Assembly: GCF_000723185.1 (NCBI RefSeq)
Contig: NZ_CBTY010000006.1
Coordinates: 1-64,000, forward strand
Length of the DNA: 64,000 bases
Origin: Candidatus Nitrosotenuis uzonensis
GTDB lineage: Archaea > Thermoproteota > Nitrososphaeria > Nitrososphaerales > Nitrosopumilaceae
Direction of reading: 5' to 3'
Below the pieces are notes generated by a model. It was given only the letters and a program-made list of their open reading frames with translations. It was not told where the DNA came from and made no database searches. Each line of letters starts with the position of its first letter. Within the stretch, counting starts at the first letter, position 1. This document shows, piece after piece, positions 1-64,000 of the stretch. Made by a program: the position numbers and the translations under genes.

Positions 1-95
1 GGGAATAATCAAAGTATAACAAGACCGTTTTAGCTAAAATCTAACCGCAAGACATGATTTACATTATTATAGAATGTGCTTGTAGCTAATCAATA

Positions 96-857
96 ATGTT
101 CCCCATTCGTGACGAGAATCCAAAACCGCCAGGGTTCAAGCCAAAAGTTACATATGCGCTCATCATAATCAACATAATCGTATTCTTTTTTGAGGTTGCA
201 GTGACAGGACAGTTCTTTGAATTTAGCAACAATCGCGCCGCGGCACTGTTCTACGAATGGGGGGCAGTGCCTGCATGTATAATGGGTGAGAGTTCAATAA
301 CAATACAACAAATTCGTGTCTCCTGTCCTGACATGCCAATGCTTGGCCTTCTAAGTTCCGTCTTTTTGCATGGAGGACTGATGCACCTTGGAGGCAACAT
401 GCTATTTTTGTGGATTTTCGGAGACAATATAGAATTAAAATTTGGCAGGGCAAAATATCTTGGAATATATCTTGTCTGGGGAATAATCGCAGGACTTGCA
501 CATGTAGTGGGCGATATGTACAGCCCGATACCTGCAGTCGGAGCTTCTGGGGCAATTTCGGGCGTACTTGGGGCCTACCTTGTCATGTTTCCACGCGCCA
601 AGGTCACAACATTCCTTATGATGGGATTTTTCTGGAGGATGCTGCATGTTCCGGCAAAATGGTATTTGCCATTCTGGCTTCTCTTTCAGAACGTACTGCC
701 ATTCCTGATTGGAGGATTCGGATTTGGCTCTGGGGGGGTAGCGTACCTTGCGCACATCGGGGGATTCGCGATAGGCTTGGCAACAGGTTATCTTTACAAA
801 AAAACGCACAGACCAGAATACATGTATGGCTCCAGATACGGTTGGAAGGGAGACTAA
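96..857 (+). CDS. Rhomboid family intramembrane serine protease
   Basis: Membrane protease that cleaves transmembrane helices inside the bilayer; its substrates cannot be told from sequence. The 253-residue protein has about six hydrophobic segments, the HxxxN motif (HLGGN), the catalytic-serine motif GASGAISG and the catalytic histidine in the last segments (YLAHIGGF), all in canonical order. The first segment is followed by an extended Cys-containing loop (two Cys), a rhomboid L1-like insertion. The ATG at 96 lies about 25 bp after an AT-rich TATA-like stretch (62-72), which suits a leaderless archaeal transcript. The 95 bases before it hold only this promoter. It is the first gene of the window and precedes a small tautomerase gene in the same direction. 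Confidence 0.93.
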   Translation: MFPIRDENPKPPGFKPKVTYALIIINIIVFFFEVAVTGQFFEFSNNRAAALFYEWGAVPACIMGESSITIQQIRVSCPDMPMLGLLSSVFLHGGLMHLGGNMLFLWIFGDNIELKFGRAKYLGIYLVWGIIAGLAHVVGDMYSPIPAVGASGAISGVLGAYLVMFPRAKVTTFLMMGFFWRMLHVPAKWYLPFWLLFQNVLPFLIGGFGFGSGGVAYLAHIGGFAIGLATGYLYKKTHRPEYMYGSRYGWKGD

Positions 858-888
858 AGAATAAATCCGACAGCCAAAGCACACACTC

Positions 889-1065
889 ATGCCAATAATT
901 ACTGTCTCAATGTATCCTGGCAGAACACAACAACAAAAAGAAGAATTTGCCAAGGCGATAACAAAGTCCGCAGTTGAGATCCTCAAGACCAAAGAAAGTC
1001 ACGTAATTGTGGTCTTTGAAGACAATCCAAAAGAAAACTGGTACATGGCAGGTAACCCACTGTAA
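889..1065 (+). CDS. 4-oxalocrotonate tautomerase-like small protein
   Basis: A 58-residue protein that starts MPIITVSMYPGR. It has the N-terminal proline after Met which, once processed, serves as catalytic base in the tautomerase superfamily, and the typical length (about 60 residues) and pattern: beta strand, helix with repeated K/E, then a second strand 'HVIVVFEDNPKENW'. These enzymes form hexamers and catalyse keto-enol tautomerisation; the physiological substrate is unknown. It lies 31 bp after the rhomboid gene and is followed by a T-rich stretch (1066-1082) that could terminate transcription. The reading frame was checked directly from the nucleotides. Confidence 0.85.
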   Translation: MPIITVSMYPGRTQQQKEEFAKAITKSAVEILKTKESHVIVVFEDNPKENWYMAGNPL

Positions 1066-1102
1066 CACTTTCTTTTTATTTCATTAAAATTTCACTAAAT
1101 TC

Positions 1103-1903
1103 ATGAAAGTAGCTGTAGTTCAATTTCGCGCATCAACTGACAAACAAAAAAACCTTCAGCGAATTCTTAATTATGTAAAAGAGTCAGCGCACAAAGGAGC
1201 AAACCTTTGCGCATTTCCAGAATTTATGATGTTTTACACAACTGCAAAACAGTCTCCAGCAGAGCTTGCCGAGCTTGCAGAACCAATTAACGGAAACTTT
1301 GTTAACTCGATCGCAAGTGAGGCACGAAAACACTCAATCACTGTAGTGGGTACGCTCTACGAAAAAAGCAAAAAGAAAACCCGTGTGTATGATACATCGT
1401 TTATAATATCGCCTTCAGGCAAGTTGCTTAGCTCGTACAGAAAGATCCATCTGTATGACGCATTGGGATTTCGAGAATCAGATAAATTAGAACCCGGCTC
1501 AAAGATTTCGCTACCCATACGCACCAAAGTGGGAAAAATAGGCATGATGATCTGTTATGATCTACGCTTTCCTGAGATGTCACGCATTCTTGCCTTATCC
1601 GGATCCGAAATCTTGGTGGTTCCTTCCGCATGGGTACAAGGGGAGATGAAAGAGGAACACTGGATTACAATCAACAAAACACGTGCAATAGAGAATGGTT
1701 GCTATGTAGTGGCCCCAGATCAAGTTGGAAACATTTACTGCGGAAGAAGCTTAGTCGTCGATCCCTACGGAAAGATTTTGCTTGACATGAAAAAAAAGCA
1801 AGGAGTTGGAATCGTGGATATATCGCTTGACAGAATAAAGCAGACGAGAAAAGCGCTACCGCTACTACAAAGCAGAAGAACCGATATCTATTCTAATCTT
1901 TAG
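1103..1903 (+). CDS. Carbon-nitrogen hydrolase (nitrilase superfamily, Nit2/omega-amidase-like)
   Basis: Cytosolic amidase/nitrilase fold, 266 residues, the usual size for Nit1/Nit2-type members. The Glu-Lys-Cys triad is visible: Glu in 'FPEF' (about 38-41), Lys in 'YRKIHLYD', and the nucleophile Cys in 'MICYDLRFPE'. These enzymes hydrolyse carboxamides such as deaminated glutathione or alpha-ketoglutaramate; the exact substrate is not decided by sequence. ATG at 1103 is preceded by an AT-rich promoter at about 1075-1085. Its 3' end overlaps by 11 bp the convergent zinc-finger gene on the minus strand. Confidence 0.92.
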   Translation: MKVAVVQFRASTDKQKNLQRILNYVKESAHKGANLCAFPEFMMFYTTAKQSPAELAELAEPINGNFVNSIASEARKHSITVVGTLYEKSKKKTRVYDTSFIISPSGKLLSSYRKIHLYDALGFRESDKLEPGSKISLPIRTKVGKIGMMICYDLRFPEMSRILALSGSEILVVPSAWVQGEMKEEHWITINKTRAIENGCYVVAPDQVGNIYCGRSLVVDPYGKILLDMKKKQGVGIVDISLDRIKQTRKALPLLQSRRTDIYSNL

Positions 1904-2321
1904 AAATCCTGCTCTGACAGTTCATGTTGGAGCACTGCTGCTGCCATTTCTGCCTTCTAGAATATCTAAAGAAAATAATCGGCCAGGCGCACTGGCTGCA
2001 TGGAGTCTTTGTAATGCCAAGCATTGCCTTTTGCAGCAGGGGTGATGACGCCCTACATCCGTTATAATAGTTGGAGCATCCAATGAAACGCTTTTTTGTT
2101 TTTCTAGATCTGATTATCATCAGCTTGCCTATCTTGCAGCTGGGGCATATGACAAGACCGTTCTTTGGCTCATTTGAGCCTAAAATTATATATTTTTTCT
2201 TGTTTTCAGACCATGAAAGATAGCTATTCTTATCATAATACTGTTTGATCTCCGAACGCATCAGATCGACTCGGCGCTTTGTGATCCTAACACTGTTTCG
2301 AAGTTTAGGCATCTTTTCCAT
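1893..2321 (-). CDS. Topoisomerase-type C4 zinc-finger protein
   Basis: Small basic protein with two cysteine clusters, CPSCKIGKLMII...GCSNYYNGC and CSQCAWPIIF...CSNMNC, the pattern of the C-terminal zinc fingers of DNA topoisomerase IA (zf-C4_Topoisom). It carries no topoisomerase catalytic domain, so it probably binds single-stranded or damaged DNA. I chose the ATG at 2321 (142 residues, 'MEKMPKLR'); a TTG at 2357 would add 12 residues but sits too close to the TATA-like sequence at 2370-2376. That TATA element is near-symmetric and could serve both this gene and the thiolase gene in the other direction. The 3' end overlaps the nitrilase gene. Confidence 0.75.
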   Translation of the reverse strand: MEKMPKLRNSVRITKRRVDLMRSEIKQYYDKNSYLSWSENKKKYIILGSNEPKNGLVICPSCKIGKLMIIRSRKTKKRFIGCSNYYNGCRASSPLLQKAMLGITKTPCSQCAWPIIFFRYSRRQKWQQQCSNMNCQSRISKD

Positions 2322-2399
2322 CAAAACTGAAGCTGATTTCTTCAACAGGATATTCAAATGCTTGAAGGATTTTATAGGGACCGATGGTCACTGAGATTT

Positions 2400-3554
2400 G
2401 TGGAAAAGGTTTGCGTTCTTGGTGCTGGAAGCACAAAATACGGAAAATTAGAAGATAGCATTACAGACATTACAATTCAGGCCTCAATCGGGGCAATAGA
2501 AACTGCCGGTATAGACCCAAAAGAGATTCAGGCAGGCTACATTTCAAATGTGTTCGGAATTGCAGACAAACAAGTCCACTTGGGACCTGTCATCATGAGC
2601 AATCTAGGGATACCAGAAAAACCATCGCTTTCCATCGAGTCGGCGTGCGGTTCTGGCTCAGTCTCATTCAGAGAGGCATTTGCAAATGTAGCAGCAGGAT
2701 TCTACGATGCGGTGTTGGTAGCAGGAGTAGAAAAAGTAACACATACTGGCACAGAGTGGACCACAACATACTTTTCATACTGTTCTGATTTCTTTTACGA
2801 GGGTGGCGCAGGTGCATCATTCCCAGGCCTCTTCGCATCCATGGCGCGAGCATATCTTACTGAATTCAAGGCAACAGAAGAAGACTTGGCTATGGTTGCA
2901 GTAAAAAATCACGAGAACGGGCTGCTCAACCCAAAAGCGCACCTTCGAAAAAAGATTACAGTTGACGATGTCATGAAATCCGCAGTTGTAGCAAGCCCGT
3001 TAAAGCTTTACGACTGCTGTCCATTTTCTGACGGTGCAAGCGCCGTTATACTATGTAGTGAAAAATTTGCAAAAGAACACTCTAAAAATTATGTCAGCGT
3101 AATTGGATCCGGAAGGGGTGGATCACCTGCCACCCTGCAGGGTAGAGATCATATGACCACCATCCCGAGCACAAAGATTGCCGCAGACGCTGCATACAAG
3201 ATGGCCGGAATCACTGCAAAAGATGTCGATTTTGCAGAAGTGCACGACTGCTTTACAATCGCAGAAATAGTTGACACAGAAGATCTAGGATTCTTTGAAA
3301 AAGGTACTGGAGTGCAGGCTGTAAGGGAAGGAAGGACTGCACGAAACGGCGATATCCCAATCAATCCATCTGGAGGACTAAAGGCAAAGGGTCATCCAAT
3401 AGGAGCAACTGGCGTGGGCCAAGTCGTAGAAGTTTTCGAGCAGCTAACCGGCAAAGCAGGGGACCGTACAGTAAAAGATGCACAAATAGGGCTTACTCAT
3501 AACTTTGGCGCAACCGGAGCAAGCTGCGCTGTTCATATCTTCAAAAGCGTGTAA
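2400..3554 (+). CDS. Thiolase family protein (acetyl-CoA C-acetyltransferase-like)
   Basis: Condenses or cleaves acyl-CoA; in thaumarchaea such proteins are assigned to acetoacetyl-CoA thiolysis in the 3-hydroxypropionate/4-hydroxybutyrate cycle or to mevalonate synthesis. Visible motifs are the nucleophile cysteine region 'SIESACGSGSVSF', the 'VHDCFTIAE' segment and 'GHPIGATG' with the catalytic His. The frame is open from an ATG at 2358, but the family N-terminus (EKVCVLGAGSTKYGK) begins at the GTG at 2400. TTTATA at 2371-2376 lies 25-29 bp before it, fitting a leaderless transcript. The next gene, a DUF35 protein, begins 4 bp after the stop; archaeal thiolases of this type usually form a complex with a DUF35 protein. 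Confidence 0.9.
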   Translation: MEKVCVLGAGSTKYGKLEDSITDITIQASIGAIETAGIDPKEIQAGYISNVFGIADKQVHLGPVIMSNLGIPEKPSLSIESACGSGSVSFREAFANVAAGFYDAVLVAGVEKVTHTGTEWTTTYFSYCSDFFYEGGAGASFPGLFASMARAYLTEFKATEEDLAMVAVKNHENGLLNPKAHLRKKITVDDVMKSAVVASPLKLYDCCPFSDGASAVILCSEKFAKEHSKNYVSVIGSGRGGSPATLQGRDHMTTIPSTKIAADAAYKMAGITAKDVDFAEVHDCFTIAEIVDTEDLGFFEKGTGVQAVREGRTARNGDIPINPSGGLKAKGHPIGATGVGQVVEVFEQLTGKAGDRTVKDAQIGLTHNFGATGASCAVHIFKSV

Positions 3555-3558
3555 AACC

Positions 3559-3927
3559 TTGTCTGAACAAAAACACCAGTTCATAGATGCGGTAAAGGCA
3601 GGTAAAGTCCTAGTCAAAAAGTGCACAAAATGCGGCCATCAACACCTTGCAACGGTCTACTTTTGTCAGAAATGCGGCAACAAGGGATTTGAGAACGAGA
3701 TTCTTGAGGGGAAGGGCACGGTTGCCACATATACGATAATCACTGTGCCTCCTGCAGGATTTGAAAAGTATACGCCATACGCGTGGGTGGTCATGAACAT
3801 TGATGGTCACGATCTTAGGATTTCAGGTTTTCTTGGTGGAATAGGGAGCCCATCCCAACTACCTGTAGGCTCCAAAGTCAAGATAATCGGATATGATGAC
3901 CGCGGGATCATACTGGAAAAACAGTAA
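3559..3927 (+). CDS. DUF35 Zn-ribbon/OB-fold protein, thiolase partner
   Basis: Acyl-CoA-binding accessory protein. An N-terminal helix (about 1-20) precedes a rubredoxin-like zinc ribbon, CTKCGHQHL...CQKCG, and a C-terminal OB fold ('KGTVATYTIITVPPAGFEKYTPYAWVVMNI'). In the archaeal thiolase/HMG-CoA synthase complex (established for methanogens) the DUF35 protein bridges the two enzymes and holds CoA. I chose the TTG at 3559, 4 bp after the thiolase stop, rather than an upstream in-frame start inside the thiolase gene, because it matches the family start 'SEQKHQFIDAVKAGK'. It is almost certainly co-transcribed with the thiolase. Confidence 0.88.
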   Translation: MSEQKHQFIDAVKAGKVLVKKCTKCGHQHLATVYFCQKCGNKGFENEILEGKGTVATYTIITVPPAGFEKYTPYAWVVMNIDGHDLRISGFLGGIGSPSQLPVGSKVKIIGYDDRGIILEKQ

Positions 3928-3998
3928 AATCAATTTAGTAAATTAATTAATAATTTTCAAAAAAGATTCTTAATAGTTTTGGCAAGACCATCATATTA

Positions 3999-4160
3999 TT
4001 GTCAGTAGATGTTGTATGCGGTAAATGTGGGGCCAAAATCTCCAACATGAAAATGCTCAAGTCGATCAAGGATGTAATGAAGCACTACAACAACAGGTGT
4101 CCGTCATGCGGTCAGACTCTGTCTACCAGTGAGTTTTCCGTGGAAGTACAAAAGAACTGA
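3999..4160 (+). CDS. Small zinc-ribbon protein (53 aa)
   Basis: Begins at a TTG and encodes a 53-residue protein with two CxxC knuckles, CGKCG near the N-terminus and CPSCG about 25 residues later, separated by a basic helix. The spacing fits a zinc ribbon that binds nucleic acid or protein. The function is unknown. An AT-rich stretch at 3966-3976 could be its TATA element. It stands alone between the DUF35 gene and the HTH/NrdD-like gene, all on the plus strand. Confidence 0.65.
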   Translation: MSVDVVCGKCGAKISNMKMLKSIKDVMKHYNNRCPSCGQTLSTSEFSVEVQKN

Positions 4161-4222
4161 TCAATAAAGATAGCTGAAGATCTAGTCATAAATCTTATTT
4201 ACTCCTGATCTCTAGGCTATGC

Positions 4223-6325
4223 ATGAGCATTGAAGTGGCCACTGGAGCAGCCGACTCGAAGAAGGCCGGAGGTATCTTACAGTCCACCTCAAAGCGTGTA
4301 AGGATGATCTTCTCTGTTATGGCAAGTCCAAACAGAATTGACATATTACGAATCCTGAATTCAAAGGGCCCACTAACTTATTCCGAATTAAAATCGCTAG
4401 CAGGTTTCAAATCAAAAAAGGAGAGTGGGAAATTTGCATACCATCTAAGAAAACTCTTAAGGCAATCACTTGTCGCACTTAACAAATCTGAAAGACGTTA
4501 CACGATAACAAACCTTGGAAAGCTCGTGTTGAGCCTTGCAAGGCAGATCGAGGAGCGCTCTATCATAGAGTCTGGTAAAATGTATGTTCGAACATCTCAT
4601 GAATCAATCGAAGAGTTCAATTCACACAAGATAATCCAATCACTTGTAAGGGAAGGAAGCCTCCCGCTTGAGCTTGCCCAGAAAATCACCGAAGAGGTGG
4701 AAAACCGCATCTACAAGTACCAGACTACCTATCTTACAGGCTCGCTTATTAGAGAAATGGTAAACTCGGTGCTGCTAGAGCACGGCCATGAGGAATACAG
4801 GAACAAACTTGCCCGCCTAGGCATGCCTGTATTTGACGTCCAAGAGATGCTCACAAACGTGGACAATATCGATAATGGCGCTCAGGGGCTGTTCTTCAAG
4901 GCAGGCCAGTCTGTCTTTTCGGAAAACCTTCTACTAAACACTCTTCCAAAAGACGTCGCAGACTCGCACTTATCAGGAGATATCCACATATCAAACCCTG
5001 GAATCTGGTCTCTGCTGCCAGACACGCTATTTTTCAACATAAAGGAGCTCATAGATGACGGCTTGGATCTGAAAGGCAAGTACCTTGGCGTAGCGAGAAT
5101 TCCAACAATAAAAACACTTGACAACCTTGCATCATCGCTCTCAATGATAATATCGCTCACTGCAAAGGAGGCATCAAAAGAAGTCATACTTGACGGACTT
5201 GTACATCTATGCTCCAAGCATGCCAAAAACATAACAGATCTTGAAGAAAAACTCGTAGCCGCATTTGCAACATCGTCGGTTTCATCCAAGTATACAAAAG
5301 AGCCCACGCTTACATCTTTTAGAATCCAACTCGGATCGGATGGCAAGATAGTTCAAGCAGTGCTCAACGCCTACAAAGCATACGTGAAGATGACTCCGGT
5401 TCCACAAATAGGGCTGATAATAGACCATTCGAGCGGCAAAATCTCTGATGTTTCTGATATTGTATCTGAGATAATTTCAATTGGCGGCAAAGTCCTGTTC
5501 TCAAAGGATGAAACATCATACAGTGGAGTTGTAAGGATCAAAGGCAAGAACAGCACATCGTCAATCAACTTGCAGTCACTTACGATCAACCTGCCCAGAC
5601 TTGCGTTCGAATCAAACAAAGACGAGACTTACTTTAGGGCAAGACTTGCACTTTTGATGAAACCGGCACTAGCTGCAATGTCGTTACGCAAAAAGGACAT
5701 ATCCGATCTAACAAGACGCGGCCTTAATCCAGTGCTTGCTGCAAATACACAGTACATGCAGCGCAGCTCAGTCTGCCTTGTAGTGAATTTGGTGGGCCTA
5801 AAGGAAGCCGTCTTTAACATACTTGGATACAACAACGACAAGGAGGGCCAAGAAGTAATCTACAAAGTAATTCAGACCGCAGTGGACGTAGCAGAAAAGA
5901 AAGGCAAAGAGATGGGTGATACGGTAATAGTCACCATGACTGAAAGCGACGGAACCTCCAGATTCAGTGCCCTTGATGGAGAAAAATATGGTAAAATGTC
6001 CGTACAAAAGTCCCTTGACGGCGAGAACTATTCGGAAGGGATATTGATTTCTGCTTCAGAAATTGACTCTATTACCGCCAAGGCAGAAAAGATTGTAGAA
6101 GCTAACAAGACATCCAAGATACTCAACGGCGGCCTCCTCGTGAAACTCCGATTTGAGAAGGAAACCAACGTAGAAGACATCAAAAAGGCTTTGGAAAAGG
6201 TAGGCGATCTGGTAGGCACGTTCAGGCCTAGTAAGGACGTCCCAATATGCGGCAACTGCGGCTTCAAGGACGAGAAGCTATTTGACAAGTGCCCTGTCTG
6301 CAAGTCTCCTTACATACTCAACTAG
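4223..6325 (+). CDS. HTH + ATP-cone + inactive NrdD-like fusion, putative nucleotide-sensing regulator
   Basis: A 700-residue protein in three parts. Residues about 25-105 form an ArsR-like winged helix ('SPNRIDILRILNSKGPLTYSELK'). Residues about 118-210 form an ATP-cone ('IEEFNSHKIIQSLVREG', 'TTYLTGSLIREMVNSVLLEHG'), the allosteric nucleotide-binding module of ribonucleotide reductases and NrdR. The rest resembles anaerobic reductase NrdD, with 'SLTINLPRLAFES' matching the conserved INLPR strand. The C-terminus has a four-Cys zinc site (C676, C679, C690, C693), but the protein ends seven residues after C693 with no glycyl-radical R-x-x-GY loop. The CRL-type active-site Cys before INLPR is also missing ('YSGVVRIKGK' stands there). 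I infer a catalytically dead reductase recruited as a dATP/ATP-responsive transcription factor; nrdJ follows directly. Some annotation would call it anaerobic RNR, which the missing residues argue against. Confidence 0.85.
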   Translation: MSIEVATGAADSKKAGGILQSTSKRVRMIFSVMASPNRIDILRILNSKGPLTYSELKSLAGFKSKKESGKFAYHLRKLLRQSLVALNKSERRYTITNLGKLVLSLARQIEERSIIESGKMYVRTSHESIEEFNSHKIIQSLVREGSLPLELAQKITEEVENRIYKYQTTYLTGSLIREMVNSVLLEHGHEEYRNKLARLGMPVFDVQEMLTNVDNIDNGAQGLFFKAGQSVFSENLLLNTLPKDVADSHLSGDIHISNPGIWSLLPDTLFFNIKELIDDGLDLKGKYLGVARIPTIKTLDNLASSLSMIISLTAKEASKEVILDGLVHLCSKHAKNITDLEEKLVAAFATSSVSSKYTKEPTLTSFRIQLGSDGKIVQAVLNAYKAYVKMTPVPQIGLIIDHSSGKISDVSDIVSEIISIGGKVLFSKDETSYSGVVRIKGKNSTSSINLQSLTINLPRLAFESNKDETYFRARLALLMKPALAAMSLRKKDISDLTRRGLNPVLAANTQYMQRSSVCLVVNLVGLKEAVFNILGYNNDKEGQEVIYKVIQTAVDVAEKKGKEMGDTVIVTMTESDGTSRFSALDGEKYGKMSVQKSLDGENYSEGILISASEIDSITAKAEKIVEANKTSKILNGGLLVKLRFEKETNVEDIKKALEKVGDLVGTFRPSKDVPICGNCGFKDEKLFDKCPVCKSPYILN

Positions 6326-6402
6326 ATCTAAAGTCGAAATTCGCAGTTCTGACATTATGAGATAAAAATTAATCCCTAACTGATCATAGATCATACATCA
6401 AA

Positions 6403-6528
6403 TTGGCTGAATTCGTTTTTGTCCTCAGGAACGATTGTTCCGAAATTTTCCGTAGCGGTGTAAACATTGTTGAGCTAAAATCTGAAATCTTTGGCAGTCA
6501 GGGTTATATCCAATATGGTTTTACCTAG
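6403..6528 (+). CDS. Possible 41-aa leader peptide/small protein upstream of nrdJ
   Basis: An open frame from a TTG at 6403 to a TAG at 6526-6528 encodes 41 residues (starts AEFVFVLRND, ends YIQYGFT). It ends 14 bp before the nrdJ ATG, and the nrdJ Shine-Dalgarno-like GAGGGGAG lies in between, so the two could be translationally coupled. No family is recognised. It may be a real small protein, a leader peptide or chance; coding composition looks plausible but the length makes this uncertain. Confidence 0.35.
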   Translation: MAEFVFVLRNDCSEIFRSGVNIVELKSEIFGSQGYIQYGFT

Positions 6529-6542
6529 TGAGGGGAGACATT

Positions 6543-9500
6543 ATGACAACAGATTTTTCTCAAATAGAAAGTTCGATCGTTGACGTCAAGAAGCGTGACG
6601 GACGTATTACAAACTTTAACAAAGAAAAAATTACAAATGCGATCTACAAAGCCTTGGTTGCAAACGGCAATCCAGATCGCAAGATTGCAGAGGAACTCAC
6701 CAGCGGAGTCCTGAGCAAGCTAATTTCACAAGGCTTTTCTGCTTCACACCCTCCAAGCGTCGAGGATGTGCAGGACATGGTAGAATCAACCTTGATTGAA
6801 AAAGGATACGGCGAAATCGCCAAATCGTACATATTGTACAGACACGAGCGCCGCAAGATACGTGAGGACAAGATGAAGGTTTTAAATACCAAGTCGCTTG
6901 ACCCGGTGGCAAAGGCATTTGATCTTAATTGCCTTCGAGTCCTTGCATCAAGATATCTTCTGCGAAACAACAAGAACGAGATAATCGAAAGCCCTTCACA
7001 AATGTTCGAGCGTGTTGCAATTCTGGTCGGCATAGGTGATATCCTATATGATAACGAGCTGTTTGCAAAGGACGGCGACATACAGCAAGATGTTGAGGAG
7101 GCAAAAAAATATCTGAACAAGCTTGATGACTTTGATTACAAATTCAAGATAGGAAGCTTTTATCTCAACAAATACCACTTCAGGGGACTGATCAACCACT
7201 ACATCTATCTTGCAAAGCGCGGGCAGATGAAGAAGAGCTTCAAGGAAGTACTAACACTAATTGCAGCAAAAAAGTTTGACAGCTATGCGGACAGGATTCA
7301 AGAATACCATACTCTTATGACAGAGCAAGACTTTCTGCCAAACTCTCCAACAATGATGAATGCAGGTGCAAGACTTGGCCAGCTCTCAGCATGCTTTGTT
7401 CTTGGAATGCCAGACGATATGGCAGACATAATGAAGTCTACCTCTGATGCAGCTCTCATATTCAAGTCTGGTGGTGGAGTTGGAATCAATTACTCTGATC
7501 TTAGGCACGAAGGAGACATTGTAGCCTCTACCTCGGGAGTAGCCTCAGGACCTGTATCGTTCATGAACATCATAAACACAGTAACCGAGGTAGTAAAACA
7601 GGGAGGAAAACGAAGAGGGGCCAACATGGGCATCCTCGAAGTTTGGCACCCTGACGTTGAAAAGTTCATCACTAACAAGACCCAGCCGGGAGTACTTGAG
7701 AACTTTAACGTAAGCGTAGGAGTGTGGGAAGACTTTTGGACCGCACTTGTAGACAGCCCAGACGGTAAATACACTCTGAGAAGTCCGCGTGACAAGGCAC
7801 CTGTCAGGGAGATAAATGCACACCAGCTAATCGACGTAATAGCACACTCTGCATGGAAGAGCGCAGAGCCGGGACTGATCTTCTTTGATAACATCAACAA
7901 GTACAACGTCTTTGCAAAGGCAAGGGGTGGACCACTGAGGGCAACCAATCCATGTGTTACTGCAGATACGTGGGTTGCTACATCTGAAGGACCAAGAATG
8001 GTAAGAGATCTGATTGACGTACCGTTTAAGACACACTTGAATGGCAGACCATGGAGTACAAACGGATTCTTCTCTACAGGTATAAAGAAGATCTACAAAC
8101 TGAAAACAAAAGAAGGCTTTGAACTGCGCTTGACAGAGGATCACAAAGTACTATCTGTCAGCAACATGAAGAGGAACTCTTTGGAATCCGAATGGACGCA
8201 AGCAGGAGATCTAAAAGAAGATCAAAAAATTGTTCTTGATGACTGCCGTTACTATGAATGGGACGGAAAATTCGGTCAAGAAGAAGGATATCTAATGGGT
8301 CTTATGATCGGCGACGGTCACATCAAAAAGGACTGCGTTATACTGTCATCATGGGGTGAGAGTAAAGGTGATGCGTCCGTAAGAGGTCTTGTCTTGCAGT
8401 ATGCGCAACAAATGCCACATAGAGCAGACTTTGATGGCTGGATGAAGGTCAAAGGACGAGGTGAATACAGACTTTCATTGGCGTCAATAAGCGGACTTGC
8501 AGAATCTCTCGGATTAAGACATGAAAACAAGACAATAACCAAAGAAATTGAAATGGCGTCGTCTGCTTTTTACAAGGGATTCCTCAGGGGATTCTTCGAT
8601 GCAGATGGAACCGTGCTTGGAAGCCAGCAAAAAGGCATATCTGTCCGTCTTTCACAAAGTGATCTTGGCATACTGAAAGCAGTTCAACGCATGCTTCTCA
8701 GATTGGGCATTGTGTCAAGAATATACACAAACAGAAGAACGGAACAAGAAAAGCTCTTGCCGGATGGGAAGGGACATCAAAAACTATATCATACCAAAGC
8801 GCAACACGAGCTTGTAATATCTGGAGAAAATCTACTGCGTTTCCACAATGTAATAGGATTTGCAGATACAGAAAAGATGAACCATCTGGATTCATTGCTT
8901 GGGAACTATAAACGAAGTCTCAACAAAGAAAGATTCGTAGCAACAGTAGCAGAGCTGGTGGAGGATGGCATCGAAGAAGTATATGATGTTCAGGTGCCAG
9001 GAGTAAACGCATTTGACGCAAATGGAATAGTTGCTCACAACTGCGGAGAGCAATCGCTATACCCGTACGAATCATGCAACCTTGGATCAATCAACTTGGC
9101 AAACCTAGTCAAAAGAAAGGCGGACGGACAATACGAGTTTGACTGGCAGCGATACGAGGAGACAATACGCAAGACCACCAGATTCCTTGATAATGTAATA
9201 GACATGAACTTCTATCCGGTTCCGGAAATTGACAAAGCATCAAAGGAATCAAGAAGGATAGGGCTTGGCGTAATGGGCGTAGCAGATCTTCTCTACAAGC
9301 TGAGAATACCGTACAACTCAAAGGAAGGATACGAATTCCAATCAAAGCTTGCAGAGGCGCTGACATACTACTCTATGGAAGAAAGCGTCGCACTTGCACG
9401 ATCAAGGGGCGAATTCGATCTTTGCTCAAGAACAGAGTATCCGGAAGGCAAGATTCCAATATCTGGCTATTATGAAAAGCCAAAGGGCGGACACTATTAT

Positions 9501-10286
9501 GACTGGGACGCACTAATTGCGAAAATCCAAAAACATGGAATACGAAACGTGTTGACAACCACGGTTGCCCCCACGGGAACTTTGTCCATGATTGCTGACT
9601 GCTCAAACGGAATGGAGCCTACATTTGCACTGGTATTTGAAAAGCGTGTAACTGTTGGAAGATTCTTTTACACAAACAAGATCTTCGAGCAGGTGTTGCG
9701 AGAAAACGGCCTGTATAGCGATGAACTGCTGGCAAAAATCGCAGACAATTACGGCTCAGTAAGGGGACTAAAAGAAGTTCCAGAATGGATTCAGAACATC
9801 TTTGTTACAGCAATGGACATACACTGGTCCGATCACCTCATGGCCCAAGCTGTATGGCAGGACTGGATTGGAAACGCAATCGCAAAAACGATCAACATGC
9901 CAAACGACGTGTCTGCAGATGATGTCAAGGCAGCGTACCTTCTGGCTCACGAGCTTGGTCTCAAGGGCATAACGGTGTACCGTGACGGCTCAAGGCACAC
10001 ACAAGTGTTGCACATGACAAGCGAGAATGCGGAGAAGACATTCGATGTGGAGCCTAGTGCGTACCTGCGGGAATACATTGCAAAGAACATCAAGAACGCG
10101 TACATCCGAGCACAGGTAAACAACGCACTTGAGCTCAAGATTCCAGAAGAGCCTCTTAGGCAATCCGAAGTAAAGGAGGAGGTTCCGGAGGAAATGCTGT
10201 GCCCATCATGCAAGAACCATCTGGTCTTTGTTGAAGGCTGCAGCATATGCATAGAGTGCGGCTTTAGCGGATGCACATCCGGCTAA
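6543..10286 (+). CDS. nrdJ: Adenosylcobalamin-dependent (class II) ribonucleotide reductase with intein
   Basis: Reduces ribonucleotides to deoxyribonucleotides for DNA synthesis using an AdoCbl-generated thiyl radical. The precursor has 1247 residues. It contains an N-terminal ATP-cone (about 8-95; 'VKKRDGRITNFNKEKITNAIYKAL'), the ten-stranded barrel ('SACFVLGMPDDM', 'FKSGGGVGINYSDLR', the catalytic loop NPCGEQ, 'APTGTLSMIADCSNGMEP'), and a C-terminal cysteine-rich tail (CPSCKNH...CSICIECGFSGC) likely to shuttle reducing equivalents. An intein occupies residues 471-833; the mature enzyme would have about 884 residues. The ATG at 6543 has a strong upstream GAGGGGAG, so I prefer it to the GTG at 6528. 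The gene lies 217 bp after the putative regulator at 4223. Confidence 0.97.
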   Translation: MTTDFSQIESSIVDVKKRDGRITNFNKEKITNAIYKALVANGNPDRKIAEELTSGVLSKLISQGFSASHPPSVEDVQDMVESTLIEKGYGEIAKSYILYRHERRKIREDKMKVLNTKSLDPVAKAFDLNCLRVLASRYLLRNNKNEIIESPSQMFERVAILVGIGDILYDNELFAKDGDIQQDVEEAKKYLNKLDDFDYKFKIGSFYLNKYHFRGLINHYIYLAKRGQMKKSFKEVLTLIAAKKFDSYADRIQEYHTLMTEQDFLPNSPTMMNAGARLGQLSACFVLGMPDDMADIMKSTSDAALIFKSGGGVGINYSDLRHEGDIVASTSGVASGPVSFMNIINTVTEVVKQGGKRRGANMGILEVWHPDVEKFITNKTQPGVLENFNVSVGVWEDFWTALVDSPDGKYTLRSPRDKAPVREINAHQLIDVIAHSAWKSAEPGLIFFDNINKYNVFAKARGGPLRATNPCVTADTWVATSEGPRMVRDLIDVPFKTHLNGRPWSTNGFFSTGIKKIYKLKTKEGFELRLTEDHKVLSVSNMKRNSLESEWTQAGDLKEDQKIVLDDCRYYEWDGKFGQEEGYLMGLMIGDGHIKKDCVILSSWGESKGDASVRGLVLQYAQQMPHRADFDGWMKVKGRGEYRLSLASISGLAESLGLRHENKTITKEIEMASSAFYKGFLRGFFDADGTVLGSQQKGISVRLSQSDLGILKAVQRMLLRLGIVSRIYTNRRTEQEKLLPDGKGHQKLYHTKAQHELVISGENLLRFHNVIGFADTEKMNHLDSLLGNYKRSLNKERFVATVAELVEDGIEEVYDVQVPGVNAFDANGIVAHNCGEQSLYPYESCNLGSINLANLVKRKADGQYEFDWQRYEETIRKTTRFLDNVIDMNFYPVPEIDKASKESRRIGLGVMGVADLLYKLRIPYNSKEGYEFQSKLAEALTYYSMEESVALARSRGEFDLCSRTEYPEGKIPISGYYEKPKGGHYYDWDALIAKIQKHGIRNVLTTTVAPTGTLSMIADCSNGMEPTFALVFEKRVTVGRFFYTNKIFEQVLRENGLYSDELLAKIADNYGSVRGLKEVPEWIQNIFVTAMDIHWSDHLMAQAVWQDWIGNAIAKTINMPNDVSADDVKAAYLLAHELGLKGITVYRDGSRHTQVLHMTSENAEKTFDVEPSAYLREYIAKNIKNAYIRAQVNNALELKIPEEPLRQSEVKEEVPEEMLCPSCKNHLVFVEGCSICIECGFSGCTSG
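7953..9041 (+). other. Intein with LAGLIDADG homing endonuclease inside nrdJ
   Basis: A 363-residue protein-splicing element. It starts with Cys1 (CVTADTWVATSEG, block A), ends with '...NAFDANGIVAHN' (block G, His-Asn) and is followed by Cys+1 of the host. Two LAGLIDADG motifs are visible, 'GYLMGLMIGDGHI' and 'KGFLRGFFDADGTV', so an endonuclease domain is present. All splicing residues are intact. The insertion falls exactly in the NP|CGEQ active-site loop, so the first residue after excision is the thiyl-radical cysteine of the reductase. Confidence 0.95.
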
Positions 10287-10295
10287 AACCATCAC

Positions 10296-10318
10296 AACTC
10301 TTTTTACTCTCGTTTTTC
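10296..10318 (+). terminator. T-rich terminator after nrdJ
   Basis: The short gap after the nrdJ stop holds two T-runs (CTTTTTACTC then GTTTTTC) without a hairpin, the usual archaeal intrinsic-terminator form. Confidence 0.5.
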
Positions 10319-10331
10319 ACTTGCACAACTA

Positions 10332-11429
10332 GTGAACAAAAAAATTCTTATTGCAATCGGGATTGCAGTGGCAGTTGTAGTTGGTATAGTGGCATCATTG
10401 TCTATGTCTCAAGTCCCGCCGCAGCCTATACAACAAAATGAAAAGCTTGGCATTGTAGTGAATACGCCCACAAAAGAGGTCACCATTGAACAGCTTGACA
10501 AGGCTTATTCTGATGCCGCATCCACAGGAGCTGGAAGGAGCAACCTGTATCTGTTCTGGAATCATATAGAGCCACAGCAGGGCCAGTACAACTGGAAGGA
10601 CACTGACATCCTGATGAGTATGAACAAGAAAAACAACATGAAAGTAACATTGTTTTTCTCGCTTGTGAATGGCAGACTGATAGGGCCATATCCGCAGTGG
10701 ATGGGCACGCCAGGATTTGGTACCAGCCTTGAACAGCTGACTGTAACAACGCTTGACTCTATACTATCAAGATACAATATCATCGATTCTGTCATAATCG
10801 GCGGCGAGCTTGATGCGTACTTTAAGGATTCTGAGGGAAGCGTAACACTCTACAAGAAATTCTATGATAATGTATATTCTAAGCTAAAACAAAAGCATCC
10901 GGACGTAAAGTTTGGCAACGCGTTCTCACTTAATGGGATAATCAACAGGGATCTTGGGCAATACGTGACAGAACTTGCCGATTCTGGGGATTTTGTTGCA
11001 TTTACCTACCTTCCAGTTGACAGGCTAAACGATATTGCAAAAACACCACAAGATGCGCGCTCGGATCTTCAGAAAATGCTGGAGCTTGTACCGGACAAAA
11101 AAATCGCAGTCTTTGAGATCAGCTGGAGCACATCGGATTATGTGAATGGCAACGAGCAGGATCAGGTTGAATTCATCAAGGTTGCCTATGACTTTTACAG
11201 GCAGAACGAATCAAAAATAGAGTTTTTCACGTGGTACAGGCAGTATGACCGGCCAGAAGGAAGCTGCATAATTGATCAGCAGTTTACAACATCATCAGTT
11301 TCAATAGGAGGAGATCAGTTCGTGCGAGAAAGACTTGGAAGCTATACCTGTGCTGCAGGCCTTGTCAAAACAGACGACTCGCCAAAACCGGGACTGTCGG
11401 AAATTACAAGACAGATACGGGCAAGTTGA
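10332..11429 (+). CDS. Exported/membrane-anchored TIM-barrel glycoside-hydrolase-like protein
   Basis: Starts at a GTG with a basic-hydrophobic N-terminus (about residues 4-25, ILIAIGIAVAVVVGIVAS), a signal peptide or membrane anchor. The remaining 340 residues have the rhythm of a (beta/alpha)8 barrel of the GH42/GH39-like type: 'NLYLFWNHIEPQQGQYNW', 'KVTLFFSLVNG', and a probable acid/base Glu in 'GGELDAYF' followed by a late 'VFEISWS' strand with a possible nucleophile Glu. A sugar-chain-cleaving or binding role outside the cell is inferred. It lies 10 bp before nep1 and may be read with it. Confidence 0.6.
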   Translation: MNKKILIAIGIAVAVVVGIVASLSMSQVPPQPIQQNEKLGIVVNTPTKEVTIEQLDKAYSDAASTGAGRSNLYLFWNHIEPQQGQYNWKDTDILMSMNKKNNMKVTLFFSLVNGRLIGPYPQWMGTPGFGTSLEQLTVTTLDSILSRYNIIDSVIIGGELDAYFKDSEGSVTLYKKFYDNVYSKLKQKHPDVKFGNAFSLNGIINRDLGQYVTELADSGDFVAFTYLPVDRLNDIAKTPQDARSDLQKMLELVPDKKIAVFEISWSTSDYVNGNEQDQVEFIKVAYDFYRQNESKIEFFTWYRQYDRPEGSCIIDQQFTTSSVSIGGDQFVRERLGSYTCAAGLVKTDDSPKPGLSEITRQIRAS

Positions 11430-11439
11430 TGATTACAAC

Positions 11440-12108
11440 ATGCTTTCTTTGATAATTGCGGAAGCATCACTTGAACTGGTGCCAAAGGGGCTGTGGCACC
11501 ACAACGCGGTTATCTCGTACTGCAGGAGAATTTCAAAGAGACCGTCGGAGGTGCTTCTTGATAATTCCTGGCACTTTGGAGCGATGAAGGGACTGCAAAA
11601 CGAGATAAAAAGAGGAAGACCTGACATCGTGCACTTTTGCCTGCTTGAGGCGTGCACCATTCCACTGTATGATGACGATGAAATCCAAGTATTCGTTCAT
11701 ACACTGCATGACAAGGTTATAGAGGTCGGCAGAGGAGTGAGAGTGCCAAAATCATATCATCGATTTGCAGGCATAATGGAAAAATTATTTGCAGAAAAAA
11801 AAATCACAAGCGGAGATCAGACCCTGTTCGCACTCAAAGACATGACGTTCTCTGAGCTGGTTGATAAAATAAAGCCAGACAAAGTGATAGGACTTTCACC
11901 ACAGGGACAGGAGAGCAATTACTATGATGCTGCAAGTAGATGTACTAACAAGTCTTGCCTTGTTGTTGGCGGCTTTCCAAAAGGCGATTTTGAAGACTCT
12001 ACAAAAAAAAGAATCGACACATTTCTGAGCGTTGAGAAAAGATCACTTGAAGCTCATGTAGTGGTGGCTCGAATTTTGTACGAATACGAGAAAACCATTT
12101 TTATGTAG
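11440..12108 (+). CDS. nep1: Nep1/Emg1 16S rRNA pseudouridine N1-methyltransferase
   Basis: SPOUT-class methyltransferase that methylates a hypermodified pseudouridine in helix 35 of small-subunit rRNA and helps S19 assembly. Start ATG at 11440 gives 222 residues, typical for archaeal Nep1. Diagnostic segments are 'LIIAEASLELVPKGLW', 'LLDNSWHFGAMKGL', 'RGRPDIVHFCLLEA' with the knot residues 'GLSPQG' and 'CLVVGGFPKGDF'. An open frame extends 35 codons upstream but overlaps the previous gene. It lies 22 bp before tRNA-Gly, so both are host genes left of the integrated element. Confidence 0.95.
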   Translation: MLSLIIAEASLELVPKGLWHHNAVISYCRRISKRPSEVLLDNSWHFGAMKGLQNEIKRGRPDIVHFCLLEACTIPLYDDDEIQVFVHTLHDKVIEVGRGVRVPKSYHRFAGIMEKLFAEKKITSGDQTLFALKDMTFSELVDKIKPDKVIGLSPQGQESNYYDAASRCTNKSCLVVGGFPKGDFEDSTKKRIDTFLSVEKRSLEAHVVVARILYEYEKTIFM

Positions 12109-12130
12109 GCTACAGACGTTTCAATCTTGT

Positions 12131-12206
12131 GCGGCCGTAGTATAGCCTGGTAGTACGCTGGCCTTCCAAGCCCGTTACCCGGGTTCAAATCCCGGCGGCC
12201 GCACCA
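12131..12206 (+). tRNA. tRNA-Gly (anticodon TCC)
   Basis: Cloverleaf of 76 nt including an encoded CCA. Acceptor stem GCGGCCG/CGGCCGC, D arm with GG, anticodon loop CTTCCAA (TCC), T arm CCGGG-TTCAAAT-CCCGG. The anticodon stem CTGGC/GCCCG has a T-C mismatch at pair 28-42. The 3' half (from 12163) is the attL core of the integrated element; the copy at 25539 has the same bases, so the mismatch predates the insertion or came with it. Confidence 0.93.
12163..12205. repeat. attL (43-bp direct repeat in tRNA-Gly)
   Basis: Identical over 43 bp to 25539-25581. It runs from CTTCCAAGC in the anticodon loop to GCGGCCGCACC at the 3' end of the tRNA. Confidence 0.95.
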
Positions 12207-12413
12207 GCTATTTTCTGACCTAGGCATCAAATCGTTAGTAGAATCAGTAACAGCGTTACCAAAATCAATAACAGCAGAGTTTTGGATTAAAGGAATTTCT
12301 AATAAGAAAAATTCCTTAATCTTTTTTCTGATTTTATAATTTAAAACACGTTTGTGAGATTGACTAGGACTATAATTTCCAGAGAGATATTCACGCTCTG
12401 TTTTGCTGAGCAC
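12163..12413 (-). CDS. Integrase N-terminal part (intN), truncated at attL
   Basis: From ATG at 12413 the minus strand encodes about 70 residues (MLSKTEREYLSGNYSPSQSH...) and then CGRRDLNPGNGLG through the attachment repeat. The frame then runs on through the tRNA and into nep1 antisense (to 12054), which is read-through rather than protein. In the excised circle it would join in frame to the C-terminal part at 25538, giving an integrase of about 350 residues. The basic, helical N-terminus suits arm-site DNA binding. Confidence 0.8.
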
Positions 12414-12549
12414 GGGTGTAGAGTCCTTTTCTAGTATTTTAATTCTAGGTAATTGTAGAATAACCTAACAACTAACAAGTAAAATTATGATTTTATAGCT
12501 GAGAACACATAATATTGTATGAGTAAAAACAGAAGTAACATATTGTTTG

Positions 12550-12942
12550 TCAAAAGAGACCTAGGTCAATTGGCGGCATGTAATAATGATTAGGTACGAA
12601 AGAAAGGGAAGGAAAATTCCAACTATTCCATAAATTACTCATAATAGAATTATCTAGACTTAACAATACAGATAAACCTCCAACAAACGCAATTGCTAAA
12701 ATTTGAGGAGTGGTTTTTAGTCTTTTGCAAAATAAAATGATAATAGCAAAACCAAGAATTATGGGTTCATCGTGTTTTAGAATTGGTAAGAATAATAGTT
12801 TGTATTCTGGAAACTGAGCCAAATAGTTGTAAATCCATGTAATTCCGTAGATGCTCATAGAAATAATAGGAAATAATCTAGCATCACTAAAATTTGGTAT
12901 TGTGTTGTTTAGAAATCTACGGATTACTTCAACAAATTGCAT
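12550..12942 (-). CDS. Hypothetical membrane protein of the integrated element
   Basis: 130 residues with about three hydrophobic segments ('LFPIISMSIYGITWIYNYLA', 'PIILGFAIIILFC', 'ILAIAFVGGLSVLLSL') and a polar, aromatic C-terminus. No family recognised. It is the first gene inside the left end after intN, transcribed outward. The gap of 136 bases before it (12414-12549) is AT-rich with no visible gene. Confidence 0.55.
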   Translation of the reverse strand: MQFVEVIRRFLNNTIPNFSDARLFPIISMSIYGITWIYNYLAQFPEYKLLFLPILKHDEPIILGFAIIILFCKRLKTTPQILAIAFVGGLSVLLSLDNSIMSNLWNSWNFPSLSFVPNHYYMPPIDLGLF

Positions 12943-13109
12943 TATTTTCCATATTTTTGTTCAAAGCATCCTGTGAAAAAGGAATTGTTATTTTAACAAA
13001 AGATGTATCTAAAAAAATCCCTCACTTTTGTTATTTCTCTTTATGTTAAGAGCATAAACACAATAGTCAATTATAAAAATTAAAGAATTAGCAACTAACA
13101 CATCATTTT

Positions 13110-14519
13110 ATGAATTTAAGTCCAAAAATAATCCTACTAATTATCGCCGCTTCAGCTGCCCCAATAATGCCGATAACCATATCATTAAATCAAGAAGAGA
13201 GTCAAACGAAGTTTATTGAAATTGATGAAGACACAACTTTCGATCCAGTATGTCTAAATTCAAATAGGATGTCTTCAGAGCTTTTTGACCAACTATGCAG
13301 ATCACATGGAGAAGAATGGTATGTCGAGATGGGTGGTTCGACTAATGTCCGATTCCTTAATGATTATTTATCAAAAATATTTTTTACAAAAATAATACTT
13401 TCAGATATCCCAACATCAGATGCAACCAAAGATGTTAAAATAGATAATGCAAAACTACGAATAGGCACACTTTATCAATCAATAAATTTTACAACAATGT
13501 CAAAAGAACGGTTTGTGATAACCTATGGTTTTTGCAGTAATACTAACTGGTCAGAAAACACCACAACGTCAGATCTACCTTGTATTAATGTCTCTGGTTC
13601 ACCCATTATGGAGATTGATTCATTTTACGGTATCTTAAATCCAGAACGAATTTCTTCAGTCGAACTTGATATAAAACCACATGTTGATTTCGCACTGGAA
13701 AAAAAGTCAAAACGTTTTACTGAAATGATCACATTATTTCCTAGCTCGTTTTTAGAGAATGAGGATCGAATTAAATTAAAAGAATGTATTGAAAAATATG
13801 ATACCGAAAGTAATCAAAATGATTGTATTAGGCAAAGTCAAATACTAATCTACAGTTCAGAATTTTCTCTGAAAGGGTTTAAACCCCAAATCCAAATTGA
13901 TTATACTGTATCTCCTACTTCTTTGTCAAAAACAATCAACGCTATTGTATTTGCGATTTATCCCCTTTTATCATCATTTTTCATTTACAGATGGCAACAG
14001 GAGATTAGCTTCAACAACAAAATGATAAAAGTTTGCGAATCATTAAAGGAAGAAATTAGTGATTCGTATAAAGGATTAAGAGATGGAGTTGGAAAAGTAA
14101 AACCAACGCAAACTGTCAATGTTGAATTTGATGATGAGTATTCTGCCATAACATTTACTCTTACAAAACCGTTTACTGAGATCATACTATTTACTGATGC
14201 ATACAAGGGGATTTTGCATTCTGGTTCATTTGAAAATTTTACGAAGGAACATCAAATAGATATTTCAACATTTTACAACCGAGTTAATGAATATAATAAA
14301 ACGATGGAGTTGTATGCTACTGCAATGGAACAATCAAGGTTATCATTAGGTTCAAAGGATCAAAAACAGAAGCTTGAGTGGGGACTAAGAAAAAACATTG
14401 GAGATTGGTTAAAGTACATGATAGAATTACGAGATGAGATTATCAAAAGCGTGGAAAATAATGAAAATGGCATTCTTAAGACTCTTGATGATGAGATTCA
14501 ACGTTTTAGAAACCCCTAG
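13110..14519 (+). CDS. Hypothetical membrane-anchored protein of the integrated element
   Basis: 469 residues. The N-terminal hydrophobic segment (about 6-26) looks like a signal peptide or anchor. An extracellular-type domain of about 260 residues with several Cys follows, then a central transmembrane helix ('INAIVFAIYPLLSSFFIY', about 272-290) and a charged cytoplasmic C-terminal region of about 180 residues rich in helices. The topology suggests a sensor or surface protein, but I recognise no domain. Its low GC matches the element. The 167 bases upstream hold only AT-rich promoter-like sequence. Confidence 0.6.
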   Translation: MNLSPKIILLIIAASAAPIMPITISLNQEESQTKFIEIDEDTTFDPVCLNSNRMSSELFDQLCRSHGEEWYVEMGGSTNVRFLNDYLSKIFFTKIILSDIPTSDATKDVKIDNAKLRIGTLYQSINFTTMSKERFVITYGFCSNTNWSENTTTSDLPCINVSGSPIMEIDSFYGILNPERISSVELDIKPHVDFALEKKSKRFTEMITLFPSSFLENEDRIKLKECIEKYDTESNQNDCIRQSQILIYSSEFSLKGFKPQIQIDYTVSPTSLSKTINAIVFAIYPLLSSFFIYRWQQEISFNNKMIKVCESLKEEISDSYKGLRDGVGKVKPTQTVNVEFDDEYSAITFTLTKPFTEIILFTDAYKGILHSGSFENFTKEHQIDISTFYNRVNEYNKTMELYATAMEQSRLSLGSKDQKQKLEWGLRKNIGDWLKYMIELRDEIIKSVENNENGILKTLDDEIQRFRNP

Positions 14520-14549
14520 ATTTTAATAATTCGTTATGCAAAATACAAC

Positions 14550-14696
14550 ATGGGAGAAGAGAAGAAGGAAATAAAGAAGGCAATGCCAAGCAGGACATCG
14601 GGAAGATCAGAAGAGGCATTACAAGGTAGAACTACCGCTAGTGGAGAACCAACAGTAAGTGCCAAGCCTGCAAAACCTATAAAAAAATCAGATTAG
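14550..14696 (+). CDS. Small basic hypothetical protein (48 aa)
   Basis: An ATG at 14550 opens a 48-residue frame (MGEEKKEIKKAMPSRTSG... ending KPIKKSD) rich in Lys, Ser and Thr and likely disordered. It follows the membrane protein by 30 bp. There is no recognisable domain, and coding status rests on frame and position only. Confidence 0.4.
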   Translation: MGEEKKEIKKAMPSRTSGRSEEALQGRTTASGEPTVSAKPAKPIKKSD

Positions 14697-14820
14697 GTTT
14701 TGGCATTAACAACCATTTTTTAATTAATACGTATTACCAAAACACACGCATTCCACCATATCATTAACTAGTCAAATCTAGCAAGAAAGAGCTTAAGAAT
14801 ATAATAAATCAACAAACAAG

Positions 14821-15303
14821 ATGCAGCAAAAAATTGATAACAAAACGGTTAGAGTTATCATTAGTTTTGCAATACTCGGTGCAATTGCTGCATTATTGGC
14901 TCAGTTAATCGATTTTGGTTCAGATGAATTTGATGCAAATGTAGATCATCTATTGTTTGCCATAGGAGCCTCTGCCATGGGCGTAATTTTCTTTGTAATG
15001 AAAAGAAAAAACATTACTAAATATGCAGCTGAATCATTTGAGATACTATTTTTTATCATTGTTCCTCTCACTAGTTTTATTCCGATTTTATCGGATCCAA
15101 ATATGCACTTTGCTTTCTTTTTTCCAGTATATTACGGTGGAGTCAATGCATGGTTATTGGCATCCAAACATTTTATTTTTGATCCCTTGGATACTGACGA
15201 AAAAAGGATTTCATGGACTGGCATTAAACAGTTGTGGGGCATGCTGATGTTTCTTTCAGTGTTGATATTCCCTTTGTACTTTATATGGGTACAAAATAAT
15301 TAA
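14821..15303 (+). CDS. Hypothetical four-helix membrane protein
   Basis: 160 residues with four clear hydrophobic segments (about 10-30, 44-62, 72-90, 128-150). No signature motif is visible. It belongs to the element and ends 14 bp before the convergent HEPN-like gene. The function is unknown. Confidence 0.55.
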   Translation: MQQKIDNKTVRVIISFAILGAIAALLAQLIDFGSDEFDANVDHLLFAIGASAMGVIFFVMKRKNITKYAAESFEILFFIIVPLTSFIPILSDPNMHFAFFFPVYYGGVNAWLLASKHFIFDPLDTDEKRISWTGIKQLWGMLMFLSVLIFPLYFIWVQNN

Positions 15304-15317
15304 TCAGACTCAACTTT

Positions 15318-16286
15318 CTATTGTTTCAAATCCTTTAGTGGGATTATTTCTGCATCACTATCTGTTAAGTCGATATGATGTGTGTTTCCTCTTTTGTTAA
15401 TATTGACCATGCCACATTCGGTATTTAGGAAGTATTCATAGATAATATCAGAATACAACAAAAGAACTTCAATTAATTGCAAGAGATAGTCTCTATTCAA
15501 ATCTAATTTGTCATCAGAACCTTTGTACCCTGTTGCATCTCTGTATTTTTGGTTAGGATAACCATTATTGTGAATAAACACATTTCTTCTGTAGAAGCCT
15601 TCGGTGAATTGATTGCAATTTTCATTTGTAGTTGATGCCAATCCCCATTCATTTGTGAGTTTTGTTAACATTTTTTTAATGTCCATTTCGCTAATCTCAT
15701 AGGCTTTTTTCTCTAATTCATCAGGAGTGTGAGATTGATGCTTGTTCTTATACTTGGACTCAATCTCATATATTAGAACAAGTAATTCTCTGATAAATTC
15801 TCTAAATCTAGTAGTGAGAAACGAGAGAACCATTAAGTTCATCAAATCTACTGTTCGATCCCGATTTGCCCCATCGTGAGTTAATTTTATAACAACTTCA
15901 ATCTCATCCCTTTCCAGACTCTCTAAGGCATTTCTTCCACCTTGGTTAAACAACCCAATTTTCTCATTCACTCTTTGTGCTAGATCAGGGTTTTTACTAA
16001 CAAGACTTGTCCAATATTCGTCAATCCCACTTTTTTTATCTTGAAAGAATTTTGATGCCATTACTGGAAAATCATTTACTAAGTGTTTAGCCGCATCTAG
16101 ATCATTTTGGAAATACACGTGAATGTCAATTATTTTCCGACCATAATATTCAGCCAGCGGATCTCTGAAGTTGTTTTTTGATACGAATCCCACACAATTA
16201 CATTTTAGGCACTCCCCATCATTAGGGTGATCTGGAACATTATGTCCGCATCCTTCCCTATTACAAAAGGTATTTTCAAATGGCAT
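15318..16286 (-). CDS. Zinc-finger/HEPN-like protein, candidate RNase effector
   Basis: 322 residues. The N-terminus has clustered Cys/His (C8, C13, H15, H20, C26, C29, C31) that could bind zinc. The C-terminal third is helical and carries R234-N235-x3-H239 ('RRNVFIHNNG'), the R-x4-H motif with Asn after Arg that marks HEPN ribonucleases, in the usual place between two helices. HEPN proteins often cleave RNA in toxin-antitoxin or abortive-infection systems. A defence or element-stability role is inferred; no antitoxin (MNT-type) partner is adjacent. Confidence 0.55.
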   Translation of the reverse strand: MPFENTFCNREGCGHNVPDHPNDGECLKCNCVGFVSKNNFRDPLAEYYGRKIIDIHVYFQNDLDAAKHLVNDFPVMASKFFQDKKSGIDEYWTSLVSKNPDLAQRVNEKIGLFNQGGRNALESLERDEIEVVIKLTHDGANRDRTVDLMNLMVLSFLTTRFREFIRELLVLIYEIESKYKNKHQSHTPDELEKKAYEISEMDIKKMLTKLTNEWGLASTTNENCNQFTEGFYRRNVFIHNNGYPNQKYRDATGYKGSDDKLDLNRDYLLQLIEVLLLYSDIIYEYFLNTECGMVNINKRGNTHHIDLTDSDAEIIPLKDLKQ

Positions 16287-16368
16287 TTTGTTTCCCCGAT
16301 CATGATTAACACTGATCAGCTATAAACTTTGGGCTTTAATTACCAGATTAGTTTCGTTAGATATTTTC

Positions 16369-17280
16369 TCAATGTTTAATAATATAATCGGTTTTTGCAT
16401 CCGTTTGATCGGCTAGATGAATTACCAAAGCCTCTGAAAACTGTGGTTCCTTAGGAGACCCCCATTCTAATTTTCCATGATGACTAAGTATAATGTGGAT
16501 TAGTTTGAGTTTCAGATCCTTTGGAAACCCATCAATCTTTGATATTTTCTCCTCAACCATATGTTGACCTATGCTGATATGACCAATTAGTCTACCTTCT
16601 TCACTAATGGTGATAGTACTTGAAATCTCGTATTCTCTAATTTTTCCAATGTCGTGTAGAAAACACCCTGATAGGAGAAGATCTTTGTCTAATTCTGGCC
16701 GATCTTTTGCTATGGTTTTACAGATATGAATGAGATTTAGAGTATGTTCTAACAGTCCTCCAAGATAATTCTGATGTCTAGATACGGCAGCTGGGCAACG
16801 TGAAAATTTTTCCATAAATTCCGAATCATTAAGAAAACTATCAACTAGGGTAGCTATGTACGGATTCTTCATTTCAGAAAGAAGACTTCGTAGCTCCCCT
16901 AGCATTTCTGAAATGTCTTTTTTAGATCTAGGTAGAAAATCACCAACTGAATATTTCTCTACGTTTTTAATTTCATCTGTGCCTGAAATTGAAATTTGTA
17001 ATGCTTGATTATATCTGATAACCATTCCTTTAACATGGATAACATCACTATTTTGGATTAAATTCCAAATCATTTGGGTTTTAGTTGATTCATTTCCCCA
17101 AAATCTAGCCTCAATTTTGCCTGTTTTATCGGCTATCTGGATTGAAAACCAAGAACCTTGCTTCCCATTTTTGTACGGAAATAATGGAGATTTGCTTCTT
17201 ACAGCAAAGATAGAATCTATATTATCTCCTTCCTTCAGGTCTGATACAAATTGTAATTTTCTTATTTGTTGGTCGAACAT
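16369..17280 (-). CDS. OB-fold + HD-domain protein (YhaM-like 3'-5' exonuclease)
   Basis: 303 residues. The N-terminal OB fold (about 12-105: 'FSIQIADKTGKIEARFWG', 'VIHVKGMVIRYNQALQISI') is of the nucleic-acid-binding kind. It is followed by an HD phosphohydrolase domain with 'GGLLEHTLNL' (H179), the HD pair in 'CFLHDIGKI' (209-210), 'HISIGQHM' and 'LSHHG', ending with a metal-binding Asp in 'LADQTD'. This order and size match YhaM/CBF1-type 3'-5' exoribonucleases. It sits downstream of the replication helicase in the same direction and may process RNA or DNA ends during element replication. Confidence 0.82.
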   Translation of the reverse strand: MFDQQIRKLQFVSDLKEGDNIDSIFAVRSKSPLFPYKNGKQGSWFSIQIADKTGKIEARFWGNESTKTQMIWNLIQNSDVIHVKGMVIRYNQALQISISGTDEIKNVEKYSVGDFLPRSKKDISEMLGELRSLLSEMKNPYIATLVDSFLNDSEFMEKFSRCPAAVSRHQNYLGGLLEHTLNLIHICKTIAKDRPELDKDLLLSGCFLHDIGKIREYEISSTITISEEGRLIGHISIGQHMVEEKISKIDGFPKDLKLKLIHIILSHHGKLEWGSPKEPQFSEALVIHLADQTDAKTDYIIKH

Positions 17281-17359
17281 TTTACTTCCAAAAAAAAGTT
17301 AGGGTGTTACCGTGTTACCAATGTTACCACAGTTTTCTATTAAGCTTCTAGTCATAGAG

Positions 17360-18742
17360 CTAAATAGTAAAACTGGTTACATCGGTTACTTCGGTAACGA
17401 CCTCGCTGTTGGGGTTAAGGCTTATGCCTTTCCACACTTTGGTTGGTTTTCCATCCATTCTGCTAGTTTTAGATTCAACACGAACATTCTTCTTCAATTC
17501 CTTGTTGAAGGTAGCTTGACTTTCTGGCATTATGTTGTATTTTTTACACCATCTTTTGTAGATTATTTGCGTGATCTTCTTTGGTGCCAATGCCTCAATG
17601 TCTTCCACTAGGCATTCTTCTATGAACTTTGGAATGGGGTCTGACTTTTTCTGCCATTCTTCTCGCATCTCAGCTATTGAACGTTCATAGGTCAATCGCT
17701 TCTGAGATACCAGTCTCTTTCTTACCTTTATCAAAAGATTGAGTATTCCAGAAAGCTCTTCCTCTGTCGTCAATTCAAACTTGAGATTTGGGTTCTTTTT
17801 CTGTCCAATTCCATCTACCTCAGAGCGAAACTTTACCTTCCATTCTGTGACGATGAATCTTCTGTATGCTCCATCAGAGTTGTCATTCAACTTTGGTAGT
17901 CTATTCGCTGAGAAAAATAGCCTCGCCTTATTCTTCAGCTTGAAGGTGTTTTTGAACTTCTTTTCTGCCTGCATGGTATCTTGACTTGCTAGGGCTTTTA
18001 GCAAACCCATCTTCTTTAGCTCGTCTGATTCAATGTCGGCATAAAGATTCACACACTTTCCATCAAGATCAGCCCTGGCAAACTTGTTGTCTACCAAGTC
18101 ATGAATAGATGTATTTGAGACATTATCTTCACCAAAGAAAACCTCTATGACGAAGAAAAGCGTACTTTTTCCATTTGCTCCCTCCCCCAAATGAACATAG
18201 ATTAGCTCTAGATTCAAGTGTGGGCAAAGAATGGAGGCAAATTCCTCAAGTACTGTTGTCCTGTCCTTATGGTCAGGCAAGCTACTCATCAGAAATTCCA
18301 TGAATCTCTCTGGTTTTGCCTTTGGATTGTGTGGTACTGATAGTTGTATCCTACTTGGATAATCAGGCGTATGTTCCTTGAGTTCTCCAGTTTCCAAGTT
18401 CAACAGACCATTCTTTACGTTCAGGATCTTTGGATCACTGTCAAATGCGTCTCTTGGAATATAGGAAAGTCTCTTAATCGTGTTGATGGTTTCCTTGCAA
18501 ATTGATGTATCACAAGTACCCATCAATTTTTGGCATTGTTCTTTTATGAGTACCTCTGCTCCTTCCTTGTAGATTCCATCTTCATAGACAAGAATTTCTT
18601 CAGTGTCTTTTAGTGTCTGAAAGTGGAAATCTTTTGTTATTTTTCGTGCCAGAATAACATGTGGAGACTGCTCAAAAATCTCACGTGATTCTATGTCGCT
18701 AGTACCAAAGTTTTCTTTTTTATTTCGTTTTTTTCTACTCAT
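17360..18742 (-). CDS. P4/D5-family replication helicase (SF3, phage/plasmid primase C-terminal type)
   Basis: 460 residues. It has a D5-like N-terminal segment, then an SF3 helicase core with Walker A GEGANGKST (186-194), Walker B-like 'CVNLYADIES', and motif C-like 'ARLFFSANRLPKLND', followed by 'GAYRRFIVTEW', the arginine-finger region typical of P4-type primase-helicases. The C-terminus resembles a winged helix. No primase (AEP) domain is fused. It is the probable replication initiator helicase of the excised element. An upstream RHH gene in the same direction may control it. Confidence 0.9.
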   Translation of the reverse strand: MSRKKRNKKENFGTSDIESREIFEQSPHVILARKITKDFHFQTLKDTEEILVYEDGIYKEGAEVLIKEQCQKLMGTCDTSICKETINTIKRLSYIPRDAFDSDPKILNVKNGLLNLETGELKEHTPDYPSRIQLSVPHNPKAKPERFMEFLMSSLPDHKDRTTVLEEFASILCPHLNLELIYVHLGEGANGKSTLFFVIEVFFGEDNVSNTSIHDLVDNKFARADLDGKCVNLYADIESDELKKMGLLKALASQDTMQAEKKFKNTFKLKNKARLFFSANRLPKLNDNSDGAYRRFIVTEWKVKFRSEVDGIGQKKNPNLKFELTTEEELSGILNLLIKVRKRLVSQKRLTYERSIAEMREEWQKKSDPIPKFIEECLVEDIEALAPKKITQIIYKRWCKKYNIMPESQATFNKELKKNVRVESKTSRMDGKPTKVWKGISLNPNSEVVTEVTDVTSFTI

Positions 18743-18914
18743 CTGTTATTTTGTTTCAACTTTATGTTGATCTTTTACCATCGTTGTTAATGTGATTCAC
18801 ACCATAGGACTTCAGTCCATGAGACTAGAGCATAGTTTGTGCTCAATGATTAATTGATTTAATTAACTTAAAAGACTTGGGCAAACAGTTGAACATGTCT
18901 TTTTCCTATCTGAA

Positions 18915-19055
18915 TTAGCCGCTATCTTCAGTGGTTTTTAGCTTTTCAGTTATAATCCTTGCAACAAATCTACTTCTTGGAAGATCACTTCTTAGCTGGT
19001 CAATCTGTTGCCATGTGTTTTCGTCTAAAGATATTGATTTCTGTATTTGACTCAT
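18915..19055 (-). CDS. Ribbon-helix-helix (CopG-like) regulator, 46 aa
   Basis: Read directly from the minus strand: MSQIQKSISLDENTWQQIDQ... with a short beta strand (IQKSISL), then two helices ('ENTWQQIDQLRSDL', 'RSRFVARIITEKL'), the RHH_1 pattern. Such proteins bind operators as dimers and often control copy number or toxin-antitoxin genes. It lies upstream of the replication helicase on the same strand, with 172 bp between them, and downstream of a palindromic AT-rich region that may be its operator. Confidence 0.75.
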   Translation of the reverse strand: MSQIQKSISLDENTWQQIDQLRSDLPRSRFVARIITEKLKTTEDSG

Positions 19056-19394
19056 GATTAACCTAGCTTCTCTTTGTTTTATTAAATTGGTGGCTACAGC
19101 TTAATGCTAAATTTCATGCCAGTAGCTAAGTAGACTATATAGGACATATAGCCTATATAGACTAAAATTTTACTTTTCATCCAATCTTACGTGGCATATT
19201 ACCAAAAATCAGGATTATTTCTGCACTCTAACTCCAAATAGGTAATTCGGAAACAAAGGATCAACCTTGTTTTTAATAAACACCGCCCCTGAAAAAATAC
19301 AGGTATTTGGACGATACTGGAAATGAAAAACCGTAACTTCACAAGAATCATGATAGCCATTAAAGGTAATAATGACTGCTTACAATGATTCATA
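19056..19394. other. Gene-free 339-bp region with inverted repeat, candidate origin/operator
   Basis: No open frame of substance on either strand. It contains CTATATAGG (19135-19143) and CCTATATAG (19152-19160), a 9-bp inverted repeat with an 8-bp spacer, in an AT-rich run between the divergent RHH and HEPN-like genes. Such regions beside a replication helicase are common places for an origin or RHH operator. This is inference from position and symmetry. Confidence 0.4.
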
Positions 19395-20054
19395 ATGCAA
19401 GAATCTGATATTGAATCTTTGAAAGTTGAATTAGGAAATTTGCAAAAGCTACACACAGATTTAGAAAAACAAATGATGAAATTTGACGAAATTATTCCAT
19501 TTGAACGGCAAACCACTGCCATGATTTTTTCTCCACGACTTTTGAACATGATGCTAGCTTGTGGGCCGCAAATAGAATCTATGACTAAGTTAATTGCCAA
19601 GCGTTGTAATATTGATGCATTTGATATTGTTGATGATGCAGGTACAAAATGGTCTAAAAGTGTACCAAAACTGATTCAGGAAATTAACTCTAAAGCGGTT
19701 TTAGCCAAGTTTCGTATTGTCTCAAAACCTCATCTGCTATTATTTACACCATTTACATTACATTTAGAATGGTGGCAAGACTATAACAATCTAAAACATG
19801 GATTATCTACCAATCAATTTAAGATTAATTATACTGTGGTGATGAACGCATTGGCTGCATTAAGTGCATTACATTGCATAGCTGATAAGTTGATGGGATA
19901 CTCTGATGACGATATACCACAAGTTCTAGATGCAAAAAATTGGGTTAATGATGAATATTTTATTAAAATTGCAAACTTGGATAAAACTAGCACAGTTAAT
20001 CATTCTTGGGAATCACTATTGTTTCAAGTTGATGCATTCTACAAACCATTTTGA
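19395..20054 (+). CDS. Hypothetical HEPN-like protein of the integrated element
   Basis: 219 residues. After an N-terminal coiled-coil-like region (1-35) comes a helical domain with 'EWWQDYNNLKHG' (125-136), which resembles the W-x-x-YN-x-x-KH motif of a subset of HEPN/abortive-infection proteins, followed by a hydrophobic helix ('VVMNALAALSALHCIADKL'). It is followed in the same direction by an AbiV-like gene of equal length. A paired defence or toxin function is inferred, not shown. Confidence 0.45.
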   Translation: MQESDIESLKVELGNLQKLHTDLEKQMMKFDEIIPFERQTTAMIFSPRLLNMMLACGPQIESMTKLIAKRCNIDAFDIVDDAGTKWSKSVPKLIQEINSKAVLAKFRIVSKPHLLLFTPFTLHLEWWQDYNNLKHGLSTNQFKINYTVVMNALAALSALHCIADKLMGYSDDDIPQVLDAKNWVNDEYFIKIANLDKTSTVNHSWESLLFQVDAFYKPF

Positions 20055-20172
20055 TTGTATATTATAATGTACAAACATATTCCAAAATGGAAGCATTTGT
20101 ACTAGTGATAACCTCAATTATCTTAACTGTGAGTGATGATCAAAGGTGATAATAGATAGTACTCATTTTGTA

Positions 20173-20805
20173 ATGGCAGATTACATGGTAGATCTAACCA
20201 GACAACAGGCTTACGCTGCTGTACAACTGTGCCTACAAAACGCTAGAGAATACCTTAAAGATGCAAAAATGCATTATGATAACAAGAGGTTTCAGCACAT
20301 ACGTATTCCACTTCAATTTTCATTAGAGGAATCTGGAAAGGCTAGAGCTATGATAGATCAGCTACAAAATGGACAGCAAACTATACAGATGAATCGCGAT
20401 ATGCGGAAAGGACATCAAATTAAAGTGGATTATATTAGACAATTTGTAAAACCTAGCAAACAGAAAGAACAGGAATACAATGATGTTTGGAGTGCTTGTC
20501 CTTTTCTTAGCCCAAGTGCAGAACCAATTTTTGATGGCGAAGCCGAAGAAATGAGAAAAATGATGCAAGAACAGATTGCAAGCGATACAACAAAAAAATT
20601 CATAGAATTGGATAAGGACATCATTAATAGTTTAACTGTAGATGCCCATGAAAAACGACTTGGTACGCTAGTTAATTTTGACGATAACACGTTTGATCCC
20701 ATATTGGCTGGATCTATGAATGAAGGTCATTGTTTAGTATTGATTGACGCAATTAACAATATGTTAGATGATTTCGATTCTACATTTTCCAAAATTAATC
20801 CATGA
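20173..20805 (+). CDS. AbiV-like abortive infection protein (HEPN superfamily)
   Basis: From ATG at 20173 (210 residues; a GTG at 20146 would add nine). The N-terminal half shows the AbiV pattern of paired helices: 'AYAAVQLCLQNAREYLKDAKMHYDN' and then 'IRIPLQFSLEESGKARAMIDQL', where the EE-x-GKA segment is characteristic. AbiV proteins block phage translation in lactococci. The second half is acidic and divergent. It lies 118 bp after the other HEPN-like gene. The family assignment is moderate because the similarity is confined to the N-terminal half. Confidence 0.55.
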   Translation: MADYMVDLTRQQAYAAVQLCLQNAREYLKDAKMHYDNKRFQHIRIPLQFSLEESGKARAMIDQLQNGQQTIQMNRDMRKGHQIKVDYIRQFVKPSKQKEQEYNDVWSACPFLSPSAEPIFDGEAEEMRKMMQEQIASDTTKKFIELDKDIINSLTVDAHEKRLGTLVNFDDNTFDPILAGSMNEGHCLVLIDAINNMLDDFDSTFSKINP

Positions 20806-20873
20806 ATGGGTATCAAAACCTTATTGGCATTATCATGTTCGCAAAAATAAAAGAATAGCAAAAGATACTAAAA

Positions 20874-21059
20874 TCATAATCGTTCCACTCGACTAGCTGC
20901 CCATCCAGCTGTATTCCAGAAGATTTTGACTAGAGCAATCGTAATTCCTATCAATATAAGAGGAATAGAAACATACCAAATATTATCGGTAAAAAATAGG
21001 GCAAAGATGCCTAAAATGATGCAAAATATCGAGACCTTAGCAGCTTTGTGACTCATTTT
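20874..21059 (-). CDS. Small two-helix membrane protein
   Basis: From the MKMSHKAAK start at 21059 (61 residues). Two hydrophobic segments, 'VSIFCIILGIFALFF' and 'WYVSIPLILIGITIALV'. The frame is open further upstream (to 21086), overlapping the 3' end of the next gene, so the two are probably co-transcribed. No known family. Confidence 0.5.
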   Translation of the reverse strand, partial: KMSHKAAKVSIFCIILGIFALFFTDNIWYVSIPLILIGITIALVKIFWNTAGWAASRVERL

Positions 21060-21067
21060 CATACATC

Positions 21068-21805
21068 CTAATGCCTGTTGACGCAATTGGTTAATTCGTC
21101 TGTTTTAGTGATTATCTTTTGTTTGTATGGCAATAATCCACTGTTAGTAGGTGTTTTCTCAACTAATAAGACCATTTCAGCTGAATTTACTATTACCTGT
21201 TCCATAGCATCTTTGCCAGAAGATGGAATCATTGCCGAAGCTGGTAAGCTGTTACATTGCGAGACAGCATTATCCAAAGATTGCAAATAATTATCCAATA
21301 CCGATTTTGCCTTTGTTATATCCATAGAGCTTAGTTGGGAAGCTGTTGAGCTTGAATTGAAACAATTTTGCTTCCATATATCCTCCCATTTCATCCGCAC
21401 ATCTGGATCTGGATCGTAGTTAATTATTTGTACCATGCCAAGACACACATCCGAGGTACTAATCCTTCCATTCATTTCAGCCTCTCTATAAGTATCTGAT
21501 ACTGCCCAATATGGCCTGTATTTTAGAATGCCATTCTTGTCCACAGCGTCTTGATAATCCTGCAGCTTTTTCTCATAAGATTCCTGTTTTTGAATCGCTT
21601 CCTGTTTTTGTTGCTCCAATTGTTGTTCAAACTTCTGCTTTTCTTCCCGTTCTGCAGCTTGTTTGGCATATTCTTCTGGATAAAGCATCTGATAAGTAAA
21701 TGCCGCAGATAGTCCAATGGCAAAAAACCCAACTATTCCAATTACAATAACAAGCGTAATTTTCTTAGCTCTACCCATAGGTAATTTTGGAGGCTTGTTT
21801 ATCAC
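21068..21805 (-). CDS. Membrane-anchored coiled-coil protein, hypothetical
   Basis: 245 residues. A basic N-terminus, then one transmembrane helix (about 16-40), a highly charged coiled coil rich in Glu, Lys and Gln (about 45-85), then an exported helical domain with four Cys that could form disulfides. No recognisable domain. It probably heads a two-gene unit with the small membrane protein downstream. Confidence 0.55.
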   Translation of the reverse strand: MINKPPKLPMGRAKKITLVIVIGIVGFFAIGLSAAFTYQMLYPEEYAKQAAEREEKQKFEQQLEQQKQEAIQKQESYEKKLQDYQDAVDKNGILKYRPYWAVSDTYREAEMNGRISTSDVCLGMVQIINYDPDPDVRMKWEDIWKQNCFNSSSTASQLSSMDITKAKSVLDNYLQSLDNAVSQCNSLPASAMIPSSGKDAMEQVIVNSAEMVLLVEKTPTNSGLLPYKQKIITKTDELTNCVNRH

Positions 21806-21881
21806 TGTGATTAGAATGTGTGTATATTGTATTTAATTTGTGCTAAAAAATATCCTTACAGATTAATCACAGTTTACATAC

Positions 21882-22139
21882 TTGACAAAATCTGACGAAT
21901 TATTAGGGTATATCAAAGCGAGTTCGTACAGGTATAAAATAATCAAAGCATTAGAAGGCAGAAAACTAACTCCCAAGGATCTTGCCAAAGAAACTAGTAT
22001 TCCTCTCTCTCACGTGAGTAATACTTTAGCAGAGTTATTGGATAAAGAGCTAGTGGTATGCTTGACTCCCAAACTAAAGAAAGGGAGATTGTATGATCTT
22101 ACGAAAGAAAGTATGAAAGCTGTGAACGATCTTGAATAA
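21882..22139 (+). CDS. Winged-helix transcriptional regulator (ArsR/MarR-like)
   Basis: 85 residues starting at TTG 21882. Compact HTH: 'YRYKIIKALEGRKLTPKDLAKETSIPLSHVSNTLAELLDKELVVCLTP' followed by a wing 'KKGRLYDLT'. It is typical of single-domain archaeal wHTH proteins carried by plasmids and viruses. It lies between a divergent coiled-coil gene and a membrane protein gene and could regulate either. Confidence 0.8.
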   Translation: MTKSDELLGYIKASSYRYKIIKALEGRKLTPKDLAKETSIPLSHVSNTLAELLDKELVVCLTPKLKKGRLYDLTKESMKAVNDLE

Positions 22140-22220
22140 TTAATTCAATCAGTCTACGATTGAGTTGGTTAGATCACAATAAACTAATAATCATAAAAAT
22201 AACTACATTATACTCATTTT

Positions 22221-23720
22221 ATGTCCAATGATGATACTAAAGAAAAAATTGAAGACGTTAAGAATATTGAAAATAAATTCTATGAATTTCTTAGAGATGC
22301 CCAACCATTAGCCTTCTTAGCATCCTTCTCTATGATTATAGCAGTTTTTGCATTTCCTAATGACAGATTTAATTCAGTTTTTGAATTTGCAGCAATAGCA
22401 TCAGCTATGTTCCTAGTGTCATTTATCGTCTCATTGATTGGACGAATAGCTCTATTTGGAGAATCATTAGAAAAATCAGATAGATCAACATATACCGATC
22501 TAGCAAGATATGGTACTTTCTTTTTCTTTGGAATTGGAATAATTTACCTTATCCTAATTCTGCTAGAGTTCTCAAAAACTATCTCTTCGTCAATTACTTC
22601 TATCAGTATAGGATGGGTTCCTCTATTCATGGGGATTGCCATTTTTCTTTCTGTTAGAAAGGGAATAAAAGATTCTATAAAAAATGACTCACTCATACGA
22701 AAATTAACCAGTATTGTCTTTATAGTTACAATTACATTGTTACTTTTTGATGGTGTCAAGAATCTTACCAAAGGATTAACTGGAATAATTCTAATTCCAG
22801 ATGATATTTCTCGAGTTCTTTCATATTCGCTATTTGCTCTATTTGGTGCAGTTGTTGTTTTGATGGGAATACAAAATAAAAAAACAAAAGGTTCGTTTAC
22901 TAACCCAGATTATAAAGAAGGAAAAACTGGTCAGATATTGAACATTGTTTATGTAATAATCGCATTCGTTTTCATAGTAGTCATATTTATGCATACAAAT
23001 GCCACAACAAACTGTGACGAAAAATGTAAATCATATTTCGAAAATCTTGGATTTTTATGTACTAAAGAAAATGAAAATATCTTTTCATGCAGATTTGTTG
23101 CAGATAAGCCAATCACAGTCATAATTCCACAAGATGCATCAATATCACCAAATGAAAAAAATTTTTCACCAAACCAAATTGTTGTTAGTTTAGAAGTAAA
23201 CAATACCATACGTTGGGTTAATCTTGATAAAAATAATCATAAAATAATGAGTGATGATAATCTGTTTAATTCTAACGAGTTATTTTCTGGTGATGCATTC
23301 ACGTATCGATTTACAAAAGAAGGTGCATATTATTATCATGGTGACTTGCCTTGGTTATCAGGCAAAATAATAGTTAAGGACATTGATGTCAATTACAAAA
23401 AAGGGAAACCACTAGAACAGATGACCAATGAACAAAATATCTTTTATTTAATATTTAGAACAACTGATAATTGGAATCCAATACAAAAATTATCAATTTT
23501 ATCAAAGAATTCTATAATGCTAAACTTACAGAATCAGACAGAACCACAACCTATGGCAATCGGGGATACTATTGTAGTGAATTGTCTCATTTATGAGGAT
23601 CATCCCATAAAGGCAAACATGACGTTGATGGAGATTAATGAAAATAAGTCATATGTGATTTTTAAAAAAATTCAAAGAAATACTGAATTTTGTGATGATG
23701 GAGTAACTTTTGTATCTTGA
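22221..23720 (+). CDS. Polytopic membrane protein with a degenerate cupredoxin-like domain
   Basis: 499 residues. About seven hydrophobic helices occupy the first 260 residues, then an external region. Roughly residues 295-390 have the cupredoxin pattern: 'FSPNQIVVSLEVNNTIRWVNLDKNNHKIM', 'FSGDAFTYRFTKEGAYYYHGDLPWLSGKIIV'. The first copper His is present (NNH), but the usual Cys-x-x-His-x-x-x-x-Met loop reads YYYHGDLPWLSG, so type 1 copper binding is unlikely. A second external segment follows. It is carried by the integrated element next to another membrane protein. Function unknown. Confidence 0.6.
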   Translation: MSNDDTKEKIEDVKNIENKFYEFLRDAQPLAFLASFSMIIAVFAFPNDRFNSVFEFAAIASAMFLVSFIVSLIGRIALFGESLEKSDRSTYTDLARYGTFFFFGIGIIYLILILLEFSKTISSSITSISIGWVPLFMGIAIFLSVRKGIKDSIKNDSLIRKLTSIVFIVTITLLLFDGVKNLTKGLTGIILIPDDISRVLSYSLFALFGAVVVLMGIQNKKTKGSFTNPDYKEGKTGQILNIVYVIIAFVFIVVIFMHTNATTNCDEKCKSYFENLGFLCTKENENIFSCRFVADKPITVIIPQDASISPNEKNFSPNQIVVSLEVNNTIRWVNLDKNNHKIMSDDNLFNSNELFSGDAFTYRFTKEGAYYYHGDLPWLSGKIIVKDIDVNYKKGKPLEQMTNEQNIFYLIFRTTDNWNPIQKLSILSKNSIMLNLQNQTEPQPMAIGDTIVVNCLIYEDHPIKANMTLMEINENKSYVIFKKIQRNTEFCDDGVTFVS

Positions 23721-23748
23721 TAACAATTCTTGAGATGTCGATTCGCTT

Positions 23749-24672
23749 ATGATCTCACTATTGGCATTGCAAGAATTTTTAGGCTTTAATGATGGTGTGA
23801 CTATACACAATACCACACATGTTATTGATATAACTCCTAGTGTGATTTTTGGTATTTTTGGAATCATAGTTATTTTACTATATACAAAAACTAAACTGCT
23901 TAAATTTCTTGAAAAAGGTATTGCGAGAGCTTCTGATCCAATAACAGATCATAGTACTCCATATGAGCAATTTCATGTAGATAAGCTTGAAACCATCAGG
24001 AACAATATCCTGAATAACTATCGTATTCTGATCACTATTTATGGGATATTGCTTGCTTTTGTTATTTCAGATAAAATTTCCTATGTTTTTTCCACGTGGT
24101 CAATGATCATTTGGTTAGGATATACATTAGCAGTCATAGTTAGAACGGGGATGATCAGCCTAGATTTATCTGATATTATTGAAACCGAAACTAATCTGAT
24201 AAAACTCAAAGTTCGATTATTTGCGGCAAAGAAATTTCAAAAACACAATCTGTATCTTCTTGTTGTTACAGTTGCGTTTTTACCAGTGGTCTTTCTTTCA
24301 CCGGCACCAGACATTGATAAAATAATGACATTGCCTTGGGGTATCCACATAACTGTGCTTGCAAGTGCCATAGCAATAATAGGTACATTTCTGGTGTTTT
24401 ATTTTGTCCCATTAAAAACAAGATTATTTGAAACTAGGGGGGGACTCTTTGATACCTATATCTTCGTAATTATGCTGATTATATTATCCACTCTTAGCTA
24501 CGTATTCAGATCTCCCGTTGAACAAATCACAATTAGTTTTCTAAATAATATGCATGTGGTGCCAGGAATAGTTCTTACTGGTGCAGGAGTTATCGCATTG
24601 GCAGGAGCCGTAGCATGTGGTATTTTTGTAAAAGGACTCTTTGGCTTGAGTAGACTATTTGGAAAAGATTAG
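23749..24672 (+). CDS. Polytopic membrane protein, hypothetical
   Basis: 307 residues with about eight hydrophobic segments and a cytoplasmic charged loop after the first one or two. It begins 29 bp after the preceding membrane protein and is likely in the same transcript. No transporter or enzyme motif is visible. Confidence 0.55.
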   Translation: MISLLALQEFLGFNDGVTIHNTTHVIDITPSVIFGIFGIIVILLYTKTKLLKFLEKGIARASDPITDHSTPYEQFHVDKLETIRNNILNNYRILITIYGILLAFVISDKISYVFSTWSMIIWLGYTLAVIVRTGMISLDLSDIIETETNLIKLKVRLFAAKKFQKHNLYLLVVTVAFLPVVFLSPAPDIDKIMTLPWGIHITVLASAIAIIGTFLVFYFVPLKTRLFETRGGLFDTYIFVIMLIILSTLSYVFRSPVEQITISFLNNMHVVPGIVLTGAGVIALAGAVACGIFVKGLFGLSRLFGKD

Positions 24673-24739
24673 AATTAACACAAAAATATCTCAGGTTGTT
24701 ATTTAACCGCATTAATAATTGTGGTCTCTATTTGTACCT

Positions 24740-25581
24740 CTAAATCCTTGTTTGAATAATGGGATTCCAAGTTTTTATCCATTTTTTCCTATGCTCACTC
24801 ATCATAGGCAAAAAATAATGTCTCTGGGAAACATTTCCTCTCCTACCCTGCATAAATTCGGCTAGAAGTGGGTCTATTTTCATGGCGTTAATGGTAAAAT
24901 TGAGTTTCCTCAAATCTCTCAAATCAAAACCTAGTGCTTTTTTGGTTATGTGATAATACACTTTCCTGCTTATCGTGTGTTTAATCTCATCATGGATTAG
25001 TGGATGACAATAAACGGCATTAGCTTTCTTTGTCTTTCTATCCCAAAATAATTCCATTATTCCATCATGGCATAAGTCAGAATGATTGTTAAATGCCTTC
25101 AAGCCTTCCGAAGTTCTCAAACCGGTAACAAGCATAAAGAAACCGAAGTTGCTGTATCTAACTGGTATCTTTCTTAATTTTTCAACCACATCATTGACAT
25201 TGAGTTTCTTTCCTAGAGTATAGTTGTCAATGTATTTCCTTGACGACCAGTGAAGCTCTTTTCGTTTTAACCATTTTGTAAATTCCTCATGGATGTTGGT
25301 ATCATTAGAAATATCCAGATACCTAGTAAGATTAGAGACAGCCTTCATAATTTCTAGTCTGGTACGGCTGGAATCCATCAAAACAAGCCTATCTGAAAAA
25401 CCATACTCCCAGTATTTCTTAGAATATCGGAATAGCTTGTTTGCATAGGACTTTTGTTTATTCGCAAGAAGCCATTTACTATAGTCATCCCAGCTAATTT
25501 CTTTAGCAGTTTTTTGAAATAATTCTACTATGGGAAAACTTCCAAGCCCGTTACCCGGGTTCAAATCCCGGCGGCCGCACC
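24740..25581 (-). CDS. Integrase C-terminal part (intC), archaeal tyrosine recombinase
   Basis: Catalytic part of the SSV-type integrase. The frame enters through attR (CGRRDLNPGNGLG) and continues for about 267 residues. The core-binding region is 'EISWDDYSKWLLANKQKSYANKLFRYSKKYWEYG'. The catalytic domain shows 'LVTGLRTSEGLKAF' (Arg I), a Lys-bearing 'WDRKTKKANAVYCHPL' strand, a weakened HxxR box, a 'GRRGN' segment and the Tyr nucleophile in 'SQRHYFLPMM'. Alone it would start at a TTG within attR (25564). Whether the separated fragment still works is unknown; in SSV-type elements the split normally inactivates the integrase. Confidence 0.88.
25539..25581. repeat. attR (43-bp direct repeat of tRNA-Gly 3' half)
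   Basis: Identical to 12163-12205 and marks the right end of the element. The tRNA part is only the 3' half and cannot form a tRNA. Confidence 0.95.
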
Positions 25582-25621
25582 TATTTTCTGGGAATATAGT
25601 TAGGAAATGAGATTTTGCACT
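25576..25621. repeat. Copy of the right half of the 31503-31580 palindrome
   Basis: The 26 bases from 25576 (CGCACCTATTTTCTGGG...) equal 31535-31560. After a 9-nt divergent spacer, GATTTTGCACT (25611-25621) equals 31570-31580. The copy begins inside the last six bases of attR and runs into the host flank. Confidence 0.85.
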
Positions 25622-25757
25622 AAATTCTTCTAAAATTATGTGGATAGAGGAGAATTTGATTAAGTGAAATTATTAATCAAAACTACGATGAGTACCAAAA
25701 CCTAGTATTATCAGACAATAAAGATCATTTATCTAAAACCCGTCCTAATCGTATCCC

Positions 25758-27430
25758 GTGAAAATCACTCTTGTATTGATTGTAGGTATAGTGTTCATGT
25801 TATCCTACAGTATTGATACAGTTTCTGCATATTCTACTACTGCTATTACTGTACCATCTGGAACCAAGTATACGTTATGGACAGATCTAAATGCAGGCAA
25901 TAGATTTCAAGTTTCAATATCTGTATCTGGGGGAACAAATGATGATGTTTATCTGGCTGTAACAGACCCGTATGGCAACACTCTGGTATCTGGAAGAATA
26001 GTTCAACAATACAGTACAGAAATTGTTGCAGATTCTACTGGACGTTATAATTTTGAATTCGATAACAACATGTCTGCTGTCAGCGACAAACAAGTGTCGT
26101 TTTCTTATCAAACAATATCACAATCCCAAAACCCAAACACACCTAGTTCAGATTCTACAAACTATAATCCAAATGTCCAAGAAAGTTATCATTATGTTTA
26201 CATCGATCAATTGCCAGACTATGCCACAAGTTATGCAACAAATGTGATTTATGAGGCAACAAATGCATGGACTAATGCTAATCCAGACATCAAGTTTTAC
26301 AAAGCAGAAACAGAGGGACAGGCTGATTTGGTTGTTCATTGGATAAGAGATTATGGTACTGTAGCCGGTACTCTTGGAGAATATGTTAGGGGTACTAAAC
26401 TAGTTCAAGTCGGACTTGGAGATAGCAACTGTCTTGGAACATGGCAACCATATTCTACACAAACCGTGGAACACATTGCTACACACGAAATTGGACATTT
26501 CTTGGGGCTGGATCATTCCTCAAATCCTAACAGCATCATGTATCCAGTTATACCAATTGATTATGGTGAAGTCACAATTCAGCAAAATCTTGCGGCAGGA
26601 TACATTTCATATGTCCCGTTCTGCACTAGCAAAGATGAGACTTCTTTCCATTATTCTATAACCTCGGATGATCCAACCTATGGATTCAAAGTGTATGTGG
26701 TTCCAGCTATCAGCGAATATGATGGTCTAAAAAATAGCTTATCATTCAATCATTATTCTGGTAGTGGATGCTATGGAGAAAATTATATCACGTACGGCAA
26801 CACGTGTGAGGGAATATCAAAAGGTAGTGGTTTACTCATCATACTTGATAACAGACAAACAAACGCCCTAACAAAATTAACCATAACTCAACAAGAGATA
26901 CCATTTACAACGGGTACAATGCAATCCACTACGTCTGCAATTGTATCATACAATTACATGTCTAATGCTGAGGAGACACAAGCAACCATGCAAAAAGCTA
27001 TATCTGAAGCGCAATCTTCACTACAATCTCAAATAGATGCGGCCGCAAAAGCACAAGCTCAGGCAGAAGCACAAGCGGAATCTGTAGCCCAAGCAAAAGA
27101 GCAAATGCAGAACAAAATAAACACGGTAATGGAAAAGGCACAGTCTGAAATTTCAAAGGTAAAATCCGAAGCAGAGTCGAAAATAGGTGCAATATCGGAG
27201 GCTCATGAGAAAAAGGATGTATATCAGAGTCAGATCGATAAACTAAATTCTGAACTAATATCTTTGGAAAAATCAATTTCTGATAAATCAGATGAAAGCT
27301 CCCAAGATGAAATCAATATGGCGGATACCAGTCCTACAAGGGATTATACGTTGTTCCTCCATATTACTATCAAAGCGTAAGTGGAGAGATAGCATCATCA
27401 ATTACTGTGGAGTTCTGGCTAGAAAAATAA
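25758..27430 (+). pseudogene. Exported matrixin-like metallopeptidase (M10/M12 type), frameshifted near the C-terminus
   Basis: GTG start with a signal peptide (about 1-24), a beta-rich N-terminal domain, then a zinc metallopeptidase with HEIGHFLGLDH and Met-turn 'NSIMYP' (metzincin signature). A further domain contains 'GSGCYGENYITYGNTCEG' and 'SGLLIILDNRQTN', and an Ala/Gln/Glu coiled coil precedes the end. The uninterrupted frame stops at 27380. A second frame from about 27315 reads 'YQSYKGLYVVPPYYYQSVSG...EFWLEK' to a stop at 27430, clearly the native C-terminus. There is thus a one-base frameshift near 27315, real or a sequencing error. The protease domain is intact. It is paralogous in its C-terminal domain to the broken gene at 31603. 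The 176 bases upstream hold the repeat at 25576 and a TATA box near 25730. Confidence 0.8.
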
Positions 27431-27438
27431 CTTCAAAT

Positions 27439-27453
27439 ATTTTTTTATTTTTT
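27439..27453. terminator. T/A-rich terminator between convergent genes
   Basis: Two adjacent T-runs (ATTTTTTTATTTTTT) lie in the 34-bp gap between the metallopeptidase and the spermidine-synthase-like gene on the other strand. Confidence 0.5.
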
Positions 27454-27464
27454 GCAGAATTAGT

Positions 27465-29861
27465 TTAGGATTTTGTGATTATTTCAATGGATCTTTTCTT
27501 CCATACAAATGACACACAAAGTGCAACAAGATAAGCAACAATCCCAATAATCATGGCGTATGATGCTCCATACGTTATTCCAATCACAACCGATAGGACC
27601 GCTCCAAGTACAGAGAATGCTCCGTTGATGGCCCACATCCATGGAACAAATGTTGGCTTGTACATTTTTACAATCCTCATTCCAGTCGGCATCGGTATTC
27701 CCATAAGAAATCCAATTGGAATGAGAAGACCCACGCTAATGAGTACTTTTTGAATAAATGGCTCAGCTATCACAGAATAGATTATTGTGGGTAGTACCAG
27801 AACATAAAATACGCCCATTGCAGTTATCCCCCCAATAACAAATGTCAGATTTTTTGTGTTGTTTTTTGCAAGCCTTGAGCTGACAAGGCTTCCAACCCCG
27901 CTTGAGAGCAACACTGTGAACAAGAGTATTGCAAATGTCATTGTTGGATTTCCAAGAAGCAGAATTAGTTTTTGTAACAAAGCAAGCTCAATTAGAATAA
28001 AGCCCGTTCCAAGGGCAGCGAAATATATCACGATACTTTTGGCTTTTAGCTTATCATTTGAGGCTGATTCATCTTTTTTTCTTAGCCAAAAGTATGGCCC
28101 AACTAAGAAAATTGCTGTAATCATAACACTGATGTAAAGGAGAGCCTCCAGGATATGTGGAAACGGCTTTTCAAATGACAAAAAGTATGGGCTGTCATCT
28201 GTCACCGGATAGGCCTTTGTTGGAAACTTTTCATAAAACTCTGGCAGTGTTATTTGGTTTTCCAACAACTGTGAGTATGGTTCTAAGGCAACTTGTCCGG
28301 GTATTATTATTGGCTTGTAGCCATCCCTGTAAAATGACTCGGACAAAAATGCAATCTCTTCTTGTGTAAATGGCGCCTTTGAGAGTATCGCTAGGGTAAC
28401 ACTCGGATCCTTATCAGTCGAGTCGGAACTAACAATTAGTATGTGCTTGTAAACGTCTTGCTGGGAAACGCCATTTTTTTCCAAAACCGTAGTAAAAGTT
28501 GAAACAAACCTTGGGGCATCAATTAACCATCTTACAGCCACAACCTTTCCTCGGTCAGTCAGATGATCATAGTATTCTTGGAATCCTTCTACTGTGTACA
28601 AAAAGTTTTCAGAAACACCAAGGCCTCCGGAAGATACTGAAGCCCAAGTGTCTACAAACGGAATGTAGATGACATCATATTTTTCTGTAGAGCGGGAAAC
28701 AAAGCTTCGTCCTTCATCCACATTTGCGTTTACATAGTGGTGAGAATACAGGTTTCCTGCCTTGTCCCCATAACCTTTGACGGTCTCAAAGATTATTGGA
28801 TTTATCTCAACCGCTGTAACATCCGTGCTCCCACTTGCCAGAGCAGCAACGACGTCTCTGCCTCCACCAGAGCCAATGATGAGGACTTTGGGGTCATCGA
28901 TCATCTTAAATGGCAAGTATTGCATCCACGATGAAAGATCCTTTCTGCTCTCAGGATTGCCATCCCACGAAATTATGTTGGTGCCTGCGCCGCCGTCGAT
29001 GAAGATTTTGGCAACTAGGCCTTCTGCTGCACACTGTGGCTGGCCAAATATCGGATCTAAGGAACGCGGCTCACAGTTTCCAGTAGGACCTTCTACTACA
29101 TCTATTCGTGAAAATGAGTTCCATTGTGTCTTTACAATGTGGGTTCCAGGATTTTCTCGAAGAAAAATCGGCAGGTCTTTTTGGGTTTTCGAATCGGTGG
29201 GAATGGAAAAGATCTTTTCTTGAGAAGTCATGTTGACAAAAAGAAGGGAGGAAGCAAACGCTACAACGGCAATGCTAAGAAGAATTTTCTTTTTGTTTTT
29301 GGTTATTGATGAAAAAATGACGGCACAAACAGAGGAGATCAATCCAACAAGCAATGTAGTTCCTTCGCCACCAAAGATTACCAAGAATAGTACCACGCCC
29401 AAGGCGCCAAGCGATGCGCCTATGAGGTCTGATGCATACAGCCTTCCAGCTACATGAGCAAAGGCGCTAAATGCAGCCGAGATAATAATCCCTACAAAGA
29501 AAAACGGTATGGCAAAAAGGAGCATAAATAACGGCAGATAGGTCACGTGGGACTCTAGCGTATGCATTACAACAAGCGATATTGGAATGACCAGAGCAAT
29601 TCCTATTGCAGCAGCAATGGTGAGGTTTGCTGCCCAGTTTTCTTTGATCTTCTTTAATCTATAGTGTACGACTAGTCCTGATGCACCAAGGCCGACTAGG
29701 GCAACCGATACTGCCACAAAAGCAAAATGATACCATATTGCTGCCGAAAAGATTCTAGTGATGGCAATCTCTAGAATCAGACCAGAAAGGGATGTCAGAA
29801 AAATTCCTGCAAAGAGAAGCCTTGTGTTTATTTTGGTAGGAGATAGCCCTAAATCTGACAA
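27465..29861 (-). CDS. Membrane-fused spermidine synthase-like protein
   Basis: 798 residues. N-terminal transmembrane block (about seven helices, residues 15-210), a soluble Rossmann domain of the aminopropyltransferase type ('PKVLIIGSGGGRDVVAAL' motif I, 'VTAVEINPIIFETV', 'YDVIYIPFVDTW'), then a C-terminal block of six or more helices. Such fusions are widespread; some are predicted to make or move polyamines, and the substrate is not established. The gate Asp of classical spermidine synthase is not obvious. It lies outside the integrated element on its right flank. Confidence 0.8.
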   Translation of the reverse strand: MSDLGLSPTKINTRLLFAGIFLTSLSGLILEIAITRIFSAAIWYHFAFVAVSVALVGLGASGLVVHYRLKKIKENWAANLTIAAAIGIALVIPISLVVMHTLESHVTYLPLFMLLFAIPFFFVGIIISAAFSAFAHVAGRLYASDLIGASLGALGVVLFLVIFGGEGTTLLVGLISSVCAVIFSSITKNKKKILLSIAVVAFASSLLFVNMTSQEKIFSIPTDSKTQKDLPIFLRENPGTHIVKTQWNSFSRIDVVEGPTGNCEPRSLDPIFGQPQCAAEGLVAKIFIDGGAGTNIISWDGNPESRKDLSSWMQYLPFKMIDDPKVLIIGSGGGRDVVAALASGSTDVTAVEINPIIFETVKGYGDKAGNLYSHHYVNANVDEGRSFVSRSTEKYDVIYIPFVDTWASVSSGGLGVSENFLYTVEGFQEYYDHLTDRGKVVAVRWLIDAPRFVSTFTTVLEKNGVSQQDVYKHILIVSSDSTDKDPSVTLAILSKAPFTQEEIAFLSESFYRDGYKPIIIPGQVALEPYSQLLENQITLPEFYEKFPTKAYPVTDDSPYFLSFEKPFPHILEALLYISVMITAIFLVGPYFWLRKKDESASNDKLKAKSIVIYFAALGTGFILIELALLQKLILLLGNPTMTFAILLFTVLLSSGVGSLVSSRLAKNNTKNLTFVIGGITAMGVFYVLVLPTIIYSVIAEPFIQKVLISVGLLIPIGFLMGIPMPTGMRIVKMYKPTFVPWMWAINGAFSVLGAVLSVVIGITYGASYAMIIGIVAYLVALCVSFVWKKRSIEIITKS

Positions 29862-29960
29862 ATCATTTTCCTTCTTTTTGATTCGTATATTATTCTTTTA
29901 GTGAAAATTTGCCACACCTACCAAATCCTAATTGCTGCGTCTGGGTAATCTCTACAGTAG

Positions 29961-30295
29961 TTATGGAAAGTTGTTTTTCAATTTGAGTAGTTTGACAAAA
30001 AGATACGCTAAAAGTCCGATGGATGACCATACAGAAATACTGGCAAGAATTATAGCTGTTGGAAGAACTAATGGCGGTATTGAAAAGCCACGGGATTTGC
30101 CATAAATATTATCATGATAGTTGGATAGTTAACGAATCCTGCAATTATGTCTAGATAATGTTTATCATAAGATAGAGTTGCAATATAGCTTATGACGCCG
30201 GCCAAAAGACCATACAAAGCAAACAGAAACACAATTCTTTTGTCATCTTTGAGTAACTTGGATAAATGAAAGTAGGAAGAACTTTTTTCAATCAT
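29961..30295 (-). pseudogene. Small membrane protein, frameshifted
   Basis: From ATG at 30295 the frame gives 75 residues with hydrophobic segments and stops at 30068. Another frame across 30110-29961 reads 'DNIYGKSRGFSIPPLVLPTAIILASI...' with a further transmembrane helix and a basic tail ending NNFP, evidently the lost C-terminus. The frameshift lies near 30105-30130. The start overlaps the preceding fragment by 8 bp, so both once formed an operon. Confidence 0.55.
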
Positions 30296-30447
30296 TTGGT
30301 TTTGTTTCCATTTTTACAATCGCAAACCATATGCCAAGACCTACGATTGGAAGTCCCATGAAGATAAACCAGTGTCCGATGGGCTCAAGCGGCCGTGTGG
30401 AGTCTTTTAGCTCATTTACGTTTACATTTATCATCATTGGAATCGTG
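30288..30447 (-). pseudogene. Membrane protein fragment cut by the insertion sequence
   Basis: About 53 codons outside the insertion sequence, with one transmembrane helix ('HWFIFMGLPIVGLGIWFAI'). The open frame runs upstream into the IS, so its original N-terminus was cut off by the insertion; an internal ATG at 30437 could still give about 49 residues. Confidence 0.5.
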
Positions 30448-30449
30448 TA

Positions 30450-31364
30450 GCCCTGTAGAAAACACCCACAATTACTAAATAATTTCTGGTAATCCTGTAA
30501 CAATTGTATGCTATTATTCGGTACATCACCTCTCTGTTCTGCGTCAGGATGTACCTTGAGAGAATATCCTCGCCCAGCATTCTCTTTATTACAGAAAATA
30601 TGGTCTCTGCCTTGCTCCTCTGGTGGTATGATCCCCAGTCAAAACGACGCTTTATCATTTTGCGGTGGAAACCCTTTGTTTTCCACACCTGCAGGGATTC
30701 GTATTTTGGGCGTATGATGGTACGTGGTATGCCAAGATTTTCTGTCATGACATGGTTCTGCTCAGAATCATACCCCCGGTCTGCAACGACGATCCCGACA
30801 GGAACCAGCCGTGTAGCTTGCTGTAGCAGTGGTGCAAAATCGACGGAATCGTGCCTCCTGCGATGCCGTATCTTGATGCCACAAACGATTTGCCTCTCAT
30901 GTCTGCTAGTATGGATACCTTGACGAATTTCCTTCGTAGTTTGAGGCGTTTTGTATAATAATATAGTGCGTAGCACAGTATGAGGCCTGACCATGGGACA
31001 GCCCAGTAGAGTCGATTCCTGCAAACATTTTGCGTATTCTGGCATGTATGACAAACGATTCGAGGATTCGAATCATAATGCCGTGTGTCAGACGGGCTGC
31101 TGCCTTCTGCAGTGTCGTGTAGTGTGGGATTCTGGACAACCCAAGAAACTCTCCCACACCAAAAGCTTCTTGTAGGAATTCAACAAATCTACGGTAACTC
31201 TTGCACTCGTACTGACGCAGTACAAGCAAGATCAGGTGCTGCCAGACCGTGAACACGTGGTTGGATTTTCTGTGCAGGTATGGCGGTATCCTGGCCCTTT
31301 TTATTATCTGCATCATGGTACGAGCCATTCTCGCGTATCGAGATGGCTTCATGGTGTAATGCAA
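30450..31364 (-). pseudogene. IS5-family DDE transposase, two frameshifts
   Basis: The first frame (31364-30906) holds the N-terminal region and the first catalytic Asp in 'FAGIDSTGLS'. A short middle part reads in a second frame ('YYTKRLKLRRKFVKVSILAD', about 30960-30895). The last part is in a third frame (to about 30434) and carries the second Asp in 'IVVADRGYDSEQN' and the late 'RSKAETIFSVIKR' Glu region. Two frameshifts make it non-functional, and the IS is probably fixed in place. Confidence 0.8.
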
Positions 31365-31439
31365 CGATGTTATCAGCTTTAGATCTGTCCGTGGAATCGG
31401 ATCTACAAAATGGTCAAAAATCGGTGTTTTCTACAGGGC
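30450..31439 (-). mobile_element. IS5-type insertion sequence, degraded
   Basis: About 990 bp with terminal inverted repeats GCCCTGTAGAAAACACC (left 30450-30466, right 31423-31439 as its complement), flanked on both sides by TA, the likely target duplication. It contains one transposase gene on the minus strand that is broken by frameshifts. Confidence 0.85.
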
Positions 31440-31502
31440 TATTTCTATTATCTTTCTAATTAAAGGAAAGATTCGTACCTAGGCATAATTAAAGCCTGAA
31501 AA

Positions 31503-31580
31503 AGTGCAAAATAACCAAACCCAACTATATTCCCCGCACCTATTTTCTGGGAATATAGTTGAAGTGTTAGATTTTGCACT
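31503..31580. repeat. 78-bp nested palindrome (10-9-13-14-13-9-10)
   Basis: Outer arms AGTGCAAAAT (31503-31512) and ATTTTGCACT (31571-31580). Inner arms CAACTATATTCCC (31522-31534) and GGGAATATAGTTG (31549-31561). Equal 9-nt spacers and a 14-nt centre CGCACCTATTTTCT. Both arm pairs are perfect. The centre plus right arms recur at 25576-25621 beside attR. Confidence 0.85.
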
Positions 31581-31602
31581 GTTTCATTTTTTTAAATATG
31601 GT

Positions 31603-32129
31603 ATGGGATCAAATTTGTCCTCTAAAGAATATCAAGATTATTTGTTGAAGGTTAAGGCAGGTCTTCTTTTAACAGCCGTTTTGTTGGTCTTTCTTCTACC
31701 CAACATTACCGACTCTTTTGCCCAAACAAATAACGGTAGGTTTACGTTTCCTAATGGAGGCATTGTCGAATATGCAATAGAAAATGGCCAAGTATCTAAC
31801 ATGGAAATTTACCACGATACAAAGTCACTTAGAATCAATATCTCAGCATACGGTGATGGTAGACTAGATCTTTCCATTCCAAGAGATGTTCTTGATGCAA
31901 AAAACGGATATGATGATAGTTTTATAGTTTTGGTTAATGGTGTTCAAGCTAATTTTGATGAGCAAACCACTTCAATTATTATTCTAGAAATGGATGTTTT
32001 GGAGAGAATTATCTAAGTTATGGTGGAACTTGTGATGGAATTGATGAAACAAGCGGTTTGTTAATTGTAGTTGATAATAGGCAAATTAACAAACTAACCA
32101 AACTTACTGTAAAACAACAAGAAATGTAG
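31603..32129 (+). pseudogene. Exported protein paralogous to the metallopeptidase C-terminal domain, frameshifted
   Basis: ATG at 31603 gives a signal peptide ('LLLTAVLLVFLLPNITDSFAQ') and a beta-rich domain that keeps frame to about 31965. Beyond that the annotated frame diverges and stops at 32016, whereas the next frame reads 'FNYYSRNGCFGENYLSYGG' and '...SGLLIVVDNRQINKLTKL', matching the domain at 26745-26900, to a stop at 32129. One frameshift lies near 31965-31975. It lacks any peptidase domain. Confidence 0.75.
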
Positions 32130-32403
32130 GATTAGAGGATCTAAAGCGTTGCTTTCCATCACACAGTAATGGCGATGTGGACAAGAAGCTAAAGAAACTG
32201 GTAAGGAGAACTTTGTCTTACAGCACACCACATCGTATGGCCCTCAATACGCCCTGAACCCCCAGCGATTGCAGGATGTAATAGATGAGCTTGACAATAC
32301 CAAATGATCTTATGTTCTTTTGAACAACAGTCGTCTTAAGTCTTAGAAGACGCTCTTTTTGGATACGATGTATGAGAAACGTGAGATTGGCCAGCGTTGA
32401 TGA
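32130..32403. other. Gene-poor 274-bp stretch with a possible gene remnant
   Basis: The plus strand keeps an open frame ending at 32307 ('...HTTSYGPQYALNPQRLQDVIDELDNTK') without a credible start, probably a remnant of a decayed gene. Nothing else is seen in the stretch. Confidence 0.3.
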
Positions 32404-33441
32404 TTATCTTGCCTTGATTTTCTTGTAAGCAGCCTTCTCAAGCCTGTTCATTATTCCAAGACCGATGCCCTTCTTTGGAACTGCCTGCACCAAAATCACA
32501 TCAATTTTCTTTGAATCAAATTCCCTAAAGACTCCGAACAAACTGGCGGCAAATTTCTGATAGCTTGGACCCACAATCTTTATCGCATCGGCGTTATACC
32601 TTGCTTTCGTAATGCAGACGATGCCTACTCTTTTCTGCTGCTTTTTTAATTCTCTTGTAAGCCTGATAATCTTCTGAGAGACCTTGCTTTCAGATCCTTC
32701 AACCAATATCACTTGAGCGTCGGGGGAATAGTGTTTGTATTTCATTCCTGGCGAGCGATAAACGATTTTTGCTTTTTTCCCCCTGAGTACAGGATGAATC
32801 TTTATCTTTCCCAACTCCTTCTGAAGCTGCTCAACGCTCACACCTCCTGGACGAAGAAGGATCGGCGTCTTTGCTGTAAGATCTATTACAGTCGATTCGA
32901 TCCCAATCTTTGTGCTGCCACCGTCCAGTATCAAGCCTATTCTTCCATCCATATCTTCTAGTACATGCTCTGCAGTGGTGGGACTGGGCCTGCCAAAATA
33001 ATTTGCCGATGGTGCAGCAATGGGAGTGTGCGCTTCCCTGATCAGCAACGTGGCAATAAAATTCTCTGGCATTCGAATCGCCACGGTGTCCAATCCGCCA
33101 GTTGTTATCTTTGGAACAATCTTGGATTTTTTTAAAACCACAGTAAGCGGTCCGGGCCAAAACCTTCTTGAAATCTTCTTCATTACATTGGGTATGTCTA
33201 CTGCAAGTTTAGCAAGATCGTCCTCATCTGAAATGTGAACAATTAACGGATTATCCGACGGTCTCCCCTTTGCAACAAAGATCTTCTTTACGGCCCTTGC
33301 GTTGAGCGCGTCGGCGCCAAGCCCGTAGACCGTCTCGGTGGGAAATGCGACAACGCCTCCGCTCCTGATTAGTTTTGCAGCCTCCCTAATCTTTGTCAGC
33401 TCTGGCTTTTTTGGATTGACTCTCTGAATCTTGGTGCGCAT
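32404..33441 (-). CDS. sua5: L-threonylcarbamoyladenylate synthase (Sua5/YrdC)
   Basis: Makes threonylcarbamoyl-AMP for t6A37 modification of ANN-decoding tRNAs. ATG at 33441 gives 345 residues, the length of two-domain Sua5. The YrdC domain (about 15-200) shows 'GGVVAFPTETVYGLGADA', 'KGRPSDNPLIVHI', 'RFWPGPLTVVLKKS' and 'PIAAPSANYFGRPSPT'. The Sua5 C-terminal domain follows the linker 'YRSPGMKYKHYSPDAQVILVEG'. The frame extends upstream to 33645 but overlaps the divergent rnp4 gene, so I reject that start. Confidence 0.96.
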   Translation of the reverse strand: MRTKIQRVNPKKPELTKIREAAKLIRSGGVVAFPTETVYGLGADALNARAVKKIFVAKGRPSDNPLIVHISDEDDLAKLAVDIPNVMKKISRRFWPGPLTVVLKKSKIVPKITTGGLDTVAIRMPENFIATLLIREAHTPIAAPSANYFGRPSPTTAEHVLEDMDGRIGLILDGGSTKIGIESTVIDLTAKTPILLRPGGVSVEQLQKELGKIKIHPVLRGKKAKIVYRSPGMKYKHYSPDAQVILVEGSESKVSQKIIRLTRELKKQQKRVGIVCITKARYNADAIKIVGPSYQKFAASLFGVFREFDSKKIDVILVQAVPKKGIGLGIMNRLEKAAYKKIKAR

Positions 33442-33515
33442 TTTGTTGACTTTAAGGCAGATCGACGCTCGAATTAAACTATGGACTTTTAAGTAAATTT
33501 CCCGCCATTCATACA

Positions 33516-33854
33516 ATGAAAGTCGACGCAAAAAAAATCGCACTAGAGAGAATGTCTGTACTAATGAGACAGGCAGTGCTAAATGCCAGAAAGAATCCTG
33601 CACTAGCACAAAGACAGGCTGGACTGGCAAAGCGGATAAGCACAAAATACAGGGTGAAGATGCCCTATGAGATTAAAATGAACTTTTGCAAAAAATGCAA
33701 GATGTTCATAGTGCCTGGCATGACCTCAAGGATAAGGCTTGGCAGGTCCACGCTCAAGTCAATTAGGATAACGTGTTCCTATTGCAACCACACCTACAGA
33801 AAAGTGATTCCTGCTAGGTCTTCAAAAGCCCACTCTGACAAAGTACCTTTATAA
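33516..33854 (+). CDS. rnp4: RNase P protein component 4 (Rpp21/Rpr2)
   Basis: Archaeal RNase P subunit that, with Rpp29, supports the specificity domain during tRNA 5' processing. 112 residues with an N-terminal basic helix, 'ALAQRQAGLAKRISTKYRVKMP', and a four-Cys zinc ribbon (CKKC ... CSYC). It heads a compact cluster with rps19e and the PDCD5-like gene. ATG at 33516 is preceded by a TATA-like 'TTTTAAGTAA' at about 33486. Confidence 0.95.
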   Translation: MKVDAKKIALERMSVLMRQAVLNARKNPALAQRQAGLAKRISTKYRVKMPYEIKMNFCKKCKMFIVPGMTSRIRLGRSTLKSIRITCSYCNHTYRKVIPARSSKAHSDKVPL

Positions 33855-33879
33855 GACGATTTACAAGTCTGACTTTCAC

Positions 33880-34332
33880 ATGGCAAAAGTCTATGATGTC
33901 CCAGCAGATATTCTGATAACACGCTTGGCGCAGATACTCAAAAGTGAAAACATTGCCAAACCAGAGTGGACTAACTTTGTCAAGACAGGCTCCCACGTAC
34001 AAAGACCGCCACACGAGAAAGACTGGTGGTATACGAGATGTGCATCTGTATTCAGAAAAATATACCTGCACGGGCCAATAGGAATAAACGATCTTAGATC
34101 AGAGTATGGAGGCTCCAAGGCAGTAGGATACGCGTTCTCGCATCACCGCGATGCAGGAGGGGCAATAATCCGTCACGCAATACACGAGCTTGAAAAACTT
34201 GGTTATGTGGAAAAAGTCGCAGGAAAAGGCCGGGTCGTCTCACATCAAGGAATGAAAAAGCTTGACAGACTTGCCTCTGAAATAATAGACGAATTAGCAG
34301 CACAAAACCCGATTCTTAAAGTCTATTCATAG
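33880..34332 (+). CDS. rps19e: 30S ribosomal protein S19e
   Basis: 150 residues, full length. It shows the S19e signature, with 'AKVYDVPADILITRLAQIL', 'RPPHEKDWWYTRCASVFRKIYLHGPIG' and 'HELEKLGYVEKVAGKGRVVSHQGMKKLD'. Small-subunit head protein required for 16S maturation, and the partner of Nep1 function (Nep1 is encoded at 11.4 kb). Gap of 25 bp after rnp4. Confidence 0.97.
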   Translation: MAKVYDVPADILITRLAQILKSENIAKPEWTNFVKTGSHVQRPPHEKDWWYTRCASVFRKIYLHGPIGINDLRSEYGGSKAVGYAFSHHRDAGGAIIRHAIHELEKLGYVEKVAGKGRVVSHQGMKKLDRLASEIIDELAAQNPILKVYS

Positions 34333-34341
34333 TGAATCACT

Positions 34342-34617
34342 ATGGACTATGAGCAAGATCCACCAAATCCTCAACAGGAAGCACAGATCGCAGCCCAAAA
34401 AGAGATTATACTAAAACAACTTCTCTCGCCTGAGGCACGGCTGCGACTAAACAACGTAAGAATGGTAAAGCCTGAACTGGCAGCTCTTGTAGAAAACTAT
34501 CTGATAGGAATGGCCTCGCAGGGAAGACTACACTCACAGATCTCCGATGAGCAGCTAAAGCAAATTCTAATGTCTGTTCAGCAGCCAAAACGAGACTTCA
34601 AAATCAACAGGCGCTAG
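34342..34617 (+). CDS. PDCD5/TFAR19-family DNA-binding protein
   Basis: 91 residues, the archaeal length. Helical, with the conserved 'LKQLLSPEARLRLNNVRMVKPELAALVENYLIGMASQGRL' core of the family. It binds nucleic acid and probably acts around translation or DNA compaction; the role is not settled. It starts 9 bp after rps19e, a pairing common in archaea. Confidence 0.93.
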   Translation: MDYEQDPPNPQQEAQIAAQKEIILKQLLSPEARLRLNNVRMVKPELAALVENYLIGMASQGRLHSQISDEQLKQILMSVQQPKRDFKINRR

Positions 34618-34656
34618 TCAAGAAAATATAATTAGGGGTTAACTAGGATCCAATTC

Positions 34657-35733
34657 ATGAAAGCGCTAGTCTATGAAGAATATGCTCCTGACGATAATTA
34701 TGCAAAAATCCTCAAAGTTAAAGAAATACCAGATCCAAAACCAAAAGCTAATGAAGTTGTTTTAAAACTAAAGGCCGCAGCTCTGAACTATAATGACCTG
34801 TGGGGGATGAGGGGACAGCCTATCGCAATCCCACTGCCTCACATATCCGGTTCTGATGCAGCAGGCGAAGTAGTTGCAGTAGGTGAAGATGTGACAAACT
34901 TCAAGGTAGGAGACAAAGTTGTATCTCATTCAAATCTTGCGTGCAGAACTTGTGAACTATGTACGTCTGGTAGAGAATATGACTGTACAAAAAGACAAGT
35001 TTGGGGATTCCAAACGGGCCCATTATGGGGTGCATACAGTGAACTTGTGCATCTGCCAGAAACAAATGTCTCAAAAATTCCAGAAGGAGTTAGCTTTGAA
35101 GCGGCAGCAGCTGCATCCATGACTATTCTTACATCATGGCATATGCTAGTGGGTAGAGCAAAGATTGTACCTGGACAGATAGTGTTGATAATGGGTGGTG
35201 GCTCTGGTGTTGGAAGCTTTGGCATTCAGATTGCAAAGTTATACAACTGTCATGTAATTGCAACTGCAAGTAAGGACAAGCTGGAAAAATGTCTAAAATT
35301 AGGAGCAGACTATGCAGTGGATCATCGAAAGGAAGACTGGTCTAAGGAAGTCTATAAAATAACCAAGGATATAGCCGCAAAAGAAGGTAGAAGGACTGGC
35401 ATTGACGTTGCATTTGATCACATTGGAGAGACTCACTTTAACAAACAGCTAACACTGTTGAACTATGGTGGAACCTTGGTATCATGTGGAGCGACAACCG
35501 GTTATGATGCAAAAATTGATCTCCGACACATCTTCTTTAAGGGAATCAATGTGTTAGGTTCTACGCAGGGAACCAAAGCAGAAATGGAAGCAGGATTGTA
35601 CTGGATGGGTAAAGGCAAGATAAAAGCTGAAATAGACTCGATATATCCATTTGAGCAAGCTGCCGAAGCTCACACCAAGATGCTAAAAGGCAACTTCTTT
35701 GGCAAAATCTTAATGAAGCCAGAAGGCGCCTAG
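34657..35733 (+). CDS. Zinc-binding alcohol dehydrogenase family protein (acryloyl/crotonyl-CoA reductase-like)
   Basis: 358-residue medium-chain dehydrogenase. N-terminal GroES-like domain with structural-zinc cysteines ('LACRTCELCTSGREYDC'), but the catalytic-zinc Cys is replaced in 'AALNYNDLWGMRGQ', as in reductases of enoyl-CoA. NAD(P)-binding motif 'GGGSGVGSFGIQIAKL', followed by 'CHVIATASKDKLEKCLKLGAD'. This residue pattern resembles the Metallosphaera acryloyl-CoA reductase and crotonyl-CoA carboxylase/reductases. A role in the thaumarchaeal 3HP/4HB cycle is possible but unproven. It is 7 bp upstream of the CitE-like gene. Confidence 0.82.
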   Translation: MKALVYEEYAPDDNYAKILKVKEIPDPKPKANEVVLKLKAAALNYNDLWGMRGQPIAIPLPHISGSDAAGEVVAVGEDVTNFKVGDKVVSHSNLACRTCELCTSGREYDCTKRQVWGFQTGPLWGAYSELVHLPETNVSKIPEGVSFEAAAAASMTILTSWHMLVGRAKIVPGQIVLIMGGGSGVGSFGIQIAKLYNCHVIATASKDKLEKCLKLGADYAVDHRKEDWSKEVYKITKDIAAKEGRRTGIDVAFDHIGETHFNKQLTLLNYGGTLVSCGATTGYDAKIDLRHIFFKGINVLGSTQGTKAEMEAGLYWMGKGKIKAEIDSIYPFEQAAEAHTKMLKGNFFGKILMKPEGA

Positions 35734-35740
35734 TCATTAA

Positions 35741-36601
35741 ATGGCTGGGCTCTTTCGAAGCCTCCTGTTCGTTCCGGGAAACAATCCAAGATTTTTAGAA
35801 AAGGCAAAGACCATTCAAGCCGACATAATATGTTTTGATCTTGAGGATTCGGTGCCAGATACTGAGAAGGAGAACGCAAGAAAGCTTATAAAAAAAGCAC
35901 TGAACTCGCGCTCAGAGTATGCCTCAAGCGTATACGTCCGTACAAATGCCCCCTCGTCAGGAAAAATTCCGGATGATCTTGAGCAGATAGTGCAAAAAGG
36001 ACTAGACGGGATCGTAATACCAAAGGTAGATTCAGCCAAAGACGTACTTAAAATAAAAAAAATGCTTGCCAACCTTGAAAAAAAACGCAAGATCGACCAG
36101 CTAGCAATAATTCCATCAATAGAGTCCTCTCTTGGCGTGGTAAATACATATGAAATTGCCTCGTCCAGCAAGCGCGTTGCCGCAGTCATATTCGGCGTCT
36201 TTGATCTGCTAAACGATATGGGAATAGAATACAAAAAGCAAGCAGAAGGCGCCAAATATGCACGTGCAAAAATCCCGCTTGATGCAAGGGCAGCAGGAGT
36301 CTATGCAATAGATGCAATATGGCAAGACCTGCAGGACAAAGACGGCCTGTTGCAGGACTGCATCACAGGCAAGAGCCTTGGATATGTTGGAAAAAGCATC
36401 ATACACCCTGACCAGATTCCGGTTGCCCACGGGGCATTTGCACCAAACAAGGCAGAGCTAGAATGGGCAAATAAGGTATGTCAGGCGTATGTTGAATCCA
36501 CAAAAAAAGGCAGAGGTGCTACAGTAGTTGATGGCAAGATGATAGACGAAGTGCATTACAAGCAGGCAAGAGCACTATTGGATATTGCCAAAATCAACTA
36601 A
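35741..36601 (+). CDS. HpcH/HpaI aldolase, citrate lyase beta subunit-like (CitE)
   Basis: 286-residue CoA-ester lyase fold. 'RSLLFVPGNNPRFLEKAKTIQADIICFDLEDSVP' with the metal-binding LEDSV loop, 'VYVRTNAP' (Arg), 'GIVIPKVDS' and 'AIIPSIESSLGVVN' with the second metal Glu. Standalone CitE-like proteins cleave or form malyl-, citramalyl- or methylmalyl-CoA. Probably co-transcribed with the upstream reductase. The exact substrate cannot be fixed. Confidence 0.9.
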   Translation: MAGLFRSLLFVPGNNPRFLEKAKTIQADIICFDLEDSVPDTEKENARKLIKKALNSRSEYASSVYVRTNAPSSGKIPDDLEQIVQKGLDGIVIPKVDSAKDVLKIKKMLANLEKKRKIDQLAIIPSIESSLGVVNTYEIASSSKRVAAVIFGVFDLLNDMGIEYKKQAEGAKYARAKIPLDARAAGVYAIDAIWQDLQDKDGLLQDCITGKSLGYVGKSIIHPDQIPVAHGAFAPNKAELEWANKVCQAYVESTKKGRGATVVDGKMIDEVHYKQARALLDIAKIN

Positions 36602-36665
36602 CATGGTGCTAACTCTTCGTTATTCAAATTCCAATTAAAAACACTCAAACTACCACGTTCGTATA

Positions 36666-38000
36666 TTGAAAAAACATGTGGCCATAATTGGAGCTGGAAT
36701 AAGTGGACTGTGTACTGGCGCGCTTCTTGCAAAGGAAGGAATTGAGGTAACAATATTCGAAAAATCTGCAAGAGTGGGCGGCAGAACAATCTCAACGCAA
36801 TTTCGTGGCCATATACTTGATAACGGATTTCATATAATGCCGTTCTACAAGACATCATCGGTTTATACAATTCTTGCAGATATTGGAGTATTAGGAAGAA
36901 TTCCACTTGCAAAGGTACATGATATATCATTCTATCAGAACGGTCAATTTCATAGATATCCAAAAGGACTTGGCGATATACTGCGCATGTCTCTTTTGCC
37001 TCTCAAAAGCAAGATTTCGCTTTTGAGAATACTGATTCCAATGGCATTTTCATCAATAAAAAGATCAGAGAAACTGGACGATCAATCACTTGATAGTATA
37101 ATATCCAAGCTCGAACCAAGGGCAAAGTCGTTTTTTGATGCAGTATGTATGCTTGCGTTTGCTGATACACCAGATCGAGTAGCCCTTGGGGAGTTTGTAA
37201 GGACGATAATACGAGCAAACCCGTTACGGGGTGGAACAAGCGAGTTTGCCTATCCCAGTGAAGGCGGTTACGATACCATCTGCAAGGTCCTTGCATCATA
37301 CATATTGGAGCAGGGAGGCAAGATACACTTCAATAGAAAAATAACCAAGGTACAGATAAAAGATGGCGTAATCAGGGGAATAGTGGAAGCAGGCGGAGGT
37401 ATCACTGAGGTTGACTGTGTGGTGATCTCATATCCTGCATATCTTGCGGTGCACGATCTGTTTGAGGAACAAATACTTGATGCAGAGTTTCTAAACTGGC
37501 TTGATCGCCTTCACAAGACGACGTCAGTGGTAGAAGTTCATTTTTGTCTTGCAGAAAAGATAGATACAAGACAGATCGTCTTCCCGATAAATTCTGGTTG
37601 TACTGCAAAAGGGATATTCTTTGTATCTAATATTTCTCCATCCGTATCGCCTCCTGGACAGCAGCTGATCATGGCAGGAACTCCCGTATCGCAGGAATAT
37701 GCAGATGATGCAAATAAGATAAGAGAGATCACCAAGAAAATGAAGATGGAGCTAGCAAACATGTATCCTGCCTTTGAGAGGAGTTTACTGTGGGAGCGTC
37801 CAATGTCATGGAAGCTTGTTGAGGCAGTAGTAAAGGAGCCCGGCATGGTGTGGAAGAAAAAGGCACCGCACCAGATTAGTGGAATAAACGGCCTTTTTTT
37901 CGTCGGGGATTCTACCGTAAGCTATGGAATAGGTACTGATTCTGCTGCACACAGCTCGCTCCTCTGTCATCCAAAAATACTCTCATATCTGAAAGGCTAG
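36666..38000 (+). CDS. FAD-dependent oxidoreductase (phytoene desaturase/amine oxidase family)
   Basis: 444 residues from a TTG start. N-terminal FAD dinucleotide motif 'VAIIGAGISGLCTGALLAKEGIEVTIFEKS', then 'GGRTIST' and a C-terminal 'GLFFVGDSTVSYGIGTDSAAHSS' FAD motif, typical of carotenoid desaturases and protoporphyrinogen oxidases. The substrate is unknown. A weak operator-like CTAGTGCTAC overlaps its stop codon, and TGGTGCTAA lies about 55 bp before its start, both reminiscent of the motif in the light cluster at 40-45 kb. Confidence 0.82.
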   Translation: MKKHVAIIGAGISGLCTGALLAKEGIEVTIFEKSARVGGRTISTQFRGHILDNGFHIMPFYKTSSVYTILADIGVLGRIPLAKVHDISFYQNGQFHRYPKGLGDILRMSLLPLKSKISLLRILIPMAFSSIKRSEKLDDQSLDSIISKLEPRAKSFFDAVCMLAFADTPDRVALGEFVRTIIRANPLRGGTSEFAYPSEGGYDTICKVLASYILEQGGKIHFNRKITKVQIKDGVIRGIVEAGGGITEVDCVVISYPAYLAVHDLFEEQILDAEFLNWLDRLHKTTSVVEVHFCLAEKIDTRQIVFPINSGCTAKGIFFVSNISPSVSPPGQQLIMAGTPVSQEYADDANKIREITKKMKMELANMYPAFERSLLWERPMSWKLVEAVVKEPGMVWKKKAPHQISGINGLFFVGDSTVSYGIGTDSAAHSSLLCHPKILSYLKG

Positions 38001-38052
38001 TGCTACATTCTGAATAGACTGCCGCAAACTAAAATGCTACAAAACACCAAAT

Positions 38053-38379
38053 ATGCATATGCACTATTCATTAAAGATAAAAAAATTGGACATACAACAA
38101 AGCTATTTCGTAGGCAAGGCAGAATTGGGAAGGAAGGAATACAACGTAAACATCCAAGGGGAGGGCAGCAAAGGAAAGTCCATACTGTTCCCGTTTGAGG
38201 CACCAGAGCAACCAGTACTGGTGAGGCTGTCCGGACCAAAGGCCTTTGTCGAAGAATTTCTACAATACGGAGGCAGGTCTGAGTGGATTGAAATAGACTC
38301 TGATTTGATGACCTCTTATGCAGCTGATCATCAGGACGAATTCGACTATATTGAAATTTATCCGGACATAAACGAGTAG
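38053..38379 (+). CDS. Hypothetical protein (108 aa)
   Basis: A small soluble beta-rich protein (MHMHYSLKIKKLDIQ...) with an acidic C-terminus. No domain recognised. It lies 9 bp before an exported-protein gene in the same direction and may belong to a three-gene unit with the next two genes. Confidence 0.55.
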   Translation: MHMHYSLKIKKLDIQQSYFVGKAELGRKEYNVNIQGEGSKGKSILFPFEAPEQPVLVRLSGPKAFVEEFLQYGGRSEWIEIDSDLMTSYAADHQDEFDYIEIYPDINE

Positions 38380-38388
38380 TGTACACAA

Positions 38389-38961
38389 ATGAGAAGGATT
38401 TACATCATGGTGGCATGTGCAATGACAGCATATTTTACAATGACCACACTGGTACTGCCAGAATCGTATCAGAATATGCACACAAGCATACCTGAGCCAA
38501 GAATAGATATTGCATTGTCCCATTCTACGGTAACACTGGGTCAATCATTTGAGATATCAACTGTCTCATATAATGATGGAGATGACGCAGACCTGCAGTT
38601 AGTGTCGGTTGCATTTCCACAAAGTAAAGATCTTGACGGGATAAAAATAATATCATATGATTTTTTACAATCGCCTCGCCTAATTGAGACTGGAAAAGAA
38701 ATAGGCTCTCAGTATGCTGGGGGAGCAAAGACAGTAAAATCACAGTATCCGTCAATTGAAGCATACAGTAGACCATCAAAAGAAGGAGATACTTTTACAA
38801 TGACAATAGAAGTGACTCCAAAAGAGATAGGCACTTTTCACATTTATACAAAGTCAGTAGCAATGCCGCACACATCAGAATTTGCGCACTTTCCGTCGCA
38901 TGGAATAATTGATCACCAGGGAGAATTTGTGCAACAACATACTGTTGAGGTTATTCCATGA
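38389..38961 (+). CDS. Exported hypothetical protein (190 aa)
   Basis: N-terminal hydrophobic segment (about 5-23) as signal peptide or anchor, then an Ig-like beta domain ('IDIALSHSTVTLGQSFEISTVSYNDGDDADLQLV...TMTIEVTPKEIGTFHIYTKS') resembling archaeal extracellular stalk domains. The stop overlaps the start of the next gene by 4 bp, indicating an operon. Function unknown. Confidence 0.65.
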   Translation: MRRIYIMVACAMTAYFTMTTLVLPESYQNMHTSIPEPRIDIALSHSTVTLGQSFEISTVSYNDGDDADLQLVSVAFPQSKDLDGIKIISYDFLQSPRLIETGKEIGSQYAGGAKTVKSQYPSIEAYSRPSKEGDTFTMTIEVTPKEIGTFHIYTKSVAMPHTSEFAHFPSHGIIDHQGEFVQQHTVEVIP

Positions 38962-40007
38962 GACGACAGCTAACTCTTGATAGAAAGATGGATTATGCCA
39001 AATTCAGCTTGATTGGAAACCTCATAGTCAGCATAGGCATTATGATGGTGACAGCAGGAGGTAGCTGGGACATAACAAACCACATTCTCAACAAGCCTGA
39101 AACATTCTTTGCTCCGCCGCATGCAGTGCTGTACTCTGGCGTAGGAACGGCATTGCTTGGTTTTTTCGTGTCGTATCTAGGATGGAAAAAGAGTGGTAAA
39201 CACTACCCATTTGCCATGGGAATGAAAATCTGCGGAATGGGAATAAGTCTTCTTTTGGCCGCAGGGCCTGCCGATTTTGTCTGGCATTCCAATTTCGGTC
39301 TTGACGGACTTCTTAGCCCACCGCATCTTGCGCTAATCTCCGGCATGATGCTTTCGGCCGTAGGTGCATTTGTAAACTCTGCACGATACACAAAGCAGCA
39401 AGTCAATTCGTCCCGAATTTTGATTATAATTTCTCTCATTCCGGTATGGTTTTCGGCGACTGGTCTATTCTACTCGTTCTCACTTCCATTCTCGGAAACA
39501 GACTATTTCGACTTTAATCCACACCCTGTATTTGCAGCAGCATTTGCATCAGCTGCCTATCCATTTCTCATATCCTCAATTCTTATCACTGCCTCGACTT
39601 TATGTGGACGCAAATTTGGCGTGGTTAGTATCATTGGCATATCATATCTTGGAATAATGTCCCTTACGGCGATAGTACCAAACGAGTCACTTCTGGCTAC
39701 AATCCCGTTTTACTGGTTAAATCTAATTCCGATCGTTTGCGGGGATCTCGTATTATCAAAAGCTAAAAGCGCAAGTGGCATATTTGCAGCAGGTGCCATC
39801 TTTGGAAGCGCCTTCTTTTTTATGTACTATCCACTTATTACCTACACCTACAACGAGGTTTTCCTCGAGAAAGTGATATGGCCAAGTCTTACCTCATTTG
39901 TGTACTTTGAGATGGTGCCAACTATTGCGCCCATACTTGTTGCATCTGGTTCTGTAGCAGGCATGTTTGGGGCAAAATTCGCAAAAAAACTCACTAATGC
40001 TTTGTGA
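38958..40007 (+). CDS. Polytopic membrane protein (349 aa)
   Basis: About nine hydrophobic segments. Notable conserved-looking polar residues sit inside or beside helices: 'SWDITNHIL', 'FFAPPHAVLYSG', 'DFVWHSNFGLDGLLSPPHLALISG', 'DYFDFNPHP'. Regularly placed His/Asp could bind metal or heme. No family named with confidence. Co-transcribed with the exported protein upstream (4-bp overlap). Confidence 0.6.
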   Translation: MRRQLTLDRKMDYAKFSLIGNLIVSIGIMMVTAGGSWDITNHILNKPETFFAPPHAVLYSGVGTALLGFFVSYLGWKKSGKHYPFAMGMKICGMGISLLLAAGPADFVWHSNFGLDGLLSPPHLALISGMMLSAVGAFVNSARYTKQQVNSSRILIIISLIPVWFSATGLFYSFSLPFSETDYFDFNPHPVFAAAFASAAYPFLISSILITASTLCGRKFGVVSIIGISYLGIMSLTAIVPNESLLATIPFYWLNLIPIVCGDLVLSKAKSASGIFAAGAIFGSAFFFMYYPLITYTYNEVFLEKVIWPSLTSFVYFEMVPTIAPILVASGSVAGMFGAKFAKKLTNAL

Positions 40008-40022
40008 ATTAGAAAAAATAGG

Positions 40023-40877
40023 TTAGTGGAGGTCTAGCGGTATGCTTGCTGAGCCCCACGGCTCCTTTACGTTGAATTTATACTCTCTTGAGGGGTCGAA
40101 CTCAAAGTCAGTATAGCTTCCATATCCTATGGCAGGACCAAACAGCATATTGATAAATCTGGACTGTCCGGGTTTTAACACCACTTGACCGTTTGTAAAA
40201 TCGTGCGCAGAATACTTGTATGTTGTTTTGCCATCTGTCAAGTCATAATTACATACTGCAGGACCAGTACAGTAAAGCGTTATGTTATCGCTTGAGCCTG
40301 TGTTTTCCACTAGAAACTTCAAGTTAACAACGTCGGTATCAGTACTACTCTCAACCTTTGCTCCGGCGTAATAGAATGTAATCGGACCTATCGCATAGCC
40401 TTTCGCTTTTGTCTTGAATTGATCAACTTCGTATTTTACCTTTGTTTGCGTTTCACATTCGTATTGCTGACGCTGCGTTTCTTTTTGTCTACATACTTCA
40501 AGCTTTGATTCTAACGTATCTGTCTGTTGCGTTTGACGTACAGGGTCTACCACAACTATGCCGTTCTTTATGAGAAATTGGATTCCCTGAATAAAATCTC
40601 CGTCAGATATGGTTCCATCTGCCCACCATTTTGCATTGTTCTTGACCCATGCTGGTATATCAGAGGACATGCTAGTACCTTGGGCGGTTTCTGGTACCTT
40701 GATTATATTTCGAGTTACTAGATACTGTATGCCCTGTACAAAGTCAGAGTCGCCTATGGTTCCATCTGCCCACCATTTTGCATTGTTCTTGACCCATGCT
40801 GGTATTTCCTCGGCGCTTACATGCTGCCAGGACAATCCTACAAGTATGGCAATAGCAATTGTAACGATTGTTTTCAT
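40023..40877 (-). CDS. Exported protein with two W-rich repeats (thaumarchaeal surface type)
   Basis: 284 residues. Signal peptide (MKTIVTIAIAILVGLSWQHVSA), then two tandem copies of 'IPAWVKNNAKWWADG' plus '-DFVQGIQ-L-' (about 25-65 and 75-110), a motif abundant in Nitrososphaerota exported proteins, then a beta-rich C-terminal domain. Two 50-bp stretches in the repeats are identical in DNA (40609-40658, 40756-40805). A TATA box at 40898-40907 lies about 25 bp before the ATG, and the palindromic operator at 40927-40961 lies about 20 bp further, so it may belong to the light regulon. Confidence 0.75.
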   Translation of the reverse strand: MKTIVTIAIAILVGLSWQHVSAEEIPAWVKNNAKWWADGTIGDSDFVQGIQYLVTRNIIKVPETAQGTSMSSDIPAWVKNNAKWWADGTISDGDFIQGIQFLIKNGIVVVDPVRQTQQTDTLESKLEVCRQKETQRQQYECETQTKVKYEVDQFKTKAKGYAIGPITFYYAGAKVESSTDTDVVNLKFLVENTGSSDNITLYCTGPAVCNYDLTDGKTTYKYSAHDFTNGQVVLKPGQSRFINMLFGPAIGYGSYTDFEFDPSREYKFNVKEPWGSASIPLDLH

Positions 40878-40926
40878 TGTTGTTTGTCATCGTTTTTATT
40901 ATATAAAGTGGTTATGGTGATTTATT

Positions 40927-40961
40927 CTAGTGCTAATTCTTTTATCTGGATTTAGCACTAG
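40927..40961. promoter_or_regulatory. Inverted-repeat operator CTAGTGCTAA-N15-TTAGCACTAG
   Basis: Two perfect 10-bp arms (40927-40936, 40952-40961) with a 15-bp spacer sit midway between two divergent TATA boxes (40898-40907 minus, 40981-40990 plus). The same sequence occurs in both orientations at 44543 and 44598 around the CarH-like gene. Confidence 0.75.
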
Positions 40962-41010
40962 TAAAATGGTTTTATCGCATCTTAAATACAAAAACACACA
41001 GATCGTGCTT

Positions 41011-41241
41011 ATGGCCACATCATGTAAGGGAACATGCAAAAATTTCAGGGCAGAGTCTGTGCAGAACAAGATAAGATATGAATTGGGTCACAAAAGATGC
41101 TCGTACTGCTCTATCTTCCTTCAAGTTGATGGAGTATGGTGTCCCTGTTGTGGCGCAAAGATGCGAAGCAAGGCAAGACACAAAAAAAGAAAGACTGCCT
41201 GTGAGTTAGGAGCAAGTCCAAATGCCGCATGTTGTGTTTGA
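41011..41241 (+). CDS. Small zinc-ribbon protein (76 aa)
   Basis: I chose the ATG at 41011, 25-30 bp after the TATA element TTAAATA (40982). MATSCKGTCKNFRAE... with CSYCSIF...CPCCGAKMR, a zinc-ribbon pair followed by a basic tail. The N-terminal Cys pair may add a ligand. Probably nucleic-acid binding. The operator palindrome lies directly upstream, and the next gene overlaps its 3' end by 20 bp. Confidence 0.7.
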   Translation: MATSCKGTCKNFRAESVQNKIRYELGHKRCSYCSIFLQVDGVWCPCCGAKMRSKARHKKRKTACELGASPNAACCV

Positions 41242-41575
41242 TAAGAGTATAAACCTTGATATCTTGGCAAGTAGCTTTGAGCCCATCTTCGTTAGGGAAC
41301 CGTATATCATCAAGATTCAAGACATATTTGTTAGTAAGTCAAAAAAATCAGCACTTGTTCCTACAGTGATAGTGGACAAGAAAAACCAAAATTTCCTAAT
41401 AGAAATATTTGCAAAGGACAACAAAACCACTATACGATTATTTCCATGGACAGATCCTGAAAAAACAGATGGCGTCAAGATGGCACTTGGATATCTTTCA
41501 GCCATAATACAGCGCAAGTTTGACATAGCTTGTGTCTCTAGAACAAATATCTTGGAATTCATACCTGCAATTTAG
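41222..41575 (+). CDS. Hypothetical protein (117 aa) coupled to the zinc-ribbon gene
   Basis: Soluble alpha/beta protein with no recognised family. It overlaps the upstream zinc-ribbon gene by 20 bp and the convergent photolyase gene by 17 bp. Position suggests light-regulated expression with its upstream neighbour; function not inferred. Confidence 0.55.
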   Translation: MPHVVFDKSINLDILASSFEPIFVREPYIIKIQDIFVSKSKKSALVPTVIVDKKNQNFLIEIFAKDNKTTIRLFPWTDPEKTDGVKMALGYLSAIIQRKFDIACVSRTNILEFIPAI

Positions 41576-42965
41576 TACGATATTGCCTGAAAAGTTTTTT
41601 TGTAATTGATGATTCTATACTATGATCCACTATTGGAGGTGGATAGTCTATACCAGTAGGTCGCATCTTGTACAAATTGTGAATCTGTTTTGCTTTAAGA
41701 CCGGCAAGTTCTGGAATCCATTTTATGATGTAACTGCAGTCTGCGTCAAATTTTTTTTGCTGTCGCCACGGGTTAAAAATCCTGAACCATGGTTGTGCGT
41801 CACATCCTGTAGATGCAACCCATTGCCAATTTCCATTGTTTACGGCAGGGTCATAGTCTATAAGATTTTTGGCAAAATGCCGTTCCCCTATCTTCCAATC
41901 TATATGCAGATCCTTGACAAGAAATGACGCTGCGATCATTCTGATACGGTTGTGCATAAATCCTGTCTTATCTAACTGCCTCATCCCAGCATCAATTATG
42001 GGAAATCCAGTATTACCATTCTTCCATGCCTCTAGATGTTTCCTGTTACAGGACCATTTGATCTTGGAATATTTTGTGTTAAAAGGACCTGAAATCACAT
42101 GTGGGAAATGGTACAAAATATGTCCGAAAAACTCTCTCCAGTGGATCTGGCCCATCAAAGCATGATGCATACCAAGATAATCAGATATGGCATGATACAC
42201 TTCCCTTGAAGATACGGTGCCAAATCTGCTATGGGCAGAAAGCATGGTAGTGCCAGACAAACTGGGATAGTTACGCTCCCTGTCATATCCGGCAAAATCT
42301 GCAATTCTTTTGAGAATTTGAAGACCGTATTTCCTACCGCCAAATGTGGTAGAGACCTGCTCTAGTTTTGTTTTCAAGAACTTCTTACTAACTTCCTGAT
42401 TAAATAGCGTGCATTCAAAGTTCACATGTTTGTTCTGTACTGGCTTTGAGACTGGAATCTGTATTGCAGCCCTAAAAAACTGTGAGAATACCGTATACGG
42501 GTTACCCTTTTTGGTTTTAATCAGATCTGGATGGTACAAAAAATGATCTGTGTATTGCTGAAACCGTATGCTGGCCTTTTTACAAAACTCTGAAATTGAA
42601 TTCTGCCTCCTTTTTGCAAACAAAGTGTAATCTTGATTAATAAAGACCGCATCTATTTTCTGCTTACTGTCTATGTCATTGAGTGCTTTGACATAATCAC
42701 CTGAAAAAATATGCAAGGTTGCACTCATTCTTGTAAATTCATCTGCAAGATCCGTCAAACACTCTATCAAAAATTGTTTTCTGCGTTCTGGAATGTTTTC
42801 ATTTTCTACAAAGGTAGAATTTAACACAAAACATGGTATGACCCTTTGCGATCTCTTGCACGCTTCTAGTAGGGCAGTGTTATCGTGGATCCGCATGTCT
42901 CTGGTAAAGAAAAATACGGATCTTTCAAACTCAGGTTCAACCGAGTTATCTACAACTAAGTTCAT
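41559..42965 (-). CDS. phr: Deoxyribodipyrimidine photolyase (cryptochrome/photolyase family)
   Basis: Repairs cyclobutane pyrimidine dimers with light. From ATG at 42965 (468 residues; GTG/ATG at 42980 adds five). N-terminal Rossmann domain 'VFFFTRDMRIHDNTALLEA', then the FAD domain with 'LSAHSRFGTVSSREVYHA', 'QIHWREFFGHILYHFP', 'NTGFPIIDAGMRQLDKTGFMHNRIRMIAASFL', 'DYDPAVNNGNWQWVAS'. It contains the electron-relay Trp and Asn expected for CPD photolyase. A TATA-like AAAATAAAA (43003-43013 region, minus) and an operator half-site (43015-43024) lie upstream. Confidence 0.96.
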   Translation of the reverse strand: MNLVVDNSVEPEFERSVFFFTRDMRIHDNTALLEACKRSQRVIPCFVLNSTFVENENIPERRKQFLIECLTDLADEFTRMSATLHIFSGDYVKALNDIDSKQKIDAVFINQDYTLFAKRRQNSISEFCKKASIRFQQYTDHFLYHPDLIKTKKGNPYTVFSQFFRAAIQIPVSKPVQNKHVNFECTLFNQEVSKKFLKTKLEQVSTTFGGRKYGLQILKRIADFAGYDRERNYPSLSGTTMLSAHSRFGTVSSREVYHAISDYLGMHHALMGQIHWREFFGHILYHFPHVISGPFNTKYSKIKWSCNRKHLEAWKNGNTGFPIIDAGMRQLDKTGFMHNRIRMIAASFLVKDLHIDWKIGERHFAKNLIDYDPAVNNGNWQWVASTGCDAQPWFRIFNPWRQQKKFDADCSYIIKWIPELAGLKAKQIHNLYKMRPTGIDYPPPIVDHSIESSITKKLFRQYRTKLQV

Positions 42966-43014
42966 GCAGCTATCAGGCAACCGAATCCAATAAAAACTGG
43001 TAACATTTTATTTT

Positions 43015-43024
43015 CTAGTGGTAA
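43015..43024. promoter_or_regulatory. Operator half-site CTAGTGGTAA between photolyase and DUF1722 genes
   Basis: Matches CTAGTGCTAA at nine of ten positions and sits just upstream of the photolyase TATA box. No inverted partner was found nearby. Confidence 0.4.
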
Positions 43025-43076
43025 TGCTCAGACTGATGTTTTCTACTTAAAATATAATTTCCAAGTAACTCCTACA

Positions 43077-43595
43077 ATGAATACACAAAAAAATGATTCT
43101 GGCGCCCTGCTTTCACATAATGAAATACGAGACTATGTAATCAGGAGTTTTATTGAGGCAAAAAACAAAGGCGACATTAACGAGCTTGTACATTTTCACT
43201 CCATCAACAAATTTCTTCTATTGGCGCATAGCCAAGATGATGCGGTAGTACTAGGCAGACTAGTTGCAAATAAGGAACGGCTTGCATACTCAAAGATATT
43301 TGAGATCTATGGGATACAGCTTGAAAAAACATTAAACAAAGAGCCTACAATAAGAACACACTCGAACGTTATACAAAAGACAATAGGATACTTCAAAAAG
43401 GATCTTTCTTTAAAAGAAAAACAATCCGCCCTTGCCATGCTCTCAATGTATAGATTGGGACAGGAAAATCTAGAGTCATTACTGTTGTTTTTAGATGATT
43501 TGACTAGGAAATTCCAGAAGACATATCTGGTAAGACAGACCTATTTCTTGCTCTACGTAAGAGTCAAATCACAAGAATTTGATTCACATCGATGA
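43077..43595 (+). CDS. DUF1722 (YbgA-like) protein
   Basis: 172 residues. Matches the DUF1722 pattern: 'FLLLAHSQDDAVVLGRLVANKERLAYSKIFEIYGIQLEK', 'THSNVIQKTIGYFKKDLSLKEKQSALAMLSMYRLGQ', '...YLVRQTYFL'. In E. coli ybgA is upstream of the photolyase gene phr, and here it is divergently paired with photolyase, which supports a light- or DNA-repair-linked role. The biochemical function is unknown. TATA-like 'TTAAAATATAA' at 43047-43057 lies about 25 bp before the ATG. Confidence 0.78.
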   Translation: MNTQKNDSGALLSHNEIRDYVIRSFIEAKNKGDINELVHFHSINKFLLLAHSQDDAVVLGRLVANKERLAYSKIFEIYGIQLEKTLNKEPTIRTHSNVIQKTIGYFKKDLSLKEKQSALAMLSMYRLGQENLESLLLFLDDLTRKFQKTYLVRQTYFLLYVRVKSQEFDSHR

Positions 43596-43619
43596 AGACA
43601 GGTTTTATGGCAGGCAGTC

Positions 43620-44495
43620 TCATGCGTGAGCAGGACTAACGTGTCTTCTGATGCCAGATAACATCATTCGTGATAGAGCTTTAAGATTATTCTCCAGTAT
43701 TATTTGGGCGCCACCAACTTTGGCATTAGTTTGGTTTTTGAACGCTTGACCGCCTACAAATATCGGAACGTGTGTCCTTTCCAAGATCTTTTTTACCAAT
43801 CTCTGACCAGGTTTTATGTTGTCTGGCAGTGTAATTGAGATAACCACAAGATCAGGCTTTGAGGATTCGACAAACCTTGCGATTGATTCGTGTGGCTCTG
43901 TCGGTGTCAGATTGTATACTTTGTGGCCCATACTGGCAAAGTTAGTTTCTAATATGTTAGCGCCAAGATTGTGTTCTTCGCCCTCAGGAACACAAATAAT
44001 GATCTTCTTTTTTCTCTGCACATGAGCGTATTTACTGTTTATCATCTTTACTAGCGTGTTTGCAATGTTACTTGCAACATGCTCGTCTGCTATTCCTATC
44101 TCGTTTCTTTCCCACATGTCTCCAATCTTGTACATGACTGGAGTAAGGATCTTCTCAAAAAAGCTCATCATTCCAGATGTTTTAGAATAGCTATCATAGA
44201 TCTGCTTTGTGGCATCAAAATCCCCTTTTATGAGGTGACGATATAACTGAACCCTTAGTTTTGCTAACATGTTCTCCCTTTCTGCTATTTGTGTATTATC
44301 AATAGAAGACAGGTAAGCGATTATTTTCACATTGTTCCTATAGTCTTGTGGCAGATCATCCTTTGTTACCTCTGATGCCTTTCCCAAGTATTTGATTGTC
44401 TCCTGCCTTGCTGTATTCTTTTTTGGATCCCAGACACTTTTTACAAGATACAAATATTTCTCACCTTTTACTGTTTTAGCTCTTAGGTAAACCAT
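43620..44495 (-). CDS. CarH-like B12-binding photoreceptor/regulator with an unusual N-terminus
   Basis: 291 residues. Residues about 75-150 form the four-helix B12 cap with W128-x9-E138-H139, the signature of AdoCbl photoreceptors (CarH/LitR) where light breaks the Co-C bond. Residues about 160-285 form the B12-binding Rossmann fold with E173-x-H175-x2-G178 (lower-ligand His) and 'LVVISITLPDN'. The N-terminus lacks the MerR-type helix-turn-helix of CarH. Instead residues 1-45 ('VYLRAKTVKGEKYLYLVKSVWDPKKN...TIKYLGK') look like the N-terminal part of IS1634-type transposases, possibly a new DNA-binding module. A leaderless promoter is likely (AT-rich box about 25 bp upstream), with an operator arm at 44543 just beyond it. 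Confidence 0.85.
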   Translation of the reverse strand: MVYLRAKTVKGEKYLYLVKSVWDPKKNTARQETIKYLGKASEVTKDDLPQDYRNNVKIIAYLSSIDNTQIAERENMLAKLRVQLYRHLIKGDFDATKQIYDSYSKTSGMMSFFEKILTPVMYKIGDMWERNEIGIADEHVASNIANTLVKMINSKYAHVQRKKKIIICVPEGEEHNLGANILETNFASMGHKVYNLTPTEPHESIARFVESSKPDLVVISITLPDNIKPGQRLVKKILERTHVPIFVGGQAFKNQTNAKVGGAQIILENNLKALSRMMLSGIRRHVSPAHA

Positions 44496-44542
44496 GAACG
44501 TGTTCCATATGTCAAATTAATAAATAATGTTAAAGATTCATT

Positions 44543-44552
44543 CTAGTGCTAA
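44543..44552. promoter_or_regulatory. Operator arm CTAGTGCTAA upstream of the CarH-like gene
   Basis: Identical to the left arm at 40927. It lies 48 bp before the start codon of the CarH-like gene, just beyond its TATA-like box. Its inverted partner is at 44598-44607. Confidence 0.65.
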
Positions 44553-44597
44553 AATTTTAAATTACATTCGTAAAAGCCTTAACAAAACAGTATGCAA

Positions 44598-44626
44598 TTA
44601 GCACTAGTAGTTAATTTTACTACTAG
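44598..44626. promoter_or_regulatory. Operator arm TTAGCACTAG plus overlapping CTAGTAG/CTACTAG inverted repeat
   Basis: TTAGCACTAG (44598-44607) is followed by CTAGTAG (44604-44610), nine bases, then CTACTAG (44620-44626), immediately before an AT-rich TATA region (44628-44640) of the plus-strand genes. Confidence 0.6.
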
Positions 44627-44698
44627 CTTAAATAATATAATTTGAAAGAACATACATGAAGCAGCAAATAAAAATACAAAGCATACAAGTGCAGCCCC

Positions 44699-44911
44699 AT
44701 GGTGATTCTCACGGATAAATTTCTAGTTGGAATAGGTTCTTGTCTTGTGGCGTTGGGAGTTGCCTTTTTACTTGCTACGCCATACATGTTAGATACACGC
44801 GATCCATTTGTGTTAGGTGGATTTTTTTGGTCTATTGTAGGTGGAACTACTATTGGATTTGGTTGGCATGCCGGAGACAAAAAGACAAAACAGCTTAATA
44901 CCATGCGTTAA
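44699..44911 (+). CDS. Small membrane protein (70 aa)
   Basis: Two hydrophobic segments ('FLVGIGSCLVALGVAFLLATPYML' and 'FVLGGFFWSIVGGTTIGFGWHAG') joined by a short loop, with a basic C-terminus. It begins about 60 bp after the TATA region that follows the operator. A 20-residue frame (ATG 44656) precedes it and is probably not a gene. Gap of 4 bp to the SDR gene, so a bicistronic unit is likely. Confidence 0.6.
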   Translation: MVILTDKFLVGIGSCLVALGVAFLLATPYMLDTRDPFVLGGFFWSIVGGTTIGFGWHAGDKKTKQLNTMR

Positions 44912-44915
44912 ACCC

Positions 44916-46286
44916 ATGCAAGCAAATACTGTTTCTTGCCAAGAGAAACCCTATAGCATATTGATTACAGGTGCTACTGGCTTTATTGGTTCTCGCCTTG
45001 TTGTTTCATTTACAAACAAGGGCTATTCTGTAAAGGCCTTATCAAGAAAAGATATGGCTGATCGTCAGAGCGTTCGATTTGTAAAAGCTGATATGTTCAA
45101 CATGGAGCAACTGGAAGCAGCACTAAATGAAGTAGATGTAGCGTACTATCTAGTCCATTCCATGGAAGGAGATAAGAAGAACTGGAAAGAATTTGCATCA
45201 AGGGAGCGAATTCAAGCACAGAACTTTCTCAAGGCCGCAACAACGGCCGGAGTTAAGAGAATAATATATCTTGGAGGTTTGGCAGATGAGGAATTAGATC
45301 TCTCACCTCATATGAAAAGTAGACACGATGTTGGAAAGATACTCTCTTCTGGAAGCATACCTGTCACACAATTACGTGCCTCATTGATAATAGGTGCAGG
45401 CGGAGGGTCTTATGCAATGCTAAGATATCTTGTAGAACGGCTAAGAATAATGGTTTGTCCAAGATGGGTAAAATCAATGGCGCAGCCTATAGCATTAGAT
45501 GATGTGATTGATTATTTGATTGAGTGTATAGAAAAACCAGAAACTACTGGAAGAACATTTGACATAGGTGGTCCAGAACGACTAACTTATGAACAGCTTA
45601 TGCGAATCTATTCTGCATATCTGAACAAAAATCTCTTTGTTATACATATACCATTTCTTACTACACGGCTTTCCTCGTATTGGGTCGATCTAATAACTCC
45701 CGTAAAGGCTTCACTTGCAAGGCCTCTGATTGACAGCCTTGTACACGACACAGTTGTCAGAGACGATTCCATAACAAAAATCATTCATCTCAAACTTCGT
45801 TCAGTAAGGGAAGCAATAGATCTGGCAACAATGGAAATTAACAAAAATCCGCCTCCTGAAGAGATCAAAGAAAGCAAGACTGGTTTTAAAACAAACCAGC
45901 GCCTCTTACTTGCATCTCTTTTTGTAATGTCCTTTATAGGTACAACTTATTATTGGCTAGACGACCGACAAGAAGTATACCAACTCGGTTGGATTTTGGC
46001 TTCAGCATTGTGGCTTGTCACAATCGGATTCTCAATTCTATTTGTTAAAAATAAGACAAGACTTGGATACCTTGTTGCAGGAATACTCTCATGGGCCACT
46101 CTAGCATTCTGGCTATTTGACAACTATTACGTCGTATTCCAAGATTCTATAATAGCAAGACAGCCAAACTTTGAGATGACTGTGAGGAACTTTGTCGGAG
46201 TTATAGTCGCATGCACTTCAATACTTGCATCTCATAACGTCTTTCATAAAATACACTCATATCAGTATCGAGGTGTGCCTGTCTAG
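44916..46286 (+). CDS. Atypical SDR / NAD(P)-dependent epimerase with C-terminal membrane segments
   Basis: 456 residues from ATG 44916. NAD(P)-binding 'SILITGATGFIGSRLVVSF' (about 13-35), 'VDVAYYLVHSM' and 'GVKRIIYLGGLADEE', typical of NDUFA9-like atypical SDRs. The C-terminal 130 residues contain about four transmembrane helices ('LLLASLFVMSFIGTTYYW', 'LGWILASALWLVTIGFSILF'). SDRs of this type are frequent in CarH/LitR-controlled clusters (family knowledge). Substrate unknown. The frame opens earlier (44841) but overlaps the upstream gene. Confidence 0.82.
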   Translation: MQANTVSCQEKPYSILITGATGFIGSRLVVSFTNKGYSVKALSRKDMADRQSVRFVKADMFNMEQLEAALNEVDVAYYLVHSMEGDKKNWKEFASRERIQAQNFLKAATTAGVKRIIYLGGLADEELDLSPHMKSRHDVGKILSSGSIPVTQLRASLIIGAGGGSYAMLRYLVERLRIMVCPRWVKSMAQPIALDDVIDYLIECIEKPETTGRTFDIGGPERLTYEQLMRIYSAYLNKNLFVIHIPFLTTRLSSYWVDLITPVKASLARPLIDSLVHDTVVRDDSITKIIHLKLRSVREAIDLATMEINKNPPPEEIKESKTGFKTNQRLLLASLFVMSFIGTTYYWLDDRQEVYQLGWILASALWLVTIGFSILFVKNKTRLGYLVAGILSWATLAFWLFDNYYVVFQDSIIARQPNFEMTVRNFVGVIVACTSILASHNVFHKIHSYQYRGVPV

Positions 46287-46326
46287 AAAACATTGTTTTT
46301 TACCTAGCTGCAAATTATACTATGTA

Positions 46327-47124
46327 ATGGATCACTACGAAGAGGCGGCAAACAACTTTTTAGAGCTATCAAGCCAGCAGAGGCTTCAAATAATATTCAG
46401 GCTTTTGGAAAAGAAGTCCAAAGTAACCTCGATGGCAAAGGAGCTTGATGCAACAGTACAAGAAGTACACAGAAATTTTGCTAGGCTCGAAGACGGCGGA
46501 TTTATAACAAAAGATCCGGATGGCTATTACGCACTTACCACATATGGCAAGACGATATGCTCTCAAATTCCCTCAATAATATTTCTCTCACAGAATAGAA
46601 AGTACTTTGAAGACCACAACTTTGGTGACATACCGCCCAAATTCATCATGAGAATAGGTCAGCTTGCAAACTCGACCCACATAAAGGGAGTTGCAAAGAT
46701 GATGGAGATATGGAAGTCAATATACAAAAATGCAAACGAGTACATCTACGAGATTCTTACAGAAATACCGCTTGATGTAATAGAGCCCAAAGTCAAAAGG
46801 ATAGAAAAAGGTGTAAAGTTCAACTACATTCTTTCCGAATCCACCGTGATCCCACAGGGAAGGAAAAAACTACTCCAAAAGCTGAATTTTGGCAAGCTAA
46901 TAGAAAAGGGGCTGGTTGAGAGACGGATGAGAAAAACGATCCAAGTGGTTGTGGTACTAAACGAAAAGGAAGCATGCGTTTCATTTCCAAACATAGAAGG
47001 CGAACCGGAAATAACAGAAATGTTCTACAGCGCGGACTCGATGTTCCACGAGTGGTGCCTTGACTACTTTAGATATTGCTGGTATGCGTCAGAAACATTT
47101 CAAGAAAACAAGCTGCGTGAATGA
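46327..47124 (+). CDS. Transcriptional regulator with wHTH and FilR1-like domain
   Basis: 265 residues from ATG 46327. N-terminal winged helix ('SSQQRLQIIFRLLEKKSKVTSMAKELDATVQEVHRNFARLEDGGFITKD') followed by a sensor domain of the type found in archaeal FilR1/methanogenesis regulators ('EIPLDVIEPKVKRIEKGVKFNYILSE', '...FSADSMFHEWCLDYFRYCW' at the end). It is a soluble one-component regulator with an unknown ligand. The frame is open upstream to 46225 within the SDR gene, but the 46327 start fits the family. Tandem with the SDR gene. Confidence 0.85.
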   Translation: MDHYEEAANNFLELSSQQRLQIIFRLLEKKSKVTSMAKELDATVQEVHRNFARLEDGGFITKDPDGYYALTTYGKTICSQIPSIIFLSQNRKYFEDHNFGDIPPKFIMRIGQLANSTHIKGVAKMMEIWKSIYKNANEYIYEILTEIPLDVIEPKVKRIEKGVKFNYILSESTVIPQGRKKLLQKLNFGKLIEKGLVERRMRKTIQVVVVLNEKEACVSFPNIEGEPEITEMFYSADSMFHEWCLDYFRYCWYASETFQENKLRE

Positions 47125-47298
47125 CTGTATTTTGTTGAATCGTGGTCGTTGGAGCACCGGCAGGAACGCTCCAGTCCACAATGTTGCCTGAGATTTTTGC
47201 ATATTAAAGACGCGCGTAGGAATTATCAGTGCCATCTAAAATAAGGCATGCCGCACTGTGGTGCACATTCTCATATAATTCAGAGTGTAATGTATGGT

Positions 47299-47559
47299 AT
47301 GTCAACAATCCAAATCCAAAGGGAATGGCAGCCTGAGCCAACAAAAAGTCTGGTTCGAAATTATCCAGTACAAGAAGGTACAAAATTTCATGTAAGACAG
47401 CAAGAGTGCATCGTCTGCTCGATACCAAAAGTGCCATACGTATTTGGCCAAGAAAAAATCCCACTTGTTATGGCATGCCCAAAGTGCGGACACAAGTCGT
47501 GGGCTCAAACAGCTCAAAATTGGCAGAAGGCAAAATTGGCAGAAGTATGCGTAAGATAG
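47299..47559 (+). CDS. Hypothetical zinc-binding protein (86 aa)
   Basis: I chose the MSTIQIQREWQ start at 47299; an ATG at 47248 would add 17 residues. It contains CIVC...CPKCGHKSW, a zinc-ribbon pair 30 residues apart, and a basic C-terminus. No known family. The 174 bases before it hold a GGAGC...GCTCC hairpin-capable repeat (about 47154-47175) and no gene. Confidence 0.5.
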   Translation: MSTIQIQREWQPEPTKSLVRNYPVQEGTKFHVRQQECIVCSIPKVPYVFGQEKIPLVMACPKCGHKSWAQTAQNWQKAKLAEVCVR

Positions 47560-47763
47560 TATCGATTGGAGATCGCTGAACAAAATAGACTGATCAGGTT
47601 GTACCAACATGTTTCAGAAAGTAATGAATCAGTTGATGATTTCCAACCTCCATGTATTTGATACTTTATCTAATATGATGCATATGGCAGATGTTGTATT
47701 CTCTATAGATCACAGAAAACTATTGTCGCCGCTTTTATCTCTAAATCATGGATTTGATAAAAT

Positions 47764-48174
47764 ATGCTAATGTCTGTAAGTTTGGAACGCACGCAAGAGA
47801 TATCGTTTTTGTGCAAAAATCTCCTCTCAATCGAAAAAATAATCTGTGCTTCGGTTGTAAATAATAGGGGAAAAATTATAGAGTCTGAATTTAAAAACAA
47901 TATACTAAATCTGTCTGATACTGAGCTGGAAATGCTGTATATGCAAAGAGCATTACAGACGTCCATGATAAAAGAACTCGATTGTAAATTAGGCAAATGG
48001 AGCTACACAATAACGGATCGTGACTTTATTGTAGAGATAATTATCCCATTTGATGATGGAATGATCTTCATTGCGGCTGAATCTGGCATAAAAATCCACA
48101 ATTTAATTCCGCAAATTCATGAAATTATAGATGCCAGTATTGATATTGAAACTAAAGAGAGCGTTTCCTGCTAG
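47764..48174 (+). CDS. Roadblock/longin-like hypothetical protein (136 aa)
   Basis: Alpha/beta protein with a profile-like core ('IICASVVNNRGKIIESEF', 'EIIIPFDDGMIFIAAE') resembling roadblock/LC7-like proteins common in Nitrososphaerota. Probably a small scaffold or sensor; function unknown. TATA-like 'GATAAAATATG' is just upstream (47756-47766). The 204 bases before it and the 255 bases after it (48175-48429) show no gene on either strand. Confidence 0.55.
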   Translation: MLMSVSLERTQEISFLCKNLLSIEKIICASVVNNRGKIIESEFKNNILNLSDTELEMLYMQRALQTSMIKELDCKLGKWSYTITDRDFIVEIIIPFDDGMIFIAAESGIKIHNLIPQIHEIIDASIDIETKESVSC

Positions 48175-48429
48175 ATAAAATTTTTAGTTATGGCGTATCA
48201 AATTCGCTTGTATCAAGTGATAAAATCTAGATAGGGCTGACTGCATTTTTGAGAATAAATTGATACGTTGCTCATCATGTGATACTACCATTGATTTTAG
48301 ATAGTGGATTTTATAATAAAAAATTGCCCTGATGAATTACAGTTGTTACAATGTATATCATAAGTCATATAGACTTCAAATGCAGTGAAATCAGATGTGA
48401 TCAGCTCTTACTATGTGTGCTGAATTGAG

Positions 48430-49197
48430 TTAAAGCTTGAAGCTTCTATATTCCTGAACAAATTTCTGATAGAGTACGGATCGCAGGTCGTATTCACTCT
48501 TGACCAACATATCTACTTTGTATTTTCTTGGAAGTTTGTGCAAAAAATCCACAGTTATATCTATATCATGTATTGCGCCTAGTGAGTCTTGAACTTGTTT
48601 TAGGTGATTTACAAAGTCAGATGACGTAGAATCATCTACAAGTTCAAGCAGATATCTTAGCTTCTTACAATTCTTGCGCAGCTCATGTAATTCTGATACA
48701 TTTTTCTCATTTTCTACCGCTTTGGGGATCAACATATGGATCCTCTCTACCAACCTGTATGTGACTTTGTTGAATCTCCTCTCTAATTTTTCACTAGAAA
48801 TATCTTTTACTGTCAATCTCGGAAATCTCATTGAACTTGCATGTTCAGCTCTTCTTCGCGCCAAGATCATCTTTTTCTTCTTTTTACTTTCAATTAGCTC
48901 CAATATTGTACTATTGGAGGATATTCTCTTTGATATTACATCAAAATCTCTTATCTGACTATTGGTTTTGAAAAGTTCTTTATACGCAACAACAAAATCT
49001 CTTATCTTTGGCTTTTCTCGAAGTTTTTTAGGCATTATTCTCCAGGCAGATTCTAGTCTTCTAATCGAAGTTCTTACATCGTGCACATTCTCTTCGTTTG
49101 TCGTATCTAGATACTGTGTTAACTTTTCTTGCACTTTCTGTACTATGCGTTGCAATGTTGTAAAATATTGCTCAGATTCTAATTGTCGCATTTTCAT
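48430..49197 (-). CDS. CHAD domain protein (polyphosphate-binding)
   Basis: 255 residues of conserved histidine-containing helices: 'ENVHDVRTSIRRLESAWRIMP', 'VSELHELRKNCKKLRYLLELV' and 'SLGAIHDIDITVDFLHKL', the CHAD pattern with basic residues along the groove that bind inorganic polyphosphate. Its start overlaps the upstream kinase stop by 4 bp. It is the last gene of the kinase-kinase-CHAD operon near ppx, so a role in polyphosphate storage is well supported by context. Confidence 0.9.
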   Translation of the reverse strand: MKMRQLESEQYFTTLQRIVQKVQEKLTQYLDTTNEENVHDVRTSIRRLESAWRIMPKKLREKPKIRDFVVAYKELFKTNSQIRDFDVISKRISSNSTILELIESKKKKKMILARRRAEHASSMRFPRLTVKDISSEKLERRFNKVTYRLVERIHMLIPKAVENEKNVSELHELRKNCKKLRYLLELVDDSTSSDFVNHLKQVQDSLGAIHDIDITVDFLHKLPRKYKVDMLVKSEYDLRSVLYQKFVQEYRSFKL

Positions 49198-49904
49198 CGC
49201 TTTGTTCTCAGAAATGTATCTACTCTCTTTTTCAGATCTGCGTTTATCTCTTCTGCAGTGTGATCCCCCTCTATTGGAACAAGGCCATACGTTTTCTGCA
49301 TAGTCTGGAATTCCTTAGCTATTTTTTGTTGATATATGATAAACGATTCAAACATATCATCAGATAGGCCCATATCAGAGCCAGATTCATAGTAGTCAAG
49401 AGAGGAATTTTTTTCAAATACTCTGTGTACGAGAGTATATGGATCCACCTTCAAATAATATACAAGATCTGGAACAAGAGCAAAACCGTACAGGTCATGA
49501 GACCATTTCCTTGGAATGCCCCTAACGGTATTTCTTGCCATTAGAGTGTAAATGTATCTGTCTGCAAGAACAATATATCCTGCTTCAAGTGAAGGAATTA
49601 TCTTCTGTTCCAGCTGGTCTGCAAAATCAGCTGCATAAAACAACGCCAGAGTTTTCTTACCAAGGGCAGCATTCCGCTTTGCTTCTAGTATGCCTTCACC
49701 TACAAGCTCTGAGCGCTTAAGTCCTGTATTAATCACTGCATGACCATCTGCCTCAAGCTTTGCAGTTAGTAAAGAAATCTGTGTACTTCGGCCTGAGGAA
49801 TCAGGCCCTTCTATCACGATCAGCTTTCCCTTATGATTGATGTTCTCAAGATACGGTATTCCCTTTCCGTACCATCTTACGGTTTCATTATTTTTTTCTC
49901 GCAT
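49194..49904 (-). CDS. Thymidylate kinase-like P-loop protein with altered Walker A
   Basis: 236 residues of the dTMP kinase fold. Walker A reads GPDSSGRST, with Arg in place of the invariant Lys. The 'LADRYIYT' DRY motif and 'SLDYYESGSDMGLSDD' are present. It overlaps its upstream paralogue by 17 bp. Neighbours are CHAD and Ppx proteins. It may be a dTMP kinase paralogue or a polyphosphate-linked nucleotide kinase (PPK2 shares this fold); sequence alone does not decide. Confidence 0.75.
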   Translation of the reverse strand: MREKNNETVRWYGKGIPYLENINHKGKLIVIEGPDSSGRSTQISLLTAKLEADGHAVINTGLKRSELVGEGILEAKRNAALGKKTLALFYAADFADQLEQKIIPSLEAGYIVLADRYIYTLMARNTVRGIPRKWSHDLYGFALVPDLVYYLKVDPYTLVHRVFEKNSSLDYYESGSDMGLSDDMFESFIIYQQKIAKEFQTMQKTYGLVPIEGDHTAEEINADLKKRVDTFLRTKR

Positions 49905-50607
49905 TGTTCTTCAGCTCTATTGATTGCCTTGGCGCTCTTTTGGGCAATAGTGGGGCAACCTTCTCTCTCATCATGGTCTGTTGCTCCTCTATTCCTAACG
50001 TCGCATCTATCATGACGAACTTTTCAGATTCGGCTATGGATTCGTACTGGTCTATTATCCTAGATTGGAAAATTCTATAGCTGTCATAGGGATCCTTGCT
50101 CAAATTCAAATCCATCCCTGCTTCATAGTATTTCAGTTGAGGTCTTCCATTTAGTATCCTGTTTATCGCAACCTCTATGGGAGTTCTAAAGTAAAACGTA
50201 ATGTCGGGCTTTATCGCAAAACTGTATACCTTTCTTACCCATTCTTGACTGCAACCCCTTGTCACATCGCGCGCATATGCTGTGTAAATGTATCTATCAG
50301 CGAGTACAAAGTAACCGGCGCGAAGTAATGGTAGTATGTTTCTTTCATATCTGTCAGCAAAATCGGTTGCATGTAAGAGGCTGAATGTAGTAGGAGTCAG
50401 TTTTGCCTTTTTCTTTCCTTTTGATGTTATTTCCCTGACAAGCTCAGACGAGTTCCATTCAGTCAAAAACACATGATGGCCATTAAAGCGAAGCCATTTT
50501 TCTAGCAATCGTATCTGTGTGGACTTGCCAGACCCATCTATGCCTTCTACTACAATCAATTTTCCCGGAATTGGGAGACTCTTACCTTTTATTCGTAAAA
50601 CTGTCAT
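49888..50607 (-). CDS. tmk: Thymidylate kinase-like protein
   Basis: 239 residues with intact Walker A (VEGIDGSGKST), 'LADRYIYTAYARDV' (DRY) and 'YYEAGMDLNLSKDPYDSY'. Phosphorylates dTMP to dTDP if a true Tmk. It is paralogous over its length to the next gene downstream, with identical order of motifs, and begins an operon with it and the CHAD gene. A TATA-like TATAGATAA at about 50637-50650 lies 30 bp before the ATG, with TTATCTATA occurring twice. True Tmk versus a polyP-linked kinase is undecided. Confidence 0.8.
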   Translation of the reverse strand: MTVLRIKGKSLPIPGKLIVVEGIDGSGKSTQIRLLEKWLRFNGHHVFLTEWNSSELVREITSKGKKKAKLTPTTFSLLHATDFADRYERNILPLLRAGYFVLADRYIYTAYARDVTRGCSQEWVRKVYSFAIKPDITFYFRTPIEVAINRILNGRPQLKYYEAGMDLNLSKDPYDSYRIFQSRIIDQYESIAESEKFVMIDATLGIEEQQTMMREKVAPLLPKRAPRQSIELKNNARKK

Positions 50608-50670
50608 AGATTAGGATAACAACGATCTGTTAGAGGATTATCTATATCTTATCTATATGCTCTACGTAAT

Positions 50671-52191
50671 TTACAAACTTTGTACAGTCTGCGATGTAGA
50701 GTATTTGGAATTATGAATTATAGAATACGATATATCTATATCAAATGCGTCTGATATTTTCTCACATACGTCCTTAAACAGGATGTTAGGGAACGAGCTT
50801 GTTACGGGATAGATCTTCATACTAATTGCATTATCTAGCATTTTTGTTTTCATCCTAGTCTCAGATTTGCCAAGAACTTCAGAAAGCAGTATTAACGATG
50901 CTATCTTTTTTATTGATTTTTTGTCTGACTGCTGTAATATCGAATCAAATCTGTCAAATATTTTGTCAAGACGTTTTTTCTTCTTTGAGTAGATCGTGGA
51001 CAAAACAGAGACTAGCTGATCACGATGATCCAATTTGCTGTCCACATCCATTCCAAAGGAAAGGAAATTTGTGATGTTCTGTAACATATAGCTTCCTGAA
51101 ATATGTCTTAATGAATGTGCAAGTATGAGACGTTCTTGTTCAGTAATCATGTTAGACGAAATCAAAAATCTTACTATGTCCTCCATATGTTGTGGGATCA
51201 CATCCGATTCGTATGAATAACGAATAGAATTTTGTATGTGTTCTTGTTCTATTCTGCCCACAGAAAATTCCTTTGGATATTCTAAGGATAGTGATAACGT
51301 ACCCTCTCTTAGCCCCTGTGCGCTAACCACAATTTGTTCGAATTTGAGTTTATTCATAAGTGAGTCTATCACACAAGACCCAGCAGCTATCGTTTCGGCT
51401 CTGCCGTTGCTAATTGAGCTAATTTTGGTAATCTTTTCTGGTTTTAGGAGCGCAAATTTGGAGCTGATCAAGTGAACCGATTTTGCCGACAGTCTGTAAT
51501 TATGAATCTTGTTCAGAGGATAGTTTGTAATATCTTGGTGGTATTTTGCCATGGAGCGTAATGTCCCTCCGACTCCGACCAGAACACAATCGTTTGCAAG
51601 CTGCATGTCCTTTCTTGATGGAATCATATCCCATATGTGAGATTTCATCTTTGCAAGATTTTTCTCTGAGATGGCACCGGAACCGTCGGAAAATTCTTGC
51701 ATTAGCCTGAGTGTTCCAAGCGGGAGGGAGATTATTTTTTTTATCTTAAAACGATCCGAGGATACAAGCTCAAGACTGCCACCGCCTATATCAAAAAACA
51801 ATACTGAAGGTAATCGTAGGGCTCGGATTGCTCCGGCGTGAGAGTATAACGCCTCTTCCTCTTCTGATAGCACCCTGAATCTAAACCCAGTTTCAAAATG
51901 AACCTGCTTTAGGAAATCATCTCGGTTTGCCGCCTCCCGGACTGCACTGGTGGCAACTGGCAGTACGTGTTTTATTGACTGTACATTAATTATATCGCGA
52001 AACAGCTTGAGTGCGTCGATTGTGCGTCTAATGGGGATTTCTTTTAGATTTCCCGTTTCTGTAATCCCCTCTCCAAGCTTTACTGTAACTGCCTCGTGTT
52101 GGTATGCCTGATACGAATTATCTGGATTTACATTAAAGTTGACCAGCTTGACCGAATTTGATCCCAAATCGATTACTGATATTTTTTGCAT
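50671..52191 (-). CDS. ppx: Ppx/GppA family exopolyphosphatase
   Basis: 506 residues from ATG 52191. Actin-like ATPase fold with 'VIDLGSNSVKLVNF' (phosphate 1), 'VATSAVREAANRDDF', 'EEEEALYSHAGAIRAL', 'LFFDIGGGSLEL' (phosphate 2), and an HD-like C-terminal domain. It degrades polyphosphate from the ends or hydrolyses (p)ppGpp; polyP is likelier given CHAD and pst genes nearby. TATA-like sequence at about 52217 gives a leaderless transcript. Confidence 0.92.
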   Translation of the reverse strand: MQKISVIDLGSNSVKLVNFNVNPDNSYQAYQHEAVTVKLGEGITETGNLKEIPIRRTIDALKLFRDIINVQSIKHVLPVATSAVREAANRDDFLKQVHFETGFRFRVLSEEEEALYSHAGAIRALRLPSVLFFDIGGGSLELVSSDRFKIKKIISLPLGTLRLMQEFSDGSGAISEKNLAKMKSHIWDMIPSRKDMQLANDCVLVGVGGTLRSMAKYHQDITNYPLNKIHNYRLSAKSVHLISSKFALLKPEKITKISSISNGRAETIAAGSCVIDSLMNKLKFEQIVVSAQGLREGTLSLSLEYPKEFSVGRIEQEHIQNSIRYSYESDVIPQHMEDIVRFLISSNMITEQERLILAHSLRHISGSYMLQNITNFLSFGMDVDSKLDHRDQLVSVLSTIYSKKKKRLDKIFDRFDSILQQSDKKSIKKIASLILLSEVLGKSETRMKTKMLDNAISMKIYPVTSSFPNILFKDVCEKISDAFDIDISYSIIHNSKYSTSQTVQSL

Positions 52192-52253
52192 CTTGTAATA
52201 TGACACCTTTTCATTATTGGGTTCTTATGTGTGTAAACTGAACAAAAAGTGAC

Positions 52254-52751
52254 TCATTTGCTGATTTTTCTTATTACCTTTGGCGTTAGCAACCATTCTA
52301 GATTTCCGGAAAGTCTAGGTCGCAAAGAACTCGTCTTTATTTTTGCAATTCCTCCAGTTTTTAATGAAACAGAACCATGTACTGAGCCGGTAATGTAACA
52401 GATCAAATCAACAAGAAGTGGACTATGACCTACTAGCAATATAGTTGAGTTTTCTTTTTGTTCCGACAAAATTTTAGCAATTTGTTCCACATTACCTTCT
52501 GGTTTCAATTCATTGACTTCTACAATTCTTACTTTTTGTGATTTTATTGCAATCTCGGCAGTTTGTTTTGCACGTGTTAGTGGACTGGAAAACACACGAT
52601 CAAACATTATTCCAAAGACTGACAACATCTTGGCGATATACTCGGATTCTTTTACCCCAACATCGGAAATTGGTCTTTTGAAATCATCCATCACTTTTGT
52701 ACTCGTGTTGGCATCTCCATGTCTGAGAATGAAAATATTCATCTTCGACAA
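52254..52751 (-). CDS. SixA-like phosphohistidine phosphatase (histidine phosphatase family)
   Basis: 165 residues with the RHG motif near the N-terminus ('IFILRHGDANT'), 'VFSSPLTRAKQTAEI' and the second catalytic His in 'ILLVGHSPLL'. Removes phosphate from phosphohistidine or small substrates. Part of the phosphate region, 62 bp upstream of ppx in the same direction. Confidence 0.9.
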   Translation of the reverse strand: MSKMNIFILRHGDANTSTKVMDDFKRPISDVGVKESEYIAKMLSVFGIMFDRVFSSPLTRAKQTAEIAIKSQKVRIVEVNELKPEGNVEQIAKILSEQKENSTILLVGHSPLLVDLICYITGSVHGSVSLKTGGIAKIKTSSLRPRLSGNLEWLLTPKVIRKISK

Positions 52752-52792
52752 ATCCTGATTCTACTTCCACTAATTAATCTGTTTAAATCCAA

Positions 52793-52960
52793 TCATATCA
52801 CCATTGACGCACTGGAGAATCCAAAACAGTTGCTGTGGCTACTATATTGAACAACACCGCAACATTTCTTACACATCTTCATGAGAATCTTTCTGCATTC
52901 TGTACATCTTGCGTAGTCAATCAAGCTCCCACCACATTTTCTACAACTCTCATCTGGCAT
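52793..52960 (-). CDS. Small zinc-binding protein (55 aa)
   Basis: From ATG 52960: MPDESCRKCGG...ARCTECRKI...CKKCCG, three Cys pairs that can bind two zinc ions. A longer open frame (to 53077) overlaps the phoU 3' end and has no better start. Unknown function; probably transcribed with the pst operon. Confidence 0.5.
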   Translation of the reverse strand: MPDESCRKCGGSLIDYARCTECRKILMKMCKKCCGVVQYSSHSNCFGFSSASMVI

Positions 52961-53045
52961 GTCCTGACTGGAGCAAAAAACGTAATGATTCTGTTGATAA
53001 TAGATTTCTGATACATACGTAAACTCAATACTGCTACTGTTGGAA

Positions 53046-53723
53046 TCACGTACCGTCCAAAAGACCAATTCCAGCATTCTCTTTTATGAGAAACTGCTCT
53101 GTTATCTTGTGTTTTCCTGTAACAATATAGTTTATTGCATCACTCATGAACATAGCATGATCTGCAATCCTTTCAAGATAACGCAAAACCAAGGCTTCTG
53201 CCAAGGCGCATTTGGTGTTTTTTGAATTTATAAGCATAGGCAGCCTTTCCTTGTACAACCTATCTACAAAGTCCTCATTTTTTTGCATGGTCACTGACTT
53301 GCGTATATCAAGATCTGCAAAGTACATGACTGCATCCTTTATCATGGTCTTCACCTTTTCTGAAACCTCAATAAGCCAGCTCTTATCGCATTCTGATATG
53401 TCGCCATAAATGTCACGCACTAGTGTGATATCGTAGGCGTATCTGCCGAATCTTGAAAAACCGTATGATATCTCTATTGAAGATCTGATTAGTCTGAAAT
53501 CATCAGCTACTGGTTGGTATTTTAATAGCATTTCGAATGTCAGATCTGCTACCTGAAAGTATTTTTTGTTGATCTCGTTTGAGATATCGTGAACCTGTGA
53601 CGCAGTATTCTTTCCATACAAATACGACTCTATTGCCAACATGATGGACTGTACTGAAAGATCTCCCATCTCGGACATGAGGGAGGAGAGCTGTTTTAAT
53701 GAAGGATCTATTAGTCTGGTCAT
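53046..53723 (-). CDS. phoU: Phosphate transport regulator PhoU
   Basis: 225 residues of two three-helix bundles with the PhoU metal-binding signatures 'EISYGFSRFGRYAYDITLV' and 'YLERIADHAMFMSDAINYIV'. It restrains Pst uptake and signalling. It begins 1 bp after pstB, so it belongs to a pstC-pstA-pstB-phoU operon. Confidence 0.92.
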   Translation of the reverse strand: MTRLIDPSLKQLSSLMSEMGDLSVQSIMLAIESYLYGKNTASQVHDISNEINKKYFQVADLTFEMLLKYQPVADDFRLIRSSIEISYGFSRFGRYAYDITLVRDIYGDISECDKSWLIEVSEKVKTMIKDAVMYFADLDIRKSVTMQKNEDFVDRLYKERLPMLINSKNTKCALAEALVLRYLERIADHAMFMSDAINYIVTGKHKITEQFLIKENAGIGLLDGT

Positions 53724-53724
53724 A

Positions 53725-54564
53725 TTATCCGAACTGGCCCTGTACGTATTTTGCCGTCAATTCGTTCTTTGGTTGAGTGAAAATCTTTTTTGTCTCATCA
53801 AACTCTATGAGATCTCCAAGATACATGAATGCGGTATAGTCGGAAACGCGTACTGCCTGTTGCATGTTGTGCGTTACTATAATTACGGTAAACTCTTTTG
53901 CTAATGCAGTTATCGTCTCTTCGATCTTCTGGGTCGCAATAGGATCAAGAGCTGACGCGGGTTCGTCCATGAGTAGAACTTCAGGCTGTATCGCGAGGGC
54001 ACGGGCAATACACAGTCTTTGTTGCTGACCTCCTGACAACTCGATAGCTGCCTTTTTTAGATTATCCTTTACTTCATCCCACAAGTATGCCATCTTTAGC
54101 GAATCTTCTACTATCTCATCAAGGATTTTCCTGTCTCTGACACCATTAAGACGCAAGCCTGCTGCCACATTGTCATAAATTGACATCGTGGGAAACGGGT
54201 TGGGTTTTTGGAATACCATGCCCACCTTGCGCCTATGGTATATTGGATCTTTGTCCTTTGAATAAAGATCCTCTCCATCAAGCAGAATCCTTCCCTCCAC
54301 CTTGGCATTCTTTGTCATATCGTGCATTCTGTTAAGGCATCTGAGGAATGTCGTCTTGCCGCATCCTGATGGACCGATAAGTGCTGTAACTGATCTTTCT
54401 TTAAACTTCATTGTGACATTTTTTACTGCCTGAATGCCATCATAATATACTGAGACATCCTGTGCGATCATCTTATACTTTCGATCGTCTCTTTGTATAC
54501 CATTCTTGGAATCCATGCTGTCGTGTTTTACATCATCTGGTTTTACGTCAACTACTGTGGTCAT
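53725..54564 (-). CDS. pstB: Phosphate ABC transporter ATP-binding protein PstB
   Basis: 279 residues with Walker [10 protein letters not shown], signature '[16 protein letters not shown]', Walker B '[12 protein letters not shown]' and the switch His in '[20 protein letters not shown]'. The first 25 residues are an extra charged stretch before the usual start. Powers phosphate import with PstA/PstC. Start overlaps the pstA stop by 4 bp. Confidence 0.97.
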
Positions 54565-55478
54565 TTTCTAATACCGCCCATCATCATCTTGAACATACTG
54601 CCTTTCTTTTTTGCAAAATAGTAGCGAACTATCAAGTTTATTGCCAGAATTATAACTATTAGGACAACAGCTGCGCCCCATCCTTGCATTTGAGCACTAT
54701 CATAAGGCAGCAACGAGAGTCTCCATATTCTAAGAGGTAGTGCATCCATGGGAGCATCAAATCCAGAAAAGAACTGACTGCTACCAAGAACTGTCATGAT
54801 AAGAGGCGCCGTTTCTCCCCCGATTCTTGCAACCGCTAGCAAAATACCAGTTAACATTCCGCTCTTTGCAGCGGAAAGAACAATCCTGAATGTGATCACC
54901 CACTGCTTTAGGCCCAACGCGTGGCCTGCCTCCCTGTATGTGGTGGGAACCAACTTGAGTGATTCCTCTGTAGTTCTTGCTATTATGGGAAACATGATCA
55001 GGGAGAGGGCAAACGCACCTGCCCAGAGCGAAAAGTGGCCTAAAAGAAGTACTATCACCAAAAACGCAAAGATTCCTATCACTATAGAAGGAAACTCCAT
55101 GAACACATCATTGAAAAATCTAACGATTCTCCCAAGTCTGTTGTTGCCAAACTCCGAGAGAAATATGCCGCCCATTACGCCTATTGGAATTCCTATCAAG
55201 CTTGACATGCCTATGATGATCAATGTGCCTTGAATCGCAGGCCCAATTCCGCCTTCGCCTGAGCCTACGGCACCGGGCGGCTGTGTCAAAAACTCAGCAG
55301 ACAACGCAGGCAAACCGTTTTTGAAGACTTCAACTAGTATGCTAAACAGGGGAACAAGGGCAATAACGACGCAGCCTAGCACTAATCCCAGAACAATCTT
55401 GTCTACTAGCAGTCTACCTGATACATTTTGTTTGAATAAATCTCTGTACTCGGCACGTCTCTGGCTTGAGCTCATCAT
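54561..55478 (-). CDS. pstA: Phosphate ABC transporter permease PstA
   Basis: 305 residues with six transmembrane helices and the EAA loop ('[30 protein letters not shown]'). The tandem with pstB and pstC and 4-bp overlaps on both sides show translational coupling. Confidence 0.95.
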
Positions 55479-56446
55479 GCGTTAATCACACCCTCTTTTA
55501 CCTTTAACATCCTTGAGACTAGCATGTGCGCTACGATGTTAATGCCGATAGCAACCAAAAGAAGTATCACGCCGACCCCAACTAGTGCTGGAAGGTGCAG
55601 AGATGCAGGTGATGCCTCTATGAATTCATTTGCTATTATGCTTGACATTGTCTGTCCTGGCTGAAATAATGACTGTGGAAATGCGCTAGGACCTGTAGCA
55701 TTTCCGATAAGCATGGTGACTGCCATGGTTTCACCCACCGCCCTTCCAAGGCCTAGTATTGCAGCTCCGATCAGCCCTGTCTTTGCATAAGGAAATATTG
55801 CAAGCTTGAACATCTCCCATTTTGTTGCACCAAGCATGTACGCTGCTTCTTTTTGCATCTGTGGTACAGCGGCCATTATCTCCCTTGAAACGGCAGAAAT
55901 TGTTGGAATGATCATTATGGCAAGAATTACACTCGCAGTGAGTATGTCTAGGCCAAAGGGGGCAGGAGAAAAAAGCCAAATATCTTTGCCAAATGTCTCA
56001 TACAAAGGATATTCAATCCAATGGAGGAATATGTCTCTGAAGACAAACAGCCCCCACAATCCGTAAATTATGCTGGGCACAGCCGCAAGCAAATCCACCA
56101 GCATTGACAGCGGGCCACTGATGAATTTTGGAGCCTGAGAAATGAACATGGCTATTCCTATGCTCAAGGGAACACCTATTACCATGGCAAGTCCTGCAGT
56201 CACAAGAGTTCCCATAATATATGGGGCTGCACCAAATGATTCGCGTCCCTCCACAGCATTCCATTCGGAGCCGGTAAGAAATGAGATCCCAGAATGTTCC
56301 CAAATCTCATGTGATTCTGAGAAAAGCTCAAAGACCATCAGTAGTATTACGGCAAGAACATAGACTCCTGCCACAGTTGCCGCCATCTTAAATATCCTAT
56401 CGGCGCTAATCCCGGCAATCTTGGTATGTCTTGGACTGTTGAGCAT
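55475..56446 (-). CDS. pstC: Phosphate ABC transporter permease PstC
   Basis: 323 residues with six helices and the EAA loop ('REIMAAVPQMQKEAAYMLGATKWEMFKLAIFPYAKTG'). First gene of the pstCAB-phoU operon. A TATA-like ATAAATCA at about 56470 lies 25 bp before the ATG, and the palindrome at 56511-56532 lies 35 bp further upstream. Confidence 0.95.
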   Translation of the reverse strand: MLNSPRHTKIAGISADRIFKMAATVAGVYVLAVILLMVFELFSESHEIWEHSGISFLTGSEWNAVEGRESFGAAPYIMGTLVTAGLAMVIGVPLSIGIAMFISQAPKFISGPLSMLVDLLAAVPSIIYGLWGLFVFRDIFLHWIEYPLYETFGKDIWLFSPAPFGLDILTASVILAIMIIPTISAVSREIMAAVPQMQKEAAYMLGATKWEMFKLAIFPYAKTGLIGAAILGLGRAVGETMAVTMLIGNATGPSAFPQSLFQPGQTMSSIIANEFIEASPASLHLPALVGVGVILLLVAIGINIVAHMLVSRMLKVKEGVINA

Positions 56447-56510
56447 TATAGCTTAACGCCCAAGATTTGATTTATCTAGGATCTGTACATATTCTACTGA
56501 CTCACTGTAG

Positions 56511-56532
56511 TTCTATATTGATCAATATAGAA
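56511..56532. promoter_or_regulatory. Perfect 22-bp palindrome, putative Pho operator
   Basis: TTCTATATTGA followed directly by TCAATATAGAA lies between the divergent pstC and AbrB-PhoU genes, upstream of both TATA boxes. A homodimeric regulator such as the adjacent AbrB-PhoU protein is the likely ligand. Confidence 0.7.
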
Positions 56533-56575
56533 TAAAGACTAAAGCAGTATTTAGCTACAAATTTCAAAACTAGTA

Positions 56576-57613
56576 GTGCAATCAATAGAAGATACGAAAC
56601 AGACTCGACGTATACAAATCAGCGGCGGCTCCACCTATACCATATCTCTTCCCAAAAAATGGATTGACGAGCTAGGAATCAAAAACGGTGATAATATGAC
56701 AATCGTGAAAAGTGCAAATCGATCCATGACGCTTTTTCCAGGACTCGACACCGAAAAGCCGGGAAAAAAGGCAATCATAACAATAAGCCAAAAGGATGCA
56801 GATGAGTCCATCCGAAGAAAAATAGTTGCGATGTATCTTAACGGCTACAAGACCATCCAAATCTTATCCAAGGGAGTAAAGATTCTACCCGAACATTCAC
56901 GTCTCATAAAAGATCTAGTACGCAAATCGATGATCGGAACGGAGATAGTGGAATCTGATTCAGAATCAATCACAATTCAGATACTTACTAGGCTGCCAGA
57001 GCTGACATTCGAGGTGGCCCTCAAACGAATGCACCTTATGACGTCTAACATGCATAGGGAAGCAATCGAGGCACTCAGTAAAAATGATGTTACGTACGGC
57101 GAAGAAGTGGCAAGAATGGACGATGAGGTGGATCGATTCAGCCTTTACATGATGAGGACACTGATTATGGCAATCCAAAACGCAAGCATGTTGTATGATG
57201 TTGGACTGGAGCAGCCATCCGACTGTCTTAACTATAGAACCGTAATTTCAAGAATAGAGAGAATAGCGGATCATGCGGCATTGATTGCAAAGCGGATAAA
57301 ATTCCTCAAGGAACCACTAGATCCCAAAATTATCAGGGAAATCCAAACTCTAAGTGAGAATGCAATAAGCTGTTTTGATAATTCCATTCTTGCCCTAACA
57401 AAAAAAGACCACATTATGGCAGAAAAAACGGCTTCAAGCATAGTGGATATAGTAAAAAAGGAAGAAAGTCTCATGTACGGAATGCGGGAATCGAAAAATT
57501 CTACCGTAATCAAATTCGTCCTAGAAGATATCCGTAGAACTGCCGAATACTCTAGCGATCTTATCGAAGTCGTAATTAATGAGACAATTCGAAATATTAT
57601 TTCGGAAAAATAA
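56576..57613 (+). CDS. Phosphate-uptake regulator: AbrB/SpoVT DNA-binding domain fused to PhoU
   Basis: 345 residues from a GTG. N-terminal swapped-hairpin AbrB domain ('RIQISGGSTYTISLPKKWIDELGIKNGDNMTIVKS'), then PhoU-like helical bundles with 'NYRTVISRIERIADHAALIAKRI' and 'RRTAEYSSDLIEVVINETI'. In archaea such fusions probably act as the phosphate-responsive transcription factor in place of PhoB. TATA-like sequence at 56545-56555 is about 25 bp before the start. The palindrome just upstream is its likely operator, which would make it autoregulated and able to control pstC. Confidence 0.9.
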   Translation: MQSIEDTKQTRRIQISGGSTYTISLPKKWIDELGIKNGDNMTIVKSANRSMTLFPGLDTEKPGKKAIITISQKDADESIRRKIVAMYLNGYKTIQILSKGVKILPEHSRLIKDLVRKSMIGTEIVESDSESITIQILTRLPELTFEVALKRMHLMTSNMHREAIEALSKNDVTYGEEVARMDDEVDRFSLYMMRTLIMAIQNASMLYDVGLEQPSDCLNYRTVISRIERIADHAALIAKRIKFLKEPLDPKIIREIQTLSENAISCFDNSILALTKKDHIMAEKTASSIVDIVKKEESLMYGMRESKNSTVIKFVLEDIRRTAEYSSDLIEVVINETIRNIISEK

Positions 57614-57630
57614 AAAAGAAAAAGAGTTTT

Positions 57631-58257
57631 TTACTGTCTGCCGTACGGTGAGTACTTGTCACCACTACTCTTTATTGCTTGGTATGTCGGACTTTGTGGC
57701 AAAAATCCACTACACTGGAATGAATATGTCTCAAACAGTGCAAATACCGTTTTACCTGCCCACGCCTCTTCACCGTCAGTTCTTGTGTCTATTTTGTAGT
57801 TTGTCACAGAGCAGTCAGTGTACTTGTATGTTCTTACTGGCTGTCCGGCCTGGTCAAAGTTCACTATGACATCAAAGAACTTGTAGGGATACTCGTGTGA
57901 AGTGCTTCTTCCTTGGTAGTAGTATGTCTGATCTACTGCCTCATGAAGATATGGTGTATCGCCTACTATTCTAATCAGAGTAAACTCTGGCACCGCGGTT
58001 CTCTGTGATACTCCGCCTCCTGCAGTTGCAAAGAGGTTGCTTGTCTGTGAGTATTGCTGGAAGTCATAGGTGACTGTTGCTTCTCTGAACACAAACGTGG
58101 CCTTGGGGTTTACCCCCTCCGCAAATAGATAGACACTGTTTCCCTTCGGTGCGCTTTGTGCAGTAGAAGGCTGCGTCTCTGTTATGACAGTAACAAACGC
58201 AATAGCTGCAATTGCAAATGCTGCAATTACAACGCCTGCTAGTTTCTGTTTGTTCAT
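57631..58257 (-). CDS. Exported hypothetical protein (208 aa)
   Basis: From ATG 58257. Signal anchor ('KLAGVVIAAFAIAAIAFVTVI'), then a beta-rich external domain with two Cys near the C-terminus that may form a disulfide ('YTDCSVTNY...SFQCSGF'). No known domain. It is divergent from pstS across a 238-bp intergenic region and likely phosphate-responsive by position. The 17-bp gap to the AbrB-PhoU gene holds a convergent T-rich terminator. Confidence 0.65.
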   Translation of the reverse strand: MNKQKLAGVVIAAFAIAAIAFVTVITETQPSTAQSAPKGNSVYLFAEGVNPKATFVFREATVTYDFQQYSQTSNLFATAGGGVSQRTAVPEFTLIRIVGDTPYLHEAVDQTYYYQGRSTSHEYPYKFFDVIVNFDQAGQPVRTYKYTDCSVTNYKIDTRTDGEEAWAGKTVFALFETYSFQCSGFLPQSPTYQAIKSSGDKYSPYGRQ

Positions 58258-58330
58258 ATCGCAGAACAACTAATTCCATTACTAAAGAAGAATCATTATT
58301 GATTCTGTAACCTACATCAACAACTGTAAA

Positions 58331-58422
58331 CTATATAGATATTAATCTAAATCACAATAGTCAAACTCCCCCGAATATTTTTTACACCTCTTCTGCAAAA
58401 CGATATGCTTGGATCTATATAG
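58331..58422. promoter_or_regulatory. Two CTATATAG motifs in the pstS upstream region
   Basis: CTATATAG at 58331-58338 and 58415-58422, the latter followed by CTGTATAGG. They resemble half of the palindrome at 56511-56532 (CTATAT). The same octamer is seen at 61885-61892. They could be Pho operator half-sites or simply TATA-like sequence. Confidence 0.35.
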
Positions 58423-58495
58423 TCTGTATAGGCTTACGAAAAAGATGTAATCTATGTCGACTAGTTGTAAATAACAAACTAATTGATTCAGATTA

Positions 58496-59848
58496 ATGAA
58501 GAAAATTCTGTCAATAACACTCAGCTTGCTTCTAGTAGCTGGAACTTTGGCGCCGTTTGCAAGTGCTCAAGTGCCAGAGCCGCCAAAATCTGGAACAGAC
58601 TTTGCAATCAACGGAGCAGGTGCAACATTCCCGTATCCTCTAATCGACACTTGGAGAGTTGAATACAAAAAACTCTATCCTAACGTAAATCTCAACTACC
58701 AATCCATTGGAAGTGGAGGTGGAGTAAAGCAGCACACAGAAAAAACGGTAAACTTTGGTGCGTCTGATGCGCCTCTCACAAAAAAGGAAAGTGAGCTTGC
58801 TCCTGGTACATTACACATACCTGAGGCAATAGGTTCTGTAGTTCTGGCATATTATCTGCCAGAAGTTCCAAAAAGTGGTCTTAAGCTTACGGGCGAAAAT
58901 GTGGCCGATATCTATCTGGGCAAGATAAAAAAGTGGAACGATCCAAAAATTCAGGAAAACAACCCTGATGTAAAATTACCTGATAGGAATATTATCGTCG
59001 TAAGACGCTCTGATGGCTCTGGAACCACTTACGTGTTCACCGATTATCTATCAAAGGTAAGCAAAGAATGGGATCAAAAGGTAGGCAAAGGAAAAAGCGT
59101 TCCATGGCCTACTGGAGTAGGCGCCGCAGGAAACGAGGGGGTAGCTTGGGCCACACGAAACACCAAATACGCAATAGGCTATGTTGAGCTTGCCTATGCA
59201 TTCCAAAATGAGATGACCTTCGCACACATTCAGAATGCTGACAAAACAAAATTTGTCGAACCCAGCCTTGAAACCGTGTTTGCCGCCGTAAACTCGTTCT
59301 CAATTAACCAGCTGCCAAGAGCAGAAGGTGACTGGAGCGAAGTGAGCATAACAAACGCGCCTGGCGAGAATTCGTACCCTCTAGCAAGCTTTACCTATCT
59401 ACTCGTATACGAAAATATAGAAAAATCAGTAAACGACAAGGAAAAGGCAAAAGCGCTTATTCATCTCTTACACTGGATGATAACAGACGGCCAAAAGTTC
59501 TCAAAACCGCTACTTTACGATCCACTGCCACCTGCAGTTCAGGAGATAGGAAAGCAGGGACTTGCTAGAATAAAGTACAATGGGGAACAGCTCTGGAACT
59601 ACAAACCTACCAGCGCTGTAAAAGCTGAAGCTAGCAAAGCGACAATTAACTCCGCTGTAAAATCAGAGATAAAATCTGACGTAAAAACATTGGATGCAAA
59701 AAAATCAGCAGAGCAAAAGAAGCTGGAAATAAAGAAAAAAGTCGAGGAGTTAAAGAAAAAGAAGGCGGCCGAAGCAAAGAAAAAAGCTGAAGATCTGAAA
59801 AAACAGACAATTAAAACACCTACCGCAAAAACGTCAGCCAGTAAATAA
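58496..59848 (+). CDS. pstS: Phosphate-binding protein PstS with lysine-rich C-terminal tail
   Basis: 450 residues. Signal peptide (MKKILSITLSLLLVAGTLAPFASA) and a full periplasmic-type phosphate-binding fold: 'GAGATFPYPLIDTWR', 'SIGSGGGVKQHTEKTVNFGASDAPL', 'RRSDGSGTTYVFTDYL'. After about residue 375 an unusual 75-residue tail of Lys, Ala and Glu (KKKVEELKKKKAAEAKKKAE...) forms a predicted coiled coil or wall-binding tail. Anchorage could be by this tail because no lipobox Cys is evident. Leaderless promoter 'TGTAAATAAC' about 25 bp upstream. Confidence 0.95.
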   Translation: MKKILSITLSLLLVAGTLAPFASAQVPEPPKSGTDFAINGAGATFPYPLIDTWRVEYKKLYPNVNLNYQSIGSGGGVKQHTEKTVNFGASDAPLTKKESELAPGTLHIPEAIGSVVLAYYLPEVPKSGLKLTGENVADIYLGKIKKWNDPKIQENNPDVKLPDRNIIVVRRSDGSGTTYVFTDYLSKVSKEWDQKVGKGKSVPWPTGVGAAGNEGVAWATRNTKYAIGYVELAYAFQNEMTFAHIQNADKTKFVEPSLETVFAAVNSFSINQLPRAEGDWSEVSITNAPGENSYPLASFTYLLVYENIEKSVNDKEKAKALIHLLHWMITDGQKFSKPLLYDPLPPAVQEIGKQGLARIKYNGEQLWNYKPTSAVKAEASKATINSAVKSEIKSDVKTLDAKKSAEQKKLEIKKKVEELKKKKAAEAKKKAEDLKKQTIKTPTAKTSASK

Positions 59849-59862
59849 TCGGGCTGCACCCA

Positions 59863-60435
59863 CTACATTTTTCTTACTAGGACAAACCTTGATCTTTTCG
59901 GATCAATCTCCTCATGCATATTAACATCACTGATTATCTTCACCCTGTAGTTCAACCATCTGTTTTTCATATTTCTGCCAATCATTCTTGGAGGGCCTTT
60001 CTCAATTATATGGTCGTTTTCTGAGAACATTTCTATGTTCATGATGTATTTTTTTGACACCCTAAACAGCTCGTCCGTTGCTTTTTGCATGTGATCGTCT
60101 GCAAGATAGTTGAACACATTCCTTGTGAACACAAAATCAAAAGCACAGTCATCATGCGGTATGGATGTGATCGAGCCTACTTTGAGCTGCATATGTGGAA
60201 AATTCTTTCTTGCCTGCAATATCGCATGTTCGCTAGAGTCAATTCCGGCTACCTGCATTTTGTCCTCCAATAGACTCAGATCGTTTCCTGCACTGCACCC
60301 AACTTCAAGAACGCTTTGCGCCCTCAGTGAGACTGCCAAATCAGAGATAAACTTTGCCATCTCGTAGTTGTAATACTCTTTATGATTATGCGCATATTTT
60401 TCCCAGTATTGAGAATCTAGTGGCTGCATTTGCAT
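59863..60435 (-). CDS. SAM-dependent methyltransferase (class I)
   Basis: 190 residues with motif I 'VLEVGCSAGNDLSLLE', 'VAGIDSSEHAILQARKNFP' and 'DCAFDFVFTRNVFNYLADDHM'. The substrate is unknown. The upstream small Cys-rich gene overlaps its start, implying co-translation. Confidence 0.85.
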   Translation of the reverse strand: MQMQPLDSQYWEKYAHNHKEYYNYEMAKFISDLAVSLRAQSVLEVGCSAGNDLSLLEDKMQVAGIDSSEHAILQARKNFPHMQLKVGSITSIPHDDCAFDFVFTRNVFNYLADDHMQKATDELFRVSKKYIMNIEMFSENDHIIEKGPPRMIGRNMKNRWLNYRVKIISDVNMHEEIDPKRSRFVLVRKM

Positions 60436-60593
60436 GGAACCATTTTGGTATCAAATGTGCAGTCGTGCGGACCTTCTGACATTGAATCAGTTGGAATCTC
60501 CCTCATACACTCTGAGTGCCTTCCTTTTTTGCAAAACCAGCATATCTGGTCGCTTGTGCCGCCAACAGAACACGATTCCATGAATGTAATCAT
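60417..60593 (-). CDS. Small cysteine-rich protein (58 aa)
   Basis: Read directly from the minus strand: MITFMESCSVGGTSDQ...CWFCKKGRHSEC...DCTF...VPCKCSH. Seven Cys and two His could bind zinc. It overlaps the methyltransferase start by 19 bp. A shorter start exists at Met5 (60581). No recognised family; conservation would confirm it. Confidence 0.5.
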   Translation of the reverse strand: MITFMESCSVGGTSDQICWFCKKGRHSECMREIPTDSMSEGPHDCTFDTKMVPCKCSH

Positions 60594-60611
60594 ATGTACA
60601 AATCTAAAAAC

Positions 60612-61526
60612 CTAGATGTACAAAAGCCAGTGCGAGAATCTCTGATCGTTGCCCATTGCAACATCCATGAACTCTTTTTGTAATCTTCTGGTAGTCTGTC
60701 CAATCTTGCCATTGCCGATGATCACATCATCTATTTGGGCCACAGATTTTACCTCCGCTGCTGTGCCTGTCATGAATATCTCATCCGCAGAATACAGATC
60801 GTCACGTTCAAGCTCACGCTCTGTGACTTCCTGCCCGCCGGCTCTTATTATCTGAATTACGCTGTCTCTTGTTATTCCGGCAAGGCATCCTGAGGAAAGC
60901 GGTGGGGTAAATATCTGACCATCCTTTACCACAAAGATATTCTCGGCACTTCCTTCAGCTATCTTGCCGTGATGGTTTAGCATTATTGCCTCGTCATAGC
61001 CGTTCTTGAGTGCTTCAACTCTTGCAAGGGCTGCATTAGCATAGTTTGATGCTGCCTTTGCCTGCATCGGTTGTGATCTGGAATCTATTCGAATCCAGCT
61101 TGAGATCTTGCATCGTGCACCTGATTCTTTGCCTGCCTTTGACTCACCCATCTTCCATTCCCAGCACGCTATTGCAACGTCGACCTTGTTCGGTGTTGGA
61201 GTAAGCCCCATGGTGCCATACCCATAATATGCAATAGGTCTGATGTAGCATTCCCTAAGGCCGCTTGCCTTTACAGTCTTTACTATGGCATCTGTTATCT
61301 GTTCTTTTGAGAACTCCATCTTCATAGAATACAGCTTGGCTGACCTGAAGAATCGTTCCACGTGTTCTGGCAGCCTGAATATTGCCGAACCGCTTGGTGT
61401 ATCATAACACCTTATTCCTTCAAAGATCGCAGTAGAATAGTGTAACGCGTGAGTCAATACATGCACTTTGGCATTCTTGAAAGGCACAAGCTTGCCGTTC
61501 ATCCATATCTTGCCTACTTCCTTCAT
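60612..61526 (-). CDS. ilvE: Branched-chain amino acid aminotransferase
   Basis: PLP fold-type IV transaminase for the last step of Val/Leu/Ile synthesis. I prefer the start MKEVGKIWMNGKLV (61526, 304 residues); the frame is open to 61547. Seen are 'ALHYSTAIFEGIRCYDT', 'SGLRECYIRPIAYYGYGTMGLTP', the PLP-Lys in 'MQAKAASNYANA', 'EGSAENIFVV' and 'FMTGTAAEVKSVAQIDD'. Stands alone between small genes. Confidence 0.95.
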   Translation of the reverse strand: MKEVGKIWMNGKLVPFKNAKVHVLTHALHYSTAIFEGIRCYDTPSGSAIFRLPEHVERFFRSAKLYSMKMEFSKEQITDAIVKTVKASGLRECYIRPIAYYGYGTMGLTPTPNKVDVAIACWEWKMGESKAGKESGARCKISSWIRIDSRSQPMQAKAASNYANAALARVEALKNGYDEAIMLNHHGKIAEGSAENIFVVKDGQIFTPPLSSGCLAGITRDSVIQIIRAGGQEVTERELERDDLYSADEIFMTGTAAEVKSVAQIDDVIIGNGKIGQTTRRLQKEFMDVAMGNDQRFSHWLLYI

Positions 61527-61614
61527 AGAAGGTTGGATGGATCGCACTAATTTATAGAATTACCGCTGTTTTTGGGTGCGTCAACTACATATTCGGACAG
61601 GATACATACAATAC

Positions 61615-61827
61615 ATGGAACCAGCACTCATGTTTGCGGCAGCGGCCATGGTGGTAATAGGTCTAGTTGGCCAAGGCTTTGAGATGCGAAAAATCAGGAA
61701 ATCCATTACAACGGACGAGCAGCTAAGCTCAAAGAACGTATTTGTAGATAGGCGCAACCTCAAATGGTACGCAATAATCGGCGCAGGTCTAATTTTGTAC
61801 TATTTTGGCGGCGGAAGCCAAGTCTAG
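61615..61827 (+). CDS. Small membrane protein (70 aa)
   Basis: From ATG 61615. Two transmembrane segments ('LMFAAAAMVVIGLVGQGF' and 'WYAIIGAGLILYYFGGG') flank a charged loop. Typical of conserved small membrane proteins of unknown function. The ATG follows an AT-rich element by about 25 bp. The 211-bp gap after it (61828-62038) holds a GATCTA...TAGATC hairpin-capable sequence (61875-61895) and no gene. Confidence 0.6.
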   Translation: MEPALMFAAAAMVVIGLVGQGFEMRKIRKSITTDEQLSSKNVFVDRRNLKWYAIIGAGLILYYFGGGSQV

Positions 61828-62038
61828 GAAATCCGTGCCTAGCTTGTTCGAATCGAAAAGACAGATTCAGGCGTGATCTAGAGACTATATAGATCAGGTC
61901 TAAATATAGCGGCGATCAATAATATGTAGCGCGTGTTTTGGGTAACGCCGGACTGATTCTAGATAATGAGTCCAAGAACAAACCCAGCGTGGCTCTCTTG
62001 GGATTACCCAGAGAAGCCATATGCGATTTGTGCTGGAT

Positions 62039-63454
62039 TCAGACGAAGGTTATCTTGACCCTCTCTGAATGAACAGCGCGAATCGCCTTTTCAATATTAT
62101 CATGCGAGTCGTCTGTTACTATGATGACGCGTGATGTCTCCTCCTGTGCGTCCATGTTCAGTATGTTGATTCCAGCCTCACCTATCCTTGAGCTTGCCTT
62201 TGAGACTATCTGTTGTACACGCCACATCTCATCGCCTATGAGCGTCACTACTCCTCGGTTGTAAGTTATGGTTGCAAGCGAGTCAAAGCCTAACACATAC
62301 CGCTCATTTCTTTTGACATAATCTGCATCCAAAAACAAGATTCTGGTAAACTCGATGTCATCCTTTGTGTATGGGGACAGTATGACAAATTCAGAGTATC
62401 TTTTGTCCTTCTCAAGGGATTCCAGCAGTCTTTCCGCAGATCTGCTCTCTATTCTTAGTATGGCGCAGTTTTTCTTGCCAGTGACTATCTTGAGCGGGTG
62501 TCCATTATGCCCTTCAAGCTTGCGCTTTATGGTGGTTGTCTTTTGTGGGTCTTTCATGTTTGTGATTATTATTGGCATGTCAACACCGTTCTCAAGAATC
62601 TCCTTTATTGCTATGGGATCGAGGATCTTCATGCCGAACATTCCTGCAATTCTTGCCTCGTTGTATGATAGATGTGTGATATCGTCAAGTCCTTCACTCA
62701 CCACTCTGGGATCAGCCGAGACCACGGCGCTGTCTTTTTCAAAATCTATGCTTACATTGTATTTTTTGTGGAATAAAATCCCGATATCAGCAGCAGTCCT
62801 GTCAGTACCTCCACGCTCATATGTGGTCTCTATTCCGTCTACGGTCTTTCCGATAAAGCCGCCTATTGAGACTACATCGTTTTTGCGTACCATCTCCTCC
62901 ATCGGCTCAAGACGCTTTTGTGATTCTGAGGCAAGAAAATTAGTTGATTCTATGTTGTTATCGGTAATTATGGGCCAAATGTCGTATCCTACCACATCGC
63001 ATTTTATGCCGCCGCTCTTTAGGATATAGTTCATCACATGCGACATTAATATCTCGCCTGAGAAGGCAAGCGCTCTTGATCGCACTTCATCTGCAAATGA
63101 TTTTCGCTCAACTGCCTCCTCAAAGGCCGACTGTGATTTCTCAAGCATGGAATCAATTGTTTTGGCGCATTCCTGCTTGTACTGCTCTGATACATAATTG
63201 AGCAGCCTGTCGTACGAGTTTCTAAATCCCGACATGTCGGGTCTGAGTCCTTCCTCGGCCTTTTTGCCTATGTGCAAGGCAAGGTCGGTCAACGATTTTC
63301 TTTTCCCCTCATGTATGGTAAGCGGGGCTGAAAACACTGCTATGACCTTGGAATCTTTTTTCAATTCGCTTATGCGGTCTACTATTCCAGTAACAAACTC
63401 CCCGTCAATTCCGCTTGCACTTCCCCCAAACTTGGCAACAACTAGTTTTTCCAA
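62039..63454 (-). CDS. lysC: Aspartate kinase
   Basis: 471 residues. The amino-acid-kinase domain begins with 'VVAKFGGSASG' and contains 'YERGGTDRTAADIG' and 'DSAVVSADPRVV' (nucleotide and aspartate binding). C-terminal ACT domains ('VVTLIGDEMWRVQQIVSKASSRIGEAGINILNMDAQ') bind the feedback inhibitor (Lys or Thr). First step of Thr/Met/Lys synthesis. Typical length for monofunctional LysC. Confidence 0.95.
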   Translation of the reverse strand: MEKLVVAKFGGSASGIDGEFVTGIVDRISELKKDSKVIAVFSAPLTIHEGKRKSLTDLALHIGKKAEEGLRPDMSGFRNSYDRLLNYVSEQYKQECAKTIDSMLEKSQSAFEEAVERKSFADEVRSRALAFSGEILMSHVMNYILKSGGIKCDVVGYDIWPIITDNNIESTNFLASESQKRLEPMEEMVRKNDVVSIGGFIGKTVDGIETTYERGGTDRTAADIGILFHKKYNVSIDFEKDSAVVSADPRVVSEGLDDITHLSYNEARIAGMFGMKILDPIAIKEILENGVDMPIIITNMKDPQKTTTIKRKLEGHNGHPLKIVTGKKNCAILRIESRSAERLLESLEKDKRYSEFVILSPYTKDDIEFTRILFLDADYVKRNERYVLGFDSLATITYNRGVVTLIGDEMWRVQQIVSKASSRIGEAGINILNMDAQEETSRVIIVTDDSHDNIEKAIRAVHSERVKITFV

Positions 63455-63484
63455 ACAGCAGATTTCCCAAATCTTATTCCGCTT

Positions 63485-64000
63485 TTAAGTATTCGTCATA
63501 GTCTGTTTGATCACTTGCCATGCCTTTTGCGCCCCACTAGTCCCCGTTCTGTGGCGCGGCTCGTTTAGCTTTTTCAGTATGAGCTCTTCAAGTCTGAAGA
63601 GGTCTTGGTGTGTATATCCTTCTGTCCTTGCATTGTCTTCTTGCTCAAAGTGATTCTTGATTGGAATGAATATGCCTGGTGTGCCGTATACTTTTGCCTC
63701 ATCTATTGTGGATTTTCCGGCAAGTGATACTATAAGGTCTGATGCATAGATTATCTCATGCAAGTTATTTACAAATCCAAGATTGCGGATATTTGATTCG
63801 CGTGTTTGCAGCAAGGGCCCTGACACAATGACAACGTCCACATCGCCAAGTTTTTTTGATATTTGTATCATCTTGTCAATCAAAAAGCGCCCGGCATCGG
63901 TTCCGCCGACACTTACTGTTATGGTTTTTTTAACAAACGAGAGCTTTTCCCGTAGATCCTCTCTTGTGGATTTGGTTTCCCTAACTATTGGCCCAACATA
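63485..64000 (-). CDS. Glycosyltransferase family 28 (MurG-like), partial at the window edge
   Basis: C-terminal part of a UDP-sugar glycosyltransferase; the 5' end lies beyond 64000. The frame continues from the edge through 'KTITVSVGGTDAGRFLIDKM' (the first nucleotide-binding GG motif), then 'DVVIVSGP', 'IIYASDLIVSLAGKSTIDEAKVYGTPGIFIPI', the GT28 acceptor/donor-cleft signature, ending '...QVIKQTMTNT'. It probably acts in glycolipid or surface-polysaccharide synthesis. Confidence 0.85.
   Translation of the reverse strand, partial: YVGPIVRETKSTREDLREKLSFVKKTITVSVGGTDAGRFLIDKMIQISKKLGDVDVVIVSGPLLQTRESNIRNLGFVNNLHEIIYASDLIVSLAGKSTIDEAKVYGTPGIFIPIKNHFEQEDNARTEGYTHQDLFRLEELILKKLNEPRHRTGTSGAQKAWQVIKQTMTNT

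Follow-up and report, generated by a model that had tools for sequence, protein, structure and literature searches.

A candidate B12-dependent light sensor with a non-helix-turn-helix N-terminal module and a conserved promoter operator in Candidatus Nitrosotenuis uzonensis and its relatives

The locus and its B12-binding protein

The window analyzed here comprises 64,000 nucleotides of Candidatus Nitrosotenuis uzonensis (contig NZ_CBTY010000006.1, positions 1 to 64,000), and within it the gene of a putative B12-dependent sensor lies among the following features.

36666..38000, plus strand: FAD-dependent amine-oxidase/desaturase-like protein, with only a weak half-site in this window
40023-40877, minus strand: secreted protein with tandem PAWVKNNAKWWADG repeats, most relatives of which are operator-bearing
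40928..40936, minus strand: TTAGCACTA in the promoter of the secreted-protein gene, with TATA-like TTTATATAA downstream
40952..40960, plus strand: TTAGCACTA in the promoter of a divergent zinc-finger ORF, with TTAAATA downstream
41559-42980, minus strand: DNA photolyase (FAD_binding_7, 8-HDF-like)
43000..43040, minus strand: single half-site TTACCACTA between the photolyase and DUF1722 genes, half-site score 14.3 of 17.6
43077-43595, plus strand: stand-alone DUF1722 protein
43620-44495, minus strand: predicted B12-dependent sensor/regulator, 291 aa, from the reading frame and Pfam
44525..44552, minus strand: predicted operator pair in the sensor-gene promoter, TTAGCACTA-N10-TTAACATTA, then TATA-like TTTATTAA
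44598..44625, plus strand: predicted SDR-facing operator pair, TTAGCACTA-N10-TTACTACTA, then TTAAATAATATA
44699..44911, plus strand: small membrane ORF of ~70 aa lying after the operator and before the SDR gene
about 44916-46286, plus strand: atypical SDR (NmrA/NAD_binding_10) with a membrane C-terminus

Pfam matches and coordinates place the photolyase and DUF1722 genes on one side of the sensor gene and the atypical SDR on the other, as the initial annotation had described. The span 43620-44911, which it had cited for the protein, is only in part the sensor gene (43620-44495, minus strand); the remainder is the divergent promoter region and the small membrane ORF. The latter is probably co-transcribed with the SDR gene, and ORFs 43% identical to it occur in loci L041 and L042. 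The secreted protein at 40023-40877 matched no Pfam family. In other genomes, relatives of the FAD oxidase adjoin the sensor gene and have the operator themselves; a candidate site at 36604-36612, near the oxidase gene of the window, was dropped as too weak a match.

The sensor half of the protein consists of a four-helix cap (residues ~67-155) carrying W128, E138 and H139 and a Rossmann B12 domain (~160-290) carrying H175. Pfam recognizes B12-binding_2 at residues 83-151 (49.3 bits, cut-off 23) and B12-binding at residues 164-253 (48.2 bits, cut-off 32.1), and no further family in the 291 residues. Both motifs on which the CarH-like reading of the initial annotation was based, W128-x9-E138-H139 and E173-x-H175-x2-G178, are present in the protein. 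In the alignment of the W-bearing family, whose 76 members span four families of the archaeal class, G125, W128, E138, H139, H175 and P201 are invariant, G172 is kept in 75 members, and E173 is nearly invariant; the identity of W128, E138, H139 and H175 in 76/76 indicates that the W/EH/H motif is not a chance occurrence.

According to the SignatureFinder work (PMC11796333), the light signature of cobalamin-binding domains is GxxW, EH, GxxH and GxxxP, and exemplar proteins bearing it were verified experimentally. Of this signature, the window protein has the first three elements, and its fourth is TxxxP, with T197 replacing G. The G of this element is found in 33 of the 76 relatives, and its P is P201.

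When the family profile was compared with solved structures, the highest scores were those of photocobilin (80 bits), CtMerR (71) and CarH (66), followed by corrinoid methyl carriers (59), MetH (56) and AerR (46.6). The predicted fold likewise matches photocobilin best (Z 22.5, 2.4 A, 205 residues), with Z of 19.9 for CtMerR, 18.6 for a MetH fragment and 17.4 for CarH; the full-length model (pLDDT 74) was built from 5 sequences and is therefore of moderate confidence. CarH and MetH are not separable by fold alone but are separable by pocket residues, and the MetH of the same genome, as read from its sequence, has DVHDIG and a cap with neither W nor EH. The NCBIfam CarH equivalog model (65.9 bits, cut-off 400) and the best curated corrinoid-protein model (39.5 bits, cut-off 215.3) both scored below their cut-offs. 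The genome also encodes a mutase-type B12 small subunit, identified by sequence character, which suggests that AdoCbl may be used in this organism.

We infer that the sensor binds AdoCbl and responds photochemically. Position 129, the equivalent of CarH His132, is never His in the 76 members, which precludes a bis-His light state of the CarH type at this position; the light state would need to be like that of photocobilin or CtMerR, not that of Thermus CarH. The CarH variant H132A is reported to be still largely tetrameric in light (PMC10442372). Photocobilin and CtMerR respond to light without a bis-His state, so that His132 is not a general requirement among light-responsive relatives.

Full-length orthologues with 73-30% identity are found in the same genus, in its family and in other families of the class. 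Outside the class, among 300 genomes of the phylum, the sensor was not found, apart from weak matches in one genome, and viral contigs contained no relatives. Seven paralogues (L126, L130, L131, L133, L137, L140 and L145) have neither W nor EH and keep H175 (EQHTLG). By analogy with CarA/class II LitR among the bacterial CarH relatives, this clade is possibly a light-insensitive regulator. It adjoins two conserved small genes (clusters c43 and c44).

The N-terminal module

Residues 1-60, where the initial annotation saw a basic module in place of a MerR domain, are predicted to form three strands and one helix in the order beta-beta-beta-alpha (pLDDT 91), and 17 of these positions are invariant in 15 members. 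The MerR domain is indeed absent, since Pfam is silent on residues 1-60 of the window protein, MerR included, and the model is not a helix-turn-helix. A search of PDB sequences with these residues returned no match, and when the model was compared with PDB folds, Foldseek found nothing below E 0.3 and VIA nothing higher than Z 3.9. PC4-like and ribosomal-protein fold matches were too weak to use, and the AP2/integrase-arm type of fold expected for a three-stranded module was not among the PDB matches; we therefore give the module no fold name.

A profile of residues 1-60 matched a DDE_Tnp_1 transposase of the archaeal class over residues 7-40 (E 5e-8) and a Fic protein of the same class (E 3e-4). 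The likeness to a transposase N-terminus remarked on earlier is thus genuine, if distant, and holds in substance; it concerns residues 1-48 of the sensor, and the transposase and Fic domains themselves are absent. The module is also present in family members across the archaeal class, and we consider it the presumptive DNA-binding part of the sensor. Three truncated or stand-alone proteins of about 67-138 aa (L153:4492-4905, L148 and L152) consist of the N-terminal module only.

A paired operator and the genes that carry it

Upstream of the sensor gene lie two direct repeats with the consensus TTAGCACTA-N10-TTAGCAYTA-GTTATATA. Of 75 W-bearing family genes, 63 have the pair within 110 bp upstream, compared with 0.7% in shuffled sequences. 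The repeats are spaced 19 bp apart in 58 genes and 20 bp in five, and besides the home family, two more families of the order have the pair. The second repeat ends ~2 bp before a TATA-like box, and the distance from its end to the start codon is usually 28-31 bp. The seven paralogues lacking W and EH have no TTAGCACTA pair upstream; six of them have instead a common element, GGTGCGTAA (GGTGCGTAAT).

In the window, the TAGTGCTAA sites noted previously are found at 44544-44552(-) and 44598-44606(+), and two further ones lie at 40928-40936(-) and 40952-40960(+). The exact 9-mer TTAGCACTA has 14 matches in this genome, of which the four intergenic ones (40928-40960 and 44544-44606) are all in the sensor cluster and the remaining 10 are inside coding sequence without a partner repeat. 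The second half-sites are degenerate in this genome, hence the absence of any exact match to TTAGCACTA-N9..14-TTAGCA. We also considered whether TTAGCACTA might be a promoter element in general use in the lineage and rejected this, because the 14 exact matches are no enrichment over the 15 of a reversed control, and because genomes that have no sensor gene lack the pair.

Across 52 genomes, the exact pair was found in 23 of 26 with the sensor gene and in one of 26 without it (p 3e-10, a value that ignores kinship). When sites in the gene's own promoter were left out, the proportions were 16/26 and 1/26 (p 1e-5, kinship likewise ignored); among these sites, the one in genome G111 falls in a coding region. 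Of the 15 exact pairs in nine genomes, 14 are near a family gene (<=6.5 kb). In genome G010 the SDR and sensor genes are on separate contigs, and the SDR gene keeps its operator. That protein, operator and target genes covary in this way is the chief new evidence for the sensor as a transcription regulator.

Two outlying sites were observed. The sole sensor-less genome with an exact pair, G148 (L218, position 1641), is a draft in 120 contigs that has a photolyase, and the sensor gene may therefore be missing from the assembly. In G138 (L223, position 2709), an exact pair with a TATA box is distant from sensor genes, and the gene behind it is a small ORF (~65 aa) whose sequence is membrane-like.

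Within about 9 kb of the sensor, the most frequent neighbor is the SDR (54 loci), followed by the secreted protein (cluster c1, 52 loci), DUF1722 (43), flavin oxidase (28) and photolyase (18). The operator pair precedes 48 of 62 secreted-protein genes, 21 of 28 flavin oxidase genes and 24 of 58 SDR genes, and most other neighbor gene clusters have none upstream. A reverse half-site precedes DUF1722 in 42/42 loci, in part because DUF1722 diverges from operator-bearing genes; the photolyase gene has a single half-site only, restricted to one genus. The initial annotation had likened this setting to bacterial light-response clusters, and it agrees with LitR clusters in content: that of Pseudomonas contains phrB, an SDR and an FAD oxidoreductase (PMC9758184), and LitR light operons include DUF1722 proteins (PMC11417400).

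The sensor gene is present in 29 of the 30 photolyase-bearing genomes of the family, with the photolyase within 10 kb of it in 16 of those 29, and in about 46 of the 106 photolyase-negative genomes, and therefore it does not serve photolyase alone.

A proposed light switch and its alternatives

The combination of a CarH-type sensor, a new N-terminus and an own operator placed before genes of a photolyase neighborhood makes a B12 light switch for sun-damage genes very probable in these nitrifier-lineage archaea. In our interpretation, which we regard as likely, the gene encodes an AdoCbl-dependent, light-responsive transcription regulator that is bound to its operator as a repressor in the dark and released by light; autoregulation is the best reading of the pair in its own promoter. 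In the dark, W128, E138 and H139 would hold the adenosyl group of AdoCbl and H175 the cobalt, and the loaded B12 module would keep the protein oligomeric. The beta-beta-beta-alpha modules of the oligomer would then sit on the two TTAGCACTA repeats beside the TATA box and hinder TFB/TBP, so that the sensor gene, the SDR and the secreted protein, and probably also the photolyase/DUF1722 unit, would be kept low. Light would cleave the cobalt-carbon bond, the oligomer would alter or dissociate, and the freed promoter would allow products that deal with photodamage to be made.

The results support a new DNA-linked regulatory route by a non-helix-turn-helix protein. With CarH/class I LitR of Thermus and Myxococcus, the sensor has in common the four-helix cap and Rossmann B12 domain, W-x9-EH and ExH, the light-gene neighborhood and a repeat operator in its own promoter; it differs in having neither the MerR helix-turn-helix nor His132, in its archaeal host, and in an operator made of two direct repeats at 19-bp spacing next to an archaeal TATA box. 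Membership of CarH/LitR as defined by the MerR domain thus fails, although the archaeal sensor would work like CarH. The photocobilins (SasPcob and AbPcob; PDB 8J2W-8J2Y), nearest by profile score and fold, have the same W/EH/H pocket but combine it with a bilin-binding globin domain and a diguanylate cyclase, in place of which the archaeal sensor has a small N-terminal module and an operator; no globin-like bilin-binding domain is found in the window protein, which ends at residue 291, shortly after the B12 domain. CtMerR of Chloracidobacterium (PDB 8JBS/8JBT), second nearest in fold, has a light-responsive B12 domain and, unlike the archaeal sensor, a MerR DNA-binding domain. Every part of the earlier suggestion of a photoreceptor with a DNA-linked route that computation could address was borne out, and it is strengthened by these sequence and fold neighbors, which are AdoCbl photoreceptors known from experiment, by the gene neighborhood and by the operator co-occurrence.

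A possible, minority form of the same reading is that the sensor is an activator: it would recruit TFB/TBP from a position immediately upstream of the TATA box, and light would switch activation on or off. This position is also where archaeal activators bind. The second repeat, however, ends ~2 bp short of the TATA box and therefore overlaps where the TFB recognition element would lie, and CarH-type proteins are dark repressors (PMC10442372); we thus describe the sensor as probably a dark repressor.

It is unlikely that the sensor makes no DNA contact of its own and acts on another TTAGCACTA-binding transcription factor. There is a precedent in AerR of Rhodobacter, a B12-binding light regulator that, like the archaeal sensor, has no classical DNA-binding domain, does not bind DNA directly and acts through CrtJ (PMC6199135), and the N-terminal module has no recognized DNA-binding fold in the PDB searches. 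Candidate partners near the sensor are TFB paralogues, present at 36 loci, and a winged-helix protein, present at 10 loci of one genus. The latter is too restricted to match an operator that tracks the sensor gene across genomes, and the sensor paralogues without W and EH, which lack the TTAGCACTA pair, have their own different element GGTGCGTAAT. The archaeal sensor also differs from AerR in its gene-linked operator and its additional module.

We find it quite improbable that the regulator senses the AdoCbl level or redox state instead of light, the light genes being linked to it otherwise. Tetramer formation by CarH does need AdoCbl, the mutase-type subunit points to this cofactor, and many genomes have the sensor gene without photolyase, but the sensor has photolyase, DUF1722, SDR and flavin oxidase as neighbors, just as in bacterial light clusters, and genes for B12 synthesis or uptake were not seen in their company. 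That the protein is instead a non-regulatory B12 enzyme subunit, such as a corrinoid methyl carrier, would be in keeping with the fold common with MetH and methylamine corrinoid proteins, yet is highly improbable given the absence of an adjoining methyltransferase gene, the invariant adenosyl-pocket residues W and EH, the photoreceptors as closest profile and fold matches, and the operator conserved in its own and other promoters.

For a light-responsive regulator of this kind, we found no archaeal B12 photoreceptor described in the open-access papers searched, and the SignatureFinder main text (PMC11796333) makes no mention of Archaea; some family members may already be among the 1561 sequences of its network without being named. 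On balance, we lean toward regarding this as the first archaeal B12 photoreceptor system, in which a CarH-type sensor is fused to a transposase-derived, non-helix-turn-helix DNA-binding module and acts through a TATA-adjacent operator on a lineage-wide light regulon.

Inhibition by light has long been a topic in work on ammonia-oxidising archaea, and photoreceptor-driven gene regulation in them is not described in the literature found. If our interpretation is true, Archaea use B12 photoreception together with a new DNA-recognition module, and the regulon and operator of an archaeal light switch are already spelled out in testable form. A compact B12 light switch for archaeal promoters would then become available.
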